Shown here: in pieces, positions 1-64,000 of the stretch
Numbering within the stretch: the stretch's first letter is position 1
Layout: every line of letters begins with the position of its first letter
DNA from: Afipia sp.
GTDB lineage: Bacteria; Pseudomonadota; Alphaproteobacteria; Rhizobiales; Xanthobacteraceae
Direction: 5' to 3'
NCBI GenBank assembly: GCA_016201045.1
Contig: JACQDM010000002.1
Location: 682,001-746,000 of the forward strand
Length of the DNA stretch: 64,000 nt
Position numbers and translations under genes: made by a program
Notes under the pieces: generated by a model
The model's input: only the letters and a program-made list of their open reading frames with translations
Told to the model about the DNA's origin: nothing
Databases searched by the model: none

Positions 1-276
1 GTCACCGGCCTCGGCGCGCTCGCCGTCAACCTGAGCTGCGCGTTTCTGCTCGCGCGTTTCCGTCATCACAGCGGCAGCCTGACCAGGGCGGCGTTTCTCT
101 CCGCGCGCAACGATGCGTTTGCCAACGTCGCCATCATCGGCGCCGGCATCGTCACGGCTTACACATTGTCGGCGTGGCCCGACCTGATTGTGGGAATCGG
201 CATCGCCATTCTCAACGCCGATGCCGCGCGTGAGGTCTGGACTGCTGCACGCGACGAACATCGCGCGGCGGCCTGA
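1..276 (+). CDS. Cation efflux (CDF-type) transporter, C-terminal part
   Basis: Frame 1 is open from the window edge to a TGA, giving 91 residues with no start, so this is the 3' end of a gene that begins outside the window. The segment SARNDAFANVAIIGAGIVTA followed by a second hydrophobic stretch (LSAWPDLIVGIGIAILNA) matches the last two membrane helices of cation diffusion facilitator proteins, where an aspartate in this helix belongs to the metal site. The protein would export a divalent metal across the inner membrane. It ends right after the last helix with a short tail, so the usual cytoplasmic C-terminal domain seems absent. Family call from pattern only; the specific metal is unknown. 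Confidence 0.6.
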   Translation, partial: VTGLGALAVNLSCAFLLARFRHHSGSLTRAAFLSARNDAFANVAIIGAGIVTAYTLSAWPDLIVGIGIAILNADAAREVWTAARDEHRAAA

Positions 277-282
277 ACGGAA

Positions 283-1305
283 CTAGCCGAGTTTCTGCCG
301 TGCCAGCTTCGCGCCCGCGCCAAGCGCGTTGAGCTTGGCTTCGGCGATGTTGCGGTTCATCGGCGCCATGCCGCAATTCGTCGTCGCCATGATGTTTTCC
401 TTTGGCACGAATTTCATCACGGCTTCGATTGTTCTGACGACGTCTTCAGGCGCCTCGACTTTGTCGCTGGCGACATCGATGACGCCGGCCTGAACGACCT
501 TGCCCTTGAGCAGTGCGAGCAGGTCGAGCGGCACGCGCGAATTCTTGCACTCGATGGCGACCTGCTGGATCGGCGACTTGGCAATCGCGGGGAAAATTTC
601 CTCGTACTGCCGCCACTCCTTGCCGAGCGTTTCCTTCCAGTCGGTATTGGCCTTGATGCCGTAGCCATAACAGATGTGAACCGCGGTCTTGCATTTGAGG
701 CCTTTCGCGGCGCGCGTCAGCGCCTCGATGCCCCATTCGTTGACTTCGTCCATGAACACGTTGAACGCCGGCTCGTCGAACTGGATCATGTCGATGCCGT
801 CGGCTTCCAGCGCCTTGGCTTCCTGATTGAGCAGGTCGGCGAAGGCGAACGCCATCTTCACGCGGTCGCCGTAGAATTTATCGGCGAGCGTGTCGATGAT
901 GGTCATCGGCCCCGGCATCGTGAATTTCAGTTTGCGCGTCGTGTGTGCACGCGCGGCCTTCGCTTCCGCATCGTGTACGCGGCCTTTGAGTTTCAGCTCT
1001 GAGACGACCTGCGGTACCATCGCCTTATAGCGATCTTTCCGGATTCCCATTTCCACTTTATGCGCGAAGTCGATGCCTTCGACGCGCTCCAGAAACCCGT
1101 GAACGAAATGCTGGCGCGCCTGTTCGCCTTCCGTCACCATGTCGATGCCGGCGTCTTCCTGCACCTTCACGGCGAGCAGCGTCGCGTCGCGCTTGGCGTG
1201 AACCAGTTCTTCGCCCTTGAGCTTCCACGGCGCCCATAGCTTTTCGGTTTCCGCCAGCCATTCGGGCTTGGGCAATGAACCGGCGATTGTCGTCTGGAAC
1301 AGCAT
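283..1305 (-). CDS. MetE-like cobalamin-independent methionine synthase (single domain)
   Basis: A 340-aa protein corresponding to the catalytic C-terminal barrel of MetE, without the N-terminal half of full-length MetE (about 750 aa). Family members transfer a methyl group to homocysteine or related thiols. Zinc-ligand candidates are visible as HIC (H210, C212), E252 in AIEC and C311 in TTNCGM, and QFDEPA near 175-180 is the family core. I start at the ATG of MLFQTTIAGS rather than at the ORF-track start at 1368, because homology begins there. The 5' 300 bp including upstream DNA is duplicated downstream at about 2237-2538. Such short MetE-like proteins may use methyl donors other than folate, so the exact substrate is open. 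Confidence 0.8.
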   Translation of the reverse strand: MLFQTTIAGSLPKPEWLAETEKLWAPWKLKGEELVHAKRDATLLAVKVQEDAGIDMVTEGEQARQHFVHGFLERVEGIDFAHKVEMGIRKDRYKAMVPQVVSELKLKGRVHDAEAKAARAHTTRKLKFTMPGPMTIIDTLADKFYGDRVKMAFAFADLLNQEAKALEADGIDMIQFDEPAFNVFMDEVNEWGIEALTRAAKGLKCKTAVHICYGYGIKANTDWKETLGKEWRQYEEIFPAIAKSPIQQVAIECKNSRVPLDLLALLKGKVVQAGVIDVASDKVEAPEDVVRTIEAVMKFVPKENIMATTNCGMAPMNRNIAEAKLNALGAGAKLARQKLG

Positions 1306-1413
1306 CGGCGTTTCCCGTTGTTTCTTGATTGTTGCGCTTATCTGCCATGCTTGTGGCTTGGCATACAAGCCGTTCGCGCCAGCAGGATGGAATGTGATCG
1401 TAACGAGGGTTAG
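1114..1413. repeat. Direct repeat copy 1 (5' end of MetE-like gene plus upstream DNA)
   Basis: This stretch covers the first about 64 codons of the MetE-like gene and about 110 bp upstream. It recurs in the same orientation at about 2237-2538 with an estimated near 90% identity by eye. The similarity starts sharply at GCGCGCCTGTTCGCCTT and fades after GGAATGTGATCG and TAGGGT. Confidence 0.85.
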
Positions 1414-1503
1414 GGTGTAGCCGCCTCTATTAGGCGGATTGCCATCTCGACTTTGGGCGCGACGCTCTCATTTCTCCTTCATCGTATCGGGCAGATCTAT
1501 TTC

Positions 1504-2151
1504 TTAATGTGGTATCAACGGTGGCTGAGTATCTATCCCGCACCCAAGAACCGAATAGGCAGACGAGTCCAACGCTCTGACGTGTACGAGAGCAAAACGA
1601 ACAGGAAGCAGGTTCTGCGGAAATATCGAGATTGTCGGTCGCCGCCAGCCGCCTAATTCGGTCTCGACCCCGCTTCGGTGTTCAGGATCCATCAAGACCC
1701 AGCATCCGCAGCCGTTAGGCGGATGACACTGCTCGTCGAGGAAAACCAGACGCGGCATTCGGTTGGATTCATCGAAATTCGCCTGTTGCCGTTGATAGAT
1801 GTCGGCAATTTCGCGATGGGATCGGGAGGGAAACACCAATCGATTGTCCTTGAGCGATGCGACGGCAAAACCCGATACGTATGTCGCGGCGAAGGCGGCG
1901 AGGTAGCACGACGACAAGAAAATCTTGCGTCGCAGCAGCAGGACGACGCCCGCGATAAAAAGCGCGTAAATAAACAAGCCAAAAGCTAGTTCAAGGGCGG
2001 CAACGATTTCGAATTGGAGGCTCCTTGCGTCTTTGAAGCGGGGCTCGACGACGACACTCACAAACATATCCACTACAATGGCTGCGGCCGTTACGAAGCC
2101 GAGCGTCGCCGCATGTGAAGGAAAAATTTTCTGTCCAGTGAGGTTCATCAT
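1504..2151 (-). CDS. Hypothetical membrane protein between the two repeat copies
   Basis: A 215-aa ORF I do not recognise. It has three likely membrane helices in the first about 100 residues (LGFVTAAAIVVDMFVSVVV, ALELAFGLFIYALFIAGVVLLL, SCYLAAFAATYVSGFAVASL), followed by a soluble tail with a Cys cluster (HPPNGCGCW). It begins ATGATG without a clear ribosome binding site. Composition is visibly less GC-rich than the flanking genes, and it sits between two copies of a direct repeat, which fits arrival by insertion or a recombination event. Function unknown; it is coded on the same strand as the neighbouring MetE-like gene. Confidence 0.5.
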   Translation of the reverse strand: MMNLTGQKIFPSHAATLGFVTAAAIVVDMFVSVVVEPRFKDARSLQFEIVAALELAFGLFIYALFIAGVVLLLRRKIFLSSCYLAAFAATYVSGFAVASLKDNRLVFPSRSHREIADIYQRQQANFDESNRMPRLVFLDEQCHPPNGCGCWVLMDPEHRSGVETELGGWRRPTISIFPQNLLPVRFALVHVRALDSSAYSVLGCGIDTQPPLIPH

Positions 2152-2155
2152 GTGG

Positions 2156-2428
2156 CTACAAACTTACATTCATCGCTTGCATTCTGGCGCGATTTCCACG
2201 CTGCTCCGACCCGCTAGATTTGTGCGTCGATTTACTGCGCGCCTGTTCGCCTTCGGTGACAAGATCGATGCCGGCATCTTCCTGCACCTTCACGGCTAGC
2301 AGCGTCGCGTCGCGCTTGGCGTGAACCAGTTCCTCGCCCTTGAGCTTCCACGGCGCCCAGAGCTTTTCGGTTTCCGCCAGCCATTCGGGCTTGGGCAATG
2401 AACCGGCGATCGTTGTCTGGAACAGCAT
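2156..2428 (-). pseudogene. Truncated duplicate of the MetE-like gene
   Basis: The start MLFQTTIAGSLPKPEW and the next about 64 residues are almost identical to the gene at 283-1305 (one visible change is M to L in GIDLVTEG). After VTEGEQAR the reading frame runs into unrelated sequence and stops about 26 residues later. The product lacks the whole barrel and the zinc ligands and cannot be active. It keeps the upstream DNA of the parent gene, so it may still be transcribed. Confidence 0.85.
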
Positions 2429-2538
2429 CGGCGTTTCCCGTTGTTTTTGATTGCTGCGCTTATCTGCCATGCTTGAGGGCTTGCATACAAGCTGTTCGCG
2501 GCTGCGGGATGGAATGTGATCGCGCCCAAGGCTAGGGT
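2237..2538. repeat. Direct repeat copy 2
   Basis: Second copy of the about 300-bp unit described at 1114-1413, in the same orientation. It contains the truncated gene start and the upstream region shared with the intact gene. Confidence 0.85.
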
Positions 2539-2568
2539 TGCGAGCCTTTTAGCCGCGAGACAAACCCA

Positions 2569-3264
2569 ATGATCGACCTTCACTACGCGCCGACACCGAA
2601 CGGCTGGAAAATCTCGATCATGCTGGAAGAACTCGGGATGCCGTACACGGTGTTTCCGGTGAACATTCGCGAGGGCGACCAGTTCAGGCCGGAGTTTCTG
2701 GCGATCTCGCCGAACAACCGGATTCCCGCCATCGTCGATCATTCTCCCGCCGATGGCGGGCCGCCGCTCTCGATGTTCGAGACCGGCGCGATCCTGATTT
2801 ATCTTGCCGAGAAAAGCGGACGCTTCATGCCGACCGATCTGCGCGCGCGGATGAACGTGCTGCAATGGCTGATGTGGCAGATGGGCGGGCTCGGCCCGAT
2901 GCTCGGCCAGCACGGCCATTTCGCGCTCTATGCGCCGGAGAAAATTCCCTACGCGATCGAGCGTTACCGCGACGAGGCTTCGCGCCTCTATGCGGTGTTG
3001 AACAGGCAACTCGGCAAGACGGGCGCGTATGTCGCGGGCAATGACTATACCATCGCCGACATCGCGTGCTTTCCGTGGACGATGACTCATAAAGCTCAAG
3101 GCTTCACCCTCGACGATTTCCCGCACATCAAGCGATGGTACGCGGACATTCGCGCGCGGCCGAAAGTACAGGCGGGGCTTGCTGTCGGCAAATTCGACAA
3201 GACGCCGTTCACCGACGAACAACGCAAGCAGATGTTCGGCAAGGCCGCGCAGCAGGCGCAGTGA
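2569..3264 (+). CDS. Glutathione S-transferase family protein (YfcG/YghU-like)
   Basis: A 231-aa GST-fold protein. The N-terminal thioredoxin-like half has TPNGWKISIMLEELG, typical of the Ure2/YfcG branch, the cis-proline in NNRIPAIVD and the glutathione-contact pair FETGAI. The helical C-terminal domain carries YTIADIACFPW, a conserved N-capping motif. Relatives act as glutathione-dependent disulfide reductases or peroxidases in the cytoplasm. It is followed 10 bp later by a second thioredoxin-fold gene and then a quinone reductase on the same strand, suggesting a small redox or detoxification operon. Confidence 0.88.
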   Translation: MIDLHYAPTPNGWKISIMLEELGMPYTVFPVNIREGDQFRPEFLAISPNNRIPAIVDHSPADGGPPLSMFETGAILIYLAEKSGRFMPTDLRARMNVLQWLMWQMGGLGPMLGQHGHFALYAPEKIPYAIERYRDEASRLYAVLNRQLGKTGAYVAGNDYTIADIACFPWTMTHKAQGFTLDDFPHIKRWYADIRARPKVQAGLAVGKFDKTPFTDEQRKQMFGKAAQQAQ

Positions 3265-3274
3265 GGACTTTCAT

Positions 3275-3913
3275 ATGATCGAATTTTTCTTCGACTGTTC
3301 GTCGCCGTGGACGTATCTGGCGTTCCACAACATCCAGCCGCTCGCGGAAGAATTCGACGTTGAGATCGCGTGGCGGCCGATTCTGGTCGGCGGGATTTTC
3401 AATACCGTCAACAAGACGATGTACGAGACGCGCGCCAATCCCGTCCCCGCAAAGCAGGCCTACACCGCGAAGGATTTGCAGGACTGGGCGCGCGTTGCCG
3501 GAATCAAGATCAAGATGCCGCCGAGCGTATTTCCGGTGAACGCTGTCAAATCGATGCGCGGCTGCTGCTGGGTGCAGAAGGCGTATCCGGACGACCTGAT
3601 TCCGTTTGCCACCGCGACGTTCGAATCCTACTGGAGTGACGATCAGGACATTTCGCAGGATGCCGTGCTGACGAAAATCTGCGAGCGCGCCGGGGTCGAT
3701 CCGGGAGAATTTTTTGCAGGCATCGGCGAACAGTCGACCAAGGATCAGCTTAAGGCGAATACCGACGAAGCCATCGCGCGCGGCGCGTTCGGCTCGCCCA
3801 CAATCTATGTCAACAAGACCGACATGTATTTCGGCAATGACCGCCTGCCGCTGGTGTTCGATGCGATCAGCCGCATGTCGTCGGCGGCGAATAAGACCAT
3901 CGGACGAGTCTGA
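3275..3913 (+). CDS. DsbA-family / 2-hydroxychromene-2-carboxylate isomerase-like protein
   Basis: A 212-aa protein starting MIEFFFDCSSPWTYLAF, with the S-P-W loop seen in kappa-class GST and 2-hydroxychromene-2-carboxylate isomerases. The C-terminal GAFGSPTIYVNKTDMYFGNDRL is the usual cis-Pro region of the DsbA family. I place the start at the ATG after GAGGACTTTCAT; the ORF-track start at 3179 lies inside the GST gene. Relatives work in aromatic (naphthalene-type) breakdown or as glutathione-dependent isomerases. Neighbouring GST and quinone reductase genes support glutathione or quinone chemistry, but the substrate cannot be read from sequence. Confidence 0.85.
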   Translation: MIEFFFDCSSPWTYLAFHNIQPLAEEFDVEIAWRPILVGGIFNTVNKTMYETRANPVPAKQAYTAKDLQDWARVAGIKIKMPPSVFPVNAVKSMRGCCWVQKAYPDDLIPFATATFESYWSDDQDISQDAVLTKICERAGVDPGEFFAGIGEQSTKDQLKANTDEAIARGAFGSPTIYVNKTDMYFGNDRLPLVFDAISRMSSAANKTIGRV

Positions 3914-4888
3914 GTGCCGCGCGCCGTCGTCTGCCGCGAACTTGGCCCGCCGGAAAATCTGCTTCTTGAAGATTTCGAGCGGGCGACGCTTGATGAGGGG
4001 CAGGTACGTGTTGCGCTTCACGCTGCCGGCATCAACTTTCCCGACGCGCTGATGGTTGCGGGCCAATATCAGCTCAAGCCGGACTTACCGTTCACGCCGG
4101 GTGTCGAGGCGGCAGGTGAAGTGATCGAAGCTGCGAATGTTCAAGGCGTGAAAGCGGGAGATCGTGTGATCGCGAAGGCGCGGTTCGGTTGCTACGCCGA
4201 TGAAATCGTCGTGCCTTCGCATCAGATCGTTCCGTTGCCGGGAAATTTCAATTTCGCGCAGGGTGCGACATTTCTTGCGGCGCACGGCACGGCCTGTCAC
4301 GCGCTCGTCGATCGCGCGCAGATTCAGGAAGGCGAGACGCTTCTGGTTCATGGCGCGGGCGGCGGCGTCGGCCTCGCAGCCGTCGAACTGGGAAAAGTTT
4401 TCGGCGCGACCGTCATCGCCTGTGCGTCAAGTGAAGAGAAGCTCGCCGTCGCAAAACAGAAGGGCGCGGATCGCACCGTTCTCTATTCGCGCGAGCCGTT
4501 TCGCGATGCGGTCAAGCGCATCACGGACGGCCGCGGTGTTGATGTCGTGTTCGATCCGGTGGGCGGCGAGATTTTCGAGCAGAGTCTTCGCTGCATCGCG
4601 TGGGGCGCGCGGCTGCTCGTCGTCGGTTTCACCGCCGGCATCGGCAAGGCTGCGACCAATCTCGTTCTCATCAAGGGCGCGAGCGTGCTGGGCGTGCGCG
4701 CAGGAGAGGCTGCGCGTAAAAATCCCGCGCTCGGCGCCGCGCGCATGAAGGCGCTGCTTCGGCTTGCGGAGGAGGGGCGCGTCGCCCCGCATATCTCGCA
4801 TCGGCTTCCGCTCGAAGACTGTGCGAAAGCGATGCGTCTCCTGATCGACCGCAAAGCGATCGGGCGCGTTGCGTTGACGATCCGCTAA
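3914..4888 (+). CDS. NADPH:quinone oxidoreductase family protein (MDR superfamily)
   Basis: A 324-aa zinc-free medium-chain reductase. A GroES-like N-terminal domain contains HAAGINFPDALMVAGQYQ, the Rossmann fold has HGAGGGVGLAAVELG near 150, and DVVFDPVGG follows at about 210. Relatives reduce quinones or enoyl groups with NADPH. Translation begins at a GTG that directly follows the TGA of the preceding gene, so the two are almost certainly coupled. It converges on the crotonase gene with no gap between the stop codons. Confidence 0.9.
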   Translation: MPRAVVCRELGPPENLLLEDFERATLDEGQVRVALHAAGINFPDALMVAGQYQLKPDLPFTPGVEAAGEVIEAANVQGVKAGDRVIAKARFGCYADEIVVPSHQIVPLPGNFNFAQGATFLAAHGTACHALVDRAQIQEGETLLVHGAGGGVGLAAVELGKVFGATVIACASSEEKLAVAKQKGADRTVLYSREPFRDAVKRITDGRGVDVVFDPVGGEIFEQSLRCIAWGARLLVVGFTAGIGKAATNLVLIKGASVLGVRAGEAARKNPALGAARMKALLRLAEEGRVAPHISHRLPLEDCAKAMRLLIDRKAIGRVALTIR

Positions 4889-5785
4889 CTACTCGTAGGT
4901 CCGCTCGTCCCACCACGGGAAATAGCTCGGCATGTCTTTGGAGACGGTCTGCGCGAATTTCGCCGGGCGTTTCTCGAGAAACGACATTACGCCTTCTTTC
5001 ACGTCGGCGGATGCGCCGCGCGAATAAATTCCGCGGCTGTCGATCTTGTGCGCTTCCATCGGATCGTCGAGCGCCGACAGCCGCCACATCATTTGCCGAA
5101 TGAGCGCAATCGATACCGGCGCGCAGTTCTCGACGATCTCGCGCGCCATCGCTTGCGCGGCGGGCAGCAATTCGTCGGCGGGGAGGACCTTGCTGACGAG
5201 GCGTCCGTCCAGCGCTTCCTTCGCGTCGAACACGCGGCCTGAGTAACACCACTCAAGCGCCTTTGAGATGCCGACGAGGCGCGGCAGGAACCAGCTCGAA
5301 CACGCTTCCGGCACAATGCCACGCCGCGCAAACACGAATCCGAACCGCGCATTCTCCGAAGCCAGGCGCACATCCATCGCAAGCTGCATGGTGACGCCGA
5401 TGCCGACGGCTGCCCCGTTGATCGCGCCGATGATGGGTTTCAGGCTTTTATACATGCGCAGCGTCACGCGCCCTCCGCCGTCGCGCACGGCTTCGTCGCT
5501 CCATTCCACTTCGCCGTTGGGACGCAACGGCGCGGTCTTGCGATCCTTTCGCGCTGCGCGGTCGAACGTGGCGCCACCCTCGGACAGGTCCGCGCCGGCG
5601 CAGAACGCCTTGCCCGCGCCGGTCACGATGATCGCGCGCACATTGTCGTCGGCGTCGGCGGCATCGAACGCCGCGATCAATTCGTTCATCATCACATGCG
5701 TGAACGAATTCATCTTGTCGGGACGGTTCAGCGTAATGGTCAGGATATGATCGGCGACTTCGTATTTGATCGTTTCGTAGGCCAT
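4889..5785 (-). CDS. Enoyl-CoA hydratase / crotonase family protein
   Basis: A 298-aa crotonase-fold enzyme. The oxyanion-hole segments GKAFCAGADLSEGG (about 60) and INGAAVGIGVTMQLAMD (about 125) are present, and a glutamate in GIVPEACSSWFLPRL sits where the hydratase base is expected. Such enzymes hydrate or isomerise acyl-CoA thioesters in fatty-acid or aromatic-acid breakdown. A Lys/Arg-rich insertion (about 75-100) is longer than in E. coli-type hydratases. Two short inverted repeats upstream (5821-5856) are plausible operators. Confidence 0.88.
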   Translation of the reverse strand: MAYETIKYEVADHILTITLNRPDKMNSFTHVMMNELIAAFDAADADDNVRAIIVTGAGKAFCAGADLSEGGATFDRAARKDRKTAPLRPNGEVEWSDEAVRDGGGRVTLRMYKSLKPIIGAINGAAVGIGVTMQLAMDVRLASENARFGFVFARRGIVPEACSSWFLPRLVGISKALEWCYSGRVFDAKEALDGRLVSKVLPADELLPAAQAMAREIVENCAPVSIALIRQMMWRLSALDDPMEAHKIDSRGIYSRGASADVKEGVMSFLEKRPAKFAQTVSKDMPSYFPWWDERTYE

Positions 5786-5820
5786 CTGCGCTTTCCTCCG
5801 TGCCGTTTCTTGCCGGTCCG

Positions 5821-5856
5821 ATTTGTAGACAAATTCGCCGGTGTATTGCTGGCAAT
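5821..5856. promoter_or_regulatory. Two short inverted repeats, candidate operators of the crotonase gene
   Basis: ATTTGTAGACAAAT (5821-5834) has perfect 6-bp arms with a 2-bp spacer, and ATTGCTGGCAAT (5845-5856) has perfect 5-bp arms with a 2-bp spacer. Their centres are about 23 bp apart, roughly two helical turns. They lie 36-71 bp upstream of the crotonase start and also upstream of the divergent cyclic-nucleotide-binding gene. Confidence 0.35.
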
Positions 5857-5927
5857 TTGCGCAGCTGCTGCATTGTTATGCGATGGACGTTTTCGCTGCG
5901 CCAGCCTAGCTTTCGGCGAATTGGGGA

Positions 5928-6434
5928 ATGGTCGATATGCGCGCGGTTCTGGATCATTGCGTCGGCGGCGTCGAGGCGAATTTTGCTGCCGATGCGCTCG
6001 TGCTCAACGAGGGCGAGACTACGGGCCGCCTTTATGTTCTGATCGACGGCAAACTCGAAGTGCTGAAGGGCGGCACGGTGGTCGCCACCGTCTCTGAGCC
6101 CGGTGCGATCCTGGGCGAAATGTCAGTCCTGCTCGGCAAGCCGCATACCGCAACCGTGCGCGCGGCGACGGCCTCGAAGGTCTATCAGTTCGACGACGCG
6201 GCGGCGTTTCTGAAATCGCAACCCGCTGTCGCGTTGCTGGTGGCGCAGCTTCTCGCGCAGCGGCTCAATGCGGCGACGACCTATCTCGCAGACATCAAGC
6301 GGCAATATGCCGGCAGCGGCAATCATCTGTCGCTGATCGGCTCGGTGCTTGAGAGCCTCGTCAACCTGACGGGATCGGCACCATCTCCGGGCTCGGACCG
6401 GGTGCCGGAGCGGTTGCCCGACTCACGGCTATGA
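5928..6434 (+). CDS. Cyclic nucleotide-binding domain protein
   Basis: A 168-aa stand-alone cNMP-binding (Crp effector) domain. It has the double-stranded beta-helix pattern LNEGETTGRLYVLIDGKLEVLKGG and the phosphate-binding cassette GAILGEMSVLLGKPHTATVRA, with E and R where cAMP contacts are expected. There is no DNA-binding helix-turn-helix; the C-terminal 60 residues are helical and then low in pattern. It may act as a sensor through protein contacts. The last about 74 bp overlap the end of the convergent phosphoesterase gene, so the extreme C-terminus may be non-conserved. Confidence 0.75.
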   Translation: MVDMRAVLDHCVGGVEANFAADALVLNEGETTGRLYVLIDGKLEVLKGGTVVATVSEPGAILGEMSVLLGKPHTATVRAATASKVYQFDDAAAFLKSQPAVALLVAQLLAQRLNAATTYLADIKRQYAGSGNHLSLIGSVLESLVNLTGSAPSPGSDRVPERLPDSRL

Positions 6435-7203
6435 GCCAGTCGGGAACGGACGTGATGTCCTGCGCGGGACGATGCAGCGGCTGATCGAGATCGATCGACT
6501 GTTCGCCATAGGCCGAGAACCAGTAGGCCTTGTTCTGGTCGAGATCCATCATGATGTGCGTCGGCGGCCGGCCCATCTGCTGGCCGACGTTGAAGACCCA
6601 TGTTTTGCCGAGGCGGTCGTACCACGACCCATCCTTGACGAACGGCGACTGGTGAACGTGTCCCGACAGCACCATGTCGGGCTGATAGGCGGCGATCCAC
6701 TGCACGAGTTCAGCATCGCCGAATGAGCGCTTTCCGCCCCAGCTTGTCGGCGAGTTGAGCGCAGGCGCGTGATGTACCCAGATCCACCGGCTTGGATGCG
6801 GGGCATGAGCGGCATCCTCAAGCTGCTTTCCAATCTGCTCCTTCACGCGCGGCCCGTCCCACCACGGGCAGATCGTGAACACGATGTCGCCGACAGTGAG
6901 ACTTTCGCCGTCATGGGCGACATGCAGGTCGTCCAGCGCAGCGATCCATTTCGAGATTTTCTCGCCGGCTTCGTCGCGCTCGTCGAGATCGTGATTGCCC
7001 GAACATAGGATGATCCGCGTTTTTCCGGCGAGCAGTTCGAGATATTTGCGTACCACGACGATCTGCGCGCGGAAGTCCACGATTGAACCGATGTCCAGCG
7101 CGTCGCCCGCAATCACCACGAGATCGAAATGCGGAGCCGCGCTGACAAGCCAGTCGAATTGCGGCAGCGAATAATGGAGGTCGGCGACGACGAGGCAGCG
7201 CAT
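6361..7203 (-). CDS. Metallophosphoesterase
   Basis: A 280-aa calcineurin-like phosphoesterase. All metal-binding blocks are visible: VVADLHYS at the N-terminus, VVIAGDALD, SGNHDLDE, WVHHAP and LSGHVHQSP. Members hydrolyse phosphomono- or diesters using two metal ions. The length and spacing suit the Icc/YkuE-like group. The C-terminal about 30 residues are Pro-rich and overlap the convergent gene, so they are probably unstructured. Substrate unknown. Confidence 0.88.
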   Translation of the reverse strand: MRCLVVADLHYSLPQFDWLVSAAPHFDLVVIAGDALDIGSIVDFRAQIVVVRKYLELLAGKTRIILCSGNHDLDERDEAGEKISKWIAALDDLHVAHDGESLTVGDIVFTICPWWDGPRVKEQIGKQLEDAAHAPHPSRWIWVHHAPALNSPTSWGGKRSFGDAELVQWIAAYQPDMVLSGHVHQSPFVKDGSWYDRLGKTWVFNVGQQMGRPPTHIMMDLDQNKAYWFSAYGEQSIDLDQPLHRPAQDITSVPDWLIAVSRATAPAPGPSPEMVPIPSG

Positions 7204-7477
7204 TCAATGAAAAGTCCGGACAGCGAACAATGCGGGATCGTGTTTGAACCCTCCGGCAACGGCCAGTCCAAATGTTGTGCTTTCGCTGCGGCGTATTGGC
7301 CGGGGTTTCGCGGACGATTCGGCCGCTGCACCGCGCGATGCTCATGTTTTTGCCTTCAATGAAGCGGGATTGGGCGCTTCATTTGATGCGCGTTTGCGGC
7401 TCGTTAACGCGAGGGAGCGATATTCGTCGCCAAACCGGCTTTCAGCCTCGACAGGCGCGGTGCTACAACGCCGGCGC

Positions 7478-7564
7478 GCGGACGTGGCGGAACTGGTAGA
7501 CGCAAGGGACTTAAAATCCCTCGGGAGCAATCCCGTCCGGGTTCGAGTCCCGGCGCCCGCACCA
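7478..7564 (+). tRNA. tRNA-Leu(TAA)
   Basis: An 87-nt class II tRNA with encoded CCA. The anticodon loop CTTAAAA gives anticodon TAA, there is a long variable arm (CGGGAGCAATCCCG) and the T loop is TTCGAGT. The acceptor stem GCGGACG/CGCCCGC contains an A5-C68 mismatch; a G at position 5 would pair perfectly. All other helices pair well. It would read UUA and UUG codons, rare in this GC-rich genome. Confidence 0.95.
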
Positions 7565-7587
7565 ATCACACCCCGGAATTCCAACGC

Positions 7588-7992
7588 ATGATGCAGCGCC
7601 GCCGACAGTCCCGATCCACGGCAACGCGCATCGTGAATGGCGCCGTGCTGTGCGCGATCGCGTCAGCATTGTGTGGCTGTGCCACCGGCGGGGTGACGTC
7701 GAACATGTTCGTCGATCCGTCGCGTTACGATCTTTACGATTGCAAGCAGCTCGCGACGGCGCGCGAGGCCGCCGACAAGAGGGCAAAAGATCTGGAAGCG
7801 TTGATCACGAAAGCCGAGACGGGTGCTGCGGGCGCGCTGGTATCCGGGCTTGCCTATCAGGCGGATTATTCGCAGGCGACAGCGCAGCGCGATCTGATCG
7901 ATCAGAAAATGGCGGCGAACAACTGCGCCGCCGAACCGCCGCCGGTGATCGCAGCACCGAAGCCCGTCAAGAAAAAACGCACGAAGCAATAA
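7588..7992 (+). CDS. Small putative lipoprotein
   Basis: A 134-aa protein with a basic N-terminus, a hydrophobic run and a lipobox-like LCGC, with the lipidated cysteine near position 31. The middle (EAADKRAKDLEALITKAETG) is helical and charged, followed by a Gly/Ala-rich segment and a Pro/Lys-rich tail ending KKKRTKQ. No family recognised; small lipoproteins like this are common in the Bradyrhizobium group. It starts 23 bp after the tRNA-Leu and is followed 11 bp later by the MFS gene. Confidence 0.6.
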   Translation: MMQRRRQSRSTATRIVNGAVLCAIASALCGCATGGVTSNMFVDPSRYDLYDCKQLATAREAADKRAKDLEALITKAETGAAGALVSGLAYQADYSQATAQRDLIDQKMAANNCAAEPPPVIAAPKPVKKKRTKQ

Positions 7993-8003
7993 GGAGTAGG
8001 GCC

Positions 8004-9212
8004 ATCGCGCGACTTGAAGGACGCTCCGTCATCTGGGCGATGTGTCTGGGCCAGCTCGGAAGCCTGCTGCCGCATGTTGCCGTGCCGTCGGTGCTTGCGC
8101 AGTTCCTGATTCCCGAATGGCGGTTGAGCGGCGCGGATGCCGGGCTGCTCGCGGGCGGATTCGCGGCCGGCTATATGCTCTCCGTTCCGGTGCTGGCGAC
8201 GCTGACGGATCGCATCGATGCGCGATTGATCCTGATCGGCGGCTCTGCACTTAGCGCTGTAGCGACTGTGATGTTCGGCGTATTGGCGCAGGGTCTTTTC
8301 TCAGGCGCGCTGATCTGGGGTCTCGCGGGAATCGGATTCGGCGGCGCGTATATGCCGGGCCTCAAGGCGCTGACGGATCGGCTGTCGCCGGGAGACTCAT
8401 CGCGCGCGATCACGCTCTACACGTCGTTCTTTTCGCTGGGGGTCAGTCTGTCGTTCCTCATCTCGCAGCTTGTTGCGGAGCGATGGGGATGGCGCATTGC
8501 TTTCGCGGTCACAGGTTTAGGCCCGCTGGCGATGATTGCGGCGTGCCTTCTGTTGAAGCCCGTGAAGCCGCATCCCGCCGAAGGCCGCTTGCTCGATTTC
8601 GCGCCCGTGCTCGCCAACCGCTCCGCGATGGGATTCGTGATCGGCTACGGCGCGCATTGCTTCGAGCTTTACGGACTGCGCACGTGGGTCGTGGCGTTCT
8701 GGACCTTCGTCGCGATGAGAAACACGAGCTCGGCCATTCTGTCGCCGGTTGCGGTCAGCGTTGCGGTTTCGCTGCTGGCGATGCCGTCCAGCGTTTTCGG
8801 CAACGAGCTTGCGCTGAGGATCGGCCGTCATCGCGCGATCATGGCGATCATGATCGTTTCGGCTGCCGTCGCCGTGCTGATCGGAATCAGCACCAGCCAG
8901 CCGGCATTGCTGTTGCTGCCGCTGGTCGCGATATTTGCAATCACCGTGCCGGCGGACTCCGGCGCACTTACTTCGGGCATGACGATGGCGTCGCATCTGC
9001 GCTATCGCGGCGCGACGATGGCGATGCATTCGACTATCGGGTTCGCAGGCGCGGCTTTGGGATCGTGGGGCGTCGGCGTGGCACTCGATGCGGCAGGCGG
9101 GCCGCAAAGTGCATCGGCATGGACCGCTGCATTCTGTCTGATGGCGGCTGCGGTACTCGTCGGGCCGCTGGCGCTCTATTGGTCGCGCTCCGCTAAAGCC
9201 GCGACGCACTAA
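8004..9212 (+). CDS. MFS transporter (apparent ATC start)
   Basis: A major facilitator with about 12 helices (402 codons from 8004). The A-motif-like loop ATLTDRIDARLILIGG lies between helices 2 and 3, and GGAYMPGLKALTDRLSPGDSSRA lies near helix 4. Substrate unknown. The frame is open far upstream, but the coding pattern begins IARLEGRSVIWAMCLGQLGS. An AAGGAG sits 7 nt before an ATC at 8004, where an ATG would be expected. The first ATG in frame, at 8040, has no ribosome binding site and would cut into the first helix. The start is therefore either the rare codon ATC or the gene has lost its start. Confidence 0.82.
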   Translation: MARLEGRSVIWAMCLGQLGSLLPHVAVPSVLAQFLIPEWRLSGADAGLLAGGFAAGYMLSVPVLATLTDRIDARLILIGGSALSAVATVMFGVLAQGLFSGALIWGLAGIGFGGAYMPGLKALTDRLSPGDSSRAITLYTSFFSLGVSLSFLISQLVAERWGWRIAFAVTGLGPLAMIAACLLLKPVKPHPAEGRLLDFAPVLANRSAMGFVIGYGAHCFELYGLRTWVVAFWTFVAMRNTSSAILSPVAVSVAVSLLAMPSSVFGNELALRIGRHRAIMAIMIVSAAVAVLIGISTSQPALLLLPLVAIFAITVPADSGALTSGMTMASHLRYRGATMAMHSTIGFAGAALGSWGVGVALDAAGGPQSASAWTAAFCLMAAAVLVGPLALYWSRSAKAATH

Positions 9213-9216
9213 TGCG

Positions 9217-10407
9217 TCATTCCGCGCGCCAGCTATAGATCCAGTTCTGCCGCGCCAGCATGTTCGCTCCGCCGAGCACCCTGATCGCCTGATCGCGCGC
9301 GAACGCGATCGACCCGCGCATGTGGTAGATTTCTCCGGTGGTGCGCGCAGTGCGCTGAACATGCGATACGCGCGGCGCGCGCAGGTTCGCGTATTTCGCA
9401 AACGCAGCCGTGACATTGTCCTTGCCGTCCTGAAGACACTTCGCAATCACCGCGGCGTCTTCAATGGCCATGCCTGCGCCTTGCGCCACGAACGGCAACA
9501 TCGCGTGCGACGCATCGCCGAGCAGCGCGACGGTGCCTTTGCCCCAGACGCCGCCGTCCTTCATCGCGAACATCGCCCATTTGCGCCAGCCTTCGACAGC
9601 GCCGATCAGCATGCGCGGCGCAATCGGCCACATCGGGGGCAGAAAATGTTGCGTGATTTCTGCGGTGTCGCCGGGTTCGCTCCATCCCGGCTTATTCCAC
9701 TCTCCGGTGATAATGGCGACGACGTTGATGCGCTTGCCGTCCTTCATTGGATAGGCGACGATATGCGCGTTCGGTCCCATCCAGAGCTGCACGCGCTTGG
9801 CGTTGAATTCGCGCGGCAGCTGATCGGCACCGACCGTGCCGCGCCAGGCGATGCGCCCGCTGAACGCCGGCTGCACATCCGGGTAAAGCTGCTTGCGCAC
9901 GGTGGACCATACGCCGTCCGCGCCGATCAATGCGAGCGCCGGTTCCTGCTGGCGCATCGAGCCCTTGCGCTGAACGACGGTGACGCCCTTGGCGTAGCTC
10001 GCGACATCCTCATACGTGCAGCCGAGGCGCAGCTCGATGTCGTGATGGGTGGTCACGCGGGCGAGAAGGGCCGCCTGCAAATCCGCGCGGCGGAGAATCC
10101 AATAGGGCGCGCCGTATTTCGTATTGGTGCCGCCGAGCGGAATCCGGCCGAGTTCGCCGCCTGAACGCGCACTGTTCACCGAAATGCCCTCGGGTGCGAT
10201 GGCGTAAGGTGCGAGGTCTTTTTCGAGCCCGAGATCGATCAGCACGCGGCTTGCATTGGGCGACAATTGCAACCCGGCGCCCGCTTCTTCGAGCTTTTCG
10301 GCGCGCTCCATGATGACTGCGCGAAAGCCGCGTGCCGCGACCGCAAGAGCCGCCGTCAGGCCGCCGATGCCTGCGCCCGCAATGACGATGCTACGCGATA
10401 ACGCCAC
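9217..10407 (-). CDS. FAD-dependent monooxygenase (salicylate hydroxylase-like)
   Basis: A 396-aa group A flavin monooxygenase. The dinucleotide-binding GAGIGGLTAALAVAARG opens the protein, with the second FAD block LLGDASHAMLPFVAQGAGMAIED near 290 and the DG-type LIGADGVWS near 160. Members hydroxylate aromatic rings such as salicylate or 3-hydroxybenzoate with NAD(P)H and O2. I prefer the GTG at 10407 (VALSRSIVIAGAG) to the ORF-track ATG at 10461, because the extra 18 residues are low in pattern and precede the FAD fold. Confidence 0.88.
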   Translation of the reverse strand: MALSRSIVIAGAGIGGLTAALAVAARGFRAVIMERAEKLEEAGAGLQLSPNASRVLIDLGLEKDLAPYAIAPEGISVNSARSGGELGRIPLGGTNTKYGAPYWILRRADLQAALLARVTTHHDIELRLGCTYEDVASYAKGVTVVQRKGSMRQQEPALALIGADGVWSTVRKQLYPDVQPAFSGRIAWRGTVGADQLPREFNAKRVQLWMGPNAHIVAYPMKDGKRINVVAIITGEWNKPGWSEPGDTAEITQHFLPPMWPIAPRMLIGAVEGWRKWAMFAMKDGGVWGKGTVALLGDASHAMLPFVAQGAGMAIEDAAVIAKCLQDGKDNVTAAFAKYANLRAPRVSHVQRTARTTGEIYHMRGSIAFARDQAIRVLGGANMLARQNWIYSWRAE

Positions 10408-10527
10408 GACGCGCCGATGTCCCCTGGCCGGAAAGTGAGCCGGAAATTGCCCCTGTGGCAATGTCCATAGCCCAGATCGGATTCCAAGGGACGCGCAAAA
10501 GTATGACGTGGTGAACGCATAAAAGCG

Positions 10528-10773
10528 TTAAGCCGCCTTGTCCTTCAGGGCGCATTCGGGCGGGCGGGCTTCGCCGGGGCCGAGGTCGGCGGCGTAGCGG
10601 AACAGCGTCGAGCAATAGGGGCAGATGATCTCGTTGTCGTTGCCGAGATCGAGGAACACGTGCGGATGGTCGAACGGCGGATTCGCGCCGACGCACATGA
10701 ATTCGCGCGAGCCGATCTCGATAACGGCAACGCCGGTATCGTTCTGAAAATGGGGGACGACGTGATCGGCCAT
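10528..10773 (-). CDS. Zinc-finger (zf-CHCC) protein
   Basis: An 81-aa protein with a C-x24-H...C-x2-C arrangement: MCVGANPPFDHPHVFLDL and IICPYCSTLFRY. It is the bacterial relative of the NDUFS6 zinc subunit of complex I and is common in alphaproteobacteria as a single short gene. It likely binds one zinc ion. I start at MADHVVPHF; the longer ORF extends into non-coding sequence. Confidence 0.82.
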   Translation of the reverse strand: MADHVVPHFQNDTGVAVIEIGSREFMCVGANPPFDHPHVFLDLGNDNEIICPYCSTLFRYAADLGPGEARPPECALKDKAA

Positions 10774-11029
10774 GACGGATTGCCTTAAATTCCAAATTCC
10801 AGCGGGGCGCGAGACGCAAAAGCGCGCCGCCGATTCGATAGTAACGGGTTGCAGCGAATTCATACAGAGCGGCTTCCAATTCAAGGCCGGATAACCGCTG
10901 CCCACGGATCGGATTCGACACAAAACCGCCCCGTTGGGAAAGCCCTTCTTTGGTTGGGGAGGTTGTGTCTCAAATGCGGCATACCCACTTATCCCATGCG
11001 ACAAATTTACCGACGGATAGCGCTTTAGT

Positions 11030-12157
11030 ATGAAGAGCGGTTGGCGGATCGGCATAGGTGTGACGGGCGCGGTGCTCTGTGCCGCTGTCCTCGCCCTTCT
11101 ATGGCCGCACGCGCGGGACGCAGCGACGCTATTGCTGGCGCAGGACGATCCGGTTGCGCTGTCGGATATTCAGTTGGATTCCGCCTTGCGGAATAATCCG
11201 AATGTGATCGGCGAGAATGTCGACGAGGCTTTGAAAGCCAACGATGCCGATCTCGCCAAGAGTTTCACCGATCTTGCAGGCGACAATGGATCGCCGGTTG
11301 CGGCTGAGGTCGCCGCGCAGGTCGATGCGGCTGTCGCTCAGGAGAATTCGACGTCGTCGACGGCTACGCGTTTCGCAAAGGGTCTCATCACCGGCGAGGC
11401 CGACGATGTGGCGAGCCTGTCGGGAACGGTAGCCGGAGATCTGTTCGTATTCGGCGACATCCGCGATGTGATCCGCGAAGGCAAGCATCTGGTGATGGGC
11501 GAGGAGGCCGATCGGCTGGTGCTCGGCCTTGCGACGGCCGGCATCGCGGTCACCGCTGCGACTTACATCTCCGTTGGCGGGGCGGCGCCGGTGCGCGCGG
11601 GCCTCACAATGGTGAAGGATGCGCGCAAGGTTGGACGGCTCGGCGCGGGATTGACGGAATGGGCCGGGCGCTCCGCGCGCGGCGTGGTCGACGGACCGCT
11701 GCTGCAAAAGGCTGTCGCTGATGCATCGATTGCACGGCCCGGCCAAACGGTCAGCGCGGTGAAGGCCGCGTTCAGGGCCGAGAAAGCCGGTGCTCTGGTT
11801 CGTCTCGCCAAGGATACCGGCCGTGTCGCCGAGAAGGCCGGCACCAGGGGCGCGCTCGACGTGTTGCGCATCGCGGACGGTCCTGCGGATGTTGCGCGTG
11901 CGGCGAAACTCGCCGAGAAGAAAGGCAGCCAGACCCGCGCGATAGTCAAAGTGCTCGGCCGCGGCGCATTGCTGATCGCGGCCGGTGCGTTCAATCTCGC
12001 GTGGTGGGTATTCGGCGCATGTCTTGCGCTGATAGGGCTTCTTGCCTCGATCAAGGCGACGACCGAACGATTGACCTATTCCTATCTGCAGCGGAAGAAA
12101 CTCAAACGCGCGCGGCGTGAACTTCTGCTCGCGCAGAATTCAGCGATTGCCGCATAA
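11030..12157 (+). CDS. Conserved hypothetical membrane protein
   Basis: A 375-aa protein with an N-terminal hydrophobic anchor (VTGAVLCAAVLALLW), a helical, acidic periplasmic-type region, a Gly/Ala-rich hydrophobic pair near 175-205, and a C-terminal double helix (ALLIAAGAFNLAWWVFGACLALIGLLASI) followed by a very basic helix (YLQRKKLKRARRELLLAQ). No enzyme motif seen and no family recognised. The layout suggests an inner-membrane protein with a cytoplasmic basic tail. Confidence 0.6.
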   Translation: MKSGWRIGIGVTGAVLCAAVLALLWPHARDAATLLLAQDDPVALSDIQLDSALRNNPNVIGENVDEALKANDADLAKSFTDLAGDNGSPVAAEVAAQVDAAVAQENSTSSTATRFAKGLITGEADDVASLSGTVAGDLFVFGDIRDVIREGKHLVMGEEADRLVLGLATAGIAVTAATYISVGGAAPVRAGLTMVKDARKVGRLGAGLTEWAGRSARGVVDGPLLQKAVADASIARPGQTVSAVKAAFRAEKAGALVRLAKDTGRVAEKAGTRGALDVLRIADGPADVARAAKLAEKKGSQTRAIVKVLGRGALLIAAGAFNLAWWVFGACLALIGLLASIKATTERLTYSYLQRKKLKRARRELLLAQNSAIAA

Positions 12158-12212
12158 CGCGGCTGGCAACATCTGCGCGTCGCGGCTAAACCCCTTCCCG
12201 AATCTTCCTGAC

Positions 12213-12992
12213 ATGGACTGGCCGATGCCGAGCTTTCATCACGGCTCCGTTGAAATTGCGTATCTCGACGAGGGCCAAGATAACACAATGGGCGATCCAA
12301 TCGTTCTGGTTCACGGCTTTGCGTCCAGCAAGGACATCAACTGGATCTATCCATCATGGATTTCGACGCTGACGAAGGCCGGCTATCGCGTCGTCGCGCT
12401 CGACAATCGCGGCCACGGCGAGTCGAGCAAGCTCTACGATCCCGAACTGTATGGCATCGGCACGATGGCCGGTGACGTCCGCGCGTTGATGGATCATCTG
12501 GAGATCGAACGCGCCGACATGATGGGCTACTCGATGGGCGGCCGCATCACCGCGTTCATCGCGGCTCATTATCCTCAACGATTGAGGTCTGCCATCCTCG
12601 GCGGCATCGGCATCGGCTTGATCGACGATACGGGGCGTCCGGGCGAAAATGTAGCGACTGCACTCGAGGCTGCGTCGCTCGATGACGTCACCGACCCGAT
12701 GGGCCGCACGTTCAGAGCGTTTGCAGACCAGACCCGCTCCGATCGCAGGGCGCTTGCGGCGTGCATGCGCGGGTCGCGCCGCCTGATGACGCGCGAGGAA
12801 GCTGCCTCCATCAAGGTACCGACGCTGATCGCGGTCGGCACGACGGACGATGTTGCTGGCTCCGGCCCCGAACTAGGCCAAATCATTAGCGGATCGCAGG
12901 TTCTCGACATACCGGGACGCGATCACATGCGCGCCGTCGGCGACCGCGTTTACAAAGAAGGCGTGCTTGAATTTCTGACGAAACGCCCGTGA
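12213..12992 (+). CDS. Alpha/beta hydrolase
   Basis: A 259-aa alpha/beta hydrolase. The oxyanion HG lies in VLVHGFASS, the nucleophile elbow is GYSMGG (about 109-114), the acid lies in TTDDVAG and the histidine in GRDHMRA near the C-terminus, giving a complete Ser-Asp-His triad. The start MDWPMPSFHHG is chosen because the upstream 32 codons overlap the previous gene; the second ATG 12 bp later is equally possible. Likely an esterase or lactonase-type enzyme; substrate unknown. Confidence 0.85.
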   Translation: MDWPMPSFHHGSVEIAYLDEGQDNTMGDPIVLVHGFASSKDINWIYPSWISTLTKAGYRVVALDNRGHGESSKLYDPELYGIGTMAGDVRALMDHLEIERADMMGYSMGGRITAFIAAHYPQRLRSAILGGIGIGLIDDTGRPGENVATALEAASLDDVTDPMGRTFRAFADQTRSDRRALAACMRGSRRLMTREEAASIKVPTLIAVGTTDDVAGSGPELGQIISGSQVLDIPGRDHMRAVGDRVYKEGVLEFLTKRP

Positions 12993-12996
12993 ATTT

Positions 12997-13037
12997 GCGG
13001 AGAATATTATACTCCGCGATGGAGAATATCATTCTCC
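12997..13037. promoter_or_regulatory. Tandem inverted repeats upstream of cysE
   Basis: GCGGAGAATATTATACTCCGC (12997-13017) and GGAGAATATCATTCTCC (13021-13037) share GGAGAATAT-N-AT-N-CTCC and have centres 22 bp apart, two helical turns. They lie between the hydrolase stop and cysE, 85-125 bp before the cysE start. They are AT-rich at the core in a GC-rich context and look like a tandem dimer-binding operator. Confidence 0.5.
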
Positions 13038-13121
13038 CGTAAACCCTATGAGGCATTGCGGGCTTTCGCTTCGCGATTATGTGCTAGGATCGTTCACCTC
13101 GATCCCGCCGGATGAATCGCA

Positions 13122-13946
13122 ATGGCCCAGCATCTTCACGATCAGAAGCCTTCACTCTCGACCGTCGATCCGGTCTGGACCCGCATCCGCGACGAGGCGG
13201 AAGAAATCGTGCGCCGCGAGCCTGAGCTTGCGACCTTCATCTACTCTTCAGTACTGCATCACGACCGTCTCGAAGACGCCGTCGTGCATCGCGTCGCCGA
13301 GCGTCTCGATCATTCGGCGCTGTCCGGCGATCTGATCCGTCAGGCCTACAACGACGCGCTGCAGGCCGATCCCGATCTCGGCAACATTTTCCGCGCCGAT
13401 TTGGTCGCCGTGTACGACCGCGATCCGGCCGTCTCTCGTTTCATCGACGCGCTGCTCTACTTCAAGGGCTTCCATGCCATTCAGGCGCATCGCCTCGCAC
13501 ATTGGCTGCACAAAAACGGCCGCAAGGATTTCGCCTATTACATCCAGAGCCGCTCGTCGGCGGAATTTCAGGTCGATATCAACCCGGCTGCGAGGATCGG
13601 GCGCGGGATTTTCCTCGATCACGCGACGGGATTCGTCGTCGGAGAGACCGCGGTAATCGAAGACGACGTGTCGATCCTGCACGGCGTCACGCTCGGCGGC
13701 ACCGGCAAGGAGAACGAGGACCGCCATCCGAAAATCCGGCACGGCGTGATGCTCGGTGCCGGCGCAAAAATTCTTGGCAACATCGAGATCGGCCATTGCG
13801 CGCGTGTCGCATCGGGTTCGGTGGTGCTGAAAGACGTGCCGCACAATGTGACGGTCGCAGGCGTGCCTGCGAAAATCGTCGGCGAGGCGGGTTGCGCCGA
13901 GCCGTCGCGCACCATGGACCAGATGTTCATGTCGCTCGGTTCCTGA
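13122..13946 (+). CDS. cysE: Serine O-acetyltransferase
   Basis: A 274-aa CysE that makes O-acetylserine from serine and acetyl-CoA, the first step of cysteine synthesis. The N-terminal helical domain is followed by left-handed beta-helix hexapeptides from about 170 (IGRGIFLDHATGFVVGETAVI), with the active-site aspartate and histidine in FLDHATG and ILHGVTLGGTG. The C-terminal tail is present, ending in FMSLGS. The gene is preceded by two tandem palindromes that could bind a sulfur regulator. It stands alone, without cysK nearby. Confidence 0.95.
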   Translation: MAQHLHDQKPSLSTVDPVWTRIRDEAEEIVRREPELATFIYSSVLHHDRLEDAVVHRVAERLDHSALSGDLIRQAYNDALQADPDLGNIFRADLVAVYDRDPAVSRFIDALLYFKGFHAIQAHRLAHWLHKNGRKDFAYYIQSRSSAEFQVDINPAARIGRGIFLDHATGFVVGETAVIEDDVSILHGVTLGGTGKENEDRHPKIRHGVMLGAGAKILGNIEIGHCARVASGSVVLKDVPHNVTVAGVPAKIVGEAGCAEPSRTMDQMFMSLGS

Positions 13947-14060
13947 CCGGCAAGCAATTTGTGCGGAAGATTGTCGTGGGATTGGCCGGAATTTGATCTG
14001 GCGAAGACCCGCAACTCCCACTAAAGCTGTCGCAGACAAAACTTAAGCGGGAGCCGCGCC

Positions 14061-14282
14061 GTGGACGTTCAGGAAGTCAGAAAGCTCGACGCCTATCTCA
14101 AGCGTCTGTTCGGAAATCCGAAAATCCGCGTGGTGCCTCGCCCGAAGAAGGACGACTCCGCGGAAGTCTATATCGGCGAAGAATTCATCGGCGTGCTGTT
14201 CGTCGATGACGAGGACGACGACCGTTCGTTCCAGTTCCAGATGGCCATTTTGGAAGACGATCTGATGGACGAGGCAGGTTGA
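14061..14282 (+). CDS. DUF3126 family protein
   Basis: A 73-aa acidic protein (MDVQEVRKLDAYLKRLFGNP) ending in a run of Asp/Glu. It matches the short DUF3126 family conserved in alphaproteobacteria, function unknown. Translation starts at GTG, with CGGGAG upstream. It is located right after cysE, an arrangement I believe is common in this group but cannot verify here. Confidence 0.75.
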   Translation: MDVQEVRKLDAYLKRLFGNPKIRVVPRPKKDDSAEVYIGEEFIGVLFVDDEDDDRSFQFQMAILEDDLMDEAG

Positions 14283-14807
14283 TTGCCGTCTCTCCGACGA
14301 CTGGAGAATCACGGATCGTTGTTTCATCCGGAGGTGCGCTTTGCCTGTCCCAATGGCCCCTGTGATCCTTGGGCGCGTCCCGGCGAAGGTCTGTCAATTC
14401 CTGGTTTGTTAGACTTCTACGCAGATCCGGTTAGCGACTTTTTGATCGCATGCATCGTCGTCGGCGTGCCTGTTTTTTTCTACTGCTATTTTAGAAAATC
14501 GACGATCTTTCGATATTTTAAAGCTGCAATTTCCCTACTGTCGTGCCTCTTGGTCATCGTATTCATTGGTTTTTATACTTATTGGGAAATATCGATCGAA
14601 CATCCGTATGTATCAAATTTTCTGGTTCTCGCGATAGTCCTAGCAATTCCGATTTGGATATCGACGATTGTCGAAATTAGAAGTTTGAAAGCGGCGTTGT
14701 CGGGAAATTATAAAGCCACAGGACTGTTGTCGCTTTTGTCGTTTGTCCTTCTAAATTTTTATACCGTTGTGTTCTTCACTATTCTTTTTAGACAAGACGT
14801 TTTGTGA
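14283..14807 (+). CDS. Hypothetical membrane protein, AT-rich
   Basis: An ORF of 174 codons opening at TTG directly after the DUF3126 stop; the true start may lie further in, for example the TTG before LLDFYADPVSDF. Four membrane helices are visible (DFLIACIVVGVPVFFYCYF, AISLLSCLLVIVFIGFYTYW, LVLAIVLAIPIWISTIV, LLSLLSFVLLNFYTVVFFTILF). Base composition from about 14400 to 14805 is far richer in A and T than the flanks, and codons such as ATA, TTA and AAA are frequent, which suggests acquisition from another source. No family recognised. Confidence 0.5.
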   Translation: MPSLRRLENHGSLFHPEVRFACPNGPCDPWARPGEGLSIPGLLDFYADPVSDFLIACIVVGVPVFFYCYFRKSTIFRYFKAAISLLSCLLVIVFIGFYTYWEISIEHPYVSNFLVLAIVLAIPIWISTIVEIRSLKAALSGNYKATGLLSLLSFVLLNFYTVVFFTILFRQDVL

Positions 14808-14814
14808 TACGCAA

Positions 14815-15537
14815 TCAGTTCCGCCCCTTCCGCATCCGCGCGACAAGCTGATCCATCGCGCTCGCGACATCGCGCCATTGCGCGAGCCAGCTTCTCGGAA
14901 ATCTGAAAATCAAATCCGCGCCGTCGATGCGCCGCTCGCTCAGGCACATGCCGGGCGTGACGCCGTCGCGCATGCAGCGCGCGATGAATTGCGGCGACGA
15001 CGAATAGACCAAATCTTCGCCAGTGTAGGGCGTGTTGTCGCGGAACGGGCGCGCGCTCAAGCCCTCGGTCGCGCGCGCGGGGTTTGAATCCAGATAGCGC
15101 GGATAGATCGTCCGCACCCGCTCGTCGGGCGACAGCGCATCGTGATGCGCGGCAATCGACAGGAAGATGCGGTCGATCTGCGGCAGGTTGTCTTCCGCCG
15201 TTTCGGCGGTGACGTGCGCCTGCGCGTCGGGCGGCGCGAGCGAAGGATAGTCGAAATTCAGATCGACGCGCTCCTGCGGGCCGCTGCGCTTCTGAAGTTT
15301 GACGCGGATTGCCTTGGTCGGCACGTTGAACGCCACGCCGCCGATCGTCATCGGCAGATGCGACGGATCGGACGGTTTCTCGGCATCCCACGTCGGCCAA
15401 AGCAGATAGACGACGATCAGAACGGCGGCGAGGCCGGCTGCTGCCGCGATCAGGAACGGCATCAAATGGCTGCGACGGCCCTGCGGGTGCAGACGGCCGC
15501 GCCTCTGCGCATGCGATGGTGAATAGTAGGACGACAT
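14815..15537 (-). CDS. Hypothetical membrane-anchored protein
   Basis: A 240-aa protein with a basic cytoplasmic N-terminus (RRGRLHPQGRRSH), one membrane helix (FLIAAAAGLAAVLIVVYLLW) and a large soluble, probably periplasmic domain containing ELxYSSSPQFIARCMRDGVTPGMCL-like sequence. I place the start at MSSYYSPSHAQ; the longer ORF extends into intergenic DNA. No family recognised. An orphan inner-membrane protein converging on the AT-rich ORF. Confidence 0.6.
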   Translation of the reverse strand: MSSYYSPSHAQRRGRLHPQGRRSHLMPFLIAAAAGLAAVLIVVYLLWPTWDAEKPSDPSHLPMTIGGVAFNVPTKAIRVKLQKRSGPQERVDLNFDYPSLAPPDAQAHVTAETAEDNLPQIDRIFLSIAAHHDALSPDERVRTIYPRYLDSNPARATEGLSARPFRDNTPYTGEDLVYSSSPQFIARCMRDGVTPGMCLSERRIDGADLIFRFPRSWLAQWRDVASAMDQLVARMRKGRN

Positions 15538-15662
15538 GATCGGGGGCACGCTTTCTGCGGGCAAACGGTCGAATCTCCCCACTATGCCATGCAGTCGTTT
15601 AATTTTTGCCGGTTCCGCGCGCCGCCGGGGTGGCCAAGCCATGCAACGCAGCCGCGCCACTG

Positions 15663-15677
15663 TTAACCTTTCTTTAA
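15663..15677. promoter_or_regulatory. CtrA-like box
   Basis: TTAACCTTTCTTTAA is an exact TTAA-N7-TTAA match to the CtrA cell-cycle regulator box of alphaproteobacteria. It lies 77 bp upstream of the small membrane protein gene at 15754. Confidence 0.45.
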
Positions 15678-15753
15678 GGATGAAGTGGCGGCGGCGTGCG
15701 TATTTTGCGAAGTCTCCCGGCGCCGAGTGAGTATTGCGTGCTGGGAATTTCAG

Positions 15754-16080
15754 ATGTCGCCGGAAGCGTTCAATTCGCTGTTTTCATTGCTGATCGGATT
15801 TTCGCTCGCGGGTGCATTGAGCAGCGGCTATCAGGCATTCCTTACCAAGCCTGCGGGTTTCGGTCTGCTCACCGAGGAAGCTCCGAAGGCCTTCGCGGCC
15901 GTTCCGTTTTTAGTGTTCGCGGCACCCTTCATCATCATGCGCAACACGCTGCGCGGACACCGCATCGAAAAGCGCCGTGTCGAATTCGTGATGATGGCGA
16001 CCATCATCGCCGGTTTCTGGAGCATGATGTCCGGCACCTGCGTTCTCATGGCTCTGAAAGCGGCCGGCGTCGTCGCCTGA
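15754..16080 (+). CDS. Conserved small membrane protein
   Basis: A 108-aa protein with three membrane segments (FSLLIGFSLAGALSSGYQAF, AFAAVPFLVFAAPFIIM, FVMMATIIAGFWSMMSGTCVLMAL). The start ATG (MSPEAFNSLF) is chosen over the upstream ORF start at 15685, as it begins the conserved-looking part. I do not recognise a functional family. A CtrA-like box precedes it. Confidence 0.65.
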   Translation: MSPEAFNSLFSLLIGFSLAGALSSGYQAFLTKPAGFGLLTEEAPKAFAAVPFLVFAAPFIIMRNTLRGHRIEKRRVEFVMMATIIAGFWSMMSGTCVLMALKAAGVVA

Positions 16081-16140
16081 TTTCGCCACTCGCCATCGCG
16101 CATCCGTTCGTGGCATGGTCTCCGCTCATTGGAGACTGAC

Positions 16141-16671
16141 ATGGCGATCTACGAACTCGACGGCAAATCTCCCGAACTTCCAGCGGACGGACAGTACTTC
16201 ATTGCGGAGACTGCGACCGTTATCGGCAACGTGCGTCTGAAGACCAACGCGAGCGTCTGGTTCGGCTCGGTGCTGCGCGGCGACAACGAATTGATCGAGA
16301 TCGGCGAGGGATCGAACGTGCAGGACAACTGCACCTTCCATACCGATCCGGGATTTCCGCTGACCATCGGCAAGAACTGCACCGTCGGCCACAACGTTAT
16401 CCTTCACGGCTGCACCATCGAAGACGGCGCGCTCGTCGGCATGGGCGCGATCATCATGAACGGTGCGCAGATCGGGAAGGGCTGTATCGTCGGCGCCGGT
16501 GCGGTGATCACCGAAGGCAAGACTTTCGAGGATCGCGCGCTTGTGGTCGGCGCACCTGCGCGCGTCATTCGCACGCTGACGGAAGAGCAGGTCAAGGCGA
16601 TGACCTACGGCGCGCCGCACTACGTTCACAACGGCAAGCGCTTCAAGGCCGGCTTGAAAAAAATCGGTTGA
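16141..16671 (+). CDS. Gamma carbonic anhydrase family protein
   Basis: A 176-aa left-handed beta-helix protein of the gamma-CA/PaaY group. Hexapeptide repeats run from about 20 to 150, with NVQDNCTFHTDPGFPLTIGKNCTVGHNVILHGCTI containing three histidines at the zinc-ligand positions expected for the family. GGAGACTGAC precedes the ATG I chosen, four codons after the ORF-track start. Members are carbonic anhydrases or acyl-thioesterase relatives; activity cannot be told from sequence. Confidence 0.9.
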   Translation: MAIYELDGKSPELPADGQYFIAETATVIGNVRLKTNASVWFGSVLRGDNELIEIGEGSNVQDNCTFHTDPGFPLTIGKNCTVGHNVILHGCTIEDGALVGMGAIIMNGAQIGKGCIVGAGAVITEGKTFEDRALVVGAPARVIRTLTEEQVKAMTYGAPHYVHNGKRFKAGLKKIG

Positions 16672-16674
16672 CGA

Positions 16675-16941
16675 TCAGGCAGCGTTCAGAAACTCGACAC
16701 CGATCTCGCTTCCCTTCTGCCAGACGAGGCGGCAGCGGGTCGTCTTCCGGACGTCGCCGGTGAATGCGATCGACAATTTGCCGTCGATCGGGCCCTTGTC
16801 GTGCACCAGAATCTTCGCGCCGGAGAGCGACAGGTCCAGCACCGTGCAGTTGCGTTTTGCAAATCCGCCGTCAAGCGTCATCCACACATGCTGCTGCATC
16901 TTGTGACGCGGCTTGCGGGTCTCTCTTTTGAAAATCGCCAT
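16675..16941 (-). CDS. PilZ domain protein
   Basis: An 88-aa single PilZ domain, a c-di-GMP-binding fold. It has RKPRHKMQQHVWMTLDGG in place of the usual RxxxR N-terminal motif, and the signature DLSLSGAKILV ([DN]xSxxG). The first motif is degenerate, as in many short rhizobial PilZ proteins, so c-di-GMP binding is uncertain. It converges on the carbonic anhydrase gene. Confidence 0.8.
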   Translation of the reverse strand: MAIFKRETRKPRHKMQQHVWMTLDGGFAKRNCTVLDLSLSGAKILVHDKGPIDGKLSIAFTGDVRKTTRCRLVWQKGSEIGVEFLNAA

Positions 16942-17221
16942 CGTGAGTACTCCGATCTGAGGAGCGTTATACGCGATGGAACTTTCGGAAAATTTGAATC
17001 GATTGAATGGATCAAAGGCAAACGATTCAGACCGCGTTAACCAAGCAATTTTCTCCGCGCGGGTGTCTCGACACCGCTTCGCGCGTGAGTGGCGCCGCAC
17101 GGTCCAAGCCGCGCGCCGGTGAGTCCAAGCGTCCAATCCCAAAATTCGCTAGGAATTACAGACGAATGATCGTGGCGCGGCAACGGTGCCGCTCCGCGCT
17201 TGGGGACATTGGGAGGCATCG

Positions 17222-17923
17222 ATGCGGACACTTCTTCTTGCGGCGGCGAGCGCGGTCGCGCTGACAGCTCCGGCACTTGCGGCGGACATGTCCGCTCCGG
17301 CACCGGCGCCATACGTCAAGGCAGCCTATGTGCCGCCTCCATTCACCTGGACCGGCCTCTATCTCGGCGCTCATGGCGGATACGGTTGGGGCCGCATGAC
17401 CGGAAGCGATCCGACGGGCGCTACGCCCGACAGCATCGTCGATACCAAGGGTGGCGTCGCCGGCGGCCAGGTCGGTTATCTCTATCAGATCGGTGCGCTG
17501 GTTCTCGGCGTCGAAGGCACTTACGCGTGGGCCGACATCAAGCAGAGCATGGCATTGGGTGTAGGTACTGCGACTGTTAAGAACGACTACATCGCAACGG
17601 TTGCAGGTCGCGCCGGTTATGCGTTCGACCGCGCTTTGATTTACGGCAAGGGCGGTGTTGCGTTCACGCGCGATAGGGCAGATGCGACCGACGGTCTCGG
17701 CGGCACATCGACCGGACGCTTCAGCCACACCGGCTATGTAGTAGGTGGTGGTTTAGAATACGCCTTCGCGCAGAATTGGTCGGCGCGCGTTGAATACAAC
17801 TACCTCGGCTTCGGCGCGCAGCTGGAGACGCCAAGCTCCGCCGGCGGTCTCGTCGCGACGCCAATGAATGTCAGCAACAAGATTTCGACCGTCACGTTCG
17901 GCGTGAACTACCATCTGAACTGA
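17222..17923 (+). CDS. Outer-membrane beta-barrel protein (Omp25/31-like)
   Basis: A 233-aa protein with a clear signal peptide (LLLAAASAVALTAPALAADM) and the family opening FTWTGLYLGAHGGYGWG. Alternating strands follow, and the protein ends in VTFGVNYHLN, close to the C-terminal barrel signature. It would form an eight-stranded barrel in the outer membrane, as in the Omp25/Omp31 group that is abundant in rhizobia and brucellae. A strong terminator follows 25 bp after the stop. Confidence 0.9.
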   Translation: MRTLLLAAASAVALTAPALAADMSAPAPAPYVKAAYVPPPFTWTGLYLGAHGGYGWGRMTGSDPTGATPDSIVDTKGGVAGGQVGYLYQIGALVLGVEGTYAWADIKQSMALGVGTATVKNDYIATVAGRAGYAFDRALIYGKGGVAFTRDRADATDGLGGTSTGRFSHTGYVVGGGLEYAFAQNWSARVEYNYLGFGAQLETPSSAGGLVATPMNVSNKISTVTFGVNYHLN

Positions 17924-17948
17924 CGATTTCCAACTCCAGTAGACTTGA

Positions 17949-17975
17949 AGCCGGTTCGCGAGAACCGGCTTTTTT
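17949..17975 (+). terminator. Rho-independent terminator after the Omp gene
   Basis: AGCCGGTTC-GCGA-GAACCGGCT forms a 9-bp perfect stem followed directly by TTTTT. Confidence 0.9.
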
Positions 17976-18101
17976 CGTCGGCGAAATGAAAATGGGTGCG
18001 GCCGAACCTTGGGGGAAGGTTCGGCCGCGCACGATCCGGTCTGGGACGGGGAGGGGTGGGGATACGACCGGGTCGTGTAGCTCCGTTGTTGTTTTGAAAT
18101 G

Positions 18102-18731
18102 TCAGCGCGAGCTTGCGGTGGCGACGGCAGGACGCGAGTCGCCGAGCGACACCCACACATTCGGATCGGCCTGCGACTGGCGCTTGACGAAGCGGTAGCC
18201 CGTCTCGGTCCACGCCACGACGTCTTCGTTCTGGTTGTCGAGAACGAACTCGCCCTTGTCGGACTTCACGGTGAGAACCGCGTGGCCTTCGCCCTTCTTG
18301 TCGCGAACGACCGTGATCAGCAGCGCTTCACGAGGCCAGCCGGCGTCGATCAGCATCTTGCGTTTCATCAGCACGTAATCTTCGCAGTCGCCGTAGCCGT
18401 CGGTCGGATACGACCACTTCTCGATGACGCCCCAGTGTTCCTGGTCGGTCATCGGCTTGACGGTTTCGTTCACCCAGCGATTGACGCGGAGCATGTCTTT
18501 CCATGCGGTCTGCGTCATGACGATGTCGCGTGGCTGCGTCGCGCCGCCACGGCAATCGGCCGGATTGTCGGCACAGAACTCGACCCAGCCGATCGGCGGA
18601 CGCGCCGTATCGCCAAGGCTGGCATAAATCACTTTGTCCCCGGCGGCATTGGCGCTCGCCGTCATTCCGATGAGGCTGATGGCAACCGCCAGACCTCGAA
18701 CGAAATTCTCCCGTCCCTTGATTGAAAACAT
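18102..18731 (-). CDS. BTLCP transglutaminase-like cysteine proteinase (LapG-like)
   Basis: A 209-aa secreted protein with signal peptide (LAVAISLIGMTASANA). The catalytic triad of bacterial transglutaminase-like cysteine proteinases is visible: C116 in YGDCEDYV, H150 in GEGHAVLTV and D165 in VLDNQ. LapG, the best known member, clips surface adhesins in the periplasm under c-di-GMP control through LapD. No LapD or large adhesin gene lies in the window, but two PilZ proteins and a PAS protein are close by. The 5' region contains a large nested palindrome. Confidence 0.9.
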   Translation of the reverse strand: MFSIKGRENFVRGLAVAISLIGMTASANAAGDKVIYASLGDTARPPIGWVEFCADNPADCRGGATQPRDIVMTQTAWKDMLRVNRWVNETVKPMTDQEHWGVIEKWSYPTDGYGDCEDYVLMKRKMLIDAGWPREALLITVVRDKKGEGHAVLTVKSDKGEFVLDNQNEDVVAWTETGYRFVKRQSQADPNVWVSLGDSRPAVATASSR

Positions 18732-18802
18732 TGTGGCCCCCTTTTTTTGTTGGGACCAGAATGCGCGGAAGGATTTTCAGCGGGCCGAATTACGGCATGT
18801 GG

Positions 18803-18894
18803 ATTTGATGCAAAGGCGAGTAAAAACAGGGACTTATTTGATGCTTACTTGAATCAAATTCGTCTCAAATTTGAGACTTTCGAATTTGATTCAA
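18803..18894. promoter_or_regulatory. Nested palindrome and ATTTGATGC repeats upstream of the LapG-like gene
   Basis: TTGAATCAAATTCG (18849-18862) and CGAATTTGATTCAA (18881-18894) form a perfect 14-bp inverted repeat around a second perfect 14-bp palindrome TCTCAAATTTGAGA (18863-18876). Two direct copies of ATTTGATGC lie at 18803-18811 and 18836-18844 and share the ATTTGAT core. The block is strikingly AT-rich and sits 70-165 bp before the LapG-like start; the rest of the 18732-19060 gap shows nothing else. Confidence 0.55.
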
Positions 18895-19060
18895 ATTTTA
18901 TCGATTGGCGCGCAGCGCGTTGAAATTGCTGCAAAAGGCGAGCGCGGGCCGCGCTCGCGAGGGGACCGCTTGCGGTGTCTCACAACGCATCAAGGCGACA
19001 TCCGGTGAGGGATATCGCCTTGAAAGCTCAGAAAAATCAGGAGTCGGTAACCGCGGCGGT

Positions 19061-19678
19061 TTACTGCGCGCTTACGCTGTCTTCGACTGTTTCTGGAAGC
19101 TGCGCGTGGACGAACTCCACAGCGAAGCCTTCCTCGAGGTGACGCACGACACGCGCCTGAACGCGGCCGAGCGTAACGGCACTGCCGACCGCTGGGCGGA
19201 TTTCCGAAGCCAGCGCCGCGCCGGACAGCGAAAGGTCCATGATGCGGACGGGCAATTTGCGGCCGTCTTCGTCGATCTTGAGCACCGCCATCGGATTGCG
19301 CGGCACGATACGGTCGTGGCGGCGATCTTCAGGCAGATTGAGGATCTGGCGGTTGGCGAGCCAAGTGAGCTGGGCGGCCAGCTTGTCCCGCTTGCGCGGT
19401 GTCGCGCCGACCGTCATGGCAAAGCCGTTGTCGAGTTGGCGGGTGATTTTGCCTTCCACGCGGCCGATATGGTCGAGATAGGCCACGACCCGCTCGCCGA
19501 CATTGCCGATGCCCGGTGCGAGGAGCGCAAGGCCACCCGGCGACATGTTGATGACCTGGCAAGGGAATTCACGCCGGTCAGCCAGCATGTAGCGGCCAAG
19601 CAATTGGACCTTCACGCGCTGGAAGCGGCGGCGTTCTTCGGTCGAGGGAACTGATTGTCTCTGCGGCAACGCCATCAT
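19061..19678 (-). CDS. Tandem PilZ domain protein
   Basis: About 205 aa with two PilZ domains in a row. The first starts RRRFQRVKVQLLGRY with NMSPGGLALLAP; the second starts RRHDRIVPRNPMAVLK with DLSLSGAALASE. Both carry the RxxxR-type arm and the (D/N)xSxxG motif, so both could bind c-di-GMP. The start is placed at the MM of MMALPQRQ, after GGTGAA; an upstream ATG at 19726 is possible. Likely a cytoplasmic c-di-GMP effector. The PAS gene lies directly upstream on the same strand, about 100 bp away. Confidence 0.85.
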   Translation of the reverse strand: MMALPQRQSVPSTEERRRFQRVKVQLLGRYMLADRREFPCQVINMSPGGLALLAPGIGNVGERVVAYLDHIGRVEGKITRQLDNGFAMTVGATPRKRDKLAAQLTWLANRQILNLPEDRRHDRIVPRNPMAVLKIDEDGRKLPVRIMDLSLSGAALASEIRPAVGSAVTLGRVQARVVRHLEEGFAVEFVHAQLPETVEDSVSAQ

Positions 19679-19730
19679 TTCACCGGGTCGGCCGGTTTGT
19701 CGGTATGACGCAACCTTAGATGGCACAGGG

Positions 19731-19745
19731 TTAACGATGCGTTAG
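19731..19745. promoter_or_regulatory. CtrA-like box, one mismatch
   Basis: TTAACGATGCGTTAG matches TTAA-N7-TTAA at 7 of 8 positions and lies about 53 bp upstream of the tandem PilZ start. Confidence 0.35.
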
Positions 19746-19775
19746 CAACCTGAAATAGCGAACCTGGTCTGCGTG

Positions 19776-20345
19776 TCAGCGCAAGCCTTCATAGACAGTG
19801 AAGCCGCGCACCACGCTCCATTTGCGCAAGAGTCGCGGGCCGAGCCATTTCTGCTCTTCGCCGGCATGGCGCCATGAGATGAGCGTGAGATTCTTGAGCG
19901 GCGCAAAGGCGTGAGCGTCGTCGCGCCCGATCGGTACCATCAAACCTGTCAGGCTGAGCGGGGCGTGGGAACGAGTGCCGAACGGCAGCAGCAACAGTTC
20001 GAGATGGATCGTCGTGCCGTCTGCACCCTCGGCAGCGATACCGCCCACGGTTGCCAGCATTTCTTCCGCGGCGATGCCGACAATATCCTCGAACTCGGCA
20101 CGGCTCTTGGGTGCGAAGAGATCGGCAAGACTCTTGCCCTTGGCGTCGCCGCCGAGCAGCGCGCAGAGCCGCGTTCCTGCGACACGAAACGGAAAGCCTG
20201 CCGCGCGGTCGTAGGACAGCACGAAAATGTCGCCGAGCAGATGGCGCACGGCTTCCGGCTCGAGATCGCTGCGTTCGGGCGCGGCTGCGCCTGCGCGCTT
20301 GCCGTCCCAATACGCGAAGAACTCGCGGCTGGCTGAATGTTTCAT
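19776..20345 (-). CDS. PAS domain protein (PAS_5 type)
   Basis: A 189-aa single-domain protein of the PAS_5 type common in Hyphomicrobiales. It contains REFFAYWDGKRAGAAAPERSDLEPEAVRHLLGDIFVLSYD, FRVAGTRLCALLG and the C-terminal segment WLGPRLLRKWSVVRGFTVYEGLR. No kinase or cyclase output domain is attached, so it must act through partners. It is often found beside PilZ genes, as here. Start is the first ATG of the ORF. A perfect CtrA-like box lies 140 bp upstream. Confidence 0.8.
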   Translation of the reverse strand: MKHSASREFFAYWDGKRAGAAAPERSDLEPEAVRHLLGDIFVLSYDRAAGFPFRVAGTRLCALLGGDAKGKSLADLFAPKSRAEFEDIVGIAAEEMLATVGGIAAEGADGTTIHLELLLLPFGTRSHAPLSLTGLMVPIGRDDAHAFAPLKNLTLISWRHAGEEQKWLGPRLLRKWSVVRGFTVYEGLR

Positions 20346-20484
20346 CGTCCCACCCTGACCCGCGCGCGGCGAACGTGAGACAGACCTGTCCCGTATTCAC
20401 GCATTGCGCGGTCCCCTTTCTGTTGTGCGGGACAGGCGTTGCAGCGTCCATGCCGCAGGCACGAAACGGGCGGGCATTGCAGTG

Positions 20485-20500
20485 TTAACGTTAAGTTAAC
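20485..20500. promoter_or_regulatory. CtrA-like box
   Basis: TTAACGTTAAGTTAAC is an exact TTAA-N7-TTAAC match. It lies between the PAS gene and the stand-alone terminator at 20669, so it could control either side. Confidence 0.45.
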
Positions 20501-20700
20501 TATGAGCTTCGCGTAATTCCGGATCGCAGCTAGTGTCTGCGTACTCCAAGCCGCTCAGCTTTTCTCCAGGGGTTGGGCGGCGGATATACAGGTGGCAACG
20601 AACAGATTGGTCATTGTGCGGGGAGGGGTGGGGAACGCCCGGACCGCGCGCAGCAAGACCGGAAGTCCAAAGGGAAGGCGCATGCGCCTTCCCTTTTTCT
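20501..20700 (+). ncRNA. Candidate small RNA ending at a stand-alone terminator
   Basis: The gap 20346-20783 holds a very strong terminator on the + strand with no + strand gene before it for over 2.7 kb. The GC-rich stretch before it (GGGGAGGGGTGGGG, CGCCCGGACCGCGCG) could fold. The 80-aa ORF of the track (20533-20775) crosses the terminator and has no family look. This is an inferred transcript of about 100-200 nt with unknown 5' end; it does not resemble 4.5S RNA, and I could not match it to 6S. Confidence 0.3.
20669..20700 (+). terminator. Strong rho-independent terminator
   Basis: AAAGGGAAGGCGCA-TGCGCCTTCCCTTT is a perfect 28-bp palindrome followed by TTC and TTTTTC. Confidence 0.85.
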
Positions 20701-20783
20701 TTTTCGGCGCGACGCCGTTGCGCTTGCGCGGCCGATCCAAAGACGCCTATCTGCGTTGAGACGACGATCGCTTAGGCTTTCCC

Positions 20784-21533
20784 TTGCAAGTCCCCGAAAT
20801 TCCACCGCCGCAGCCGCGAGAGCCGATCCTGACGATTCCGGGCGCGATGGTGGCGCTTGTCGCGGTGATGGCCTTCATTCATGGCTTGCGGATGCTGTTG
20901 CCGCTCGCGACCGATCAGGAATTGATCTGGGCCTTCGGCTTCGTTCCCGCACGTTACGATTCATCCGTGATGGCAGGCCAATTCCCCGGCGGCGCTGGCG
21001 CGGAGATCTGGACGTTCCTGACTTACGCATTCCTGCACGCCGATTTCAGCCACATCCTGTTCAACATGCTTTGGATGCTGCCGTTCGGCAGCGCGCTCGC
21101 GCGGCGTTTTCCGCCGGTGCGGTTTTTCACTTTTCTCGCGATCACTGCGATCGCGGGCGCGTTTGCGCATCTCATCACGCATCAGCATGAAGTTGCACCG
21201 ATGATTGGAGCTTCCGCCGCAGTGTCGGGCGCGATGGCGGCGTGTATCCGCTTCGCATTCCAGTCGGGAAGTTTCCTGTCGTTCGGCCGGGGCGATGCGC
21301 AAACCGCCGCGCAAATTCCGGCGCTCCCGCTCAGCCAATCGCTGCGCAATCCGCGGGTGCTCGGATTTCTCGCGGTGTGGTTTGGCATCAATCTTGTGTT
21401 CGGCATCGGCGCAATCGGCGTCGGCTCATCCGTACAGAGCGTTGCGTGGCAGGCGCATATCGGCGGTTTTGTCGCAGGCCTCGTGCTGTTCTCGCTGTTC
21501 GATCCGGTGCCGCGCGCCAGCGACTTACACTGA
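20784..21533 (+). CDS. Rhomboid family intramembrane serine protease
   Basis: A 249-aa membrane protein with about six helices. The catalytic serine lies in GASAAVSG (S144) and the histidine in WQAHIGGFVAG (H225), with the supporting HADFSHILFNMLWM in an earlier helix. It cleaves membrane-anchored substrates within the lipid bilayer. It begins at TTG; no better in-frame start is visible before the first helix. No obvious operon partner. Confidence 0.9.
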   Translation: MQVPEIPPPQPREPILTIPGAMVALVAVMAFIHGLRMLLPLATDQELIWAFGFVPARYDSSVMAGQFPGGAGAEIWTFLTYAFLHADFSHILFNMLWMLPFGSALARRFPPVRFFTFLAITAIAGAFAHLITHQHEVAPMIGASAAVSGAMAACIRFAFQSGSFLSFGRGDAQTAAQIPALPLSQSLRNPRVLGFLAVWFGINLVFGIGAIGVGSSVQSVAWQAHIGGFVAGLVLFSLFDPVPRASDLH

Positions 21534-21713
21534 GATCATCGGCTTCGCTGCACTGCATATTGCGAAGGCGAACGGTCAGGTTCATCATTCCCCAAAAGGT
21601 TGCATATCGGCGTTTCGCAAAGAGGCGAAACCAAACTCACGATTCGTTGTTTGACTCATTGAGAAAAGGTCCGTGCGGATTTTCCGCGCCGGCGTTTGAA
21701 CTGGGAGACGACA

Positions 21714-22142
21714 ATGACAGTTCGAGGCATTCTGGATACCAAAGGTCATCAGGTTGTCAGCGTCGCACTCGACGCAAAGCTCTTCGCTGCCGTGAAAATT
21801 TTGTCGCAGAAGCGCATCGGTGCGGTGCTGGTGATGAACGGTTCGAAAATCGAGGGCATTCTCTCCGAACGCGACATCGTGCGCGTCCTCGGTGAAAAGG
21901 GTGCGAGCGCTCTCGATGAGCCGGTCAAAAACGTGATGACGGCGAAAGTCATCACCTGCCGCGAACGTGACGCCGTCAGTAGCATCATGGAAACGATGAC
22001 GTCGGGAAAATTCCGGCATATTCCGGTGGTGGAAAACGACCGCGTCGTCGGGTTGATTTCCATCGGCGACGTCGTGAAATGGCGCGTCGCTCAGTTCGAG
22101 CGCGAGCAGGAAGCGCTGCACGACTACATCAAGACTGCGTAG
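21714..22142 (+). CDS. CBS domain protein
   Basis: A 142-aa pair of CBS domains forming one Bateman module. CBS1 ends GAVLVMNGSKIEGILSERDIVR and CBS2 ends IPVVENDRVVGLISIGDVVKWR. Such stand-alone modules bind adenine nucleotides and regulate partner proteins. The ATG follows GGGAGACGACA; the ORF-track start six codons earlier is less likely. The partner is not evident from the neighbours. Confidence 0.9.
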   Translation: MTVRGILDTKGHQVVSVALDAKLFAAVKILSQKRIGAVLVMNGSKIEGILSERDIVRVLGEKGASALDEPVKNVMTAKVITCRERDAVSSIMETMTSGKFRHIPVVENDRVVGLISIGDVVKWRVAQFEREQEALHDYIKTA

Positions 22143-22151
22143 CGGCTGGCG

Positions 22152-22793
22152 TCAATTGCGATTGTTGACGGCCCACTGCGCGTCGAAGGCGCGCTTGTAG
22201 GCGGGACGCGCTTCGCCGCGCGCGACGTAAGCCGCCAGATTCTGAAACTCTTCGAGAATGCCAGATGCTCTGAGCCTGAGTAGTACCGACACCATCATCA
22301 GGTCGCCTGCACTGAACGCGCCGTCCAGCCATTCGGAATCGCCCAAGCGTGTCGACAATTGTTTCAGACGCTCTCGCACGTGGCCCATGACCAGCGGTAT
22401 GCGCTCCTTCGCCCAAGGCTTGTCGCCCTCGAAAATTCTGGCGGTGACAAGCTCAAGGATCGGAGGCTCAACCGTATTGACGGCCGCGAACATCCACATG
22501 ATCGCGCGAGATCGCGCGTTGGCGTCGTTCGGCAGCAAGCCCGCATGGCGCTCGCCGATATGAAGAACGATCGCTCCGGTCTCGAACAAGGCAAGATCGC
22601 CTTCCTCATAGGTCGGGATTTGTCCGAAGGGATGAAGCAAAAGATGCGCGGGCTGCTTCATTGCATCGAACGTAACGAGACGAACCTCGTAGGATTGGCC
22701 GACTTCTTCGAGCGCCCAGCGGACGCGCGTGTCGCGCGCCAGTCCCCTGCCGCCGTCGGGCGAACGGTCAAAGGCGGTGATTGTGATCTTCAT
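22152..22793 (-). CDS. Glutathione S-transferase family protein
   Basis: A 213-aa GST. The thioredoxin-like N-terminal half has DTRVRWALEEVGQSYEVRLV, PFGQIPTYEEGD with the cis-proline and LFETGAIVLHIGE for glutathione binding. The helical half carries FSAGDLMMVSVLLRL in place of the usual N-cap motif. It starts MKITITAF, with an ATG one codon earlier. Only 5 bp separate it from the patatin gene upstream, so both are likely co-transcribed. Confidence 0.87.
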   Translation of the reverse strand: MKITITAFDRSPDGGRGLARDTRVRWALEEVGQSYEVRLVTFDAMKQPAHLLLHPFGQIPTYEEGDLALFETGAIVLHIGERHAGLLPNDANARSRAIMWMFAAVNTVEPPILELVTARIFEGDKPWAKERIPLVMGHVRERLKQLSTRLGDSEWLDGAFSAGDLMMVSVLLRLRASGILEEFQNLAAYVARGEARPAYKRAFDAQWAVNNRN

Positions 22794-22798
22794 CAATC

Positions 22799-23836
22799 TC
22801 AGGCCGAAGCGGACTGCACGGGGCCGGGCGACTGGCTCGCGGTTGGCGTCAGCAGATTGATCGCTTCCTGAATATTTTCGATGTTGCGCTCGGCCGCGCG
22901 GACGCCGTGCGCAATCGTTTCCTCGGCGCGATGGAAATCGAACCAGCCGATGCGCCCCACGCGCGGCGATATCAGCACGTCCGGCGGATCGCCTGCGAGG
23001 CGCGCGCGCGTGATGCGGTCCTGCATGATGTTGAAGGCGTCGACCATCACGCCCGAGATTCCGGGGCGCGCGGCACTGCCGAAGAATTCGCGCTTCATCG
23101 TTTTTTCTGCTGAAAAGAATTTGCCGATGCCGCGCTTCGGCGCAACGGGTTCGGGCAAAGTTTCTGCCTCCGGTTCGGCATCGCCTTCGCCGAACCCCGA
23201 AATGATGGTGCCGTGGCCGGCGACATCGGTCGAGACGTTGCAGGCGATCACGATTTCGGCACCGAGCGCGCGCGCGGTCGACACCGGCACCGGATTGACG
23301 AGCGCGCCGTCAACCAGCCAGCGGTCGCCGATCATGACGGGTTCGAAGATTCCCGGCAGCGCATAGGAGGCGCGGATCGCGTTGACGAGCTTGCCGCTCG
23401 AGAGCCAGATCTCGTGGCCGGTTTTCACTTCGGTCGCGACGGCTGCAAATTTCAGCGGCAGGTCGCCGATATGAACGCGGCCCAGCGCTGCTTCCAGTTC
23501 GGTTGCCAGTCTGCCGCCGCCAATGAGGCCGGAGCCGTTCAGGCGGATATCGAGATAGGTGAAAATATTGCGCGGCTTGAGGCCACGCGCCCACGCTTCG
23601 AGCGTGTCGAGATGACCGGCGGCATAGGAGCCGCCAACGACCGCGCCGATGGATGTGCCGACGATGATATCGGGCACGATGCCGTTGGCGAGAAGGGTGC
23701 GCATGATGCCGATATGAGCGAAGCCGCGCGCGGCACCGCCGCCAAGTGCCAGCCCGATTTTCGGTCGCTTGATCACGGAGTCTGCCTTGATTTTGCCGGT
23801 TGGATTTTGCCCGAACCCGATCCAATTCTCCAGCAC
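22799..23836 (-). CDS. Patatin-like phospholipase
   Basis: A 345-aa patatin-family lipid hydrolase with the Ser-Asp dyad in GTSIGAVVGG (GxSxG) and DGALVNPVP, and the oxyanion loop GGGAARGFAHIG. It resembles the RssA branch. I choose the GTG of VLENWIGFGQ because AAGGAGG lies 7 nt upstream; the ORF-track ATG at 23920 has no such signal. The C-terminal part has a Glu/Pro-rich linker (EGDAEPEAETLPEPVAP) and an amphipathic end. It probably acts on membrane lipids. Confidence 0.88.
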   Translation of the reverse strand: MLENWIGFGQNPTGKIKADSVIKRPKIGLALGGGAARGFAHIGIMRTLLANGIVPDIIVGTSIGAVVGGSYAAGHLDTLEAWARGLKPRNIFTYLDIRLNGSGLIGGGRLATELEAALGRVHIGDLPLKFAAVATEVKTGHEIWLSSGKLVNAIRASYALPGIFEPVMIGDRWLVDGALVNPVPVSTARALGAEIVIACNVSTDVAGHGTIISGFGEGDAEPEAETLPEPVAPKRGIGKFFSAEKTMKREFFGSAARPGISGVMVDAFNIMQDRITRARLAGDPPDVLISPRVGRIGWFDFHRAEETIAHGVRAAERNIENIQEAINLLTPTASQSPGPVQSASA

Positions 23837-24060
23837 CGACAGCCTCCTTGGCGAATCGCGGCATCGAATCGCAATGCGCGTCGCATTAATAAATGCGGAT
23901 TGCGAAGTTTTGTGCCGCAATGAATGTGTCGCGTAGAGTGCAAATGTGACTGAACGTGGACGTTTAGACCATTTGGCGAGGACGCTACTGGGCCGTTCGG
24001 GCGGCGGTTAACCGCAATCCGAGGCTTGAATTTGCCGCCTTTTCGGTGAAAAACCGGCCC

Positions 24061-25113
24061 ATGACGACCCTGGGGATCGGCCACAATTCACGCAAGCAGC
24101 ATGCGCGCCGTGCGCTGGCGTTTGGCTTGTTGGCGCTCGTCTGGTCGATCAATTCCGCAAGCGCGCAGTTCTTCAGCGACCGTCCACCGCCGGTCCCTCC
24201 GGCGAATGTCCCCGAAGCACCGACGCCATCCGGCCCTGCGATCAGTCTTGCGCCATCTTCCGGTCCTGCGGCGACACCCGGTCTGCCTGCAACGCTGACC
24301 CAGCCGCCGGTGACAACGGCGACACCACCTCAACCGGCCGCGACAACATCGCAAGGCGTGCTTGCATTGAGCGCGCGCTACGGCAAGGACATGCCGGTCA
24401 TCAACAGCGGCATCACGTGGCGCGTCTATACCGACAGGCCGGATGCGAGCGGTGCGTTCCAGCTCGTACGCGAGGAAAAGACCGCGACGCCGAACATCGT
24501 GCTCGCCCCCGGCGGCTATGTCGTCCACGCGGCGATGGGTCTCGTCAGCGCGGTGCGTCCGGTAACGGTGCGCAGCGACACCGTGCGCGAATCCTTCGAC
24601 CTTCCGGCCGGTGGACTGCGCATCGAAGGCCGCGTCGGCACGAGCCGCATTCCCGTCGGCCAGATCACGTTCTCGATCTACAAGGGCAGCCAGTTTGAAA
24701 TCGGCGAACGCGCGCCGATCGCGACGAACGTTGCGGCAGGCGATGTTGTCCTGGTACCGGAAGGCACTTACTACATCATCTCGAATTACGGCGACGCCAA
24801 TTCCATCGTGCGCTCCGACATTCGCGTTGCCGCCAGTAAGCTCACCGATGTGACCGTCACCCATCGCGCTGCCGTCATCACGCTGAAGCTCGTCGGCAGC
24901 AAGGGCGGCGAAGCGCTCGCGAACACGGCTTGGTCCGTGATTACGCCGGCCGGCGATATCATCAAGGAATACAACGGCGCGTTCCCGCGGGTCATTCTCT
25001 CCGAAGGCGAGTACCGCGTGATCGCCAAGAACGAAGGCAAGGTTTACGAAAGCCCGTTCAACGTCACCAACGGCGTCGATCGCGAAGTCGAAGTGCTGAC
25101 CAAGCAGAACTAA
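24061..25113 (+). CDS. Conserved secreted protein with beta-sandwich-like repeats
   Basis: A 350-aa protein with a signal peptide (LAFGLLALVWSINSASAQFF), a long Pro/Ala/Thr-rich linker (about 30-95) and then a domain of repeated strands: ITWRVYTDRPD, GGYVVHAAMGLVSAVRPVTV and NTAWSVITPAGDIIKEYNGAFPRVILSEGEYRVIAKNEG. The two related units recall carboxypeptidase-regulatory-like or transthyretin-like folds. Function unknown. The ATG is preferred over the GTG five codons earlier. Confidence 0.7.
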   Translation: MTTLGIGHNSRKQHARRALAFGLLALVWSINSASAQFFSDRPPPVPPANVPEAPTPSGPAISLAPSSGPAATPGLPATLTQPPVTTATPPQPAATTSQGVLALSARYGKDMPVINSGITWRVYTDRPDASGAFQLVREEKTATPNIVLAPGGYVVHAAMGLVSAVRPVTVRSDTVRESFDLPAGGLRIEGRVGTSRIPVGQITFSIYKGSQFEIGERAPIATNVAAGDVVLVPEGTYYIISNYGDANSIVRSDIRVAASKLTDVTVTHRAAVITLKLVGSKGGEALANTAWSVITPAGDIIKEYNGAFPRVILSEGEYRVIAKNEGKVYESPFNVTNGVDREVEVLTKQN

Positions 25114-26551
25114 CTACTCGGCGGGCGCTGCCACCGTCCCGGTACGTTCCATCACGGGCACCGCCCCATACCGCGCAACTCCGAACAAGAACGCTGCGAC
25201 CGCAAGATAGGCGAACGCGACGCCCGGCGTGACGCCAAGTCCGATGGCCTCACCGTGCATGAAACCGAAGAACGTCAGCACGGCTCCGGCAAGCGCGAAC
25301 GCCGATGCGTTGATAAATTTGCGCTCGATCACGAACACACCGATCGCGCCGAGCACGAGGCCTGTCAGAATCGAGCCGCCGCCCATCACTTCGAGGCCGT
25401 GAAACAACACGCCGTTCTGCTGCATCTTGGCAACGAATTCGCCGGCATGTACGGCGGGGAATTGCATACCCGCTGCACCGAGCGCGCCGTTAATCAAAAC
25501 CGTCGCCCAAGCCGCAAGATGCGGCGTCAGCGCAAGCGCGACCGCAGGCGCATGTTCGCGCGGCGTGGTCTGGAACGCCTGCGCGCAGATCAGCATGCCG
25601 ATATAGAGCAGAATCGGTGAGATCGCGACCACAGGAATGATCGCAAGCATCAGGGAAATGACGCCGAACCAGGACAGCACGATCACCATCAGGCCGGTCG
25701 CGGCTGAATAACCGATGCGCCCGCCCATCGCCTTCCAGCCGGGGTGGCCGATATAGACGGCGTTGATGAAGGGATTGCCCATCAGGCAGCCGATCAGGCT
25801 GACGACGCCGTCAGCAGTGAGAACGCGAGTCGTGGGAAAGTGATCTCCGGCGGCTTCAGCGGATTCGACGTTGTCCATCGCTTCGACCAGATCGTAGATG
25901 CCATAGGGGATGGCGGTGATGAGAATAACGCCGAGATACTGGAAGCCGGAGAACACGTGATCGACGGCGCACGCCGCCGAACCAGCTCGCCATGATGATG
26001 GCGAAGCAGACGAGACCGATCTGCGGCGTCATGAACATTTCGAGCGCGGGCCGCATCGAGATAAATGTGATCGATACGCCCGCGAGCGTGCCGAGCAGGG
26101 CGGCGCGCGGCGTGATGCGGCGCACGATAGGTGCGATGAAGCCGCCGATCATCAGAATGAAACTCTGGAAGAACACCCAGACAAGACCCGCTTCCCATCC
26201 TTTGATCGGATCGCCCGTCGTCAGCGTGATCGGCAGCATGATGACGAAAGTGACGATGAACATGTGCGGCACCGAAACACCGGATGGAAGCGCACACACG
26301 TCGCTGCGTCCGGTTTTCTGCGCCAAACGATAGGCGAGGAAGGCGTAGTAGAATGTCGACAGACACATCATCAGGCCGAGCGCGGGCAGGATGCGACCGA
26401 ACACGATGTTGTCGGGCATCTTGATGACGAAGCGCAGCAGACCCGTCAGCACCAGCATGTTGACGAGAATGTTGGTCCCGAAACCGAAGAACGCATTCCA
26501 GTCGCCCGGCGTCCACAGCGCCGGTTTGCTCGTCGTCGTTGCCGTGCTCAT
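25114..26551 (-). pseudogene. NCS2-like (xanthine/uracil-type) permease with a frameshift
   Basis: Two overlapping frames together make one permease of about 479 codons. The N-terminal part ([37 protein letters not shown]) runs to ASWFGGVR, and the C-terminal part resumes as VDHVFSGFQYLGVILITAIPYG. They join if one base is removed from the GG at about 25965. The ATG at 26551 follows AGGAGGGG and overlaps the hydrolase stop as ATGA. The rest of the gene shows no other damage. It may be a recent pseudogene or a sequencing error; if intact it would import a purine-, pyrimidine- or urea-like compound. Confidence 0.8.
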
Positions 26552-27273
26552 CGTGCCCCTCCTGCTGAAATGCTTTTCGGTGCGGATTGCGCGATCGCGT
26601 CCAGCACCGCTGATGAATTGCTGACCCAGCCAAAGATGCCGCCTTGCGCCTTGATCATGCGCAGACCCATCTCGTGAAATTCCGGAAAGTATGACGCGCA
26701 GCAATCCGCCAGCACCACGCATCGATAACCGCGGTCGTTGGCTTCGCGCACCGTGGTGTTGACGCACACTTCCGTCGTGACACCGCACACCAGAAGATTC
26801 TCGATTTCATGTTGCTTGAGAATCTCGCCGAGCGCGGTCGCGTAGAACGCGCCCTTGCCGGGCTTGTCGATCACCACCTCGCCCTTGATCGGATAAAGCG
26901 CGGGAATGATGTCGTGGCCGGGCTCGCCCTGAATGAGAATGCGTCCCATCGGGCCGGCATCGCCGATGCGTTTGCTTGGCGCGCCACGTTCGATCTTCGC
27001 AGGCGGCGCGTCAGACAGATCCGGTCTGTGTCCCTCGCGCGTGTGGATGACGAGCATTCCCAAATCCCGCGCGGCATCGAGAACGGCTGCACAGGGCTTC
27101 ACCGCGTTCGCAAGACGGCTGACGTCGTTGCCGAGCGTTTCGCCGAAACCACCCGGCTCCATGAAATCACGCTGCATGTCGATGATGACGAGCGCAGTCT
27201 TGCGCCACTCCACCGCGATCGACGATGGTTCGGCGGCAATCGTGCCGACCGGATCGAGGCGGTGTTTGGACAT
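26548..27273 (-). CDS. Cysteine hydrolase, isochorismatase family
   Basis: A 241-aa amidohydrolase with the catalytic triad D32 (IIDMQRDF), K137 (DKPGKGAF) and C170 (GVTTEVCV), the last in the cis-peptide motif. The cysteine points to amide hydrolysis (biuret, ureidoacrylate or nicotinamidase type) rather than isochorismate hydrolysis. Its stop overlaps the permease start (ATGA), so uptake and hydrolysis of one nitrogen compound is the likely role. A TGTATACA palindrome 60 bp upstream fits GntR-type control. Confidence 0.88.
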
Positions 27274-27330
27274 GCGCGAATTCTCCGCAACGTCATTGCG
27301 TCATGGAGTTTCAAGCAAGCCGTATGCCAT

Positions 27331-27341
27331 CGTGTATACAA
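27331..27341. promoter_or_regulatory. TGTATACA palindrome, candidate GntR-type operator
   Basis: CGTGTATACAA contains the perfect palindrome TGTATACA, close to the TTGTATACAA-type site of FCD-class GntR regulators. It lies about 60 bp before the hydrolase-permease operon. No GntR gene is present in the window. Confidence 0.4.
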
Positions 27342-27487
27342 TCGCGCCTGCAACAGCGCGCATCTCGAAAGCCGTGACCGATCAAGCCATTGCGAGACTG
27401 CGCCGATTTTTCACCCGCGAGGGCGAACCGCACGCGCTGCCCAATTATTGAGCTTCAACGCCTTGCGCGGGACGCGGAATAGCGCGG

Positions 27488-28051
27488 TTAGAACCGCGTG
27501 ACGATGTCCATGAGGTTGGGGCGCGCGCGGTCTTCCGGCGGCTTGTTTGCTTTGCCGATGTGAATGAAGCCCGCGACCTTCTCGTCGGCCCTTACGCCGA
27601 GCGCACCGAGCACGTCTCGGTCGAATGCGATCCAGCCCGTCAGCCAGTTCGCGGCATAGCCGAGCGCGTGCGCGGCGTGAACGATGTTCATGCAGCTTGC
27701 GCCAGCTGAAAGTTCCTGTTCCCAGGCAGGCACTTTCGGATTCGGCGCAGTCTTGCTGACGACCGCGATCACCAGCGGCGCGTCGGTGAAGCGCGATCGT
27801 TCCTTCATGATCTGGTCCTCGCTGGCGCTTGGATTCTTCGCCCTGAATGCGCGGACGAAGATGTCACCGGCTTTTTGACGTGCACCGCCTTCGAACACAA
27901 TGAAACGCCACGGCACGATCTTGCCGTGATCGGGTGTACGCGCGCCGATGGTGAGGATGGTGTCGAGCTCGGCGGGCGAGGGACCGGGACCGCTCATCTC
28001 GAATGGCTTGATCGAGCGGCGTGTTCTGAGAAGGTCGAGTGCGGACGGCAT
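27488..28051 (-). CDS. Nitroreductase family protein (YdjA-like)
   Basis: A 187-aa short flavin reductase. It has RTRRSIKPFEMSGPGPSPAELDTIL at the FMN site, GARTPDHGKIVPWRF, ELSAGASCMNIVHAAHALGYAANWLTG and GFIHIGKA near the end, all typical of the YdjA group. It would reduce nitro or quinone groups with NAD(P)H. The start ATG shares one base with the thrS stop (TAATG), so translation is coupled to thrS. Confidence 0.9.
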   Translation of the reverse strand: MPSALDLLRTRRSIKPFEMSGPGPSPAELDTILTIGARTPDHGKIVPWRFIVFEGGARQKAGDIFVRAFRAKNPSASEDQIMKERSRFTDAPLVIAVVSKTAPNPKVPAWEQELSAGASCMNIVHAAHALGYAANWLTGWIAFDRDVLGALGVRADEKVAGFIHIGKANKPPEDRARPNLMDIVTRF

Positions 28052-30018
28052 TATTCCGCCGCTTGCTTCAATCCCTGCCGCGCGCGCTTGACGTCCGGCG
28101 GTGTCGCTTCATCGGCCAGTGACGCCAGAGCTTCATCGAGCGACACGACCTTCTGACCTTCGCTGCCGAGCCGGCGAATCGAAACCGAACGCGACTCCGC
28201 TTCCTTCTTGCCGACGACGAGAAGGGCCGGGACTTTCGCCAGCGAATGTTCGCGGACCTTGTAGTTGATCTTCTCGTTGCGAAGATCGATGTCCACGCGC
28301 AGACCCGCCTTGCGGCACGCCTCCACAACTTCGCGCGCGTAGTCGTCGCCGTCAGATGTGATCGTCGTCACCACAGCCTGCAACGGCGCGAGCCATAGCG
28401 GGAAGTGACCGGCGAAATGCTCGATCAGGATTCCCGTGAAGCGCTCAAGCGAACCGAGGATCGCGCGATGCAGCATCACCGGCGTCACCTTGTTCGAGTG
28501 CTCGTCGATATAGAAAGCACCAAGACGGCCCGGCAGATTCAAGTCGACCTGAATCGTGCCGCACTGCCATTCGCGGCCGATGGCATCCTTCAGCGTGTAT
28601 TCGAGTTTCGGCCCGTAGAACGCGCCTTCGCCCTTGTTCAGCGACCACGGATGCTGGGTTTCTTCCAGTGTCTTCATCAGCGCGGATTCGGCGGTGGTCC
28701 ACAATTCGTCCGCGCCGATGCGTTTCTCCGGCCGATCCGAGAACTTGATTTCGACATTGTCGAAACCGAAATCCTTGTAGATCGACAGGATCAGATTGTT
28801 CATCGCCAGACATTCTTCGGCGATCTGATCCTGCGTGACGAACACGTGCGCGTCGTCCTGCGTGAATCCGCGCACGCGCATCAGCCCGTGCATCGCGCCC
28901 GACGGCTCGAAGCGATGGACCTTGCCGAACTCGGCGATCTTCAGCGGCAGTTCGCGATAGGACTTCAAGCCATTCTTGAAAATCTGAACGTGGCCCGGAC
29001 AATTCATCGGCTTGATCGCATAGACGCGATTGTCGTCCTCGCGCTTCGCCGTCATGAACATATTTTCCGAATAGGTCGGAATATGCCCGGTCGTGACCCA
29101 CAATTCGCGGTCCATCAACTGCGGCGAATTCACTTCCTGATAGCCGGCTTCGGTCTGGCGGCGGCGGATGTAGTTCTCCAGCATCTGGAACAGCGTCCAG
29201 CCTTTATGATGCCAGAACACCGAACCCGGCGCTTCTTCCTGGAAATGGAAGAGGTCCATCTCGCGGCCGAGACGGCGATGGTCGCGCTTCTCGGCTTCCT
29301 CGAGCTGCTTCATGTAAGCGTCGAGGTCTTCCTGCTTGGCGAACGCCGTGCCGTAGATGCGCGTTAGCATCGGATTATTGCTGTCGCCGCGCCAGTATGC
29401 ACCCGCGACCTTCATCAGCTTGAACGCGTTGCCGACTTTCCCCGTGGACGTCATGTGCGGCCCACGACAGAGATCGAACCAGTCGCCCTGATAGTAAATC
29501 TTGATCGGCTCGTCGCCGGGAATGGCATCGACGAGTTCGACCTTGAAGTTCTCGCCTTTGTCGCGGAACACCTGCTTGGTCTTCTCGCGATCCCACACGT
29601 CCTTGGTGAAGGGCTGATCCTTCGCGACGATCTCGCGCATCTTTTTTTCGATGGCGGCGAAGTCTTCCGGCGTGAACGGCTCGTTGCGGAAGAAGTCGTA
29701 ATAGAATCCGTTGTCGATCACCGGGCCGATGGTGACCTGCGTTCCGGGCCACAGTGTCTGCACGGCTTCAGCCAGCACATGCGCAGCGTCGTGCCGGATC
29801 AATTCCAGCGCGCGCGGGTCTTCGCGGTTGATGAATTCGATCTTCGCATCGCGCGAAATCGGATCGGAAAGGTCTTGCACTTCGCCATCGAGCGCCATCG
29901 CAACGGTGCGTTTCGCCAGCGAGGGCGAGATGCCCTTGGCGATGTCGAGGCCTGTGGTGTTTTTGGGAAACTCCCGGCGTGCGCCGTCGGGAAAAGTCAC
30001 TGCGACCTGGTCGCTCAT
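28051..30018 (-). CDS. thrS: Threonyl-tRNA synthetase
   Basis: A 655-aa class II synthetase charging tRNA-Thr. Domains in order: TGS (1-65, [12 protein letters not shown]), the SAD editing domain (about 75-230; [12 protein letters not shown] with zinc-type HxxxH), the catalytic core (about 270-540) with motif 2 [13 protein letters not shown] and the zinc ligand in MNCPGHV, and the anticodon-binding domain with [11 protein letters not shown] start at MSDQVAVTF; the extra 47 codons of the ORF are upstream DNA. A tRNA-Thr(TGT) gene lies about 18 kb away in the window. Confidence 0.97.
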
Positions 30019-30133
30019 TTTATCTTCTGGGCCGCAGCCCAGCTCCTGTTTGCTCACTCCTGCGAACCGACGCAGGTAAGCGATAGGGCAGGGATATATC
30101 AGCCGGAGTGTGCTTCGCAAGCCGGATGAGATA

Positions 30134-30174
30134 ATTGAATGCAACGGATGATAATTCATGCAGTTGCATTGAAT
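30134..30174. promoter_or_regulatory. Inverted repeat between thrS and the MFS gene
   Basis: ATTGAATGCAAC (30134-30145) and GTTGCATTGAAT (30163-30174) are inverted copies with one mismatch, separated by 17 bp. They end 23 bp before the MFS start, a likely place for an operator. Confidence 0.4.
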
Positions 30175-30197
30175 GGCAAGTCTGCTAACACGATGCG

Positions 30198-31352
30198 ATG
30201 AATCGCTTCGCTCCCACCTCTCTGCTCATCGGAAATTTCGTCACCGGCCTGTCCGTCATGGGTCCGGCCGGCATGCTCGGCGAATTGGCCGACGGGCTCA
30301 ATGTGTCGGTGCGCGATGCCAGCTTGCTCATCACGTTCGGCGCGGCGGTGTTGTGTATCGGCTCGCCTCTGACCGCGTGGCTGACCAGCCGTTTCGACCG
30401 GCGCCTGCTGCTGACGAGCACGCTGGTCATCGTCGGGCTTGCTCACGCGGCATCGGCACTCGCGCCGAATTACTATTCGCTGCTGGCTTTGCGTCTCATC
30501 ATGCTCGCGGTCGTCGCGCTGTTCACGCCGCAGGCAGCGGGCGCAGCCGCGCTGATGGCACCGGCCGAGCATCGCGGTAGCACGATGTCGTTCGTCTTTC
30601 TGGGCTGGTCGCTATCGGCGGCGTTCGGTCTGCCGGTCGTGACTTATCTCGCAAGCCATTTTGGCTGGCGCTCGGTTTATGCGCTCAGTGCGGGCATCGC
30701 GTTTATTGCAGCGGTGCTGACGGCGTGGCGATTGCCGCGCGGACTGTTCGGTGCTCCGGTGGAATTGGAGACATGGGGCGAACTGTTTCGTAACCCGCTG
30801 ATCGTGATGCTTCTGCTGATTACCGTGGTGCAGACATCGGGACCCTTCGTGATCTTTACCTTCATCGGCCCGGTGATGACCAAGTTGATGAATTCGAGCG
30901 CGGAAACCATCGCGAGCGTGTTCTTCGTCTGGGGCATCACGGGTCTCATCGGCAATATCATCGCCAGCCGTGTTGTCGATTCGTGGGGTGGATGGAAGAC
31001 ATCTTTGACCTGCACGGCGTTTTTGTTGCTCGGCGTAACCGGATGGGCGCTCGGCAGCGGCGTATTGGTCGCGATGTTTGCGGCGACGGTGTTCTGGGGT
31101 CTCGGCTTCGTGCCGTCGAACTCGATGCAGCAGGTTCGATTGGCCGGAGCCGCGCCCGCGCTTGCCAGTGCATCGGTGTCGCTGAACACGTCGTCTCTCT
31201 ATATCGGACAGGCCATCGGTTCCGGTATCGGCGGCATATTCTACGTGCGCGACATGATCGGCGCGATGAACATCGCGGCCATCGTCTTCGTGCTTGTGGC
31301 GATTGCGCTCGTGATCGCAACGCGGCCGCGTGCCGCTATTCAGCCGCGTTAA
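30198..31352 (+). CDS. MFS transporter (arabinose-efflux-like)
   Basis: A 384-aa transporter with about 12 helices. The loop between helices 2 and 3 is [16 protein letters not shown], and helix 4 is followed by [27 protein letters not shown], typical of the DHA1/AraJ-like efflux group. Substrate unknown. The stop overlaps the stop of the convergent yidD gene. An inverted repeat upstream suggests specific regulation, but no regulator gene is adjacent. Confidence 0.88.
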
Positions 31353-31663
31353 ACGTTCGTGCCGCGCCAGCGGGCATAGCGCCACGGCAGAAACCAGCGC
31401 GCATTGCGTGGTGCTGTCTGCGGCACTTTGTCGATGCCGGATGTCCCCCACGGGTTACAGCGCAGCAGCCGCGCCAGCGTCATCCATCCGCCTGCCCAGA
31501 GTCCGAAGCGTTCGATCGCTTCATCGCCGTAAACGGAACAGGTTGGCACGTGCCGACAGTTGGAACCGACGAGGAGCGACAGCGTGTGCCGGTATGTCCA
31601 GATCATGCCGCGCCCCGCGAGCCGTGGAACTCTCAGAACCGATCTGGCGCATTCGGAACACAT
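31349..31663 (-). CDS. yidD: Membrane protein insertion efficiency factor YidD
   Basis: A 104-aa member of the YidD family with the Cys-rich core NCRHVPTCSVYGDEAIERFG and RLLRCNPWGTSGIDKVP. An N-terminal amphipathic helix is present; the C-terminal tail is Trp/Arg-rich (WFLPWRYARWRG). It helps the YidC insertase place proteins in the inner membrane. In many bacteria it lies in the rpmH-rnpA-yidD-yidC cluster; here it stands alone. Confidence 0.92.
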   Translation of the reverse strand: MCSECARSVLRVPRLAGRGMIWTYRHTLSLLVGSNCRHVPTCSVYGDEAIERFGLWAGGWMTLARLLRCNPWGTSGIDKVPQTAPRNARWFLPWRYARWRGTNV

Positions 31664-31871
31664 CGCAAAAGGCTTCCTGTGACTTTCTTGTGCGCCGTGC
31701 CGATTCGTTGGCCGTCAATCGAACAGTTCCTTGGCGTGGAACTACAGCGTGCTGTCTTTCACGCAACACTCGGCTCTCTATCGCACATTTGAAGCCGCGT
31801 TGCAGCAAAGTCCAATAGACGCGAATCTCGGCGGCGGTTAGTTTTTGATAACAACCGCATGACAAGATTCG

Positions 31872-32813
31872 TTGTGTGGGACGAGGTTTGCCGTTGCTCT
31901 GTCGGGCGGGGAAGGAACCGAATTGCATCTTGTGAGGTCGCTTACATACAGCGGCTGGGCGCAGGTCTGCGCCGCCGCATTTTGTCTCTCTGTGCCTGGC
32001 CTCGCCACGCTCGGCCCTTCGGCACACGCGGCCGACACCCTCGAAGAGCGCAAGCTTCCGATGACATTCACCTGGCACGACGCCGCTGCTGGCGCGTGCG
32101 ATCCCGATTGCGGCGGCTGGATCGCCGCCGTCGGCATCATCACCAGCGACACGCCTGCGAAATTCGACGAGGTCATCAAGGACCGCAATCTCAGCAACGT
32201 CACGGTGATGCTGGACTCCAGCGGTGGCTCGGTGCTCGACGCCATTGTGCTCGGGCGGCGCTGGCGCGCACTGCGGCTGAATACGGCCGTCGGCATGATC
32301 ATCGAGCGCACGCCTATCGGCGGCGGCGTCGAGCGTGACGTTCTGCCAAATGCCTATTGTGAATCGATGTGCGTATTCCTCCTGCTGTCGGGTCAAACGC
32401 GAACCATTCCCGACGGCGCGCATGTGCGCGTGCATCAGATTTGGATGGGCGACCGCGCCGAGGACGCCAAGGCCGCGAGTTATTCGGCGCAAGACATGAT
32501 GATCGTCGAGCGCGACATCGGACGTCTGGCGAAATACACTTTCGAGATGGGTGGATCGGGCGATCTGCTGTCGCTGGCCTTGAGCGTGCCGCCTTGGGAG
32601 GCGCTGCACGAACTGACGGCGGCAGAATTGCGTCTGACCAATCTCATGACGAACGACGCGCTCGCCGGGATCACTCATCCGCAGATGCCGGTTGCCGACG
32701 CCAAGCCGGTGCAGGATCGCGTCGTGAGTGCTCAAGCTCCCCAAAAATCGACAAAGACCGCGCTGGCCGAACCGCCGACGGGCGGTGCAGCGCCAACGCA
32801 AGATCACAAGTAG
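31872..32813 (+). CDS. ClpP/crotonase-fold secreted protein
   Basis: An ORF of 313 aa; the real start is probably the TTG near residue 18 (LHLVRSLTYSGWAQ), before a signal peptide ending SAHAADT. The mature part has VTVMLDSSGGSVLDAIVLGRRWR, a ClpP-like oxyanion loop, then NAYCESMCVFLLLSG, where ClpP-type proteases carry the catalytic serine, and GAHVRVHQIWMG with a histidine. A Ser-His pair is thus present. Such periplasmic ClpP-like proteins are frequent in this group; function unknown. The tail is Pro/Ala-rich. Confidence 0.7.
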   Translation: MCGTRFAVALSGGEGTELHLVRSLTYSGWAQVCAAAFCLSVPGLATLGPSAHAADTLEERKLPMTFTWHDAAAGACDPDCGGWIAAVGIITSDTPAKFDEVIKDRNLSNVTVMLDSSGGSVLDAIVLGRRWRALRLNTAVGMIIERTPIGGGVERDVLPNAYCESMCVFLLLSGQTRTIPDGAHVRVHQIWMGDRAEDAKAASYSAQDMMIVERDIGRLAKYTFEMGGSGDLLSLALSVPPWEALHELTAAELRLTNLMTNDALAGITHPQMPVADAKPVQDRVVSAQAPQKSTKTALAEPPTGGAAPTQDHK

Positions 32814-32829
32814 GAATTCGGAAGCGGCT

Positions 32830-33288
32830 TCAACTTTGCGCGGATGCGAGCTTGCCGCTTTGCTTGGATTCGATCTGTCCGACCGCATCGACAACGGCAT
32901 CGAATGTCAGCAGTGTTGAGGCGTGGCGCGCCTTGTAATCGCGTACCGGCTCGAGCAATGCGACGTCAGCCCATTTGCCTTCCGGCGGCTTGCCGTTTTC
33001 CTTCAGCATCTTGCGAACGGTCTCGCGCAGATCGCGCAGCTCCGGTCCGTTGGAGCCGATCACATGCCGCGCCATGATCGAGGAGGAAGCCTGTCCAAGC
33101 GCGCAGGCTTTCACGTCATGGGCGAAATCGCTGACCACGCCGTCCTTCATCTTGACGTCAACTTTCACGGTCGAGCCGCACAGCTTCGAATGCGCGGTGG
33201 CGGAGGCGTCGGGGTCCGGCAACCGGCCCAGACGCGGAATATTCCCGGCCAACTCGATGATTTTCTTGTTGTAGATGTCGTTCAGCAT
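32830..33288 (-). CDS. Iron-sulfur cluster assembly scaffold protein (SufU/IscU-like)
   Basis: A 152-aa IscU-fold protein. The first two cluster cysteines are present: C37 in SKLCGST and C62 in KACALGQASSS. The third, normally a Cys near residue 105-125, seems replaced by A123 in KARHASTLLTF. It begins MLNDIYNKKIIELAGNIPRLG. It would hold or pass Fe-S clusters or sulfur; the lost ligand suggests a changed role. It is divergent from folE, with about 220 bp between the two starts. Confidence 0.85.
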   Translation of the reverse strand: MLNDIYNKKIIELAGNIPRLGRLPDPDASATAHSKLCGSTVKVDVKMKDGVVSDFAHDVKACALGQASSSIMARHVIGSNGPELRDLRETVRKMLKENGKPPEGKWADVALLEPVRDYKARHASTLLTFDAVVDAVGQIESKQSGKLASAQS

Positions 33289-33333
33289 GATGTTTGAAAC
33301 CGCTGCCGCATAAGACCTTTGCCGGCCGTACCC

Positions 33334-33363
33334 TTGGCGGGTCCGGCTGACACCCTATATAGT
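33334..33363 (+). promoter_or_regulatory. Candidate sigma-70 promoter of folE
   Basis: TTGGCG, 18 bp, TATAGT. Five of six -10 bases and four of six -35 bases match the consensus. The transcript would carry a leader of about 140 nt before folE. Confidence 0.5.
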
Positions 33364-33369
33364 TATGAG

Positions 33370-33505
33370 ACCGCAGGAAAAACCAGCCTGCGTCGTGAGA
33401 TACCCGGACATATCAGGGTTTCCGGCTTGCTTAGATGAACCGGTGACACTCCGGCCTCCGCCACAAGGGGTTGTTATTGTGGTTATGGGACCGGTCGAAC
33501 GGAGA
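33370..33505 (+). other. Structured leader of folE
   Basis: The stretch between the promoter and folE contains several inverted pairs: GCAGG/CCTGC, CCGGA/TCCGG and CCACAA/TTGTGG. They would form successive hairpins in the mRNA. It does not match a riboswitch class I know. Confidence 0.35.
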
Positions 33506-33509
33506 TAAA

Positions 33510-34178
33510 ATGGACGCAATCATCAAGCCAATTCGCGGCGGCAAGCCGTCCGACAAACCCGAAATTCCCGAATCCGATTACATGGCCGCCCCGGTCAAGG
33601 CGGATGCGCCGCGCCCTTCGCGCGCGGAAGCAGAATCCGCCGTGCGAACGCTGCTGGCCTATGTCGGCGAAGACACCAAGCGCGAGGGCCTGCTCGATAC
33701 GCCGCGCCGCGTGGTCGAAGCCTATGACGAGCTGTTTCAGGGATATTTCCAGTGCCCGGCCGAAGTGCTCAACCGCACCTTCGGTGAAACGGCCGGCTAC
33801 GACGACTTCGTGCTGATCCGCGACATCAGCTTCAACTCGCACTGCGAGCACCACATGATGCCGTTCTACGGCAAGGCGCATATCGCTTACGCGCCGGTCG
33901 ATCGCGTCGTCGGTCTGTCGAAGCTCGCGCGTCTGGTCGATATTTTCGCGCAGCGCCTGCAGACGCAGGAGCATCTCACCGCGCAGGTGGCGGGTGCAAT
34001 CAATGCGATCCTCAAACCGCGCGGCGTTGCGGTCGTTATGGAAGCCGAACATACCTGCATGTCGGTGCGCGGCATCGCCAAGGACGGTGCCAAGACATTG
34101 ACGACGCGCTTCACCGGCGTGTTTCATGATAATCCTGACGAGCAGGCCCGTTTCCTCAACATGGTGCGCGGAGTGTAA
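33510..34178 (+). CDS. folE: GTP cyclohydrolase I
   Basis: A 222-aa type IA enzyme converting GTP to dihydroneopterin triphosphate for folate. The zinc and catalytic site [16 protein letters not shown] and the C-terminal [19 protein letters not shown] are intact. The first about 45 residues are a Lys/Pro-rich extension. ATG follows GGAGATAAA; the ORF-track start is 13 codons upstream and lies in the leader. It is followed 33 bp later by hisI on the same strand. Confidence 0.96.
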
Positions 34179-34211
34179 CGCTTCTTCGAAGGCGCTCCTC
34201 TCGCCCTCCGA

Positions 34212-34652
34212 ATGAAAGCTTCCACCGTGACTTCTTCCTCATCCACCGACATCGAAGAGGGGTTGACCTTCAGCCCCAAATTCGACGCGTCCGGCCTTGT
34301 GACGTGCGTCGCCACCGATGCGTCGTCGGGCGACGTGCTGATGGTCGCGCACATGAACGACGAGGCGTTGCGCAAGACCATCGCAACCGGCGAGGCGTGG
34401 TATTTCAGCCGCTCGCGCAAGGCGCTCTGGAAAAAGGGCGAGACCTCCGGTCACGTCCAACGCGTCGTCGAGATGCGGATGGACTGCGATCAGGATGCGG
34501 TATGGATCAAAGTCGAACAAAAAGGCGAGGGTGCGTGCCACACCGGCCGGCGCTCATGCTTCTATCGCGCAGTCACGAACAAGGACGGTTCGGCGAAGCT
34601 GAGCTTCGTCGACGCGGACAGGCAGTTCGATCCGGCCAAGGTCTATCGCTAG
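34212..34652 (+). CDS. hisI: Phosphoribosyl-AMP cyclohydrolase
   Basis: A 146-aa monofunctional HisI that opens the purine ring of PR-AMP in histidine synthesis. The metal site [17 protein letters not shown] and [11 protein letters not shown] is complete. No PR-ATP pyrophosphohydrolase (HisE) domain is fused, which is usual for alphaproteobacteria. Other his genes are not in the window. It probably shares a transcript with folE. Confidence 0.96.
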
Positions 34653-34661
34653 GCCTTATGC

Positions 34662-34805
34662 TCAGAAGCGGCGTTTCTGCGTGACCTGACGTTTGGCCCG
34701 CTGGTCCTCGATGCTCCAGAACAGAGCCGTCGAGGCGATCAACAGGCAGCCAACCAGGCCGAAGAACACCCAGGTCGTATCTGCGATACTGAACGAGTCC
34801 ATCAT
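34662..34805 (-). CDS. Small single-helix membrane protein
   Basis: A 47-aa protein: MMDSFSIADTTWVFFGLVGC, one helix (TTWVFFGLVGCLLIASTALFW) and a basic tail (DQRAKRQVTQKRRF). The ATG follows GGAGGGTCTTGGA, a good ribosome binding site, whereas the track start 32 codons upstream has none. Function unknown. It lies between hisI and the divergent transglycosylase. Confidence 0.55.
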   Translation of the reverse strand: MMDSFSIADTTWVFFGLVGCLLIASTALFWSIEDQRAKRQVTQKRRF

Positions 34806-34911
34806 TCCAAGACCCTCCATCGCGGTAGGCAATGCAAACGATGTACCCGCCGACATGACATGCCCGCATGGCAGCTTCGTGTCCGGCGTAAAGCGGCGCA
34901 TGCCGCAAAAG

Positions 34912-34926
34912 TTAACCCGCCGTTAA
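34912..34926. promoter_or_regulatory. CtrA-like box
   Basis: TTAACCCGCCGTTAA followed by CC is an exact TTAA-N7-TTAAC site, 50 bp before the transglycosylase start. Confidence 0.5.
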
Positions 34927-34975
34927 CCATAAATGCCCCATCGTCCCCATAGGTTCCTGGGGAGCGGGGGCTGGC

Positions 34976-35965
34976 ATGGCGATCGATACGTCCACCATTC
35001 TTGCGGGTTTGGATTCGGCTCGCGCCAAAATCGCGAGTTCGATCAAAAACGCCGCGAGCGCGACCGGGGCGAGCTTCGAATATCTCGTCTCCACCGCGAA
35101 AATGGAATCCAACTTCAATACCAGCGCGAAAGCCTCGACCTCGTCGGCGCGGGGGCTGTTTCAATTCATCGATCAGACCTGGCTCGGCACGGTCAAGGAA
35201 GCCGGTCCCAAACTCGGCTTCGGCAAATACGCCGATTCCATCACCAGGACCGCTGACGGCCGATATACGGTCAGCGACAGCGCGACCCGCGATGAAATCC
35301 TCAAACTCCGCGACGATCCGGCAGCGGCCGCAGCTATGGCAGGCGTGCTGACGCAATCCAACAGTTTCAAATTAACCGGCGCGCTTGGACGCCGTCCGAC
35401 CGACGGCGAACTCTACATCGCGCATGTCATGGGCGCGGGCGGCGCGTCGAAGCTGATTTCCAACGCCGAGGACAATCCGAACAAATCCGGCGCGGCGCTA
35501 TTCCCCACAGCGGCAGCGGCAAATCGTTCGATCTTCTATGACCGCGACGGCTCTCCACGCACCATCTCGCAGGTCTACTCGGTGCTGACGTCGCGCTACC
35601 AGACGGCTGCAAACTCGCAGGCGACGCAGACGGTGCTGGCGTCGGCTGGAGCATCGCGGGATTCGACGCGCGTGGCCGCTTTCACGCCCGTCGATAACGC
35701 GGCTTATCTTTCGCAGTTTCCGCAGGTCCGCACGCCGGCACCCGCGCCCGCCGTCCAGCAGGTCGCATCGCTGCAAACTTCGCCAGAGCCGATGTTCCGT
35801 TCGCTCTATCAGCCCGGTGACAGGCCGGAGCCGATTTCACCGGCAGTGCGCGAATTGTGGGGCAATTCGACCTCGCTCACCTCGACCTTGCCTGCGCCGG
35901 GAACCGCCAAGTCATCCATACAGATGGATCTGTTCAGCGATCGTGCTGGCGTGTTCTCCAGCTAG
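34976..35965 (+). CDS. Lytic transglycosylase (SLT domain) protein
   Basis: A 329-aa protein whose N-terminal 180 residues form an SLT-type domain: VSTAKMESNFNTSAKASTSSARGLFQFIDQTWL holds the catalytic glutamate and the GLFQF motif, and ELYIAHVMGAGGASKLI corresponds to the later motif. It lacks an obvious signal peptide, as flagellar or spore-type transglycosylases sometimes do. The C-terminal 130 residues are Ala/Ser/Gln/Pro-rich and probably flexible. A perfect CtrA-like box just upstream suggests cell-cycle control of wall remodelling. Confidence 0.85.
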   Translation: MAIDTSTILAGLDSARAKIASSIKNAASATGASFEYLVSTAKMESNFNTSAKASTSSARGLFQFIDQTWLGTVKEAGPKLGFGKYADSITRTADGRYTVSDSATRDEILKLRDDPAAAAAMAGVLTQSNSFKLTGALGRRPTDGELYIAHVMGAGGASKLISNAEDNPNKSGAALFPTAAAANRSIFYDRDGSPRTISQVYSVLTSRYQTAANSQATQTVLASAGASRDSTRVAAFTPVDNAAYLSQFPQVRTPAPAPAVQQVASLQTSPEPMFRSLYQPGDRPEPISPAVRELWGNSTSLTSTLPAPGTAKSSIQMDLFSDRAGVFSS

Positions 35966-36001
35966 CGTGTAGAGGGCGACCGTCGCCGCACGGAGCCTTC
36001 C

Positions 36002-36724
36002 TTGACCTATCTTTTCGTTCTTATTGTCGGTCTCGTCGCCGGTGTCATCAGTGGCATCGTCGGCACTGGCTCGTCGATCATGCTGCTTCCGGTTCTGATC
36101 TATCAGTTCGGGCCGAAGCAGGCGGTGCCGATCATGGCCATTGCAGCAGTCATGGCCAATCTTTCACGCATCATCGTGTGGTGGCGCGAAGTCGACTGGA
36201 AAGCCGTGGCGGCCTATTCGGTCACCGCGGTCCCTGCCGCAGTGCTGGGCGCGCGGACGCTGCTGGCGCTCCCGTCGCATGTCGTCGACATCGCGATCGG
36301 CGTTTTTCTGATCGTGATGATCCCGGCCCGGCGCTGGCTCGCAGCCCGCAACATCGCGCTGCCGCTATGGGCCATGATGGTTGTCGGTGCATTCGCCGGT
36401 TTTCTCACCGGCATTGTCGCATCGACCGGACCGATGACGGTCCCGATCTTCATGACGTTCGGGCTCGTCAAGGGTGCGCTCTTGGGAACGGAAGCGGCCG
36501 GGTCGCTGCTGGTTTACATCGCCAAGTCACTGACGTTCCGCCGCTTCGACGCGATGCCGCTCGATGTGTTTCTCAACGGCCTTATCGCGGGTTCGTCGTT
36601 GTTCGCCGGAGCCTTCGTCGCCAAACGCTTCGTGCTGAAACTCGATCCGGATTCGTTTCGGTTGATGATGGACGCGATGATGCTGGTCGCGGGCGTAGCG
36701 ATCCTGTGGAGTGCGTTCAGTTAA
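36002..36724 (+). CDS. Sulfite exporter TauE/SafE family protein
   Basis: A 240-aa membrane protein with about eight helices and the internal two-fold repeat of the family. The first half has VGLVAGVISGIVGTGSSIMLLPVLIYQFG and the second VGAFAGFLTGIVASTGPMTVPIFMTFGLVKGALLGTEA. It likely exports sulfoacetate, sulfite or another organic anion. Start is a TTG (encoding MTYLFVLIVG); no SD-like signal is strong. Confidence 0.88.
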   Translation: MTYLFVLIVGLVAGVISGIVGTGSSIMLLPVLIYQFGPKQAVPIMAIAAVMANLSRIIVWWREVDWKAVAAYSVTAVPAAVLGARTLLALPSHVVDIAIGVFLIVMIPARRWLAARNIALPLWAMMVVGAFAGFLTGIVASTGPMTVPIFMTFGLVKGALLGTEAAGSLLVYIAKSLTFRRFDAMPLDVFLNGLIAGSSLFAGAFVAKRFVLKLDPDSFRLMMDAMMLVAGVAILWSAFS

Positions 36725-36741
36725 GCGCCGATTTACGTGAG

Positions 36742-36756
36742 TTAACGAAAGCTCAA
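36742..36756. promoter_or_regulatory. CtrA-like box, one mismatch
   Basis: TTAACGAAAGCTCAA matches TTAA-N7-TTAA at 7 of 8 positions, about 108 bp before the DUF2336 gene. Confidence 0.25.
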
Positions 36757-36863
36757 TAAACACGGGCGTTTATGGTGAACTGTTTCTTAAGTGTCATGGT
36801 TTACGGTTTCTGACAGTCGGCATCGCGTGGTGATGCCATCATGTTGCGTAAGCCGGAATACCC

Positions 36864-38270
36864 ATGATCGTTCGGCAGTTTATCAACTGGGTTCGCACCG
36901 CCCCCGCAGGCGAGCGCGCAGAGGCGACACGGGCATTGGCCCGCGCCTGGCTTATTTCAGATTTATCGGAAGACGATCGCGCCGCCGCTGAAGGCGCGCT
37001 GCTGATGCTTCTCGACGATCCTTCGCCGCTGGTGCGGCAGGCGATGGCGGAAGTGTTCGCGCGCTCGGCCGACGTTCCGGCATCCATCGTCGCGGCGCTG
37101 TCGGTCGATCAGCCGTCGGTCGCCATTCCAATTCTCGAGCATTCGCCGCTTCTCATCGACGCCGACCTCGTGGATATCGTCGCGACAGGAAATCCCGAGA
37201 CCCAATGCGCGATCGCGCGCCGCGCCGAACTGCCCCCCTCGGTGTCGGCCGCGATCGCGGAAGTCGGCTGTGCGTCCGCCGCGCTCGAACTGATCGAGAA
37301 CCCGGCTGCCGCGCTTGTCCCGTTCTCGATCGATCGCATTGTCGAGCGTCACGGTCATCTTGCCGCCATTCGCGAAGCGCTTCTCGCACTGGAAGACCTC
37401 CCCGCCGCAACGCGGCTTGCTCTGGCCGAACGGCTGTCGAGCACGCTGGCGCATTTCGTCGCCGCGCGCCAATGGCTCAATCCGGATCGTGCCCAGCGCG
37501 CGGCCTCCGAAGCCCTCGAACGCTCCACCGTCAATGTTGCGGCTCAGTCGCGCGGCCAGGACATGGCGGCGCTCATCAAACATCTGCGCAGCACGGGCCA
37601 GCTCAATGCCGGTCTCGTGCTGCGCGCCCTGTTGAGCGGCAATCTCGATCTGTTCGAGGAAGCGCTCGTCGAACTGTCGGGCCTCGCGCGTAATCGCGTC
37701 GCAGCCTTGCTCCACGACCGCGGGGCCGTTGGCCTCAACGCGCTGCTTGCGAAAGCGGGTATTCCTGAATCGACCTATCCCGCATTCCGCGCAGCTCTCG
37801 ATGCTACCCGCGAAGTCGGCTTTGTCGGCACCGTCGGCGGCGCGACGCGCCTAAGCCGCCGCATGGTCGAGCGCGTATTGACGCAATGCGAGCAGGGAAC
37901 CGCTGCGCAGTCGCTGCTCATTCTGCTGCGGCGCTTCGCCACGGAATCCGCCCTAGAAGAAGCGCGGCTCTATTGCGACGAACTGGTCGCAGCGATGCAA
38001 TTCCCCGATCCGGTCGAGGACTTCGATGAGCCTACCGACGAGATGATCCTTGCCGAGCCGCTCGATACGGTCGAACCTTACGACGACGACCCGCAAATGC
38101 TTGCGCTCGAAGCGCCGGAAGTTGAGTACGACGACAATGAGTTGGTCGAGCAGCCCGAAGAGATCGAAGAAGATTTCGTATGGGACAACCGCATCGAGCC
38201 GGTTTTCGACGACTACGCGAGCTTCGACGGATTCGCCGGCCAGGACAACGACCGTTCGATCGCTGCCTAG
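36864..38270 (+). CDS. DUF2336 domain protein
   Basis: A 468-aa, mostly helical protein of the DUF2336 family, restricted largely to alphaproteobacteria. It begins MIVRQFINWVRTAPAGERAEATRALARAWL, followed by HEAT-like helical repeats (DDPSPLVRQAMAEVFARS, AIPILEHSPLLIDADLVDIVA). The last about 80 residues are very acidic (EDFDEPTDEMILAEP). Members are poorly characterised. It has no close operon partner. Confidence 0.82.
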   Translation: MIVRQFINWVRTAPAGERAEATRALARAWLISDLSEDDRAAAEGALLMLLDDPSPLVRQAMAEVFARSADVPASIVAALSVDQPSVAIPILEHSPLLIDADLVDIVATGNPETQCAIARRAELPPSVSAAIAEVGCASAALELIENPAAALVPFSIDRIVERHGHLAAIREALLALEDLPAATRLALAERLSSTLAHFVAARQWLNPDRAQRAASEALERSTVNVAAQSRGQDMAALIKHLRSTGQLNAGLVLRALLSGNLDLFEEALVELSGLARNRVAALLHDRGAVGLNALLAKAGIPESTYPAFRAALDATREVGFVGTVGGATRLSRRMVERVLTQCEQGTAAQSLLILLRRFATESALEEARLYCDELVAAMQFPDPVEDFDEPTDEMILAEPLDTVEPYDDDPQMLALEAPEVEYDDNELVEQPEEIEEDFVWDNRIEPVFDDYASFDGFAGQDNDRSIAA

Positions 38271-38293
38271 TCTCGCTCGAATCTTAGTTTCGG

Positions 38294-38605
38294 CTACGCC
38301 TTGCGCCGCGTCTCTGCGACCAATTCGAGCGGCGAGACCGAAACGTCGCCACCCGCGACCTGCCGCGTCCTCTCCTGATACGGTTTGAAAAACGTGCTCT
38401 GCTGCAGCGCTTTTACGGCATCGTCATCGGCAGGCGTGGCGATGTGGTAGTAGTCGTTGCCGTCGCGGCTTTTCATGACACGGTAGGAAATGCGCCCATT
38501 GATCGCGGGATCGGTGTCCAGGGCGGCGATGAATTTCGCAACGTCGCGATGCCACTCTTCCGCTGTGGCACCTGTTAGTTTGTATCTGATCATCGTTTGT
38601 TTCAT
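38294..38605 (-). CDS. Hypothetical protein divergent from an HxlR regulator
   Basis: A 103-aa cytoplasmic protein (MKQTMIRYKLTGATAEEWHRDVAKFIAAL) with YRVMKSRDGNDYYHIATPADDDAVKALQQSTFFKPYQERTRQ. The strand and helix pattern suggests an antibiotic-monooxygenase or dimeric alpha-beta barrel fold. ATG follows AGGAGCGAGAC. Divergent arrangement with the HxlR gene and a shared inverted repeat suggests it is the regulated target. Confidence 0.7.
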   Translation of the reverse strand: MKQTMIRYKLTGATAEEWHRDVAKFIAALDTDPAINGRISYRVMKSRDGNDYYHIATPADDDAVKALQQSTFFKPYQERTRQVAGGDVSVSPLELVAETRRKA

Positions 38606-38657
38606 GTCTCGCTCCTGATGCTGGCCGCAAGTATCCGGCGCATAGGTTCGGGAAGGC

Positions 38658-38679
38658 AAGTATGGACAAAATTGATACT
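38658..38679. promoter_or_regulatory. Inverted repeat between the HxlR gene and its divergent partner
   Basis: AGTAT (38659-38663) and ATACT (38675-38679), 11 bp apart, lie in the AT-rich middle of the divergent promoter region and are a plausible HxlR site. Confidence 0.35.
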
Positions 38680-38744
38680 ATGAACTTTTTTGCGCGTGGT
38701 AGCGTTTCGCGCTAGCCTTGTGTGTCGATGACGGAGCGATGACG

Positions 38745-39122
38745 ATGGCAAAATCGGAAGCAGTTTGCCCGGTGGCGGCCTTCCAGAAGATGATCAGCGG
38801 CAAATACAAGTTGCGGATTGTCTGGGATCTCAAGGGCGGCGCGAAGCGCTACAGTGAAATCCGCAGCGGGCTGCTGCGCGGCACAGCGACGTCGTCGGCG
38901 GAAATCGCGCCGCGCGTGCTCAGCCGTGAACTGAAGGCGCTGACGGCGATGGGTTTGATCGAGCGGAGGGATTTCGGGGTTGTCCCGCCGAAGGTGGAAT
39001 ACAAGCTGACACGCAAGGGCAGGAGCTTCGTGCCGGTGGTTGCGGCGATCCGCAAATGGGGCGACCGTCATCTGACGGCGCAGGCGTCGCCGCAACAGAT
39101 TTTCGCAATGGCTGCGGAATAG
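38745..39122 (+). CDS. HxlR-family transcriptional regulator
   Basis: A 125-aa winged-helix regulator. It has the family pattern: N-terminal Cys (EAVCPVAAFQKMISGKYKLRIVWDL), the recognition region LKGGAKRYSEIR, PRVLSRELKALTAMGLIERRDF and the wing VVPPKVEYKLTRKGRSF. The cysteine may sense electrophiles or thiol stress. I choose the ATG after GGAGCGATGACG; earlier in-frame starts are less well placed. The divergent neighbour is the probable target. Confidence 0.87.
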   Translation: MAKSEAVCPVAAFQKMISGKYKLRIVWDLKGGAKRYSEIRSGLLRGTATSSAEIAPRVLSRELKALTAMGLIERRDFGVVPPKVEYKLTRKGRSFVPVVAAIRKWGDRHLTAQASPQQIFAMAAE

Positions 39123-39124
39123 GT

Positions 39125-39706
39125 CTATCCGGCCGGAGCGATGCTTGGCGACAGGATCGCTTCGAGATGTTCGGGGCGATCCTTGTTGACCGCGATCAGA
39201 TACTCGTCGGCGAGTCCGCGCAAGCGCTTGCTCAACTCATTCGCCATGCCCGCGGCTTCGATCTTGGCCTGCTCGCGGAAGATCGCGTGGATGGCATTGA
39301 CGTGATGCGCGATTAGTTCGTCGGGAACGGCGATCAGATCCGGCGAATGCTCGATGATCCGGCAGAGACTTTCGGCGGCTGCTGCGGCAGTCGGATAACC
39401 GAAAGTCGCCGCATCGCCCTTGATGTCGTGCGCGGCACGAAACAGCTCCTCACGGTTCTGCGTATTCATGCCGTCAGCCTTGATGGTGGCGTAAGCAGCG
39501 CTGAGCCGTTCGCATTCCGCCAGCATCCAGCCCTTGAATTCGCCGGAGAGGGAAGCGAGCGCCTTTTCAGCACGCGCGACTGGATCGTCTTTGTCTTTCT
39601 CGTCGATGCGGCGGACGAGTTTGCGCAGCGGATTGGGCTGCGTGATGATCTGATAGTCGGCGTAGGTTTCGACCTTGATCGCGGAGTCGGGTTTCTTGCT
39701 GGCCAT
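39125..39706 (-). CDS. Hpt domain phosphotransfer protein
   Basis: A 193-aa protein. The C-terminal 110 residues form an Hpt four-helix bundle with the phospho-accepting histidine in FRAAHDIKGDAATFGYP. The N-terminal 60 residues (SAIKVETYADYQIITQPNPLRKLVRR) are a conserved extension. It accepts phosphate from a hybrid kinase or passes it to a response regulator. The gene upstream, about 10 bp away, is a receiver protein, so the two are probably partners in one relay. Confidence 0.87.
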   Translation of the reverse strand: MASKKPDSAIKVETYADYQIITQPNPLRKLVRRIDEKDKDDPVARAEKALASLSGEFKGWMLAECERLSAAYATIKADGMNTQNREELFRAAHDIKGDAATFGYPTAAAAAESLCRIIEHSPDLIAVPDELIAHHVNAIHAIFREQAKIEAAGMANELSKRLRGLADEYLIAVNKDRPEHLEAILSPSIAPAG

Positions 39707-39715
39707 GAGGATGCC

Positions 39716-40261
39716 TCACCCGGCGACGCGAGCTTTGTCCAGCAATGACGGTTGCTGGACGACCTCCGCAGGGCCGCCGCTGCGGCGCTCGACACCGATA
39801 TAGGTGTTGTTGAGATTGCGGCGGCGATCCGGTCCGAAATAGTTCTTGGTCTTGATGAAGGGACGGGGGTTGGCGACCACCGTCAGGATACGCTGATAGA
39901 GCGCCTTTGCAGAGATCGGCTTTGCCAGAAATTCGGTGACACCGGCATCGCGCGCGGTCATCACACGGCGTTTTTCGGAATGGCCGGTGAGCATGATGAT
40001 CGGCGCGTAGGGATTTCCCGCGCCATCCGGCTGGCGGATCATCTGTGCAAGTTCGAGTCCGTCGAAGATCGGCATCGACCAGTCGGTTATGACGATGTCG
40101 GGAACGTAATGACTGTACATTTCGAGGGCGGTCGCGCCGTCCTCGGCTTCATAGACTTCGCGGGCGCCGAACGAATGCAGCAGCGTCAGCAGAATGCGGC
40201 GCATATGCGCATTGTCGTCGCACACGAGAAACCGCAGCTTGTTGAAATCGATACGGTACAT
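39716..40261 (-). CDS. Response regulator (receiver domain)
   Basis: A 181-aa CheY-like receiver: acidic pocket CDDNAHMRR, phospho-acceptor aspartate in DIVITDWSMP, threonine in MLTGHS and lysine in LAKPIS. After residue 130 comes a conserved tail with GPDRRRNLNN and GVERR, typical of a rhizobial group of FixJ-independent, single-domain regulators. No DNA-binding domain. It starts at MYRIDFNKLRFLVC. The Hpt gene follows on the same strand. Confidence 0.88.
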   Translation of the reverse strand: MYRIDFNKLRFLVCDDNAHMRRILLTLLHSFGAREVYEAEDGATALEMYSHYVPDIVITDWSMPIFDGLELAQMIRQPDGAGNPYAPIIMLTGHSEKRRVMTARDAGVTEFLAKPISAKALYQRILTVVANPRPFIKTKNYFGPDRRRNLNNTYIGVERRSGGPAEVVQQPSLLDKARVAG

Positions 40262-40320
40262 GGGCAGCCCGAACGGCGCACCGGAAAGGTACACACGACG
40301 TTAACTATATGCCGCTGCCG

Positions 40321-40335
40321 TTAACGAATGGTTAT
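40321..40335. promoter_or_regulatory. CtrA-like box, one mismatch
   Basis: TTAACGAATGGTTAT matches TTAA-N7-TTAA at 7 of 8 positions, 60 bp before the receiver gene. Confidence 0.35.
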
Positions 40336-40356
40336 CCCTACGCCCTGCAGGGGCCT

Positions 40357-41133
40357 CTAATAGCCGAACTGCTCGCTGAGGATTCGCTCCTCGAGGCTGT
40401 GGCCGGGATCGAACAGCATCCTGATCGAGATGGTCTTGTCGGCGATGATCTCGACGCGCTGCACGTCGCGCGCCTCATCGTGGTCGGCGACGGCCGCGAC
40501 CGGGCGCTTGTCGGATTCCAGAACCTCGATCACGACGAACGCCGTATTCGGCAGCAGCGCGCCATGCCAGCGGCGAGGGCGGAACGGGCTGATCGGCGTC
40601 AACGCAAGCAGAGGGGCATTGATGGGAAGGATCGGGCCCTGCGCCGAAAGATTGTAGGCGGTCGAGCCGGCTGGCGTCGCGACCATGACGCCGTCCGAAA
40701 TCAATTCCGCCATGCGCTCGCGCTCATCGACGAGGATGCGAAGCCGCGCGGCCTGATGGGTCTGGCGAAACAGCGACACTTCGTTGATGGCGTGATGGAT
40801 ATGCACTTTGTTGTGGCGGTCGGTGGCGCGCATCAGCAACGGATTGATGACGGTGACCTTCGCGGCTTCGAGCCGCTCAAGAAGGTGGTTCGGGCTGAAC
40901 TCGTTCATCAGAAAGCCGACTGTGCCGCGATGCATGCCGTAGATCGGGATTCCGGAATGCATATGCGCGTGCAGCGTCTGCAGCATCAGGCCGTCGCCGC
41001 CGAGCGCGATCACGACGTCGGCCTTGTCGGCGGGCTGATTGCCGTAGGCTTTGACGAGTTGCGCAAGCGCAGCCTGCGCTTCGGCGCTGGGGCCGGCGAC
41101 AAAAGCGATGCGCTGATATTTGGTCGTAGCCAT
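40357..41133 (-). CDS. nadK: NAD kinase
   Basis: A 258-aa enzyme making NADP from NAD and ATP. It has the GGDG motif ([16 protein letters not shown]), [10 protein letters not shown]-like [13 protein letters not shown] and the conserved [23 protein letters not shown]. Length suits alphaproteobacterial NadK. Start [14 protein letters not shown]. It lies upstream of the receiver-Hpt pair on the same strand with about 95 bp between. Confidence 0.95.
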
Positions 41134-41245
41134 ATCTCGATCGTCAATCTCGATGCACGCCGCGCGATGTCGGCGGAGCCGCCTCGTCTATACGACCTTG
41201 AGGGCCGATGTCGAGGCATGGCAGGCGCGCGGGATGCGATTAACC

Positions 41246-41280
41246 AAACGAAAGCGGCACCTGCATCGAGGCAGGTGCCG
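41246..41280 (-). terminator. Rho-independent terminator after the TPR gene
   Basis: Read on the minus strand, CGGCACCTGC-CTCGAT-GCAGGTGCCG is a perfect 10-bp stem followed by CTTTCGTTT. Confidence 0.7.
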
Positions 41281-41303
41281 TATTCATGCGACGCGTTGCG
41301 TCG

Positions 41304-41930
41304 TCAGTAGGTGGTCTGGCCTGTGGTCAGCGCTTGCGCCAAGGACGCATATTCCGGGCAGTTCTTGCCGGCGATCTTTTCGATCTTGCCGAGATGATAC
41401 ATTGCCTGGTCGCGATTGCCCTGTTCGATCTGCCACAGGCCGTAATACTGCCAGGTTCGGACGTGGTTCGGATCGGCTTTCAGCGCGCGTTCGTACCACT
41501 GGCTCGCCAGCTGATAGTTGCCGAGTTTGCGATAGGAATAGCCGATCAGGTTGGCGACGTCGGCGCGATCCGGCTGGCCGAGCGCTTCGAGCTGCGGAAT
41601 CGCCGCAGAATAGTCGTTACGCTCGTAGATCGTCGCGTAGGCTTCGCGATAGCCTTTCAGGAAAGCCGGATCGTCGATCGACGATTTTTTGTCAGCGGGT
41701 TTGCTGCCCGGCTCCAGCTTCTGCCACCAGTGTTTCTTCGCGGTGGTGTCCTTGGCGGGCGCGTTCGTCGTTGCGGCGGGAGGCGCAGTTGTCTTTGCGG
41801 GAGGCGTCGTCACCGGAGCCGGATTGGGATCGACGCCGCCCGCGGCGATCACGACATCGAAAGTCGGCATCACGAAAAATGCGGAAAAAAGAAAGGCAAA
41901 GACTAGACGGCAGGTGGTGGAAATCCTCAT
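41304..41930 (-). CDS. Secreted TPR protein
   Basis: A 208-aa protein with a signal peptide (LVFAFLFSAFFVMPTFDVVIAAGG), a Pro/Thr/Ala-rich linker (30-65) and about three TPR helix pairs (AIPQLEALGQPDRADVANLIGYSYRKLGNYQLASQWYERAL and TWQYYGLWQIEQGNRDQAMYHL). It probably mediates protein contacts in the periplasm. ATG follows GGGAGACGTCAC. A terminator lies just after the stop. Confidence 0.85.
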   Translation of the reverse strand: MRISTTCRLVFAFLFSAFFVMPTFDVVIAAGGVDPNPAPVTTPPAKTTAPPAATTNAPAKDTTAKKHWWQKLEPGSKPADKKSSIDDPAFLKGYREAYATIYERNDYSAAIPQLEALGQPDRADVANLIGYSYRKLGNYQLASQWYERALKADPNHVRTWQYYGLWQIEQGNRDQAMYHLGKIEKIAGKNCPEYASLAQALTTGQTTY

Positions 41931-42203
41931 GTGACGTCTCCCTCGGGAATAGCGCAGCATATACCGGCTTTGTCGGATTAAACACGGGCTTGGTTCGAAC
42001 ATTCCGGCTTCCTCCCGCCAAATCTTCGCCATTTTGATGCACCGCATCACAACGCAGCTAACGAAGGCGTCATGCAGATGAACGCCGTCTGCAATCTTGC
42101 TTCAGCCTGAGTTCAGCGCACCGTTCTTAAGTTCGTCTCCATGATCGGCAACCCGGCCATCCGACCGGCCACCCTGACGATCCAAGAGGAATAGGAGACG
42201 ACC

Positions 42204-42500
42204 ATGTTTAAGAAAATTTCCGCAGTTGTGATCGCAGCTTCGCTGCTGACCGCGCCTGCTTTCGCCGCAACCGTCATCAAGACCGAGCGCGCACCTGCCG
42301 CCAAGACCGTGACCATGAAGCCGTCGGTTGCCAACGCCAAGGCGCAGGCCGTCGTCGTCAAGAAGGTGCATCGTCATCATCGCAAGCACTTCACCCATGG
42401 TCATGCGCGCAAGCACATGGCAGTCGTGAAAAAGGTCACCGTGAAGCGCATTTCGGCGGCTGCTCCCGCCAAGACCGTGATCGTTAAGAAGAAGATCTGA
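42204..42500 (+). CDS. Small secreted His/Lys-rich protein
   Basis: A 98-aa protein with a signal peptide (MFKKISAVVIAASLLTAPAFAA) and a mature part rich in Lys, Val, Ala and His, with the cluster KKVHRHHRKHFTHGHARKH. It resembles a short His-rich family widespread in Bradyrhizobium, which I recall as annotated His-rich protein BRANT. The histidines may bind metal, or the basic charge may bind acidic polymers; function unproven. AGGAG lies 6 nt before the ATG. A long hairpin follows the gene. Confidence 0.7.
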   Translation: MFKKISAVVIAASLLTAPAFAATVIKTERAPAAKTVTMKPSVANAKAQAVVVKKVHRHHRKHFTHGHARKHMAVVKKVTVKRISAAAPAKTVIVKKKI

Positions 42501-42570
42501 TTTCACGTCTGTGAATTTCCACGGCAGCGGCTGCTTCGCCCCCGTACCGCCGGTGCCACTGGAAGAAGTA

Positions 42571-42608
42571 CGGCCCGCGTCATCGCTTTTTGCGGTGATC
42601 GCGGGCCG
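42571..42608. terminator. Intergenic hairpin between convergent genes
   Basis: CGGCCCGCG and CGCGGGCCG pair over 9 bp, with further pairing TCATCGC/GCGGTGA inside and a TTTTT loop. No T-run follows, so termination is possible but not certain. Confidence 0.4.
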
Positions 42609-42626
42609 CGCTGTTTGGAGACGGCT

Positions 42627-44816
42627 TCAGAACGTCATGCCGGCTTTGGCCATGAAGACGCGGCCGGGCAGGGGATAGATCGCGTATGAGCCCTGCATCG
42701 TGGCGCTGGCAATGCCGTAATCGTAATACTGCTTGTCGAGCAAGTTGATGACAGCGGCCGACCAAAAGAACTGGTCGACGGTGCCGCTCAGTTTCAGGTC
42801 GATTGTCGCGTTCGCCGGAATCAGCGGCTGGGTGTTCGGCTGATCGTTGTCGAATCGCCGACTGCTCCAGAATCGCGCGTTGGCATCAAACACCAGATAT
42901 TTGTGCCAGACGTTCCACGAAAATCCGGCACTTCCCGACAGTCGCGAGACCAGCGGCACATCGTTGCCGGCGAACGCACCTTCCTCGAACACCGCGCGCG
43001 TAAAGGCAAACCCGCCCTTCAGCATGAAGGCCTCGTTGATGCGCAGCGATGCGCTCGTCTCCGTGCCGTAGCGATGCGTCGGATCGAGGTTGTAGTTGAA
43101 GAACTGCACCGGGTTGAAGTGGATCTCGTTCTTCAGATGCATATCGTAGTAGCTGGTCTGAAAGTCGAAGCCGCCGCTATGAAAGCGAACGCCGCCTTCG
43201 ACGTCGTAGGACGTTTGCGTGTTGAGCTGAAACGTCTGTGGGATCGGCGTGAAGAACGGCGGACCTTGGTAGGCGGGGCCGGTCACCACGCGCTCATCGA
43301 CATTGGGGGTGCGGAATGCCTGCGCAGCGCGGGCAAACAATGTGAACGTCTGATTCAATCTGTGTTCGAGACCGATGTGGAGTGCATGGTTGGTTTCCGT
43401 CTTGTCGAGTGGCGACGCCTGTGCGGCAAGCGATCCGAACGGTGCGGTCGGGTCGTAACGGTCGCGCGCGGTCAGCGACATATACTGGATGCGTCCGCCA
43501 TACGAGAAATCCGTCGTCGGCAACAGGCCAAGCGTCTGTTGCCAGTAACCTGCAACGGTTTGCTGCGAGAGATTGTAGACGTGATTGGGCGGATCGAAAT
43601 ACTGCTGGCTGCGGTTGGAGTCGTATTGATAGTTGTAATAATCAATGCCGGTCAGGATGTTCGACGAAATGCTTCCGAACATGTTCTTCATGCTCAGGCG
43701 CGGCGTGACCGACCAGGTCTGTAGCGTCGAATCGACATAGGCGTAGTTCAATCCGCCGATGCTGGCGGGATCGCCGAAGAAACCGGATTGCTGTTTCTTG
43801 TTGCGAACGCCGCCATCGACAATCAGCTCGGCGCCGGTCCATAGCGACTTGGTGAATCCGGCTGTGACGCTGTTGCCTTGCTTTTGACCGTAGTCGTAGG
43901 GCGTTCGCGTCGCGCGCGGATCGCCGAGCGTGCTGAAAAATGTCGCGCCGAAATCGATCGAATACATGTTCGCGAGCGTTCCCGGAAAGCCGAGTTGCAG
44001 ACGATCAGCGGTGAGATTGAGAAATGCGGTGAACTCCGGTGTCGTGTAGCGGATATCTCCGACGGCGTTCTGCTGATCGAGCTTGTTGTTGGCGCGGTAG
44101 CCGTCCGAGTGAACGGCGTTCGCGAACATTGACGATGACCACGGCCCGGCATTGGTGCTGACCGATGCGTTGCCCCCCCGCTGGCCATACGAGCCGACGC
44201 CGCCTTCGATGCGGCCTGCGTAGGGTTTGCCGCCGACACCCGTCTTGGTCACGATGTTGATCACGCCACCAACGGCGTTGTCGCCGTAGAGCACTGCACC
44301 CGAATTGCCGCGCGTGATCTCGATTCGCTCGATCGACTGGATCGGAATCGTCGACAGATCGACACCCTGCAGATCGGCTTCGTTCAGCCGGCGTCCGTTG
44401 AGAAGAAACAGCGTGTTCGATGACGCGAATGCGCCGAAGCTGCGCACGTCCACCACGCTGCCGGTGCCATTCACTGCGCCGAAAAGATTGGTGAGCTGGA
44501 CGCCCGGTGCACTTGCGATGATCTCTTGAATGGTCTGGTTTGGCGCGCGCGCGATGTCGTCCGACGTGATGACCGTCGTCGATGCGCCGACGATACCGAT
44601 GCTCGGCGCAGGTGCGGTTGTGGTCCCGGGTACGGTTGCGCTGCCACTGTTTGAATTGCCGCCCGTGTTGCTCAGCCGCGTTGTACTGACGTTGATTTCG
44701 GGCAGCGACGTGCTCTGGGCCAGAGCAGGGGTCGTCACCGATGCCGCGAGAAACGCAGAGATGAATGCGAGGTTAAACGGCGCTCGCGATCGAATTTTGC
44801 TAGAGGTCGAAGTCAC
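42627..44816 (-). CDS. TonB-dependent receptor under a B12 riboswitch (BtuB-like)
   Basis: A 729-aa outer-membrane receptor. After the signal peptide (FISAFLAASVTTPALAQ) come a TonB-box-like LPEINVSTT and the plug domain (about 70-190; NQTIQEIIASAPGVQL, SVVDVRSFGAFASSNTLFLLNGRRL, NSGAVLYGDNAVGGVINIVTKTG). The barrel ends with MAKAGMTF, whose last residue is Phe as expected. The cobalamin riboswitch upstream implies uptake of vitamin B12 or a cobamide. I prefer the GTG at 44816, with GGAG 8 nt upstream, to the ATG at 44867. Confidence 0.88.
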   Translation of the reverse strand: MTSTSSKIRSRAPFNLAFISAFLAASVTTPALAQSTSLPEINVSTTRLSNTGGNSNSGSATVPGTTTAPAPSIGIVGASTTVITSDDIARAPNQTIQEIIASAPGVQLTNLFGAVNGTGSVVDVRSFGAFASSNTLFLLNGRRLNEADLQGVDLSTIPIQSIERIEITRGNSGAVLYGDNAVGGVINIVTKTGVGGKPYAGRIEGGVGSYGQRGGNASVSTNAGPWSSSMFANAVHSDGYRANNKLDQQNAVGDIRYTTPEFTAFLNLTADRLQLGFPGTLANMYSIDFGATFFSTLGDPRATRTPYDYGQKQGNSVTAGFTKSLWTGAELIVDGGVRNKKQQSGFFGDPASIGGLNYAYVDSTLQTWSVTPRLSMKNMFGSISSNILTGIDYYNYQYDSNRSQQYFDPPNHVYNLSQQTVAGYWQQTLGLLPTTDFSYGGRIQYMSLTARDRYDPTAPFGSLAAQASPLDKTETNHALHIGLEHRLNQTFTLFARAAQAFRTPNVDERVVTGPAYQGPPFFTPIPQTFQLNTQTSYDVEGGVRFHSGGFDFQTSYYDMHLKNEIHFNPVQFFNYNLDPTHRYGTETSASLRINEAFMLKGGFAFTRAVFEEGAFAGNDVPLVSRLSGSAGFSWNVWHKYLVFDANARFWSSRRFDNDQPNTQPLIPANATIDLKLSGTVDQFFWSAAVINLLDKQYYDYGIASATMQGSYAIYPLPGRVFMAKAGMTF

Positions 44817-45019
44817 GAATGTTCTCCATCGATTTTTGAAATCGCGGAGGTGAGTATTCGTGACCATCAGGCATGACGAAGCACGGCAAGCGAACGCTGC
44901 CGAATTCTACATCACACTTGAGGAAACGAGCCATCGGCCAGTCCTCCGCAACGGTTACACATCGTCACCGCTGCGGAACACCGCCCCTTCGCACGCCCCG
45001 TGCGACGGAAGGATGACCG

Positions 45020-45218
45020 GTACAGGCAGGTCTCCTGGCTCGCGGATCGTCACCGTTGCCCGCCTTCCCAAGTTCGGCTCGAAAGCCTTGCTCAGTGGCC
45101 TTTTGGACAACGGCTCACCGCTGACAGTTGCGGGGGCAGCTCCGGATTTCACCGTGATCGACGCAATACGTTCATCACGGCGGCACCGAATTCCCTATTC
45201 GCCAGCTTGCGCTGGCAC
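45020..45218 (-). promoter_or_regulatory. Cobalamin riboswitch
   Basis: On the minus strand the conserved parts appear in order: GGGAATTCGGTG, AATCCGGAGCTGCCCCCGCAACTGT (the B12 box region; CTGCCCCCGCAACTG), GCCACTGAG, GGGAAGGCGGG and GCCAGGAGACCTGCCTGTACC. It ends about 200 bp before the TonB-dependent receptor start. Binding of adenosylcobalamin would turn expression down. Confidence 0.93.
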
Positions 45219-45305
45219 CTGTGCCGTGCGGGCAATCAAGCGTTCGTTGGTTGCCATGTCAATGCCACAATGCGTATCAACGCGGAGAGAATGGGTTTGG
45301 ACTGA

Positions 45306-45731
45306 ATGCGTTGTAATTCGGCGACATCGTTGAAAGTCGTGCTTCTGCTGTCGGTAGCTGCCGCGATGGCGGACTGCGCGTCGAGCGACAATCTTTCCTT
45401 CACCTCGGATCGCGACGAAGCCGTGCAGGTCGTCCCGCCGAACTATCGGGCCGAGTTGCTGGCGCTTCTCAAGACCTATCTCAACGATCCGCGCGGAATC
45501 CGGGAGGCCATGATCGCCGAGCCCGTCCTGCGCAAGATCGGCAGCCGACAACGCTATGTCGCCTGCATGAAATTCAACGCGCGGGATTCGGATGGCAGCT
45601 ATGGCGGCTCGAAAGAGCGCGGCGCGTTGTTCGTCGATGGGCGGCTCGACCGTATCATCGAAAAGCCGGAAGATATGTGCGCGGGCGCGACCTACGCGCC
45701 GTTTCCAGAACTCGAAAAGCTGACGCGCTAG
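45306..45731 (+). CDS. Small secreted or lipoprotein, hypothetical
   Basis: A 141-aa protein with a hydrophobic start (LKVVLLLSVAAAMADCASS); the C of MADC near residue 24 could be lipidated, although the lipobox is poor. The mature part has PPNYRAELLALLKTYLNDPRGIREAMIAEPVLRKIGSRQRYVACMKFNARD and a C-terminal CAGATYAPFPELEKLTR. It looks like a conserved Bradyrhizobiaceae surface or periplasmic protein; function unknown. Converges on the serine hydrolase gene, overlapping by about 4 bp. Confidence 0.65.
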   Translation: MRCNSATSLKVVLLLSVAAAMADCASSDNLSFTSDRDEAVQVVPPNYRAELLALLKTYLNDPRGIREAMIAEPVLRKIGSRQRYVACMKFNARDSDGSYGGSKERGALFVDGRLDRIIEKPEDMCAGATYAPFPELEKLTR

Positions 45732-46918
45732 GAAAAGCGTTTTGCCACTGCGTCGCATGCGCGCCGCCATGCTCGCACGCTGTCGAAATCCGCAGGCGTG
45801 TCGTCCGCTCCGTTGCGAACCACGACGACTTCGGATGGCGGGTCGATGTAGATGAACTGGCCGTGGATGCCCCAGCACATCAATGTGTGGCGCTTGCGGT
45901 CGATCTGGTAGAATTTGCTACGATAGCTCGCGCCCGGGAAGACTTCGGCGAATTCGCCGCGCGCCCACGGTTGCGGGTCGCCATTGTCGACGATGTCGTC
46001 GATCCACCAACCCGGTACCACCTGTCTGCCATTCGCGACACCGCGCCGCCGGATCATTTCGCCGAAGCGCGCGAGGTCGCGCGGAGCCGCGCAGATGCCG
46101 CCGGCCGTTCGCATCGCGCCTTCGCGGTCGAGCGTGATGTAAGCGTCCACTTCAGCGCCCATCGGCTGCCAGAGAAGTTCGCTCAATAGCTCCGCGTATG
46201 CGCGGCCGGCTGCCCGCTCGTAGACCCAGCCGAGCAGGTCGGTGTTGGTTGAGACATAATGGAATGTCTCGCCGTGCTTCTTGCCGTCCGGCTTTTGCGT
46301 GGCGAGGTATTCGCGCAACGCTGGTGATAATTTTCCGGGCGGGATCACATCCCAGCCTACGGCGAGACGATACCTCGCGACGTCTCCGTCGGGGTCTTCG
46401 TAATCTTCGACAAACGAGATGCCAACCGTCATGTCGAGCAGGTGGCGCACATTGCAGCCGCCATAGACGGACGCGGCGACCTCGGGGACGTAGTCGGTCA
46501 CGGGCCTTTTCGGATCGAGCAGTCCGCGATCGACAAGAATTCCGCCGAGTGCGCCGGTGATCGATTTGCTTACCGAGAAAACGATGTGCGGCGCCAGCGG
46601 ATCAAGGCCATGCGCGAACCATTCGCTCGCGATCTTGCCCCGATGCAGTACCGTGAACCCCTTGGCGCGGGTCTCGCGCAATAGTCCGTTGAGCGTGACT
46701 TGCTTGCCGCCGAAGCCTTCGAACGTGACGTGACCCAATTCGACCAGCGCGTTGTCGAGCGGGGCAGGCGATTTGGACGCCGGGATGTTCGCCGTCGGCA
46801 ACAGTTGACGGACGTTGTGGAAACTCCAGTCGCTGAACGGCTGCCGGCGCCAGTTCGCCAAGGTGACGATCTTGTCGCGCGCGGGCGGGAATTCGCTCAT
46901 CAGTCTTTTGGCGGTCAT
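45728..46918 (-). CDS. Serine hydrolase (beta-lactamase family, class C-like)
   Basis: A 396-aa beta-lactamase-fold hydrolase with the SxxK motif in FSVSKSITGALGG (about 130), a YxN-type motif near 225 (HYVSTNTDLLGWVYE) and a C-terminal HGQFIYIDPPSEVVVVRN. No signal peptide is apparent, so it is likely cytoplasmic. Members include esterases, D-aminopeptidases and 6-aminohexanoate-dimer hydrolases; ligand cannot be told. It resembles the nylon-hydrolase type in the order of motifs. Confidence 0.85.
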   Translation of the reverse strand: MTAKRLMSEFPPARDKIVTLANWRRQPFSDWSFHNVRQLLPTANIPASKSPAPLDNALVELGHVTFEGFGGKQVTLNGLLRETRAKGFTVLHRGKIASEWFAHGLDPLAPHIVFSVSKSITGALGGILVDRGLLDPKRPVTDYVPEVAASVYGGCNVRHLLDMTVGISFVEDYEDPDGDVARYRLAVGWDVIPPGKLSPALREYLATQKPDGKKHGETFHYVSTNTDLLGWVYERAAGRAYAELLSELLWQPMGAEVDAYITLDREGAMRTAGGICAAPRDLARFGEMIRRRGVANGRQVVPGWWIDDIVDNGDPQPWARGEFAEVFPGASYRSKFYQIDRKRHTLMCWGIHGQFIYIDPPSEVVVVRNGADDTPADFDSVRAWRRACDAVAKRFS

Positions 46919-47113
46919 GGCGTCTCGCTGATTTTGAAAGCGAGGCGCATCTTGCGGCTAAATCCGCTCAAGACAATCTTGCGCCGCACAAGATCAATGG
47001 CCGCAGCTGCCTGAAATCCAAGAGAATCGGACTCGGAATTGAAAAATCGGCAAGGGGACTCGCTAAAAACAATGTGCGGGACTCTTCGCGGGCCTGCCGA
47101 TCAAATCCTATCC

Positions 47114-47230
47114 ATGATGATGATTCCCAAATTGGCGGCGATCGAATCGCTGTCGCTGAACGCCGCGTTGGCAATGGTGCTGGTCGTGGCCGCATCTGCC
47201 AACGCGATCTGTCTGCTGTCGTATCTCTAA
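47114..47230 (+). CDS. Doubtful small membrane ORF
   Basis: A 38-aa frame (MMMIPKLAAIESLSLNAALA, then VLVVAASANAICLLSYL) forms one hydrophobic helix. No ribosome binding site is visible before the ATGs, and no family is known to me. It is followed 30 bp later by a hairpin. Confidence 0.25.
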   Translation: MMMIPKLAAIESLSLNAALAMVLVVAASANAICLLSYL

Positions 47231-47259
47231 GCTGCCCCACTCCGGCTTCGGATACGCGA

Positions 47260-47292
47260 CGGCTCCCGATTCGCTGTTCGAATCGGGAGCCG
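47260..47292. terminator. Hairpin after the PRC-barrel gene
   Basis: CGGCTCCCGATTCG-CTGTT-CGAATCGGGAGCCG is a perfect 14-bp stem 28 bp downstream of the PRC-barrel stop. There is no T-run on either strand, so it may stabilise 3' ends rather than terminate by itself. Confidence 0.55.
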
Positions 47293-47320
47293 TCGATGCA
47301 GATTTTGGACCGGACGAACG

Positions 47321-47851
47321 TTACTTCTTGTAGTCCGAATATTTGAACGCCGGCATTGCCTTCAGCTGGTCCTTGGTCGCGCTGATGACGGCGTGATCCG
47401 GGTACCAGTTGTCGTGCGCCGCGCCCATCGAGCCGCTGTTGATCGCCGACGCCGAGCCCGTCGTCGTGGTGGACGATGCCGGTGCACCCATCGGGGCGGT
47501 GCCGCTCGCCGACGATGTTTTCACGGGTGCATCGACCCACTTCAGCTGATCGAAATTGACCGCGACGTTCTGCTCGCCGACACCAAGGAAGCCGCCGACA
47601 CCGAGGATCACGGCGCTAACCTTGCCGGAATTGTCGAGCAGCACTTCATTGATGTCGCCGACCTTCTCGTTGCCGTCGTTATAGACGTTCAGGCCGACGA
47701 GTTTCGAAGCGCGCCACGATCCTTTCACATCCTGCGCCGTGCTGATGGCACTGGCCGATGGCGAAGTCGATGTGTTGGCGGTTTGCGCGAGCGCGGCTCC
47801 GCTCACCAACGCGGTTCCAAACATCGCTGCAGCGAGATATTTCGCAATCAT
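47321..47851 (-). CDS. PRC-barrel domain protein, secreted
   Basis: A 176-aa protein with a signal peptide (LAAAMFGTALVSGAALAQ) and a PRC-barrel (WRASKLVGLNVYNDGNEKVGDINEVLLDNSGKVSAVILGVGGFLGVGEQNVAVNFDQLKW). A Ser/Thr/Gly-rich linker follows, and a C-terminal ATKDQLKAMPAFKYSDYKK that is common to rhizobial members of this group. It is probably periplasmic; function unknown. AAGGAGGAACAC precedes the ATG, a near-perfect ribosome binding site. Confidence 0.88.
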   Translation of the reverse strand: MIAKYLAAAMFGTALVSGAALAQTANTSTSPSASAISTAQDVKGSWRASKLVGLNVYNDGNEKVGDINEVLLDNSGKVSAVILGVGGFLGVGEQNVAVNFDQLKWVDAPVKTSSASGTAPMGAPASSTTTTGSASAINSGSMGAAHDNWYPDHAVISATKDQLKAMPAFKYSDYKK

Positions 47852-48002
47852 GTGTTCCTCCTTCAGATCAAAATGAGAGGTGGAAGAACACGAGACTGCT
47901 GCTGTTGTTCCGGGAACTCGGATTTTTCGTTGCTGCCAATTCATCACGCCGCGATTCAGCGCCGACAGCAAAATTGAATCGGAGCGGAGGAACTGGAACC
48001 GC

Positions 48003-48134
48003 TTACTTGCGCATCTGCTCGACGGACCAGATGTCGAAGATTCCCAGATTGTAAAGAAACGCCAAGACTGCAGCGATCCCGATGACGGCGAGTGCGACCT
48101 TGTGGTGCGTGCGGAAGCCGCCGGTCTCGTTCAT
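48003..48134 (-). CDS. Small membrane protein, 43 aa, not in the ORF track
   Basis: MNETGGFRTHHKVALAVIGI continues into one helix (VALAVIGIAAVLAFLYNLGIF) and a short charged tail (SVEQMRK). AAGGATCAGGCG lies before the ATG. Its clear start, single helix and clean stop support a real gene. No family recognised. Confidence 0.6.
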   Translation of the reverse strand: MNETGGFRTHHKVALAVIGIAAVLAFLYNLGIFDIWSVEQMRK

Positions 48135-48163
48135 CGCCTGATCCTTCACAGTCGCGGGAATGG

Positions 48164-48238
48164 TGGTGCCGGTTGAGAGGATTGAACTCCCGACCTTCGG
48201 TTTACAAAACCGCTGCTCTACCGCTGAGCTAAACCGGC
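48164..48238 (-). tRNA. tRNA-Thr(TGT)
   Basis: A 75-nt tRNA with encoded CCA. The acceptor GCCGGTT/AACCGGC pairs fully, the D arm is AGCTCAGCGGTAGAGC, the anticodon loop TTTGTAA gives TGT, and the T loop is TTCAATC. It reads ACA and, by wobble, other ACN codons. Confidence 0.95.
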
Positions 48239-48501
48239 CAAATCCAAGAATGCATGACGGTTTCCGAAATCCGCTTCGTACTTTTTAGCGTCATGTGCGG
48301 GGAAACAGCTATCAGCGCCGCCGCCGGGGGACAAGATCGGCCGGGGAGCTGCTGGTTAATTTCCCAATCGTTATCGCAATGATTCACAATTGACGGACGC
48401 CTGATGCTTACGCGTTAGGCTTACCTGGCGAATGAACTGCGCCTTTAACACCTTACCGGAGCAACTGAATTAGGGTCCGGCAGCTTTTGAAAGGCTGCCT
48501 C

Positions 48502-48951
48502 ATGCGCTTTGCATTGGTCGTTCTGATGTCGCTCGCCTCGCTGGTTTCGGCAGTTGCCGATACCGGGCCCGTGCGCGTGATTCCGGGTAAGCCCGGCGTG
48601 CCCGTTTTCATCAACGGCCGCGAAGTCTCGTACGCCGTGGTCGAAGGCGACTGGGGCCTGGCCAAGAACGTTCACGTTCAGCCGACAGTTTATGGCGGCT
48701 GGGATCGCTATTACGCACCTGAAGTCGGTCACTGGTATCCGAGTTTCGGACGCGTCCCTGGTTATGGTCGCCTTGAAATTCAGCCGCCCGCCAATCGCGT
48801 GCTGCCGCAACCGGCGGAAAGCTATTACCGCTCGTGGTCGGCGCAGTCCGCGCCGCCGGCACCGCAGGTGCCGGTCAATCCGCCACCGATCATCGTTGCA
48901 CCTCAGGTCGGCGGAAATTCACCGCATGGTCCGCATCCCCATCATCACTAA
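48502..48951 (+). CDS. Secreted Pro/His-tailed protein, hypothetical
   Basis: A 149-aa protein with a signal peptide (FALVVLMSLASLVSAVADTG) and the conserved segments PVFINGREVSYAVVEGDWGLA and YAPEVGHWYPSFGRVPGYGRLE. The C-terminal third is Pro-rich and ends PHGPHPHHH, which may bind metal. I place the start at the ATG after GGCTGCCTC. It is 36 bp before the next secreted protein on the same strand, so they may form one transcript. No family known to me. Confidence 0.65.
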   Translation: MRFALVVLMSLASLVSAVADTGPVRVIPGKPGVPVFINGREVSYAVVEGDWGLAKNVHVQPTVYGGWDRYYAPEVGHWYPSFGRVPGYGRLEIQPPANRVLPQPAESYYRSWSAQSAPPAPQVPVNPPPIIVAPQVGGNSPHGPHPHHH

Positions 48952-48987
48952 AAGCACCAAGCAACAAACGTTCAACAGGAGAGAGTA

Positions 48988-49605
48988 ATGCGTCAGACGA
49001 TCACAAAATTGGTTGCGGGTGCGGCGCTGGCCGTCACCCTCGGAGCCGCAACGGCATCCGCGTGCGAGGTCTTCAATCCTTGCGGCGGCGGATTGTTTCA
49101 GAGCGGCTACAACTACAATTACGGCTATCGCGCCGGCTACGGCTATAACGGCTACGCGGGGGGCTGCGGCGTTGTCGCAGGCGGCTGCGGTGTCGTCGCA
49201 ACAGGTTGCGGCGTGATCGCCGGTGGCTGCGGCGGCTATGTCGGCTACGGTTATCACGCCGAGCGTCTGCCTGACCCGACGGGTCCGCAGTATTACTACG
49301 TCAATCAGGGTCCGACCTACACCGGACCGGGCAACTATGCGCCTGCGCCTGTCTATCAGGAGCGTACCGTGACTGGCTGGCAGGGTTATGACGAAGTCGG
49401 TCCTTCGGCCTACACCGTTGCGCGCCGCTATCATTACCGTCCGTATCGCGTCGGCCCCGTGTATCACTATGCACGCCGCCCGGCCTATCGCTATGGCTAC
49501 GCGCATCGCTACTACGCTCCGCGCTACTCGCACATGTACGGCCCGCGCGTTCGTTACGCGCCGCGTCCGGGCAGCTACGGCCACCCGCTGCGCTACAAGT
49601 TCTGA
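48988..49605 (+). CDS. Secreted Tyr/Gly-rich protein with Gly-Cys repeats
   Basis: A 205-aa protein: signal peptide (GAALAVTLGAATASACEV), then a Gly/Tyr-rich stretch (SGYNYNYGYRAGYGYNGY), four short repeats near 59-82 (GGCGVVAGGCGVVATGCGVI) and a Tyr/Arg-rich tail (RRYHYRPYRVGPVYHYARRP). The Tyr/Gly/Cys bias recalls cell-surface or matrix proteins able to cross-link, but no function is known. GGAGAGAG precedes the ATG. It is probably co-transcribed with the gene before it. Confidence 0.7.
   Translation: MRQTITKLVAGAALAVTLGAATASACEVFNPCGGGLFQSGYNYNYGYRAGYGYNGYAGGCGVVAGGCGVVATGCGVIAGGCGGYVGYGYHAERLPDPTGPQYYYVNQGPTYTGPGNYAPAPVYQERTVTGWQGYDEVGPSAYTVARRYHYRPYRVGPVYHYARRPAYRYGYAHRYYAPRYSHMYGPRVRYAPRPGSYGHPLRYKF
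49162..49236. repeat. 21-bp coding repeats
   Basis: Three full 21-nt units and a partial fourth (GGCTGCGGCGTTGTCGCAGGC-like) encode GCGVVAG-type heptads inside the Tyr/Gly-rich protein. Third-codon changes between units show they are old. Confidence 0.75.
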
Positions 49606-49663
49606 TTTTTGGTTGATCTGAAAATCGGCGTCCGTCTGCACATCGCAGGCGGGCGTTTTGCTT

Positions 49664-50527
49664 TCAGCTTTTCAACAATCCGAGACGGCTTGCGCCGATG
49701 TAGAGCGCCAGCGCTGCCGCGTTCGACACGTTGAGACTTTTGATCGCGCCGGGCATGTCCATGCGCGCGACGGCGCTGCAGGTATCGCGCGTGAGCTGAC
49801 GCAGCCCCTTGCCTTCGGCGCCGAGAACCAGCGCAAGCGGCGTGTGCAGTTTGATCGCGGCGAGGTCTTCCGAGCCTTCGCTATCGAGACCGACTGTCAT
49901 GAAGCCGGCATCGTTCATCTCGCCCAGCGCGCGATGCAGGTTCGGCACCTCCACGATCGGCACATGCTCGAGCGCGCCGGACGCCGACTTCGCCAGTACG
50001 CCGGTGGCCTCCGGGCTGTGGCGCGACGTCGTCACCACGGCTTTCACATTGAACGCAGCCGCCGAGCGCAGGATCGCGCCGACATTGTGCGGATCGGTGA
50101 TCTGATCGAGTACCAGCACGATTCCATCCTGCGGCAGGTCGCCGATATGCGGCGCGTCCAAGGGATCGGCTTCGGCCAGCAGCCCCTGATGCACGGCGTC
50201 GGGGCCGAGGCGGCGATCGATGTCCTGCGGGCGCACGAGTTCGGGCGGAACGCGCGTGTCGATGTTCTCGTCCTTCAGGCGACGCTCCGCGTTTTCAGTG
50301 ACAAGGAGCTTGCGGATGCGCCGGGCAGGGTTCGCGAGCGCTGCCGTGACCGTATGCCAGCCGTAAAGGACCACCGGCCCATCGCTGGATTCGCCGTGCC
50401 GGCGGTCGCCTCTGCCGCCAGCGTTGCGCCGGTCTGGGCGTCCGCCGTCACGCCCCTTGTTCCGGCCGTAGTCCCGCGCGGCACCTTTGCCGCCGCCAAA
50501 ATGCGATTTTCGCGTCCGGTCGTTCAT
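49664..50527 (-). CDS. rlmB: 23S rRNA 2'-O-methyltransferase, SPOUT family
   Basis: A 287-aa TrmH/RlmB-type enzyme. An N-terminal basic Gly/Arg-rich extension (about 50 aa) precedes the substrate-binding fold (VVLYGWHTVTAALANPARRI). The SPOUT knot has motif 1 VLVLDQITDPHNVGAILRSAAAF, motif 2 LALVLGAEGKGL and motif 3 IKSLNVSNAAALALYIG. It methylates a guanosine of 23S rRNA, G2251 in E. coli. I start at MNDRTRKSHFGG; the longer frame is upstream DNA. Confidence 0.92.
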   Translation of the reverse strand: MNDRTRKSHFGGGKGAARDYGRNKGRDGGRPDRRNAGGRGDRRHGESSDGPVVLYGWHTVTAALANPARRIRKLLVTENAERRLKDENIDTRVPPELVRPQDIDRRLGPDAVHQGLLAEADPLDAPHIGDLPQDGIVLVLDQITDPHNVGAILRSAAAFNVKAVVTTSRHSPEATGVLAKSASGALEHVPIVEVPNLHRALGEMNDAGFMTVGLDSEGSEDLAAIKLHTPLALVLGAEGKGLRQLTRDTCSAVARMDMPGAIKSLNVSNAAALALYIGASRLGLLKS

Positions 50528-50726
50528 GCCGCGCTTGTCCCACGCAGTTGAAATAATGGCAATTTGGGGCGTTCCGGCCGGGGCATAAATTGGACGGCCT
50601 TGGTTGACTTTACCCGCATGCATCGCCCATAAACGCGCCAATCGGGAGCCCGCGTGCGGGCACGTTTTTCCGCCACCTTTGGCCTTCCAGCCGCCGTCCG
50701 GCGGGCGGGTCGCGATGGCGTCAGAC

Positions 50727-50812
50727 GGGGGAGTGTCCCGAGTGGCAAAGGGAGCTGACTGTAAATCAGCCGTCTTATGACTTCGAAGGTTCGAGTCCTT
50801 CTTCCCCCACCA
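50727..50812 (+). tRNA. tRNA-Tyr(GTA)
   Basis: An 86-nt class II-type tRNA with encoded CCA. The anticodon loop CTGTAAA gives GTA, the long variable arm is present and the T loop is TTCGAGT. The acceptor GGGGGAG/TTCCCCC pairs, with one G-T pair. Confidence 0.95.
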
Positions 50813-50815
50813 ATT

Positions 50816-50850
50816 AAAACGCTCGGGAAGTTTTTTCCCGAGCGTTTTTC
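50816..50850. terminator. Strong bidirectional terminator
   Basis: AAAACGCTCGGGAA and TTCCCGAGCGTTTT form a perfect 14-bp stem with T-runs on both strands. It serves the tRNA-Tyr and the convergent DUF3551 gene. Confidence 0.9.
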
Positions 50851-50868
50851 ATTTCAGCTGATGAACGG

Positions 50869-51114
50869 TCAATAGCCGCGATACGGACGCGCGCCATATT
50901 GCCGCGCAAACGCGTATTTCGGATTTTCCTGGCAATAGGCGTTGCGGCCGGAGGCGCTCGCCATGCATTGCGCATAGGTGTTGTAGTAGCAGGTGCCGGG
51001 ACCCGGCTGCCATCCTTCCAAAAGGCAGAAGCGGTAGTCCCGCGCCTGCGCGGCACCGGCATTGAGCGCCAGCACGCCAGCAAGGGTAGCGAAGGCCAAA
51101 AGTGCGTTACGCAT
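50869..51114 (-). CDS. DUF3551 family protein
   Basis: An 81-aa secreted protein with a signal peptide (LAFATLAGVLALNAGAAQARDY) and the DUF3551 Cys pattern FCLLEGWQPGPGTCYYNTYAQCMASASGRNAYCQENP. The family is short, and common and numerous in Bradyrhizobium and relatives, with unknown role. I start at MRNALLAF, after AGAAAGCCC; the ORF-track start is 25 codons upstream. The bidirectional terminator follows. Confidence 0.85.
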   Translation of the reverse strand: MRNALLAFATLAGVLALNAGAAQARDYRFCLLEGWQPGPGTCYYNTYAQCMASASGRNAYCQENPKYAFARQYGARPYRGY

Positions 51115-51235
51115 GGGCTTTCTCCTTATGTTCAGACCAAGAACCCGGAGCCTGAAGCAACGTTCCGGGGCTGCATGCACGCTGTGCACTTAGTATTGAG
51201 ACACACCAAGTGCCATGCTAGTTCAACGAATGTTC

Positions 51236-51309
51236 GCGGGTGTAGCTCAATGGTAGAGCAGCAGCCTTCCAAGCTGAATACGAGGGTTCGATTCCCTTCA
51301 CCCGCTCCA
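51236..51309 (+). tRNA. tRNA-Gly(TCC), copy 1
   Basis: A 74-nt tRNA with encoded CCA: GCGGGTG/CACCCGC acceptor, D arm AGCTCAATGGTAGAGC, anticodon loop CTTCCAA (TCC) and T loop TTCGATT. It decodes GGA and GGG. Confidence 0.96.
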
Positions 51310-51344
51310 GCTTTCCCGTCAATAATCAGCCGTCGGTGGCCAGC

Positions 51345-51418
51345 GCGGGTATAGCTCAATGGTAGAGCAACAGTTTTCCAAACTGAAGATAAGGGTTCGA
51401 TTCCCTTTACCCGCTCCA
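51345..51418 (+). tRNA. tRNA-Gly(TCC), copy 2
   Basis: A second 74-nt tRNA-Gly 35 bp after the first, with the same anticodon TCC. It differs at several sites: the acceptor is GCGGGTA/TACCCGC and the anticodon stem is ACAGT/ACTGA. Paired changes preserve the stems, so it looks functional. The CCA is encoded. A protein gene begins 14 bp later. Confidence 0.93.
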
Positions 51419-51432
51419 GATTGTCGCAGGGC

Positions 51433-52125
51433 ATGACACTTCTAGGTGAAGCTGCCGTCGCGATGTGGTGGGACATCGTGCCTTCGCACCGCGCCGAGTT
51501 CGAGGACTGGCATTCGCACGAGCATTTTCCCGAGCGCATGAGTATTCCGGGCTTTCAGCGCGGATCGCGCTGGGCGAGCGCGGAAGGCGGCGATGGCTTC
51601 TTCGTGATGTATGAGCTTGAGAGTTACGCGACTTTATCGTCACCGCGCTATCTCGGCAGCCTTAACAATCCAACGCCGTGGTCGAAGAAGATGATGCCGC
51701 ATCATCGCAACATGGTGCGAAGCCAGTGCCGGATCGTCGAGAGCTTCGGCGGCGGCATCGGTCGCGCGATGATGACGCTGCGCCTATCGCCGCAAAAGGG
51801 CCGCGAGGACTCGCTGCGTCAACTTTTGAACAACGTGCTTTCAGGATTGCCGGTGCGGCAGGGCGTGACAGGCGCTCATCTGCTTATCACGCAAACGCCG
51901 GATCTTGCGCAAACGAACGAACAGAAAATACGCGGAGGCGATGAAGTTGCCGACTGGATCGTTCTGATTTCCGGTTATGACGCAGAAGCGCTCGGCACCA
52001 TTGCTCAGCGCGAGCTTGGCGCAGAAGCGCTGTCTGCTGCGGGCACCGCACCCGCGCCGATCTACTCATATTTTAATCTGGCGTATTCGGTAACGCCGTC
52101 CGATATTCGCGCGCAATCCAAGTGA
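51433..52125 (+). CDS. Conserved hypothetical protein, dimeric alpha-beta fold
   Basis: A 230-aa protein with two related halves, each with the pattern of a dimeric alpha-beta barrel (EthD-like): EAAVAMWWDIVPSHRAEFEDWHSHEHFPERMSIPGFQRG and a second GRAMMTLRLSPQKGREDSLRQLLNNVLSGLPVRQGVTGAHLL. The W-x-x-x-E-H-x-P-x-R in the first half is common in this fold. It probably binds a small organic ligand. It starts just 14 bp after the tRNA-Gly and precedes an SDR gene by 4 bp, suggesting a shared operon. Confidence 0.7.
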   Translation: MTLLGEAAVAMWWDIVPSHRAEFEDWHSHEHFPERMSIPGFQRGSRWASAEGGDGFFVMYELESYATLSSPRYLGSLNNPTPWSKKMMPHHRNMVRSQCRIVESFGGGIGRAMMTLRLSPQKGREDSLRQLLNNVLSGLPVRQGVTGAHLLITQTPDLAQTNEQKIRGGDEVADWIVLISGYDAEALGTIAQRELGAEALSAAGTAPAPIYSYFNLAYSVTPSDIRAQSK

Positions 52126-52132
52126 GGGAATG

Positions 52133-52975
52133 ATGAAGGATCTTTCCGGCAAAACGGCATTCGTTACCGGCGGCGCGAGCGGGATCGGCCTTGCGATGGG
52201 CCGCGCGTTCGCCGAAGCCGGCATGAAGGTCATGCTCGCCGACATCGAAGCGGATGCATTGGCCGATGCCGTCAAGAGCCTGCACAATGTGAGTCCCGAT
52301 GTGCGCGGCGTCGTCTGCGATGTTGCAGATGCCTCAAGCGTCGATCGGGCCGCGCAGGACTCCTACGATGCGTTCGGCAAGGTTCACGTCGTCTGCAACA
52401 ATGCCGGCGTCGCGGCGGGTGGCGGCATCGACGACATTTCGCTCGATAGCTGGAACTGGGTACTCGACGTCAATCTGATGGGCGTTCTTCACGGCACGCG
52501 CACTTTCCTGCCGCACATGCGCGCACATGGCGAGGGCGGCCATTTCGTCAACACCGCTTCAATGGCGGGCATGATGAGCGGCATGGGATTCAGTCCGTAC
52601 ACCGCCAGCAAGTTCGCGGTTGTTGCAATGTCGGAGGGGCTCGCGCCGCAGATCAAGCCGTTCGGAATCGGCATATCGATACTTTGTCCGGGTTTCGTGC
52701 GCACACGCATAGGCGAGAGCGGACGCAACCGGCCTGTACAATATGGGCCTGCGAACGCCTATGCGCCCAACAGTCCCGCGGCAGCGATGGTCGCGATGAT
52801 CGCCGAAATGATAAAGGCGGGCATCGATCCGGCGGATGTCGCCGCGCGCGTCATCAGCGCGATCCGCGAGGACGAACTTTACATCTTCACGCATCCCGAA
52901 ATGGGCGTGGAGATGAAGCAGCGCTTCGCGGCGATCGAAGCGGCGATGGACAAGGCGGCGGCCCGGACGAAATAG
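52133..52975 (+). CDS. SDR family oxidoreductase
   Basis: A 280-aa short-chain dehydrogenase. It has the cofactor site GGASGIGLAMGRAFAEAG, the NNAGVAAGGGI motif and the catalytic Y-x3-K in YTASKFAVVAMSEGLA. It reduces or oxidises a hydroxy or keto group. The start is the second ATG of ATGATG. Conserved alcohol-type members of this group contain an Arg/Asp after the first beta strand; here LADIEAD suggests NAD(H) use. It converges with the TetR gene. Confidence 0.88.
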   Translation: MKDLSGKTAFVTGGASGIGLAMGRAFAEAGMKVMLADIEADALADAVKSLHNVSPDVRGVVCDVADASSVDRAAQDSYDAFGKVHVVCNNAGVAAGGGIDDISLDSWNWVLDVNLMGVLHGTRTFLPHMRAHGEGGHFVNTASMAGMMSGMGFSPYTASKFAVVAMSEGLAPQIKPFGIGISILCPGFVRTRIGESGRNRPVQYGPANAYAPNSPAAAMVAMIAEMIKAGIDPADVAARVISAIREDELYIFTHPEMGVEMKQRFAAIEAAMDKAAARTK

Positions 52976-52976
52976 T

Positions 52977-53645
52977 TCAGGCCTTTCGCCCAGCCGCAGC
53001 GCGCAATGACGATGGCTTGCGCTCACTACCTTTCAATGCATCTTCCGCAACCGCGACGATTCGTCTGATGACAGCTTCCGTGTCGTCGGTCGTGCATGCG
53101 CCGCCGGAGAGTTTGAGCAGACGTTCGCGGTCGGTCACGGTCTGTCGTTGCATCGACAGCGCAAAATGCAGTCCCCAATAAATGTCTGCCTCGTCGCGGT
53201 TCGGCAACGCGCGGCGCAGCGCCGTCGCAAAACGCTGAAGATGGCGAAATTCGCGGTCGACGATTTTCTTGATCGGCGGCACGGTTTCGACCGAGGCGCG
53301 CGTCATGAAGCGTGCGGCCGCCGACATCTGGTGATCGGGGCTCAGGCACCAGCGCAGGGGAGGGCCAACGAGTGCAAGCAGGATTGCTTCAACACTCGGC
53401 TGCCCGCCGCCGGCTTCTTCGGCGGCTTTCAACTCCGCGAAGCGCTCGCGGTTGAGTACCGTGGTGCGGCTGACGAACAGATCCGCCAGCAATTCGTCCT
53501 TGGAGCCGAAATGGTAATTCACGGCCGCGAGGTTGACGCCGGCCGCCGCCACGATGTCGCGCATCGTCACTTCGCCGAACGAGCGCTCAGCCCACAGCTT
53601 TTCGGCAGCGGTCAAAATCGCGGCTTTGGTCTGGTCGCTCGACAT
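52977..53645 (-). CDS. TetR/AcrR family regulator
   Basis: A 222-aa repressor with the N-terminal helix-turn-helix (TKAAILTAAEKLWAERSFGEVTMRDIVAAAGVNLAAVNYHFGSKDELLADLF). The ligand domain ends in a basic tail. It starts at MSSDQTKAAIL; the extra 11 codons upstream are unlikely. The divergent acyl-CoA dehydrogenase operon begins about 240 bp away, with two palindromic boxes in between, so this protein probably represses that operon and responds to an acyl-CoA. Confidence 0.88.
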   Translation of the reverse strand: MSSDQTKAAILTAAEKLWAERSFGEVTMRDIVAAAGVNLAAVNYHFGSKDELLADLFVSRTTVLNRERFAELKAAEEAGGGQPSVEAILLALVGPPLRWCLSPDHQMSAAARFMTRASVETVPPIKKIVDREFRHLQRFATALRRALPNRDEADIYWGLHFALSMQRQTVTDRERLLKLSGGACTTDDTEAVIRRIVAVAEDALKGSERKPSSLRAAAGRKA

Positions 53646-53690
53646 CGGCACCACATGTAGCGCGTGCGAATTCCGCACTGCGAGACGAAA

Positions 53691-53736
53691 TCAAACATTT
53701 GTATGAGAACGGCTTGTCATTCAAACAAATGTATGA
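53691..53736. promoter_or_regulatory. Two TetR-type operators
   Basis: TCAAACATTTGTATGA (53691-53706) and TCAAACAAATGTATGA (53721-53736) are each near-perfect palindromes of TCAnACA-WW-TGTnTGA. They are 30 bp apart centre to centre, on one face of the helix. They lie between the TetR gene and the acyl-CoA dehydrogenase gene. Confidence 0.6.
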
Positions 53737-53882
53737 AATCAAGCTACCAGCAAGATCGCGGCTCGGCAAGGCGATCCTTCGCGGAACGCAACGTCAGCAT
53801 GATTGACGTTTCGGAACGACGGTGGATTGCATGTTGCGTCCGGTTCAGGAAATTTCAGCGAACAGCAAACGAGGAGCGTCCC

Positions 53883-55124
53883 ATGGATTTCACGATGTCA
53901 AAACGCCAGAAGGAATGGCTCGATCGCGTTTCGTCGTTCATGGACAAGCACGTTCGTCCTGCCGTTCCCGATTACAAGAAGCAGGATGCGACCGGCGACC
54001 GCTGGAAAGTCATTCAGGTCGTCGAGGATCTGAAGAAGAAGGCGAAGGCCGAAGGTCTCTGGAACATGTTCATGCCGCCGTCGTCGCATGAGGACGATGA
54101 ATTCCGCGGCGCTGGTCTCACCAATCTCGAATACGCGCTGCTCGCCGAGCAGATGGGCCACATCGGCTTCGCGTCGGAAGTTTTCAACTGCTCCGCTCCC
54201 GACACCGGCAACATGGAAGTCATCATGCGCTATGGCTCCAAGGAGCAGAAGCGCCAGTGGCTGAAGCCGCTGATGGACGGCGAGATTCGGTCGGCGTTCC
54301 TGATGACCGAGCCTGCGGTGGCGTCGTCGGACGCAACCAACATCGAGACCAGCATCAAGCGCGACGGCGATCACTACGTCATCAACGGCACCAAATGGTG
54401 GTCGTCGGGTGCGGGCGATCCGCGTTGCAAGATCGCGATTCTGATGGGCAAAACCGACTTCAATGCGCCGAAGCATCAGCAGCAGTCGCAAATTCTCGTA
54501 CCGCTTGATACCAAGGGGATCACCATCGAGAAGATGCTGCCGGTATTCGGGTTCGACGACGCGCCGCATGGCCATGCACAAATTCGGCTTGAGAATGTTC
54601 GCGTTCCGGCGAGCAATCTTCTGCTCGGCGAAGGCCGCGGGTTCGAGATCGCGCAGGGCCGTCTGGGGCCAGGCCGTATCCATCACTGCATGCGCACTAT
54701 CGGCAAGGCCGAGGAAGCGCTGGAGAAGATGGTCAAGCGCCTGTCTTCGCGCACCGCGTTCGGCAAAAAAATCATCGAGCATTCGGTGTGGGAGCAGCGC
54801 ATCGGCGAAGCGCGAACCGACATCGAGATGAATCGACTGTTGTGCCTCAAGGCCGCCGACATGATGGACAAGGTTGGCAACAAGACCGCGCAGCTTGAAA
54901 TCGCAATGATCAAGGTGTCTGCGCCTAACATGGCGCTGCGCATCATCGACAACGCAATCCAGGCGTTCGGCGCTGCAGGTGTTTCGGACGAAGCCGGCCT
55001 TGCAAAGGACTACGCTGGCATCCGCACGCTGCGTCTTGCGGACGGTCCCGATGAAGTTCACAATCGTGCCATCGCACGGCTTGAACTTCGCAAATACGCG
55101 AATATAGCGCCGGCCAAACACTAA
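53883..55124 (+). CDS. Acyl-CoA dehydrogenase family protein (ACAD10/11-like)
   Basis: A 413-aa flavoenzyme. It has the FAD/acyl-CoA motif [21 protein letters not shown], the substrate loop [29 protein letters not shown] and the C-terminal [22 protein letters not shown]. Pairing with the APH-like kinase that follows 23 bp later is typical of ACAD10/ACAD11 relatives, which act on 4-phospho-hydroxyacyl-CoA or long-chain acyl-CoA. I start at [16 protein letters not shown]; the longer ORF start is in the promoter region. Operators of a TetR regulator lie upstream. Confidence 0.9.
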
Positions 55125-55147
55125 GACGCACCGATCGGAGGCCGTGT

Positions 55148-56209
55148 ATGGCGCTCGGCGTGAGAAACGACGCTGAATATTCGGGGACGAAACCTGTCGA
55201 GGAACGGCATCGCATCAACGATGCCGCTCTCGCGGCGTGGATGAGCGAACATGTCGAGGGCTTCAAAGGGCCTTTGACGGTTCTGCAGTTCAAGGGCGGT
55301 CAATCCAATCCGACTTACCGTCTCGATACGCCGACGACGTCATACGTGTTACGACGCAAGCCGTTCGGCCCGCTGTTGCCGTCGGCGCACGCCGTCGATC
55401 GCGAATTCAAGGTGATCGCCGCGCTTCACAAACAGGGTTTCCCCGTCGCTCGCGCTTATGCACTGTGCATGGACGATGCAGTGATCGGCGCGGCATTCTA
55501 CATTATGTCGATGGAAGAGGGGCGGGTGTTCTGGAATCCGCAGCTCCCCAATCAATCGCCGGATGAGCGCCGCGCGATCTTCACCGACAAGATCGAAACG
55601 CTGGCGAAACTTCACAGCTACGATCCGGAAAAAATCGGCCTCGGCGATTTCGGCAAGCCGGGAAACTATTTCCAGCGTCAGGTCGATCGCTGGACCAAAC
55701 AATATCGTGCCGCTGAGCTTGAGACGATTCCTGAAATGGATCGCCTGATCGAGTGGCTGCCGAAAACGCTGCCGCAGCAGGAGCGCGTGTCCGTCGTTCA
55801 CGGCGACTATCGTCTCGACAATATGATTTTCGATCAGAACAAGCCGAAGGTGAAAGCGGTTCTTGACTGGGAATTGTCCACGCTCGGCGATCCGATGGCG
55901 GATTTCACGTACTTGCTGATGCAATGGGTGATGCCGGGTCTTGAAGGCGCGGATCTCAAGGCGCTCAACATTCCGACGATGGAAGACGCCGTCGCGATCT
56001 ACTCCAAGGCGTCGGGTGGAGTCAAAATTCCAGACATCAACTGGTACTTCTCTTACAATCTGTTTCGTCTCGCTGGCATCACGCAAGGCATCGCCAAGCG
56101 CATCAAGGACGGCACGGCAGCCAGCGCGAAAGCGGCGGAGTCTGCCGCGCGTACCATTCCGCTCGCGCAAGCGTCGTGGAGTTTTGCGCAGAAGGCCGGA
56201 GCGAGCTGA
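55148..56209 (+). CDS. APH-like phosphotransferase (ACAD10/11 kinase-domain homologue)
   Basis: A 353-aa kinase-fold protein. It has the ATP-binding beta-sheet QFKGGQSNPTYRLDT and YVLRRKPFGPLLPSAHAVDREFKVIAAL, the Brenner/catalytic HGDYRLDNMIFD, and VLDWELSTLGDPMADF with the DFG-equivalent aspartate. It phosphorylates a small-molecule hydroxyl. In animals this domain is fused before the dehydrogenase in ACAD10/11; here it is a separate gene directly after it. CGGAGG precedes the ATG. Confidence 0.88.
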   Translation: MALGVRNDAEYSGTKPVEERHRINDAALAAWMSEHVEGFKGPLTVLQFKGGQSNPTYRLDTPTTSYVLRRKPFGPLLPSAHAVDREFKVIAALHKQGFPVARAYALCMDDAVIGAAFYIMSMEEGRVFWNPQLPNQSPDERRAIFTDKIETLAKLHSYDPEKIGLGDFGKPGNYFQRQVDRWTKQYRAAELETIPEMDRLIEWLPKTLPQQERVSVVHGDYRLDNMIFDQNKPKVKAVLDWELSTLGDPMADFTYLLMQWVMPGLEGADLKALNIPTMEDAVAIYSKASGGVKIPDINWYFSYNLFRLAGITQGIAKRIKDGTAASAKAAESAARTIPLAQASWSFAQKAGAS

Positions 56210-56247
56210 GTTTTTCGCTCTCATTCACGAACAATCGGGAGAACGTC

Positions 56248-57033
56248 ATGGGTCGCCTTCAAGGCAAGTCCGTCATCATCACGGGCGCAGGCAGCGGCAT
56301 CGGTCGCGCCGCGTCGCTGATGTTCACCAAGGAAGGCGCAAAGCTGATCGCCGTCGACAAGACCGACGGCGTGAAAGAAACCGTCGAACAAGTGAAGAAG
56401 GCGGGCGGCACAGCGGAAGCCGTGATGGCGGACGCGGGCGCCGAGAGCGACGTCAAGAACTTCATCGCGAAGGCGATCTCATCCTACGGCAAGCTGGACG
56501 CGATCTGGGCCAATGCGGGCATCAGCGGCGGACTCGTGCCGCTTGCCGAGCAGACGCCGGAGCACTGGATGGAAATTCTCCGCGTCAATCTGATCGGGCC
56601 TTTCCTTGCGGTGAAACATTCGATCCCGCATCTTGTGAAGCAGGGACACGGCGCGATCGTCTGCACGGCCTCGGTCGCTGGCCTGAAATCCGGCGCGAGC
56701 GGGCATCCATACGCTTCCAGTAAAGCCGGCGTCATCAGTCTCGTGCAAACCACGGCTTATTCACTGTCGGGAACAGGCGTGCGCATCAACGCGGTATGTC
56801 CGGGTCTGATCGAGACTGGCATGACCAAACCGATTTTCGACAATGCCAAAGAGCGCGGCACCGACGGCAAGATTGGACAACTCAATCCGCTCAAGCGCGC
56901 AGGCCAGCCGCACGAACTCGCGGCGATGGGATTGTTTCTCGCGAGCGACGAAGCGTCATACGTCAATGGACAGGCGTTCCCGGTCGATGGCGGTCTGACC
57001 GCGTCGATGCCTTACGCCGGCAAGCCGATCTGA
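56248..57033 (+). CDS. SDR family oxidoreductase
   Basis: A 261-aa short-chain dehydrogenase. It has the nucleotide site TGAGSGIGRAASLMF, the ANAGISGG motif, catalytic S in CTASVAG, YASSKAGV with Y-x3-K and a C-terminal YVNGQAFPVDGGLTAS. GGGAGAACGTC precedes the ATG. It lies in the acyl-CoA operon, 38 bp after the kinase gene, and probably acts on a hydroxyacyl-CoA or similar product. Confidence 0.9.
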   Translation: MGRLQGKSVIITGAGSGIGRAASLMFTKEGAKLIAVDKTDGVKETVEQVKKAGGTAEAVMADAGAESDVKNFIAKAISSYGKLDAIWANAGISGGLVPLAEQTPEHWMEILRVNLIGPFLAVKHSIPHLVKQGHGAIVCTASVAGLKSGASGHPYASSKAGVISLVQTTAYSLSGTGVRINAVCPGLIETGMTKPIFDNAKERGTDGKIGQLNPLKRAGQPHELAAMGLFLASDEASYVNGQAFPVDGGLTASMPYAGKPI

Positions 57034-57037
57034 TTGC

Positions 57038-57769
57038 ATGTCGCAAGCGCCCGCCAAACCGTTTCTCGCGCAGCATTCCGTTCCGTCGGGCGTGATATCG
57101 ACGCGCTGGTGGTGGGTACGCCACGCGCCGGTGCGGTCCGATGGGGGCAACATTTACGGGCAGATCGATATCGAGTGCGACTGCAGCGATCACCATGTCT
57201 TCGAGGGCGTCGCGAAATTTCTTCCGCGCAACGCGGCATGGGTCGCCAGCAATCTGAAGCGAACGCACCAGACCGCCGAGGCGATCTGGGCCGCAGGATT
57301 TCCGAAGCCTGCGGCGATGGAAAAGGACGAGGCATTTGCCGAACAAAACCTGGGCGAGTGGCAGGGCATGAATCGCGCAGCGTTTTTTGCCTCGCGTCCG
57401 CCGTCGATCGCGAGCTATTGGTTCGCGCCCGCCCACGAACGCGCCCCGGGGGGCGAAAGTTTCAACGATCTGTTCGACCGTACCGTCGCGGGCATCGCGC
57501 GCATCGGCGCGCTGCACGCCGGCAAGGACATCGTCTGCGTCTCGCATGGCGGACCGATCAAGGCGGCGATTGCGCATGCGCTCGGACTCAAAGCGAACGC
57601 GGGCTTCGCGTTCACCATCGACAACTGCTCGGTGACGCGGCTCGATCACCTGTCGGGCAATGAGCACAGCGGCTGGCGCGTGCCGATGATCAACCAGCAG
57701 CCCTGGATTGCCGGGCCGCAGCATGCGGCGATGCATCAGCCGGCAGGACCGGAAACCAAACTCGCGTAA
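57038..57769 (+). CDS. Histidine phosphatase family protein
   Basis: A 243-aa phosphoglycerate-mutase-like phosphatase. The N-terminal RHA motif WWWVRHAPVRSDGG holds the phospho-histidine, SNLKRTHQTAEAI has the conserved Arg, and the second histidine lies in VCVSHGGPIKAA. Substrate unknown. It begins 4 bp after the SDR stop, so it is part of the same operon as a kinase-like protein, which would fit a phosphorylated intermediate. Confidence 0.88.
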   Translation: MSQAPAKPFLAQHSVPSGVISTRWWWVRHAPVRSDGGNIYGQIDIECDCSDHHVFEGVAKFLPRNAAWVASNLKRTHQTAEAIWAAGFPKPAAMEKDEAFAEQNLGEWQGMNRAAFFASRPPSIASYWFAPAHERAPGGESFNDLFDRTVAGIARIGALHAGKDIVCVSHGGPIKAAIAHALGLKANAGFAFTIDNCSVTRLDHLSGNEHSGWRVPMINQQPWIAGPQHAAMHQPAGPETKLA

Positions 57770-57779
57770 GGAGATAAAC

Positions 57780-58547
57780 ATGACCTTGTTCGACATGACC
57801 GGCAAGAGCGCTGTGATCACAGGCTCCACCAAGGGCATCGGCCGCGCTATCGCAGAGCGCATGGTCGAGCATGGCGCAAAGGTTGTGATTTCGTCGCGCA
57901 AGCAGGATGCGTGCGATCAGGTCGCCAAGGAAATCAATGAAAAATACGGCAAAGGCAAATCGATTGCGGTCGCCGCCAATATTTCGTCGAAGGAAAATCT
58001 GCAGAACCTTGTCGACGAATCCAACAAGGCATTCGGCCAGATCGATGTTTTGGTCTGTAACGCAGCGTCGAATCCTTACTACGGTCCGCTTGCTGGAATC
58101 TCGGACGATCAGTTCAACAAGATTCTGTCGAACAATATCGTCGCCAACAACTGGCTGATCAGCATGGTCGTGCCGCAGATGATCAAGCGCAAGGACGGCT
58201 CGATCGTCATTGTCTCGTCCATCGGCGGCATCAAGGGGTCGACGGTTCTCGGCGCTTACGCGATCTCGAAGGCGGCCGACATGCAGCTTGCGCGCAATCT
58301 CGCTTGCGAATACGGCCCGCACAATGTTCGCGTCAACTGCATCGCGCCCGGCCTCATCAAAACCGATTTCGCGAAAGCGCTGTGGGACAATCCGGATACG
58401 CTGAAGGCATCGACGGCGCGCTCGCCGCTGCTGCGCATCGGAATTCCCGACGAGATTGCGGGCGCAGCCGTGTTAATGGGGTCAGCTGCCGGCAACTTCA
58501 TGACCGGGCAGACTATCGTGATCGACGGTGGCGCTACGATCAGCTAG
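57780..58547 (+). CDS. SDR family oxidoreductase
   Basis: A 255-aa short-chain dehydrogenase with GSTKGIGRAIAERM, NAASNPYYGPLAG in the NAG position, catalytic YAISKAADMQLARNL (Y-x3-K) and TGQTIVIDGGATIS at the end. AAGGAGATAAAC precedes the ATG. It is the last gene of the acyl-CoA operon, converging on the serine hydrolase with 6 bp between the stops. It most likely oxidises a hydroxyacyl-CoA. Confidence 0.9.
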   Translation: MTLFDMTGKSAVITGSTKGIGRAIAERMVEHGAKVVISSRKQDACDQVAKEINEKYGKGKSIAVAANISSKENLQNLVDESNKAFGQIDVLVCNAASNPYYGPLAGISDDQFNKILSNNIVANNWLISMVVPQMIKRKDGSIVIVSSIGGIKGSTVLGAYAISKAADMQLARNLACEYGPHNVRVNCIAPGLIKTDFAKALWDNPDTLKASTARSPLLRIGIPDEIAGAAVLMGSAAGNFMTGQTIVIDGGATIS

Positions 58548-58553
58548 GCCGCG

Positions 58554-59771
58554 TCACTCCACGGCCGCGTAGACGAGGCTGCGCACCAGCGTGCGGAAAT
58601 ATTCGCGCTGCCCCGGTCCCTGCGACAGGAAGATGGCAAACAGATCTTCCTTCGGATCGATCCAGAAGAATGTACCGGCCATGCCGCTCCAGAAGAACTG
58701 GCCGACAGAGCCGGCGAACGGTGCCATGCCTTCCTGCGTGCGCACCGCAAAGCCGAGACCGAACGAATGGCCCGGCGGCACGAGATGGGTTTCGATAAAC
58801 ACATCCGGTGCGAGATGATCGGATGCCATGAATCGCAACGTCTTGTGGCCGATCACGCGATTGCCGTCGAGAATGCCGCCATTCAGCAACATCTGGCAGA
58901 AGCGCGCGTAGTCCATCGCGGTTGAAATCAATCCGCCGCCGCCGGATTCCATTTTCGGAACTTCCAGCGGATCGATCAGTTCGACCTTGTCGCCGGTCCA
59001 CGGGTCCTTCGCGAATGGCTGGGTGAGGCGGGATTTGTTTTCCTGTGGCGTATGGAATGCCGTCTCGTTCATTTGCAGAGGAGCGAGAATTTTCTCGCGC
59101 AAATATTCGCCGAGCGTTTTGCCCGAGGCGACTTCGATGACGCGGCCGAGAATGTCGGTCGAGCGGCTGTAGTTCCACTGCGTGCCGGGTTGGCAAATCA
59201 AGGGCATGCCGGCGACGATCTTGGCATGTTCTTCGTTGGTGATGTCGCGGGCGGTAACGTTCGAGCGCGCGTACATGCGGTGCACGATGCTCATGCCGGT
59301 GAATTCGTAGACGATCCCGGAGGTGTGGCGAAGCAAGTCCTGAATCGTCACCGGCCGGCGCGGAAGTTCGTAAGTGAGAATGCCATTGCGCTCGACGCCG
59401 ACTTTTTGATCGCGGAATTCGGGAATGTAGCGGTAGACCGGATCGTTGAGCAGCAGGTAGCCATCTTCGGCGAGCTGCATGATGCCGAGCGAAACCATCG
59501 GCTTGGTCATCGAATAAATGCGGAAGATGCTGTCGCGCGACATCGGCGCGCTTTCGGCCGGGTTCTGCCTGCCCTGCGCCTCGAACCAGCCGATCTGCCC
59601 GTGCCGCGCCACCATCGAGACCACGCCGGGGGTCGTGCCCTTGTCGATCTCGCGCTGGAATGAATCGCGCATCTTCTGGAGGCGGACGGGTGAAAGTCCG
59701 ATCGATTCAGGTTTCGCGGAGGGAAGGGCGGGTGTGGATTTCGCAACGCTCGGCGCGGTGTGGACGTTCAT
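58554..59771 (-). CDS. Serine hydrolase (beta-lactamase/esterase family)
   Basis: A 405-aa penicillin-binding-type hydrolase with the SxxK motif in FRIYSMTKPMVSLG (about 90), a Tyr motif WNYSRSTDILGRVIE (about 200) and a C-terminal SGMAGTFFWIDPKEDLFAIFL. The first 25 residues are not a typical signal peptide, so it may be cytoplasmic. Members of this group hydrolyse esters or amides such as lovastatin-type side chains. It is not co-directional with the acyl-CoA operon. Confidence 0.85.
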   Translation of the reverse strand: MNVHTAPSVAKSTPALPSAKPESIGLSPVRLQKMRDSFQREIDKGTTPGVVSMVARHGQIGWFEAQGRQNPAESAPMSRDSIFRIYSMTKPMVSLGIMQLAEDGYLLLNDPVYRYIPEFRDQKVGVERNGILTYELPRRPVTIQDLLRHTSGIVYEFTGMSIVHRMYARSNVTARDITNEEHAKIVAGMPLICQPGTQWNYSRSTDILGRVIEVASGKTLGEYLREKILAPLQMNETAFHTPQENKSRLTQPFAKDPWTGDKVELIDPLEVPKMESGGGGLISTAMDYARFCQMLLNGGILDGNRVIGHKTLRFMASDHLAPDVFIETHLVPPGHSFGLGFAVRTQEGMAPFAGSVGQFFWSGMAGTFFWIDPKEDLFAIFLSQGPGQREYFRTLVRSLVYAAVE

Positions 59772-59853
59772 GGTTTCCTCGGCTTTTTGGTCGCGGGTCA
59801 GCCCGCCTTCCGGTCAGTGAAAGATTGACGCAAAAAACGGACCGGCGAAAGCG

Positions 59854-60393
59854 TCAATTCGCGAGCGCGTTACCCTCGCGGATCGAACAGCTTGCGGCTC
59901 CCGGCTGCATCGAGATGATATGGTACTCTGCGCCGTCAAACCCCTTCATCGTGGCTTGCGCATTGATTTTCCCGATGGTGACCGTCGTCGAACAACTGGC
60001 GAAGGATCCGTCGAACGTCGTCAGAAGTCGCCGCGCAATACCAATATTTTCTCGGACCATGGTGAGCGTGTTGCCGTTAAACTGGATGCCGCCCGAAGAC
60101 GTTTCAGGTCCAGCTTCTCTCTTTCCACCGTAACGCCCAGAGGTATTTGTGACGCGAAGAAACGGTCGTCCGGCGCTGCTGACATAGACAGTTGCCTGAA
60201 ACTGGCCGACCGGATTGGTGTTCATCCCGTCGGAAATCCGTTTGTAAGTCCCGGATTCGCCCCATGTGATCGTGATGGTCTTGTTGTAGAGCTGTTGAGG
60301 CGCGGCTGCGTTAGCGGCGCCGGACAATGAAAGCGTCATCGCCATGAGGAGCGCCGCATGGGTTGTGTTTTTTTTCGATGTTTTGGATGCCAT
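59854..60393 (-). CDS. Small secreted protein of the caspase operon
   Basis: A 179-aa protein with a signal peptide (HAALLMAMTLSLSGAANAAAPQQ) and a beta-rich mature part (TITITWGESGTYKRISDGM, ATVYVSSAGRPFLRVTNTSG, GFDGAEYHIISMQPGAASCSIREG), with two cysteines. I do not recognise the family. It starts 19 bp after the stop of the caspase-fold gene on the same strand, so it is probably co-transcribed and may be a substrate, inhibitor or partner of the peptidases. Confidence 0.6.
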   Translation of the reverse strand: MASKTSKKNTTHAALLMAMTLSLSGAANAAAPQQLYNKTITITWGESGTYKRISDGMNTNPVGQFQATVYVSSAGRPFLRVTNTSGRYGGKREAGPETSSGGIQFNGNTLTMVRENIGIARRLLTTFDGSFASCSTTVTIGKINAQATMKGFDGAEYHIISMQPGAASCSIREGNALAN

Positions 60394-60411
60394 ACCGTTT
60401 AACTCCAAACC

Positions 60412-62187
60412 CTAGTTGCAAATTTCTCCGGTGCCCGCGGAGTTCGCCCGGCAACCCTTGTTGACCTGCCTGCATCCCTGGATTTCAAAGCTGCATATGG
60501 TCTGCATGCCGCCTGTGGCAGGTTTTGCGGCCTCCTTCGGCGCGCGTTCCTCGCGCTTCGGCGCTTCGTCGCGTTTGGCGACTGGCGGCGCGGGCTTCTT
60601 GACTTCGATCTTCTCGCAACTGTTGTCGTCTCCGACCTGATAGCCTGCCTTGCAGACGATCTTGTTGCAGCGATCGCCCTCAGCCTTGTAACCGCGTTCG
60701 CAGATCAGAGGACAGACACGGCTCTGCTTGCTCTTGACCGCGTCGAGCGAGTCGAGGCTTGCAACTTTGACATCGAGCTTCATCCCGGCGTTTTTGTTGA
60801 ATAGTTCCATCGCCTTTTGCGCAGCGGGGTTCCACGTGTCTCCGACAGCGCCGGTGTTGCAGCCGACGCGGCGCAGTTCACCCAGCAAGAGTTTCGGGAT
60901 TTCTGCGACCGCAACGGTGTCCGGCTTCGGAGGTTGCGCGGTCTGATCGGGCGGCGTGAGTGCAGCGACCGCGCCAACGGGCTTTTCCGCTTTCGCCTTA
61001 GCCTCCTCCTTAGCCTTCGCTTCGTCCGCTGCCTTGGCCTGAGCCGCGGCTTTTGCGCGCTCGGCCTCGGCAACTTTGGCTTCTTCAGCCTTCTTCGCGA
61101 GTTCTGCTGCGACGCGCGCCTGCTCGGCCTTGAGAGCTTCGGCTGCGGCTTTGTCCTGCGCCGCTTTCTTCGCACCCTCGATGGCCAGACGTGTTTGTTC
61201 GTCCTGAGCGGCTTTCGCTTTTTCGGTTGCGGCAAGCCGTGCGGCTTCGGCCGAGAGTTTATCACGCTGCGCTTTCGCCAATTCGGTGTAGAGGCCGGTC
61301 GGGTAGGTCGTGATGAAGTAGTCCCACACCGCTTTCGTGCCGACGCGCTCGGCAAGTTCGTAGTCGCGCCGCGCTGCTGCATTCTGATCGGGCGCCGCTG
61401 TGGCCGGCGGCGGTGTCACTGCGATGGCTGGAACGAGGGTGACGTCGTTGCCGCCGAGCGAGCCGTAGACGAAAGGTTCCTGCCGGTTGTTCGTCACTTT
61501 CAGAACGTCGTCGCGCACAAATCCGAACGCCTTGCGCAAATCCAGACCCGGCTTCGGCAGGTATTTGACCAGTGCGGCCGTGAACGGACTGTTCTTGTCG
61601 CCATCGGACGCCGTCGAACCCGCCTTCGCCGCGAACGCGATCAACGTATTCGGACTGGTCGGCTCGACCTTGGCAAGGCCGCGTGTGACTGCGCGGGTGC
61701 CGATCGTGCGCTTCATGGTCTTGTTGAAAGGATTGTCGCGGCACGCATCGAGGATCGCAAGCCGCAGCTGCTTGGCTGGCTCCATCACCGTGAGGATGCG
61801 GTCGAGCGGAATTGCCTCGTCGAACGCATCGATGTCGCGCTCGAGCGACGCATCGACGGGGATAAGGTAGTTGGTGCCGTCGATCTCGATGCCGTGGCCT
61901 GCGTAATAGACGACGGCCACATCGGCATCGCGGGCGGTGTCGGAGAAATCGCGGAGCGCGCGGCGCATTTCATTCGCCTTCAGATCGCGCCGCGAGTCGA
62001 TTACGTCGAAGCCTGCGCCTTTGAGCGTCGCCGTGATCGCCGCGGCGTCATTCACCGGATTGGGCAGCGCCGTGACGTTCTGGTAGGCGGAGTTGCCGAT
62101 CACCAGCGCAACGCGCTTCTCGGCGAGCGCCGGCCCGCAGCCGAGCGCTAACGCTGCAATTCCCAGAATTGCAATTCGGATGCGCAT
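60412..62187 (-). CDS. Secreted caspase-family protein with TolA-like spacer
   Basis: A 591-aa protein. Signal peptide (ILGIAALALGCGPALA), then a caspase (C14) domain from about 23 to 250 with the His-Cys dyad H98 in VVYYAGHGIEIDG and C149 in AILDACRDNPF. A Trp/Tyr helix pair follows (KAVWDYFITTYPTGLYTELAKAQ), then an Ala/Lys/Glu-rich helical spacer (about 320-400; AAQAKAADEAKAKEEAKAKAE). Last comes a Cys-rich module (ELRRVGCNTGAVGDTWN, RVCPLICERGYKAEGDRC, GYQVGDDNSC). Both catalytic residues are intact. The protein is probably periplasmic or secreted. Confidence 0.87.
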   Translation of the reverse strand: MRIRIAILGIAALALGCGPALAEKRVALVIGNSAYQNVTALPNPVNDAAAITATLKGAGFDVIDSRRDLKANEMRRALRDFSDTARDADVAVVYYAGHGIEIDGTNYLIPVDASLERDIDAFDEAIPLDRILTVMEPAKQLRLAILDACRDNPFNKTMKRTIGTRAVTRGLAKVEPTSPNTLIAFAAKAGSTASDGDKNSPFTAALVKYLPKPGLDLRKAFGFVRDDVLKVTNNRQEPFVYGSLGGNDVTLVPAIAVTPPPATAAPDQNAAARRDYELAERVGTKAVWDYFITTYPTGLYTELAKAQRDKLSAEAARLAATEKAKAAQDEQTRLAIEGAKKAAQDKAAAEALKAEQARVAAELAKKAEEAKVAEAERAKAAAQAKAADEAKAKEEAKAKAEKPVGAVAALTPPDQTAQPPKPDTVAVAEIPKLLLGELRRVGCNTGAVGDTWNPAAQKAMELFNKNAGMKLDVKVASLDSLDAVKSKQSRVCPLICERGYKAEGDRCNKIVCKAGYQVGDDNSCEKIEVKKPAPPVAKRDEAPKREERAPKEAAKPATGGMQTICSFEIQGCRQVNKGCRANSAGTGEICN

Positions 62188-62324
62188 TGCGATGCCCCCA
62201 AGAATGCGGAACCAAATCCGCGGCAAATTTCCGGTATTGCGCGAGCGCAAGCCGCTCAAGTTGCCGATTCCCCTCTGTTGTCGGTGACGCGGGAGGGGTT
62301 CACGGAAGAACGTTCTTCTTCGAC

Positions 62325-63854
62325 TCAGTTACACACCAAGGCGCCGCCGTTCATGATGCCGCCGTTCGTGGTCGTGTCGTTGACTACGTGGCAACCACGC
62401 GCAACGGGTCTGCACACACCGCCTGGACAGAACAACTGCCCGGACGGCGCGTCCTGCGCAGCGCGGCGCGGCGGTGTATCGCGATCCGGACGCGATGCGA
62501 CGGGCGGCACATATTTCGGTGGCGGCGGTTTGCGCACGACGATCCGTTCGCAGGTGTTGTCGTCGCCGACTTCGTAGCCATCCTTGCACGTGATCTTGGT
62601 GCAATTGTCGCCATCGACTTGATAGCCGTGCTTGCAGACGAGCGGGCAAATGCGTCCGGTCCGTCCCTTGATGACTTCAAGCGCGTCGAGGCTTGCGATC
62701 TTCACATCGAAGCGGGTGCCGGCATATTTGTTGAAGAGGTCCAGCGAGCGCTGCGCACCGGCATTCCATGTGGGTACGGGATCGTCCGCATAGCAGCCGA
62801 CCCGCCGCAATTCGGTGAGCAACTGCCTCGGCAGGTTATCGTCTCCGGGTGCCGTCGTTCGCGATGTGCCTTGCTGAGGCGCAAGCGCCGCCAGCTTCTT
62901 GCTCTGCGCGCGGGCGAGATCGCTGTAGAAGCCTTCAGGATAATTGGCGATGAAATAATCCCACGCATCCTTGGTGCCGACCTGCAACGCGAGCTCGTAG
63001 TCGCGGCGGATACGGTCCGTCGAGTCGACGGGTGCGAATTGCTGGACAGGCGCGCCCGACACGGGCGGGGTCGCAGCAACAACCGGGCCGGGCACCAGCG
63101 CCACGTCGTTACCGCCGAGCGAGCCGTATATAAACGGCTCCTGCTGGTTGTTGGTGATCTTCAAAACATCGTCGCGAACGAAGCCGAACGATTTGCGCAG
63201 ATCCATGCCGGGCGTCGCGATGTGAGCCGCGAGCGCTTTTGCAAACGGGCTGTTCTTGCCGTCGCCGTCGGCGGCGGTCGAGCCGGCCTTCGCGGCGAAG
63301 GCGATCATGGTGTTGGGATTGACGGGTTCGACCTTGGCGAGGCCGCGCGTACCGATGGCGCGTGTGCCGATCGAGCGCTTCATGGTTTTGCCGAACGGAT
63401 TGTCGCGGCATGCGTCGAGGATGATGAGCCGCAGTTGCTTTGCCGGCTCCATCGCGACGAGAACGCGATCCAGCGGATAGGTCTCGTCGTAGACGTCAGT
63501 GTCGCGTTCGAGAACGGCGTCCACCGGGATCAGGAAGTTGGTACCATCGACCTCAATGCCGTGGCCTGCATAGTAGACGACGGCGATATCCGCATCGCGC
63601 GCCTGATCGGCGAAGTCGCGCAGCGCCTTTCGCATCGTGTCCTTGGTGACGTCGGCGCGCAGCGTAACGGACTCGAAGCCCGACGCCTTCAGCGTCGAAG
63701 CAATCATGGCGGCATCGTTCGACGGGTTGGTCAGCTTCGGCACGTTCTGATAACTGGAATTGCCGATCACAAGCGCGACGCGTTTCTCGGCCGATGCGCC
63801 GGTCGCAGTTAGCGCGAGAAAGAGTGCGGTCAATAAAAGGTGACGGATGCGCAA
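62325..63854 (-). CDS. Secreted caspase-family protein
   Basis: A 509-aa paralogue of the next gene. Signal peptide (LLTALFLALTATGASA), caspase domain with H98 (VVYYAGHGIEVDG) and C149 (IILDACRDNPF) at the same positions, the DAWDYFIANYPEGFYSDLARAQ helix pair, and the Cys-rich C-terminal module (ELRRVGCYADDPVPTWN, RICPLVCKHGYQVDGDNC, GYEVGDDNTC). It lacks the Ala/Lys/Glu spacer and has a Pro/Arg-rich segment instead. It is the first gene of the operon, with a fair promoter 50-75 bp upstream. Confidence 0.87.
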   Translation of the reverse strand: MRIRHLLLTALFLALTATGASAEKRVALVIGNSSYQNVPKLTNPSNDAAMIASTLKASGFESVTLRADVTKDTMRKALRDFADQARDADIAVVYYAGHGIEVDGTNFLIPVDAVLERDTDVYDETYPLDRVLVAMEPAKQLRLIILDACRDNPFGKTMKRSIGTRAIGTRGLAKVEPVNPNTMIAFAAKAGSTAADGDGKNSPFAKALAAHIATPGMDLRKSFGFVRDDVLKITNNQQEPFIYGSLGGNDVALVPGPVVAATPPVSGAPVQQFAPVDSTDRIRRDYELALQVGTKDAWDYFIANYPEGFYSDLARAQSKKLAALAPQQGTSRTTAPGDDNLPRQLLTELRRVGCYADDPVPTWNAGAQRSLDLFNKYAGTRFDVKIASLDALEVIKGRTGRICPLVCKHGYQVDGDNCTKITCKDGYEVGDDNTCERIVVRKPPPPKYVPPVASRPDRDTPPRRAAQDAPSGQLFCPGGVCRPVARGCHVVNDTTTNGGIMNGGALVCN

Positions 63855-63901
63855 TTCGCGAGCCTCCAGAAGAAGCCGGGCATTTATTTAAATGTACGGC
63901 C

Positions 63902-63929
63902 AGAATAGCCCTTAGCCGCGCCGACTCAA
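63902..63929 (-). promoter_or_regulatory. Candidate promoter of the caspase operon
   Basis: Minus strand TTGAGT, 16 bp, TATTCT. The -35 matches well and the -10 four of six. It lies 48 bp before the ATG of the first caspase-family gene. Confidence 0.4.
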
Positions 63930-64000
63930 GGGCAGATGGCTTTGTTGGACGCAATGTTCAGCGCTAAGGTTCGATGGAAGCGAATAAATTCCTTGATGCT

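Follow-up and report, generated by a model that had tools for sequence, protein, structure and literature searches.

The window, a stretch of 64,000 nucleotides from Afipia sp., encodes two paralogous caspase-fold proteins, caspases A and B, followed by a small secreted protein, S, whose family lies beside caspase genes far more often than expected by chance and has a diverged relative fused to a caspase elsewhere. We tentatively propose that A and B are exported, wall-near periplasmic proteases of Arg/Lys type and that S is their recognition or regulatory partner, a reading to which we assign somewhat less than an even chance.

The caspase A gene (positions 62325–63854, minus strand; 509 aa), supported by its ORF, its relatives and a match to PF00656 (E=5.1e-36), begins with a TTG codon, a start also used in genomes G009 and G023. 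Its paralogue, the caspase B gene (60412–62187, minus strand; 591 aa, ATG start), matches the same family at E=2.6e-38. The gene for S (59854–60393, minus strand; 179 aa), defined by its ORF and a family search, starts with an ATG 18 bp past the caspase B stop codon, which bears out an earlier note on this DNA that placed a small secreted protein right after the second caspase. All three genes described there are real, but the interval given for them (60393–63854) ends at the S start codon, and S extends to 59854. The gap between A and B is 137 bp, and a simple scan of it detected no recognised promoter and no terminator; a single operon comprising A, B and S is thus plausible. The order A–B–S, proposed earlier for checking in relatives, occurs in the genome of the window (G000) and in G009, and the strict order was seen in these two alone; in G023, caspase B is absent and S directly follows A. 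The window's own genome (3.6 Mb) encodes 13 C14 genes of varied architectures, so that A and B are two among many. In a contig search with the closer S set A2, the named public relatives were MAGs labelled Afipia sp., Hyphomicrobiales and Alphaproteobacteria.

Caspase A opens with a signal peptide (63789–63854, minus strand; residues 1–22, ending in ASA before EK) which, like those of B and S, was judged by eye from the sequence. Its C14 domain (63123–63785, minus strand; residues 24–244), supported by Pfam and by alignment to MALT1, contains the H98/C149 dyad. The two window caspases score 124.9 and 132.5 bits against PF00656 (cut-off 21.4), and both possess the catalytic H98 and C149 as well as D47 and D147, of which D147 lies two positions ahead of the catalytic Cys. 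A and B share 64% identity in the N-terminal 343 aa and 44% in the C-terminal module, and the features described earlier as common to them (signal peptide, H98/C149, a WDYF stretch and a Cys-rich module) are all present in both. Outside its orthologue, caspase B is closest to the caspase at locus L043, which is also S-adjacent. By sequence, the nearest solved-structure relative of the C14 domain is the MALT1 paracaspase, which matches its N-terminal 129 residues at E=1.4e-12; the dyad aligns, and D47 and D147 fall on conserved Asp positions of MALT1. In MALT1 these positions form the acidic S1 pocket, and the two Asp residues are responsible for the preference of the enzyme for Arg. The aligned Asp pair, together with this role in MALT1, suggests that A and B probably cleave after Arg or Lys. 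Assignment to a known anti-phage defence caspase system was rejected, as the match to the PADLOC caspase model was partial (E=1.8e-8 and 5.4e-12) and S had none.

Caspase B carries an Ala/Lys/Glu-rich spacer (60985–61251, minus strand; residues 313–401, from sequence comparison) that comprises 37 A, 15 K and 15 E in 89 residues; as the earlier note had it, the spacer belongs to one caspase alone, and A is without it. The likeness to TolA drawn there applies to composition but does not extend to homology, which was rejected on a score of 15.8 against an equivalog cut-off of 213 (NCBIfam PRK09510). As a helix, the spacer would give B a longer reach.

The C-terminal module of caspase A (62328–62876, minus strand) consists of a PG_binding_1-like three-helix bundle, EGF-like Cys hairpins and a terminal Cys cluster; that of caspase B (60415–60918, minus strand), identified by module searches and Pfam, is likewise a PG_binding-like and Cys module. 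PF01471 (PG_binding_1) matches 18 of 35 module relatives (best E=1.3e-6) and does not match the window's own module at E≤0.1. The AlphaFold2 (AF2) model of the caspase A module (pLDDT 83, with blocks of 93–97 across most of the core) has helices at residues 12–25, 39–52 and 63–70 followed by short hairpins, and superposes on the SleB N-terminal domain with an rmsd of 1.7 and a TMt of 0.65 (Foldseek E=1.3). Among the structural neighbours are peptidoglycan-binding domains (SleB and SltB3) and EGF domains (factor IXa), all with non-significant Foldseek E-values. Membership of the antistasin or EGF families was rejected, with scores below the Pfam gathering thresholds (Antistasin, 19.9 versus 21.2; cEGF, 19.2 versus 26.6). 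Given the PG_binding_1 matches, the three-helix model and the SleB and SltB3 neighbours, we read the predicted fold, most plausibly, as a degenerate bundle of wall-binding type in its first half, with an EGF-like extension in its second. The surface ligand previously suggested for the Cys-rich ends found no support, the PG_binding_1-like bundle making wall attachment the more economical explanation.

Within the taxonomic family the module was found in 51 of 150 genomes and 23 of 47 genera, and a class-level search yielded, outside that family, weak matches to the helical part alone. Carriers are mostly caspases, with a Ser/Thr kinase (L216) and a TIR protein (L136) also among them, and the module is not surface-specific. 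Downstream of the TIR protein, the next gene is a copy of S. The presence of the module on proteins of three kinds suggests that it serves this bacterial family as a common sensor associated with the wall.

S belongs to a new, previously unnamed family of secreted proteins that occurs in multiple copies. The genome of the window encodes 14 stand-alone copies with mutual identities of 27–77% in the aligned set, and Y70, C134, C169 and G174 are invariant in alignment A1 (37 rows, including one caspase-fused sequence). The mature domain (59857–60300, minus strand; approximately residue 32 to 179), delimited by the AF2 model and A1 and containing the invariant C134 and C169, is predicted to be an all-β barrel (pLDDT 88.4, pTM 0.79). 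Family members gave no convincing Pfam match, and an S profile matched nothing among PDB sequences. Foldseek with the S model returned no hit at E≤1e-3, the nearest structures, calycin-like barrels and LolA, reaching low TM-scores, and a defined lipocalin or calycin assignment was rejected on these structural and sequence searches. As a lower bound, the family is present in at least 16 of 300 genomes of the taxonomic family, with a patchy distribution. Among the matches listed, it occurs in few genomes at order level, in the window's own genome alone in a class sample of 230 genomes, and in two of the 200 genomes of a phylum sample, both from the same taxonomic family. The S family is largely confined to this one taxonomic family. 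Plasmid-borne spread was considered and rejected, there being no plasmid match.

Turning to the association between S and caspases, 69 stand-alone S copies from 13 genomes were scored as linked where a caspase gene lay within 1.5 kb. Eleven copies were linked, compared with 0.71 expected from the number of caspases in each genome (Poisson P ~3e-10); collapsing orthologous places to approximately seven contexts gave P ~1e-5, and shuffling within the window's own genome, where 3 of 14 S copies lie near a caspase, gave P ~0.001. S is downstream of the caspase in the window and at L058, L059, L125 and L137, upstream at L043, L044, L064, L147 and L119, and divergent at L121. In the S-domain tree, caspase-linked copies appear in several places, and well supported branches force at least six changes between linked and unlinked labels. 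Caspases were also the sole family that recurred outside conserved synteny when neighbouring ORFs were clustered. The earlier note had made its reading depend on such linkage in relatives; the linkage held there and is strengthened by the fusion described below. C14 hits number 13, 9 and 11 in the three genomes of the genus that contain stand-alone S and 0–6 in the other 26, counts that are not phylogenetically independent and are suggestive of S presence going with a higher C14 count.

Against a partnership, 58 of the 69 stand-alone copies have no caspase next to them, and genome G207 encodes ten copies of S, none of them caspase-adjacent. Possibly S proteins are independent periplasmic ligand-binding or structural barrels that come to lie near caspases through a shared neighbourhood of accessory genes or through common regulation, the fusion being an isolated recruitment. 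The preponderance of lone copies, some arranged as tandem pairs, would fit this alternative, as would the patchy distribution of the family and the copy that adjoins the TIR-domain protein rather than a caspase. However, that TIR protein itself bears the caspases' C-terminal module, adjacency to caspases exceeds chance by far and in several arrangements, and the fusion has been retained in three genera; we regard independent barrels as improbable.

A diverged S-related domain is found at the C-terminus of a caspase, in place of the usual module, in seven genomes from genera g1, g6 and g26: at L040 (G000, contig C1, 448 kb) and in G002, G009, G014, G023, G033 and G238. Six of the seven fused frames were read directly, that of G014 being deduced from a shared 531-aa frame, and in G023 a stop truncates the fused domain. 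As A1 held one fused row, homology was retested with an HMM built from stand-alone S only, which finds the fused domain along its length (E=1.8e-7 and 6.7e-7). A profile–profile comparison of stand-alone and fused forms (E=2e-7, probability 94%) aligned both Cys residues and the final Gly. Fused sequences form a single, long-branched and very diverged clade in the S-domain tree, likely the product of a single event. Further candidates (among them L061, L063 and L117) were rejected as fusions, since their long upstream frames are unrelated and a normal signal peptide follows. The occurrence of the same barrel fused onto a caspase elsewhere indicates that the S barrel probably works together with these caspases.

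A hairpin loop of S, SSAGR (60166–60180, minus strand; residues 72–76), lies between two strands of the AF2 model and raises a different possibility, namely that S is a caspase substrate or a substrate-like, canonical-loop inhibitor in which the exposed SxxGR hairpin offers Arg or Lys as P1. The Asp pair aligned with MALT1 predicts just such a basic P1 residue. Caspase-adjacent S copies have R, K or H at this position in 11 of 11 cases (8 R, 2 K, 1 H), in contrast to E in all five fused copies looked at, which would have lost the basic residue and so escaped cutting or blocking themselves. The pattern would agree with a residue that faces the protease and was removed once both partners were in one chain; equally, the residue may be structural, serving a tight turn or salt bridge, and have been lost in the diverged fused clade. 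Other stand-alone S proteins conserve it just as well far from caspases (R in 48 of 53, Q in 5), the fused clade reflects one event and is diverged throughout, and one caspase-adjacent copy has His. A substrate or inhibitor role for S thus appears rather unlikely. Stronger still, and the most doubtful of the readings considered here, would be the claim that S founds a family of periplasmic caspase regulators, in which the barrel presents its Arg/Lys loop to the active site as a pseudo-substrate inhibitor or activating substrate, and the fused caspase carries a built-in copy inactivated at the loop. If true, Alphaproteobacteria would possess a periplasmic system devoted to the control of caspases.

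A role for S as a partner or in recognition fits at least as well as the target or inhibitor suggested by the earlier note, because the same domain is fused to an intact caspase. Under this preferred reading, A and B would be exported to the periplasm and held near the peptidoglycan by their degenerate peptidoglycan-binding-type module, where they would cleave after Arg or Lys. S would be a soluble periplasmic β-barrel that binds the caspases directly as a recognition or regulatory partner, may recognise a signal, and would provide, in trans, a counterpart to the C-terminal domain that a further caspase in these genomes has in cis. Little is known, to our knowledge, of what bacterial caspase homologues do, and this holds especially for exported ones, for which we know of neither substrates nor regulators. 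The tie between S and exported caspases by linkage and fusion offers a practical entry point: S, as a soluble protein, could be combined with the protease in tests of binding, inhibition or cleavage.

Searches of a mostly open-access literature revealed no mention of the S family or its coupling to caspases, and nothing direct on exported rhizobial caspases with small partners; a caspase-coupled β-barrel appears undescribed so far. The top structural neighbours of the S model are calycin-like barrels (the Ycf58/CpcS-like 3bdr, the NHBA C-terminal barrel and AttH), from which S differs in sharing no sequence match and in reaching at best E=1.2e-3 with TM-scores ≤0.4. MALT1 resembles A and B in the aligned dyad and Asp positions, but works in signalling in the eukaryotic cytoplasm and carries different accessory domains.

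Exported, wall-associated caspases are already known in kind, as a 2012 survey of metacaspases (PMC3501461) and a caspase with YARHG domains (PMC3355149) attest. The survey reported a putative peptidoglycan-binding domain in 11 of 671 metacaspase sequences, for which extracellular location and wall binding were suggested, along with multi-caspase operons, including in Alphaproteobacteria, and many possible signal peptides (PMC3501461). Being Pfam-based, it was blind to the S domain, for which Pfam offers no model. Its peptidoglycan-binding metacaspases embody the same domain idea as A and B, whose module is however degenerate and bears an EGF-like extension. The secreted Bradyrhizobium caspase A5ECX2, from a related host group, has tandem YARHG domains (PMC3355149); like A and B, it combines a signal peptide and a caspase with a C-terminal extracellular domain suggested to bind peptidoglycan, but that domain is a different one and no small partner was described. 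More broadly, A and B share with prokaryotic metacaspases and orthocaspases (PF00656) the C14 domain, the His/Cys dyad and the Asp two residues before the catalytic Cys, and are set apart from them by predicted export, by a wall-type module at the C-terminus and by a proposed partner, a separate β-barrel.

The WD-helix linker and C-terminal Cys module of the caspases also occur on a Ser/Thr kinase in the relative G178 (L216:1-1983, + strand), which suggests that the part common to kinase and caspases is a wall-facing sensor module. The caspase-type C-terminal module is present on a TIR-domain protein (PF13676) in the relative G296 (L136:3534-5150, + strand); this protein likely has a transmembrane segment, and an S-family gene comes after its own.

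Genes resembling those of a Ugp-type ABC transporter adjoin the gene for the caspase-S fusion, which ends in a diverged S-related domain, in several genomes from two genera (L040, L110, L111, L112 and L113). Read from sequence alone, the C-terminal half of a secreted caspase of the Afipia genome (contig C7, L042:8180-10138, + strand) resembles a Bug/TctC-type solute-binding protein. In another secreted caspase (contig C3, L039:13585-15438, + strand), the caspase domain is followed by an apparent formylglycine-generating (SUMF1) domain; the caspase–SUMF1 architecture is mentioned in a 2012 metacaspase survey (PMC3501461).
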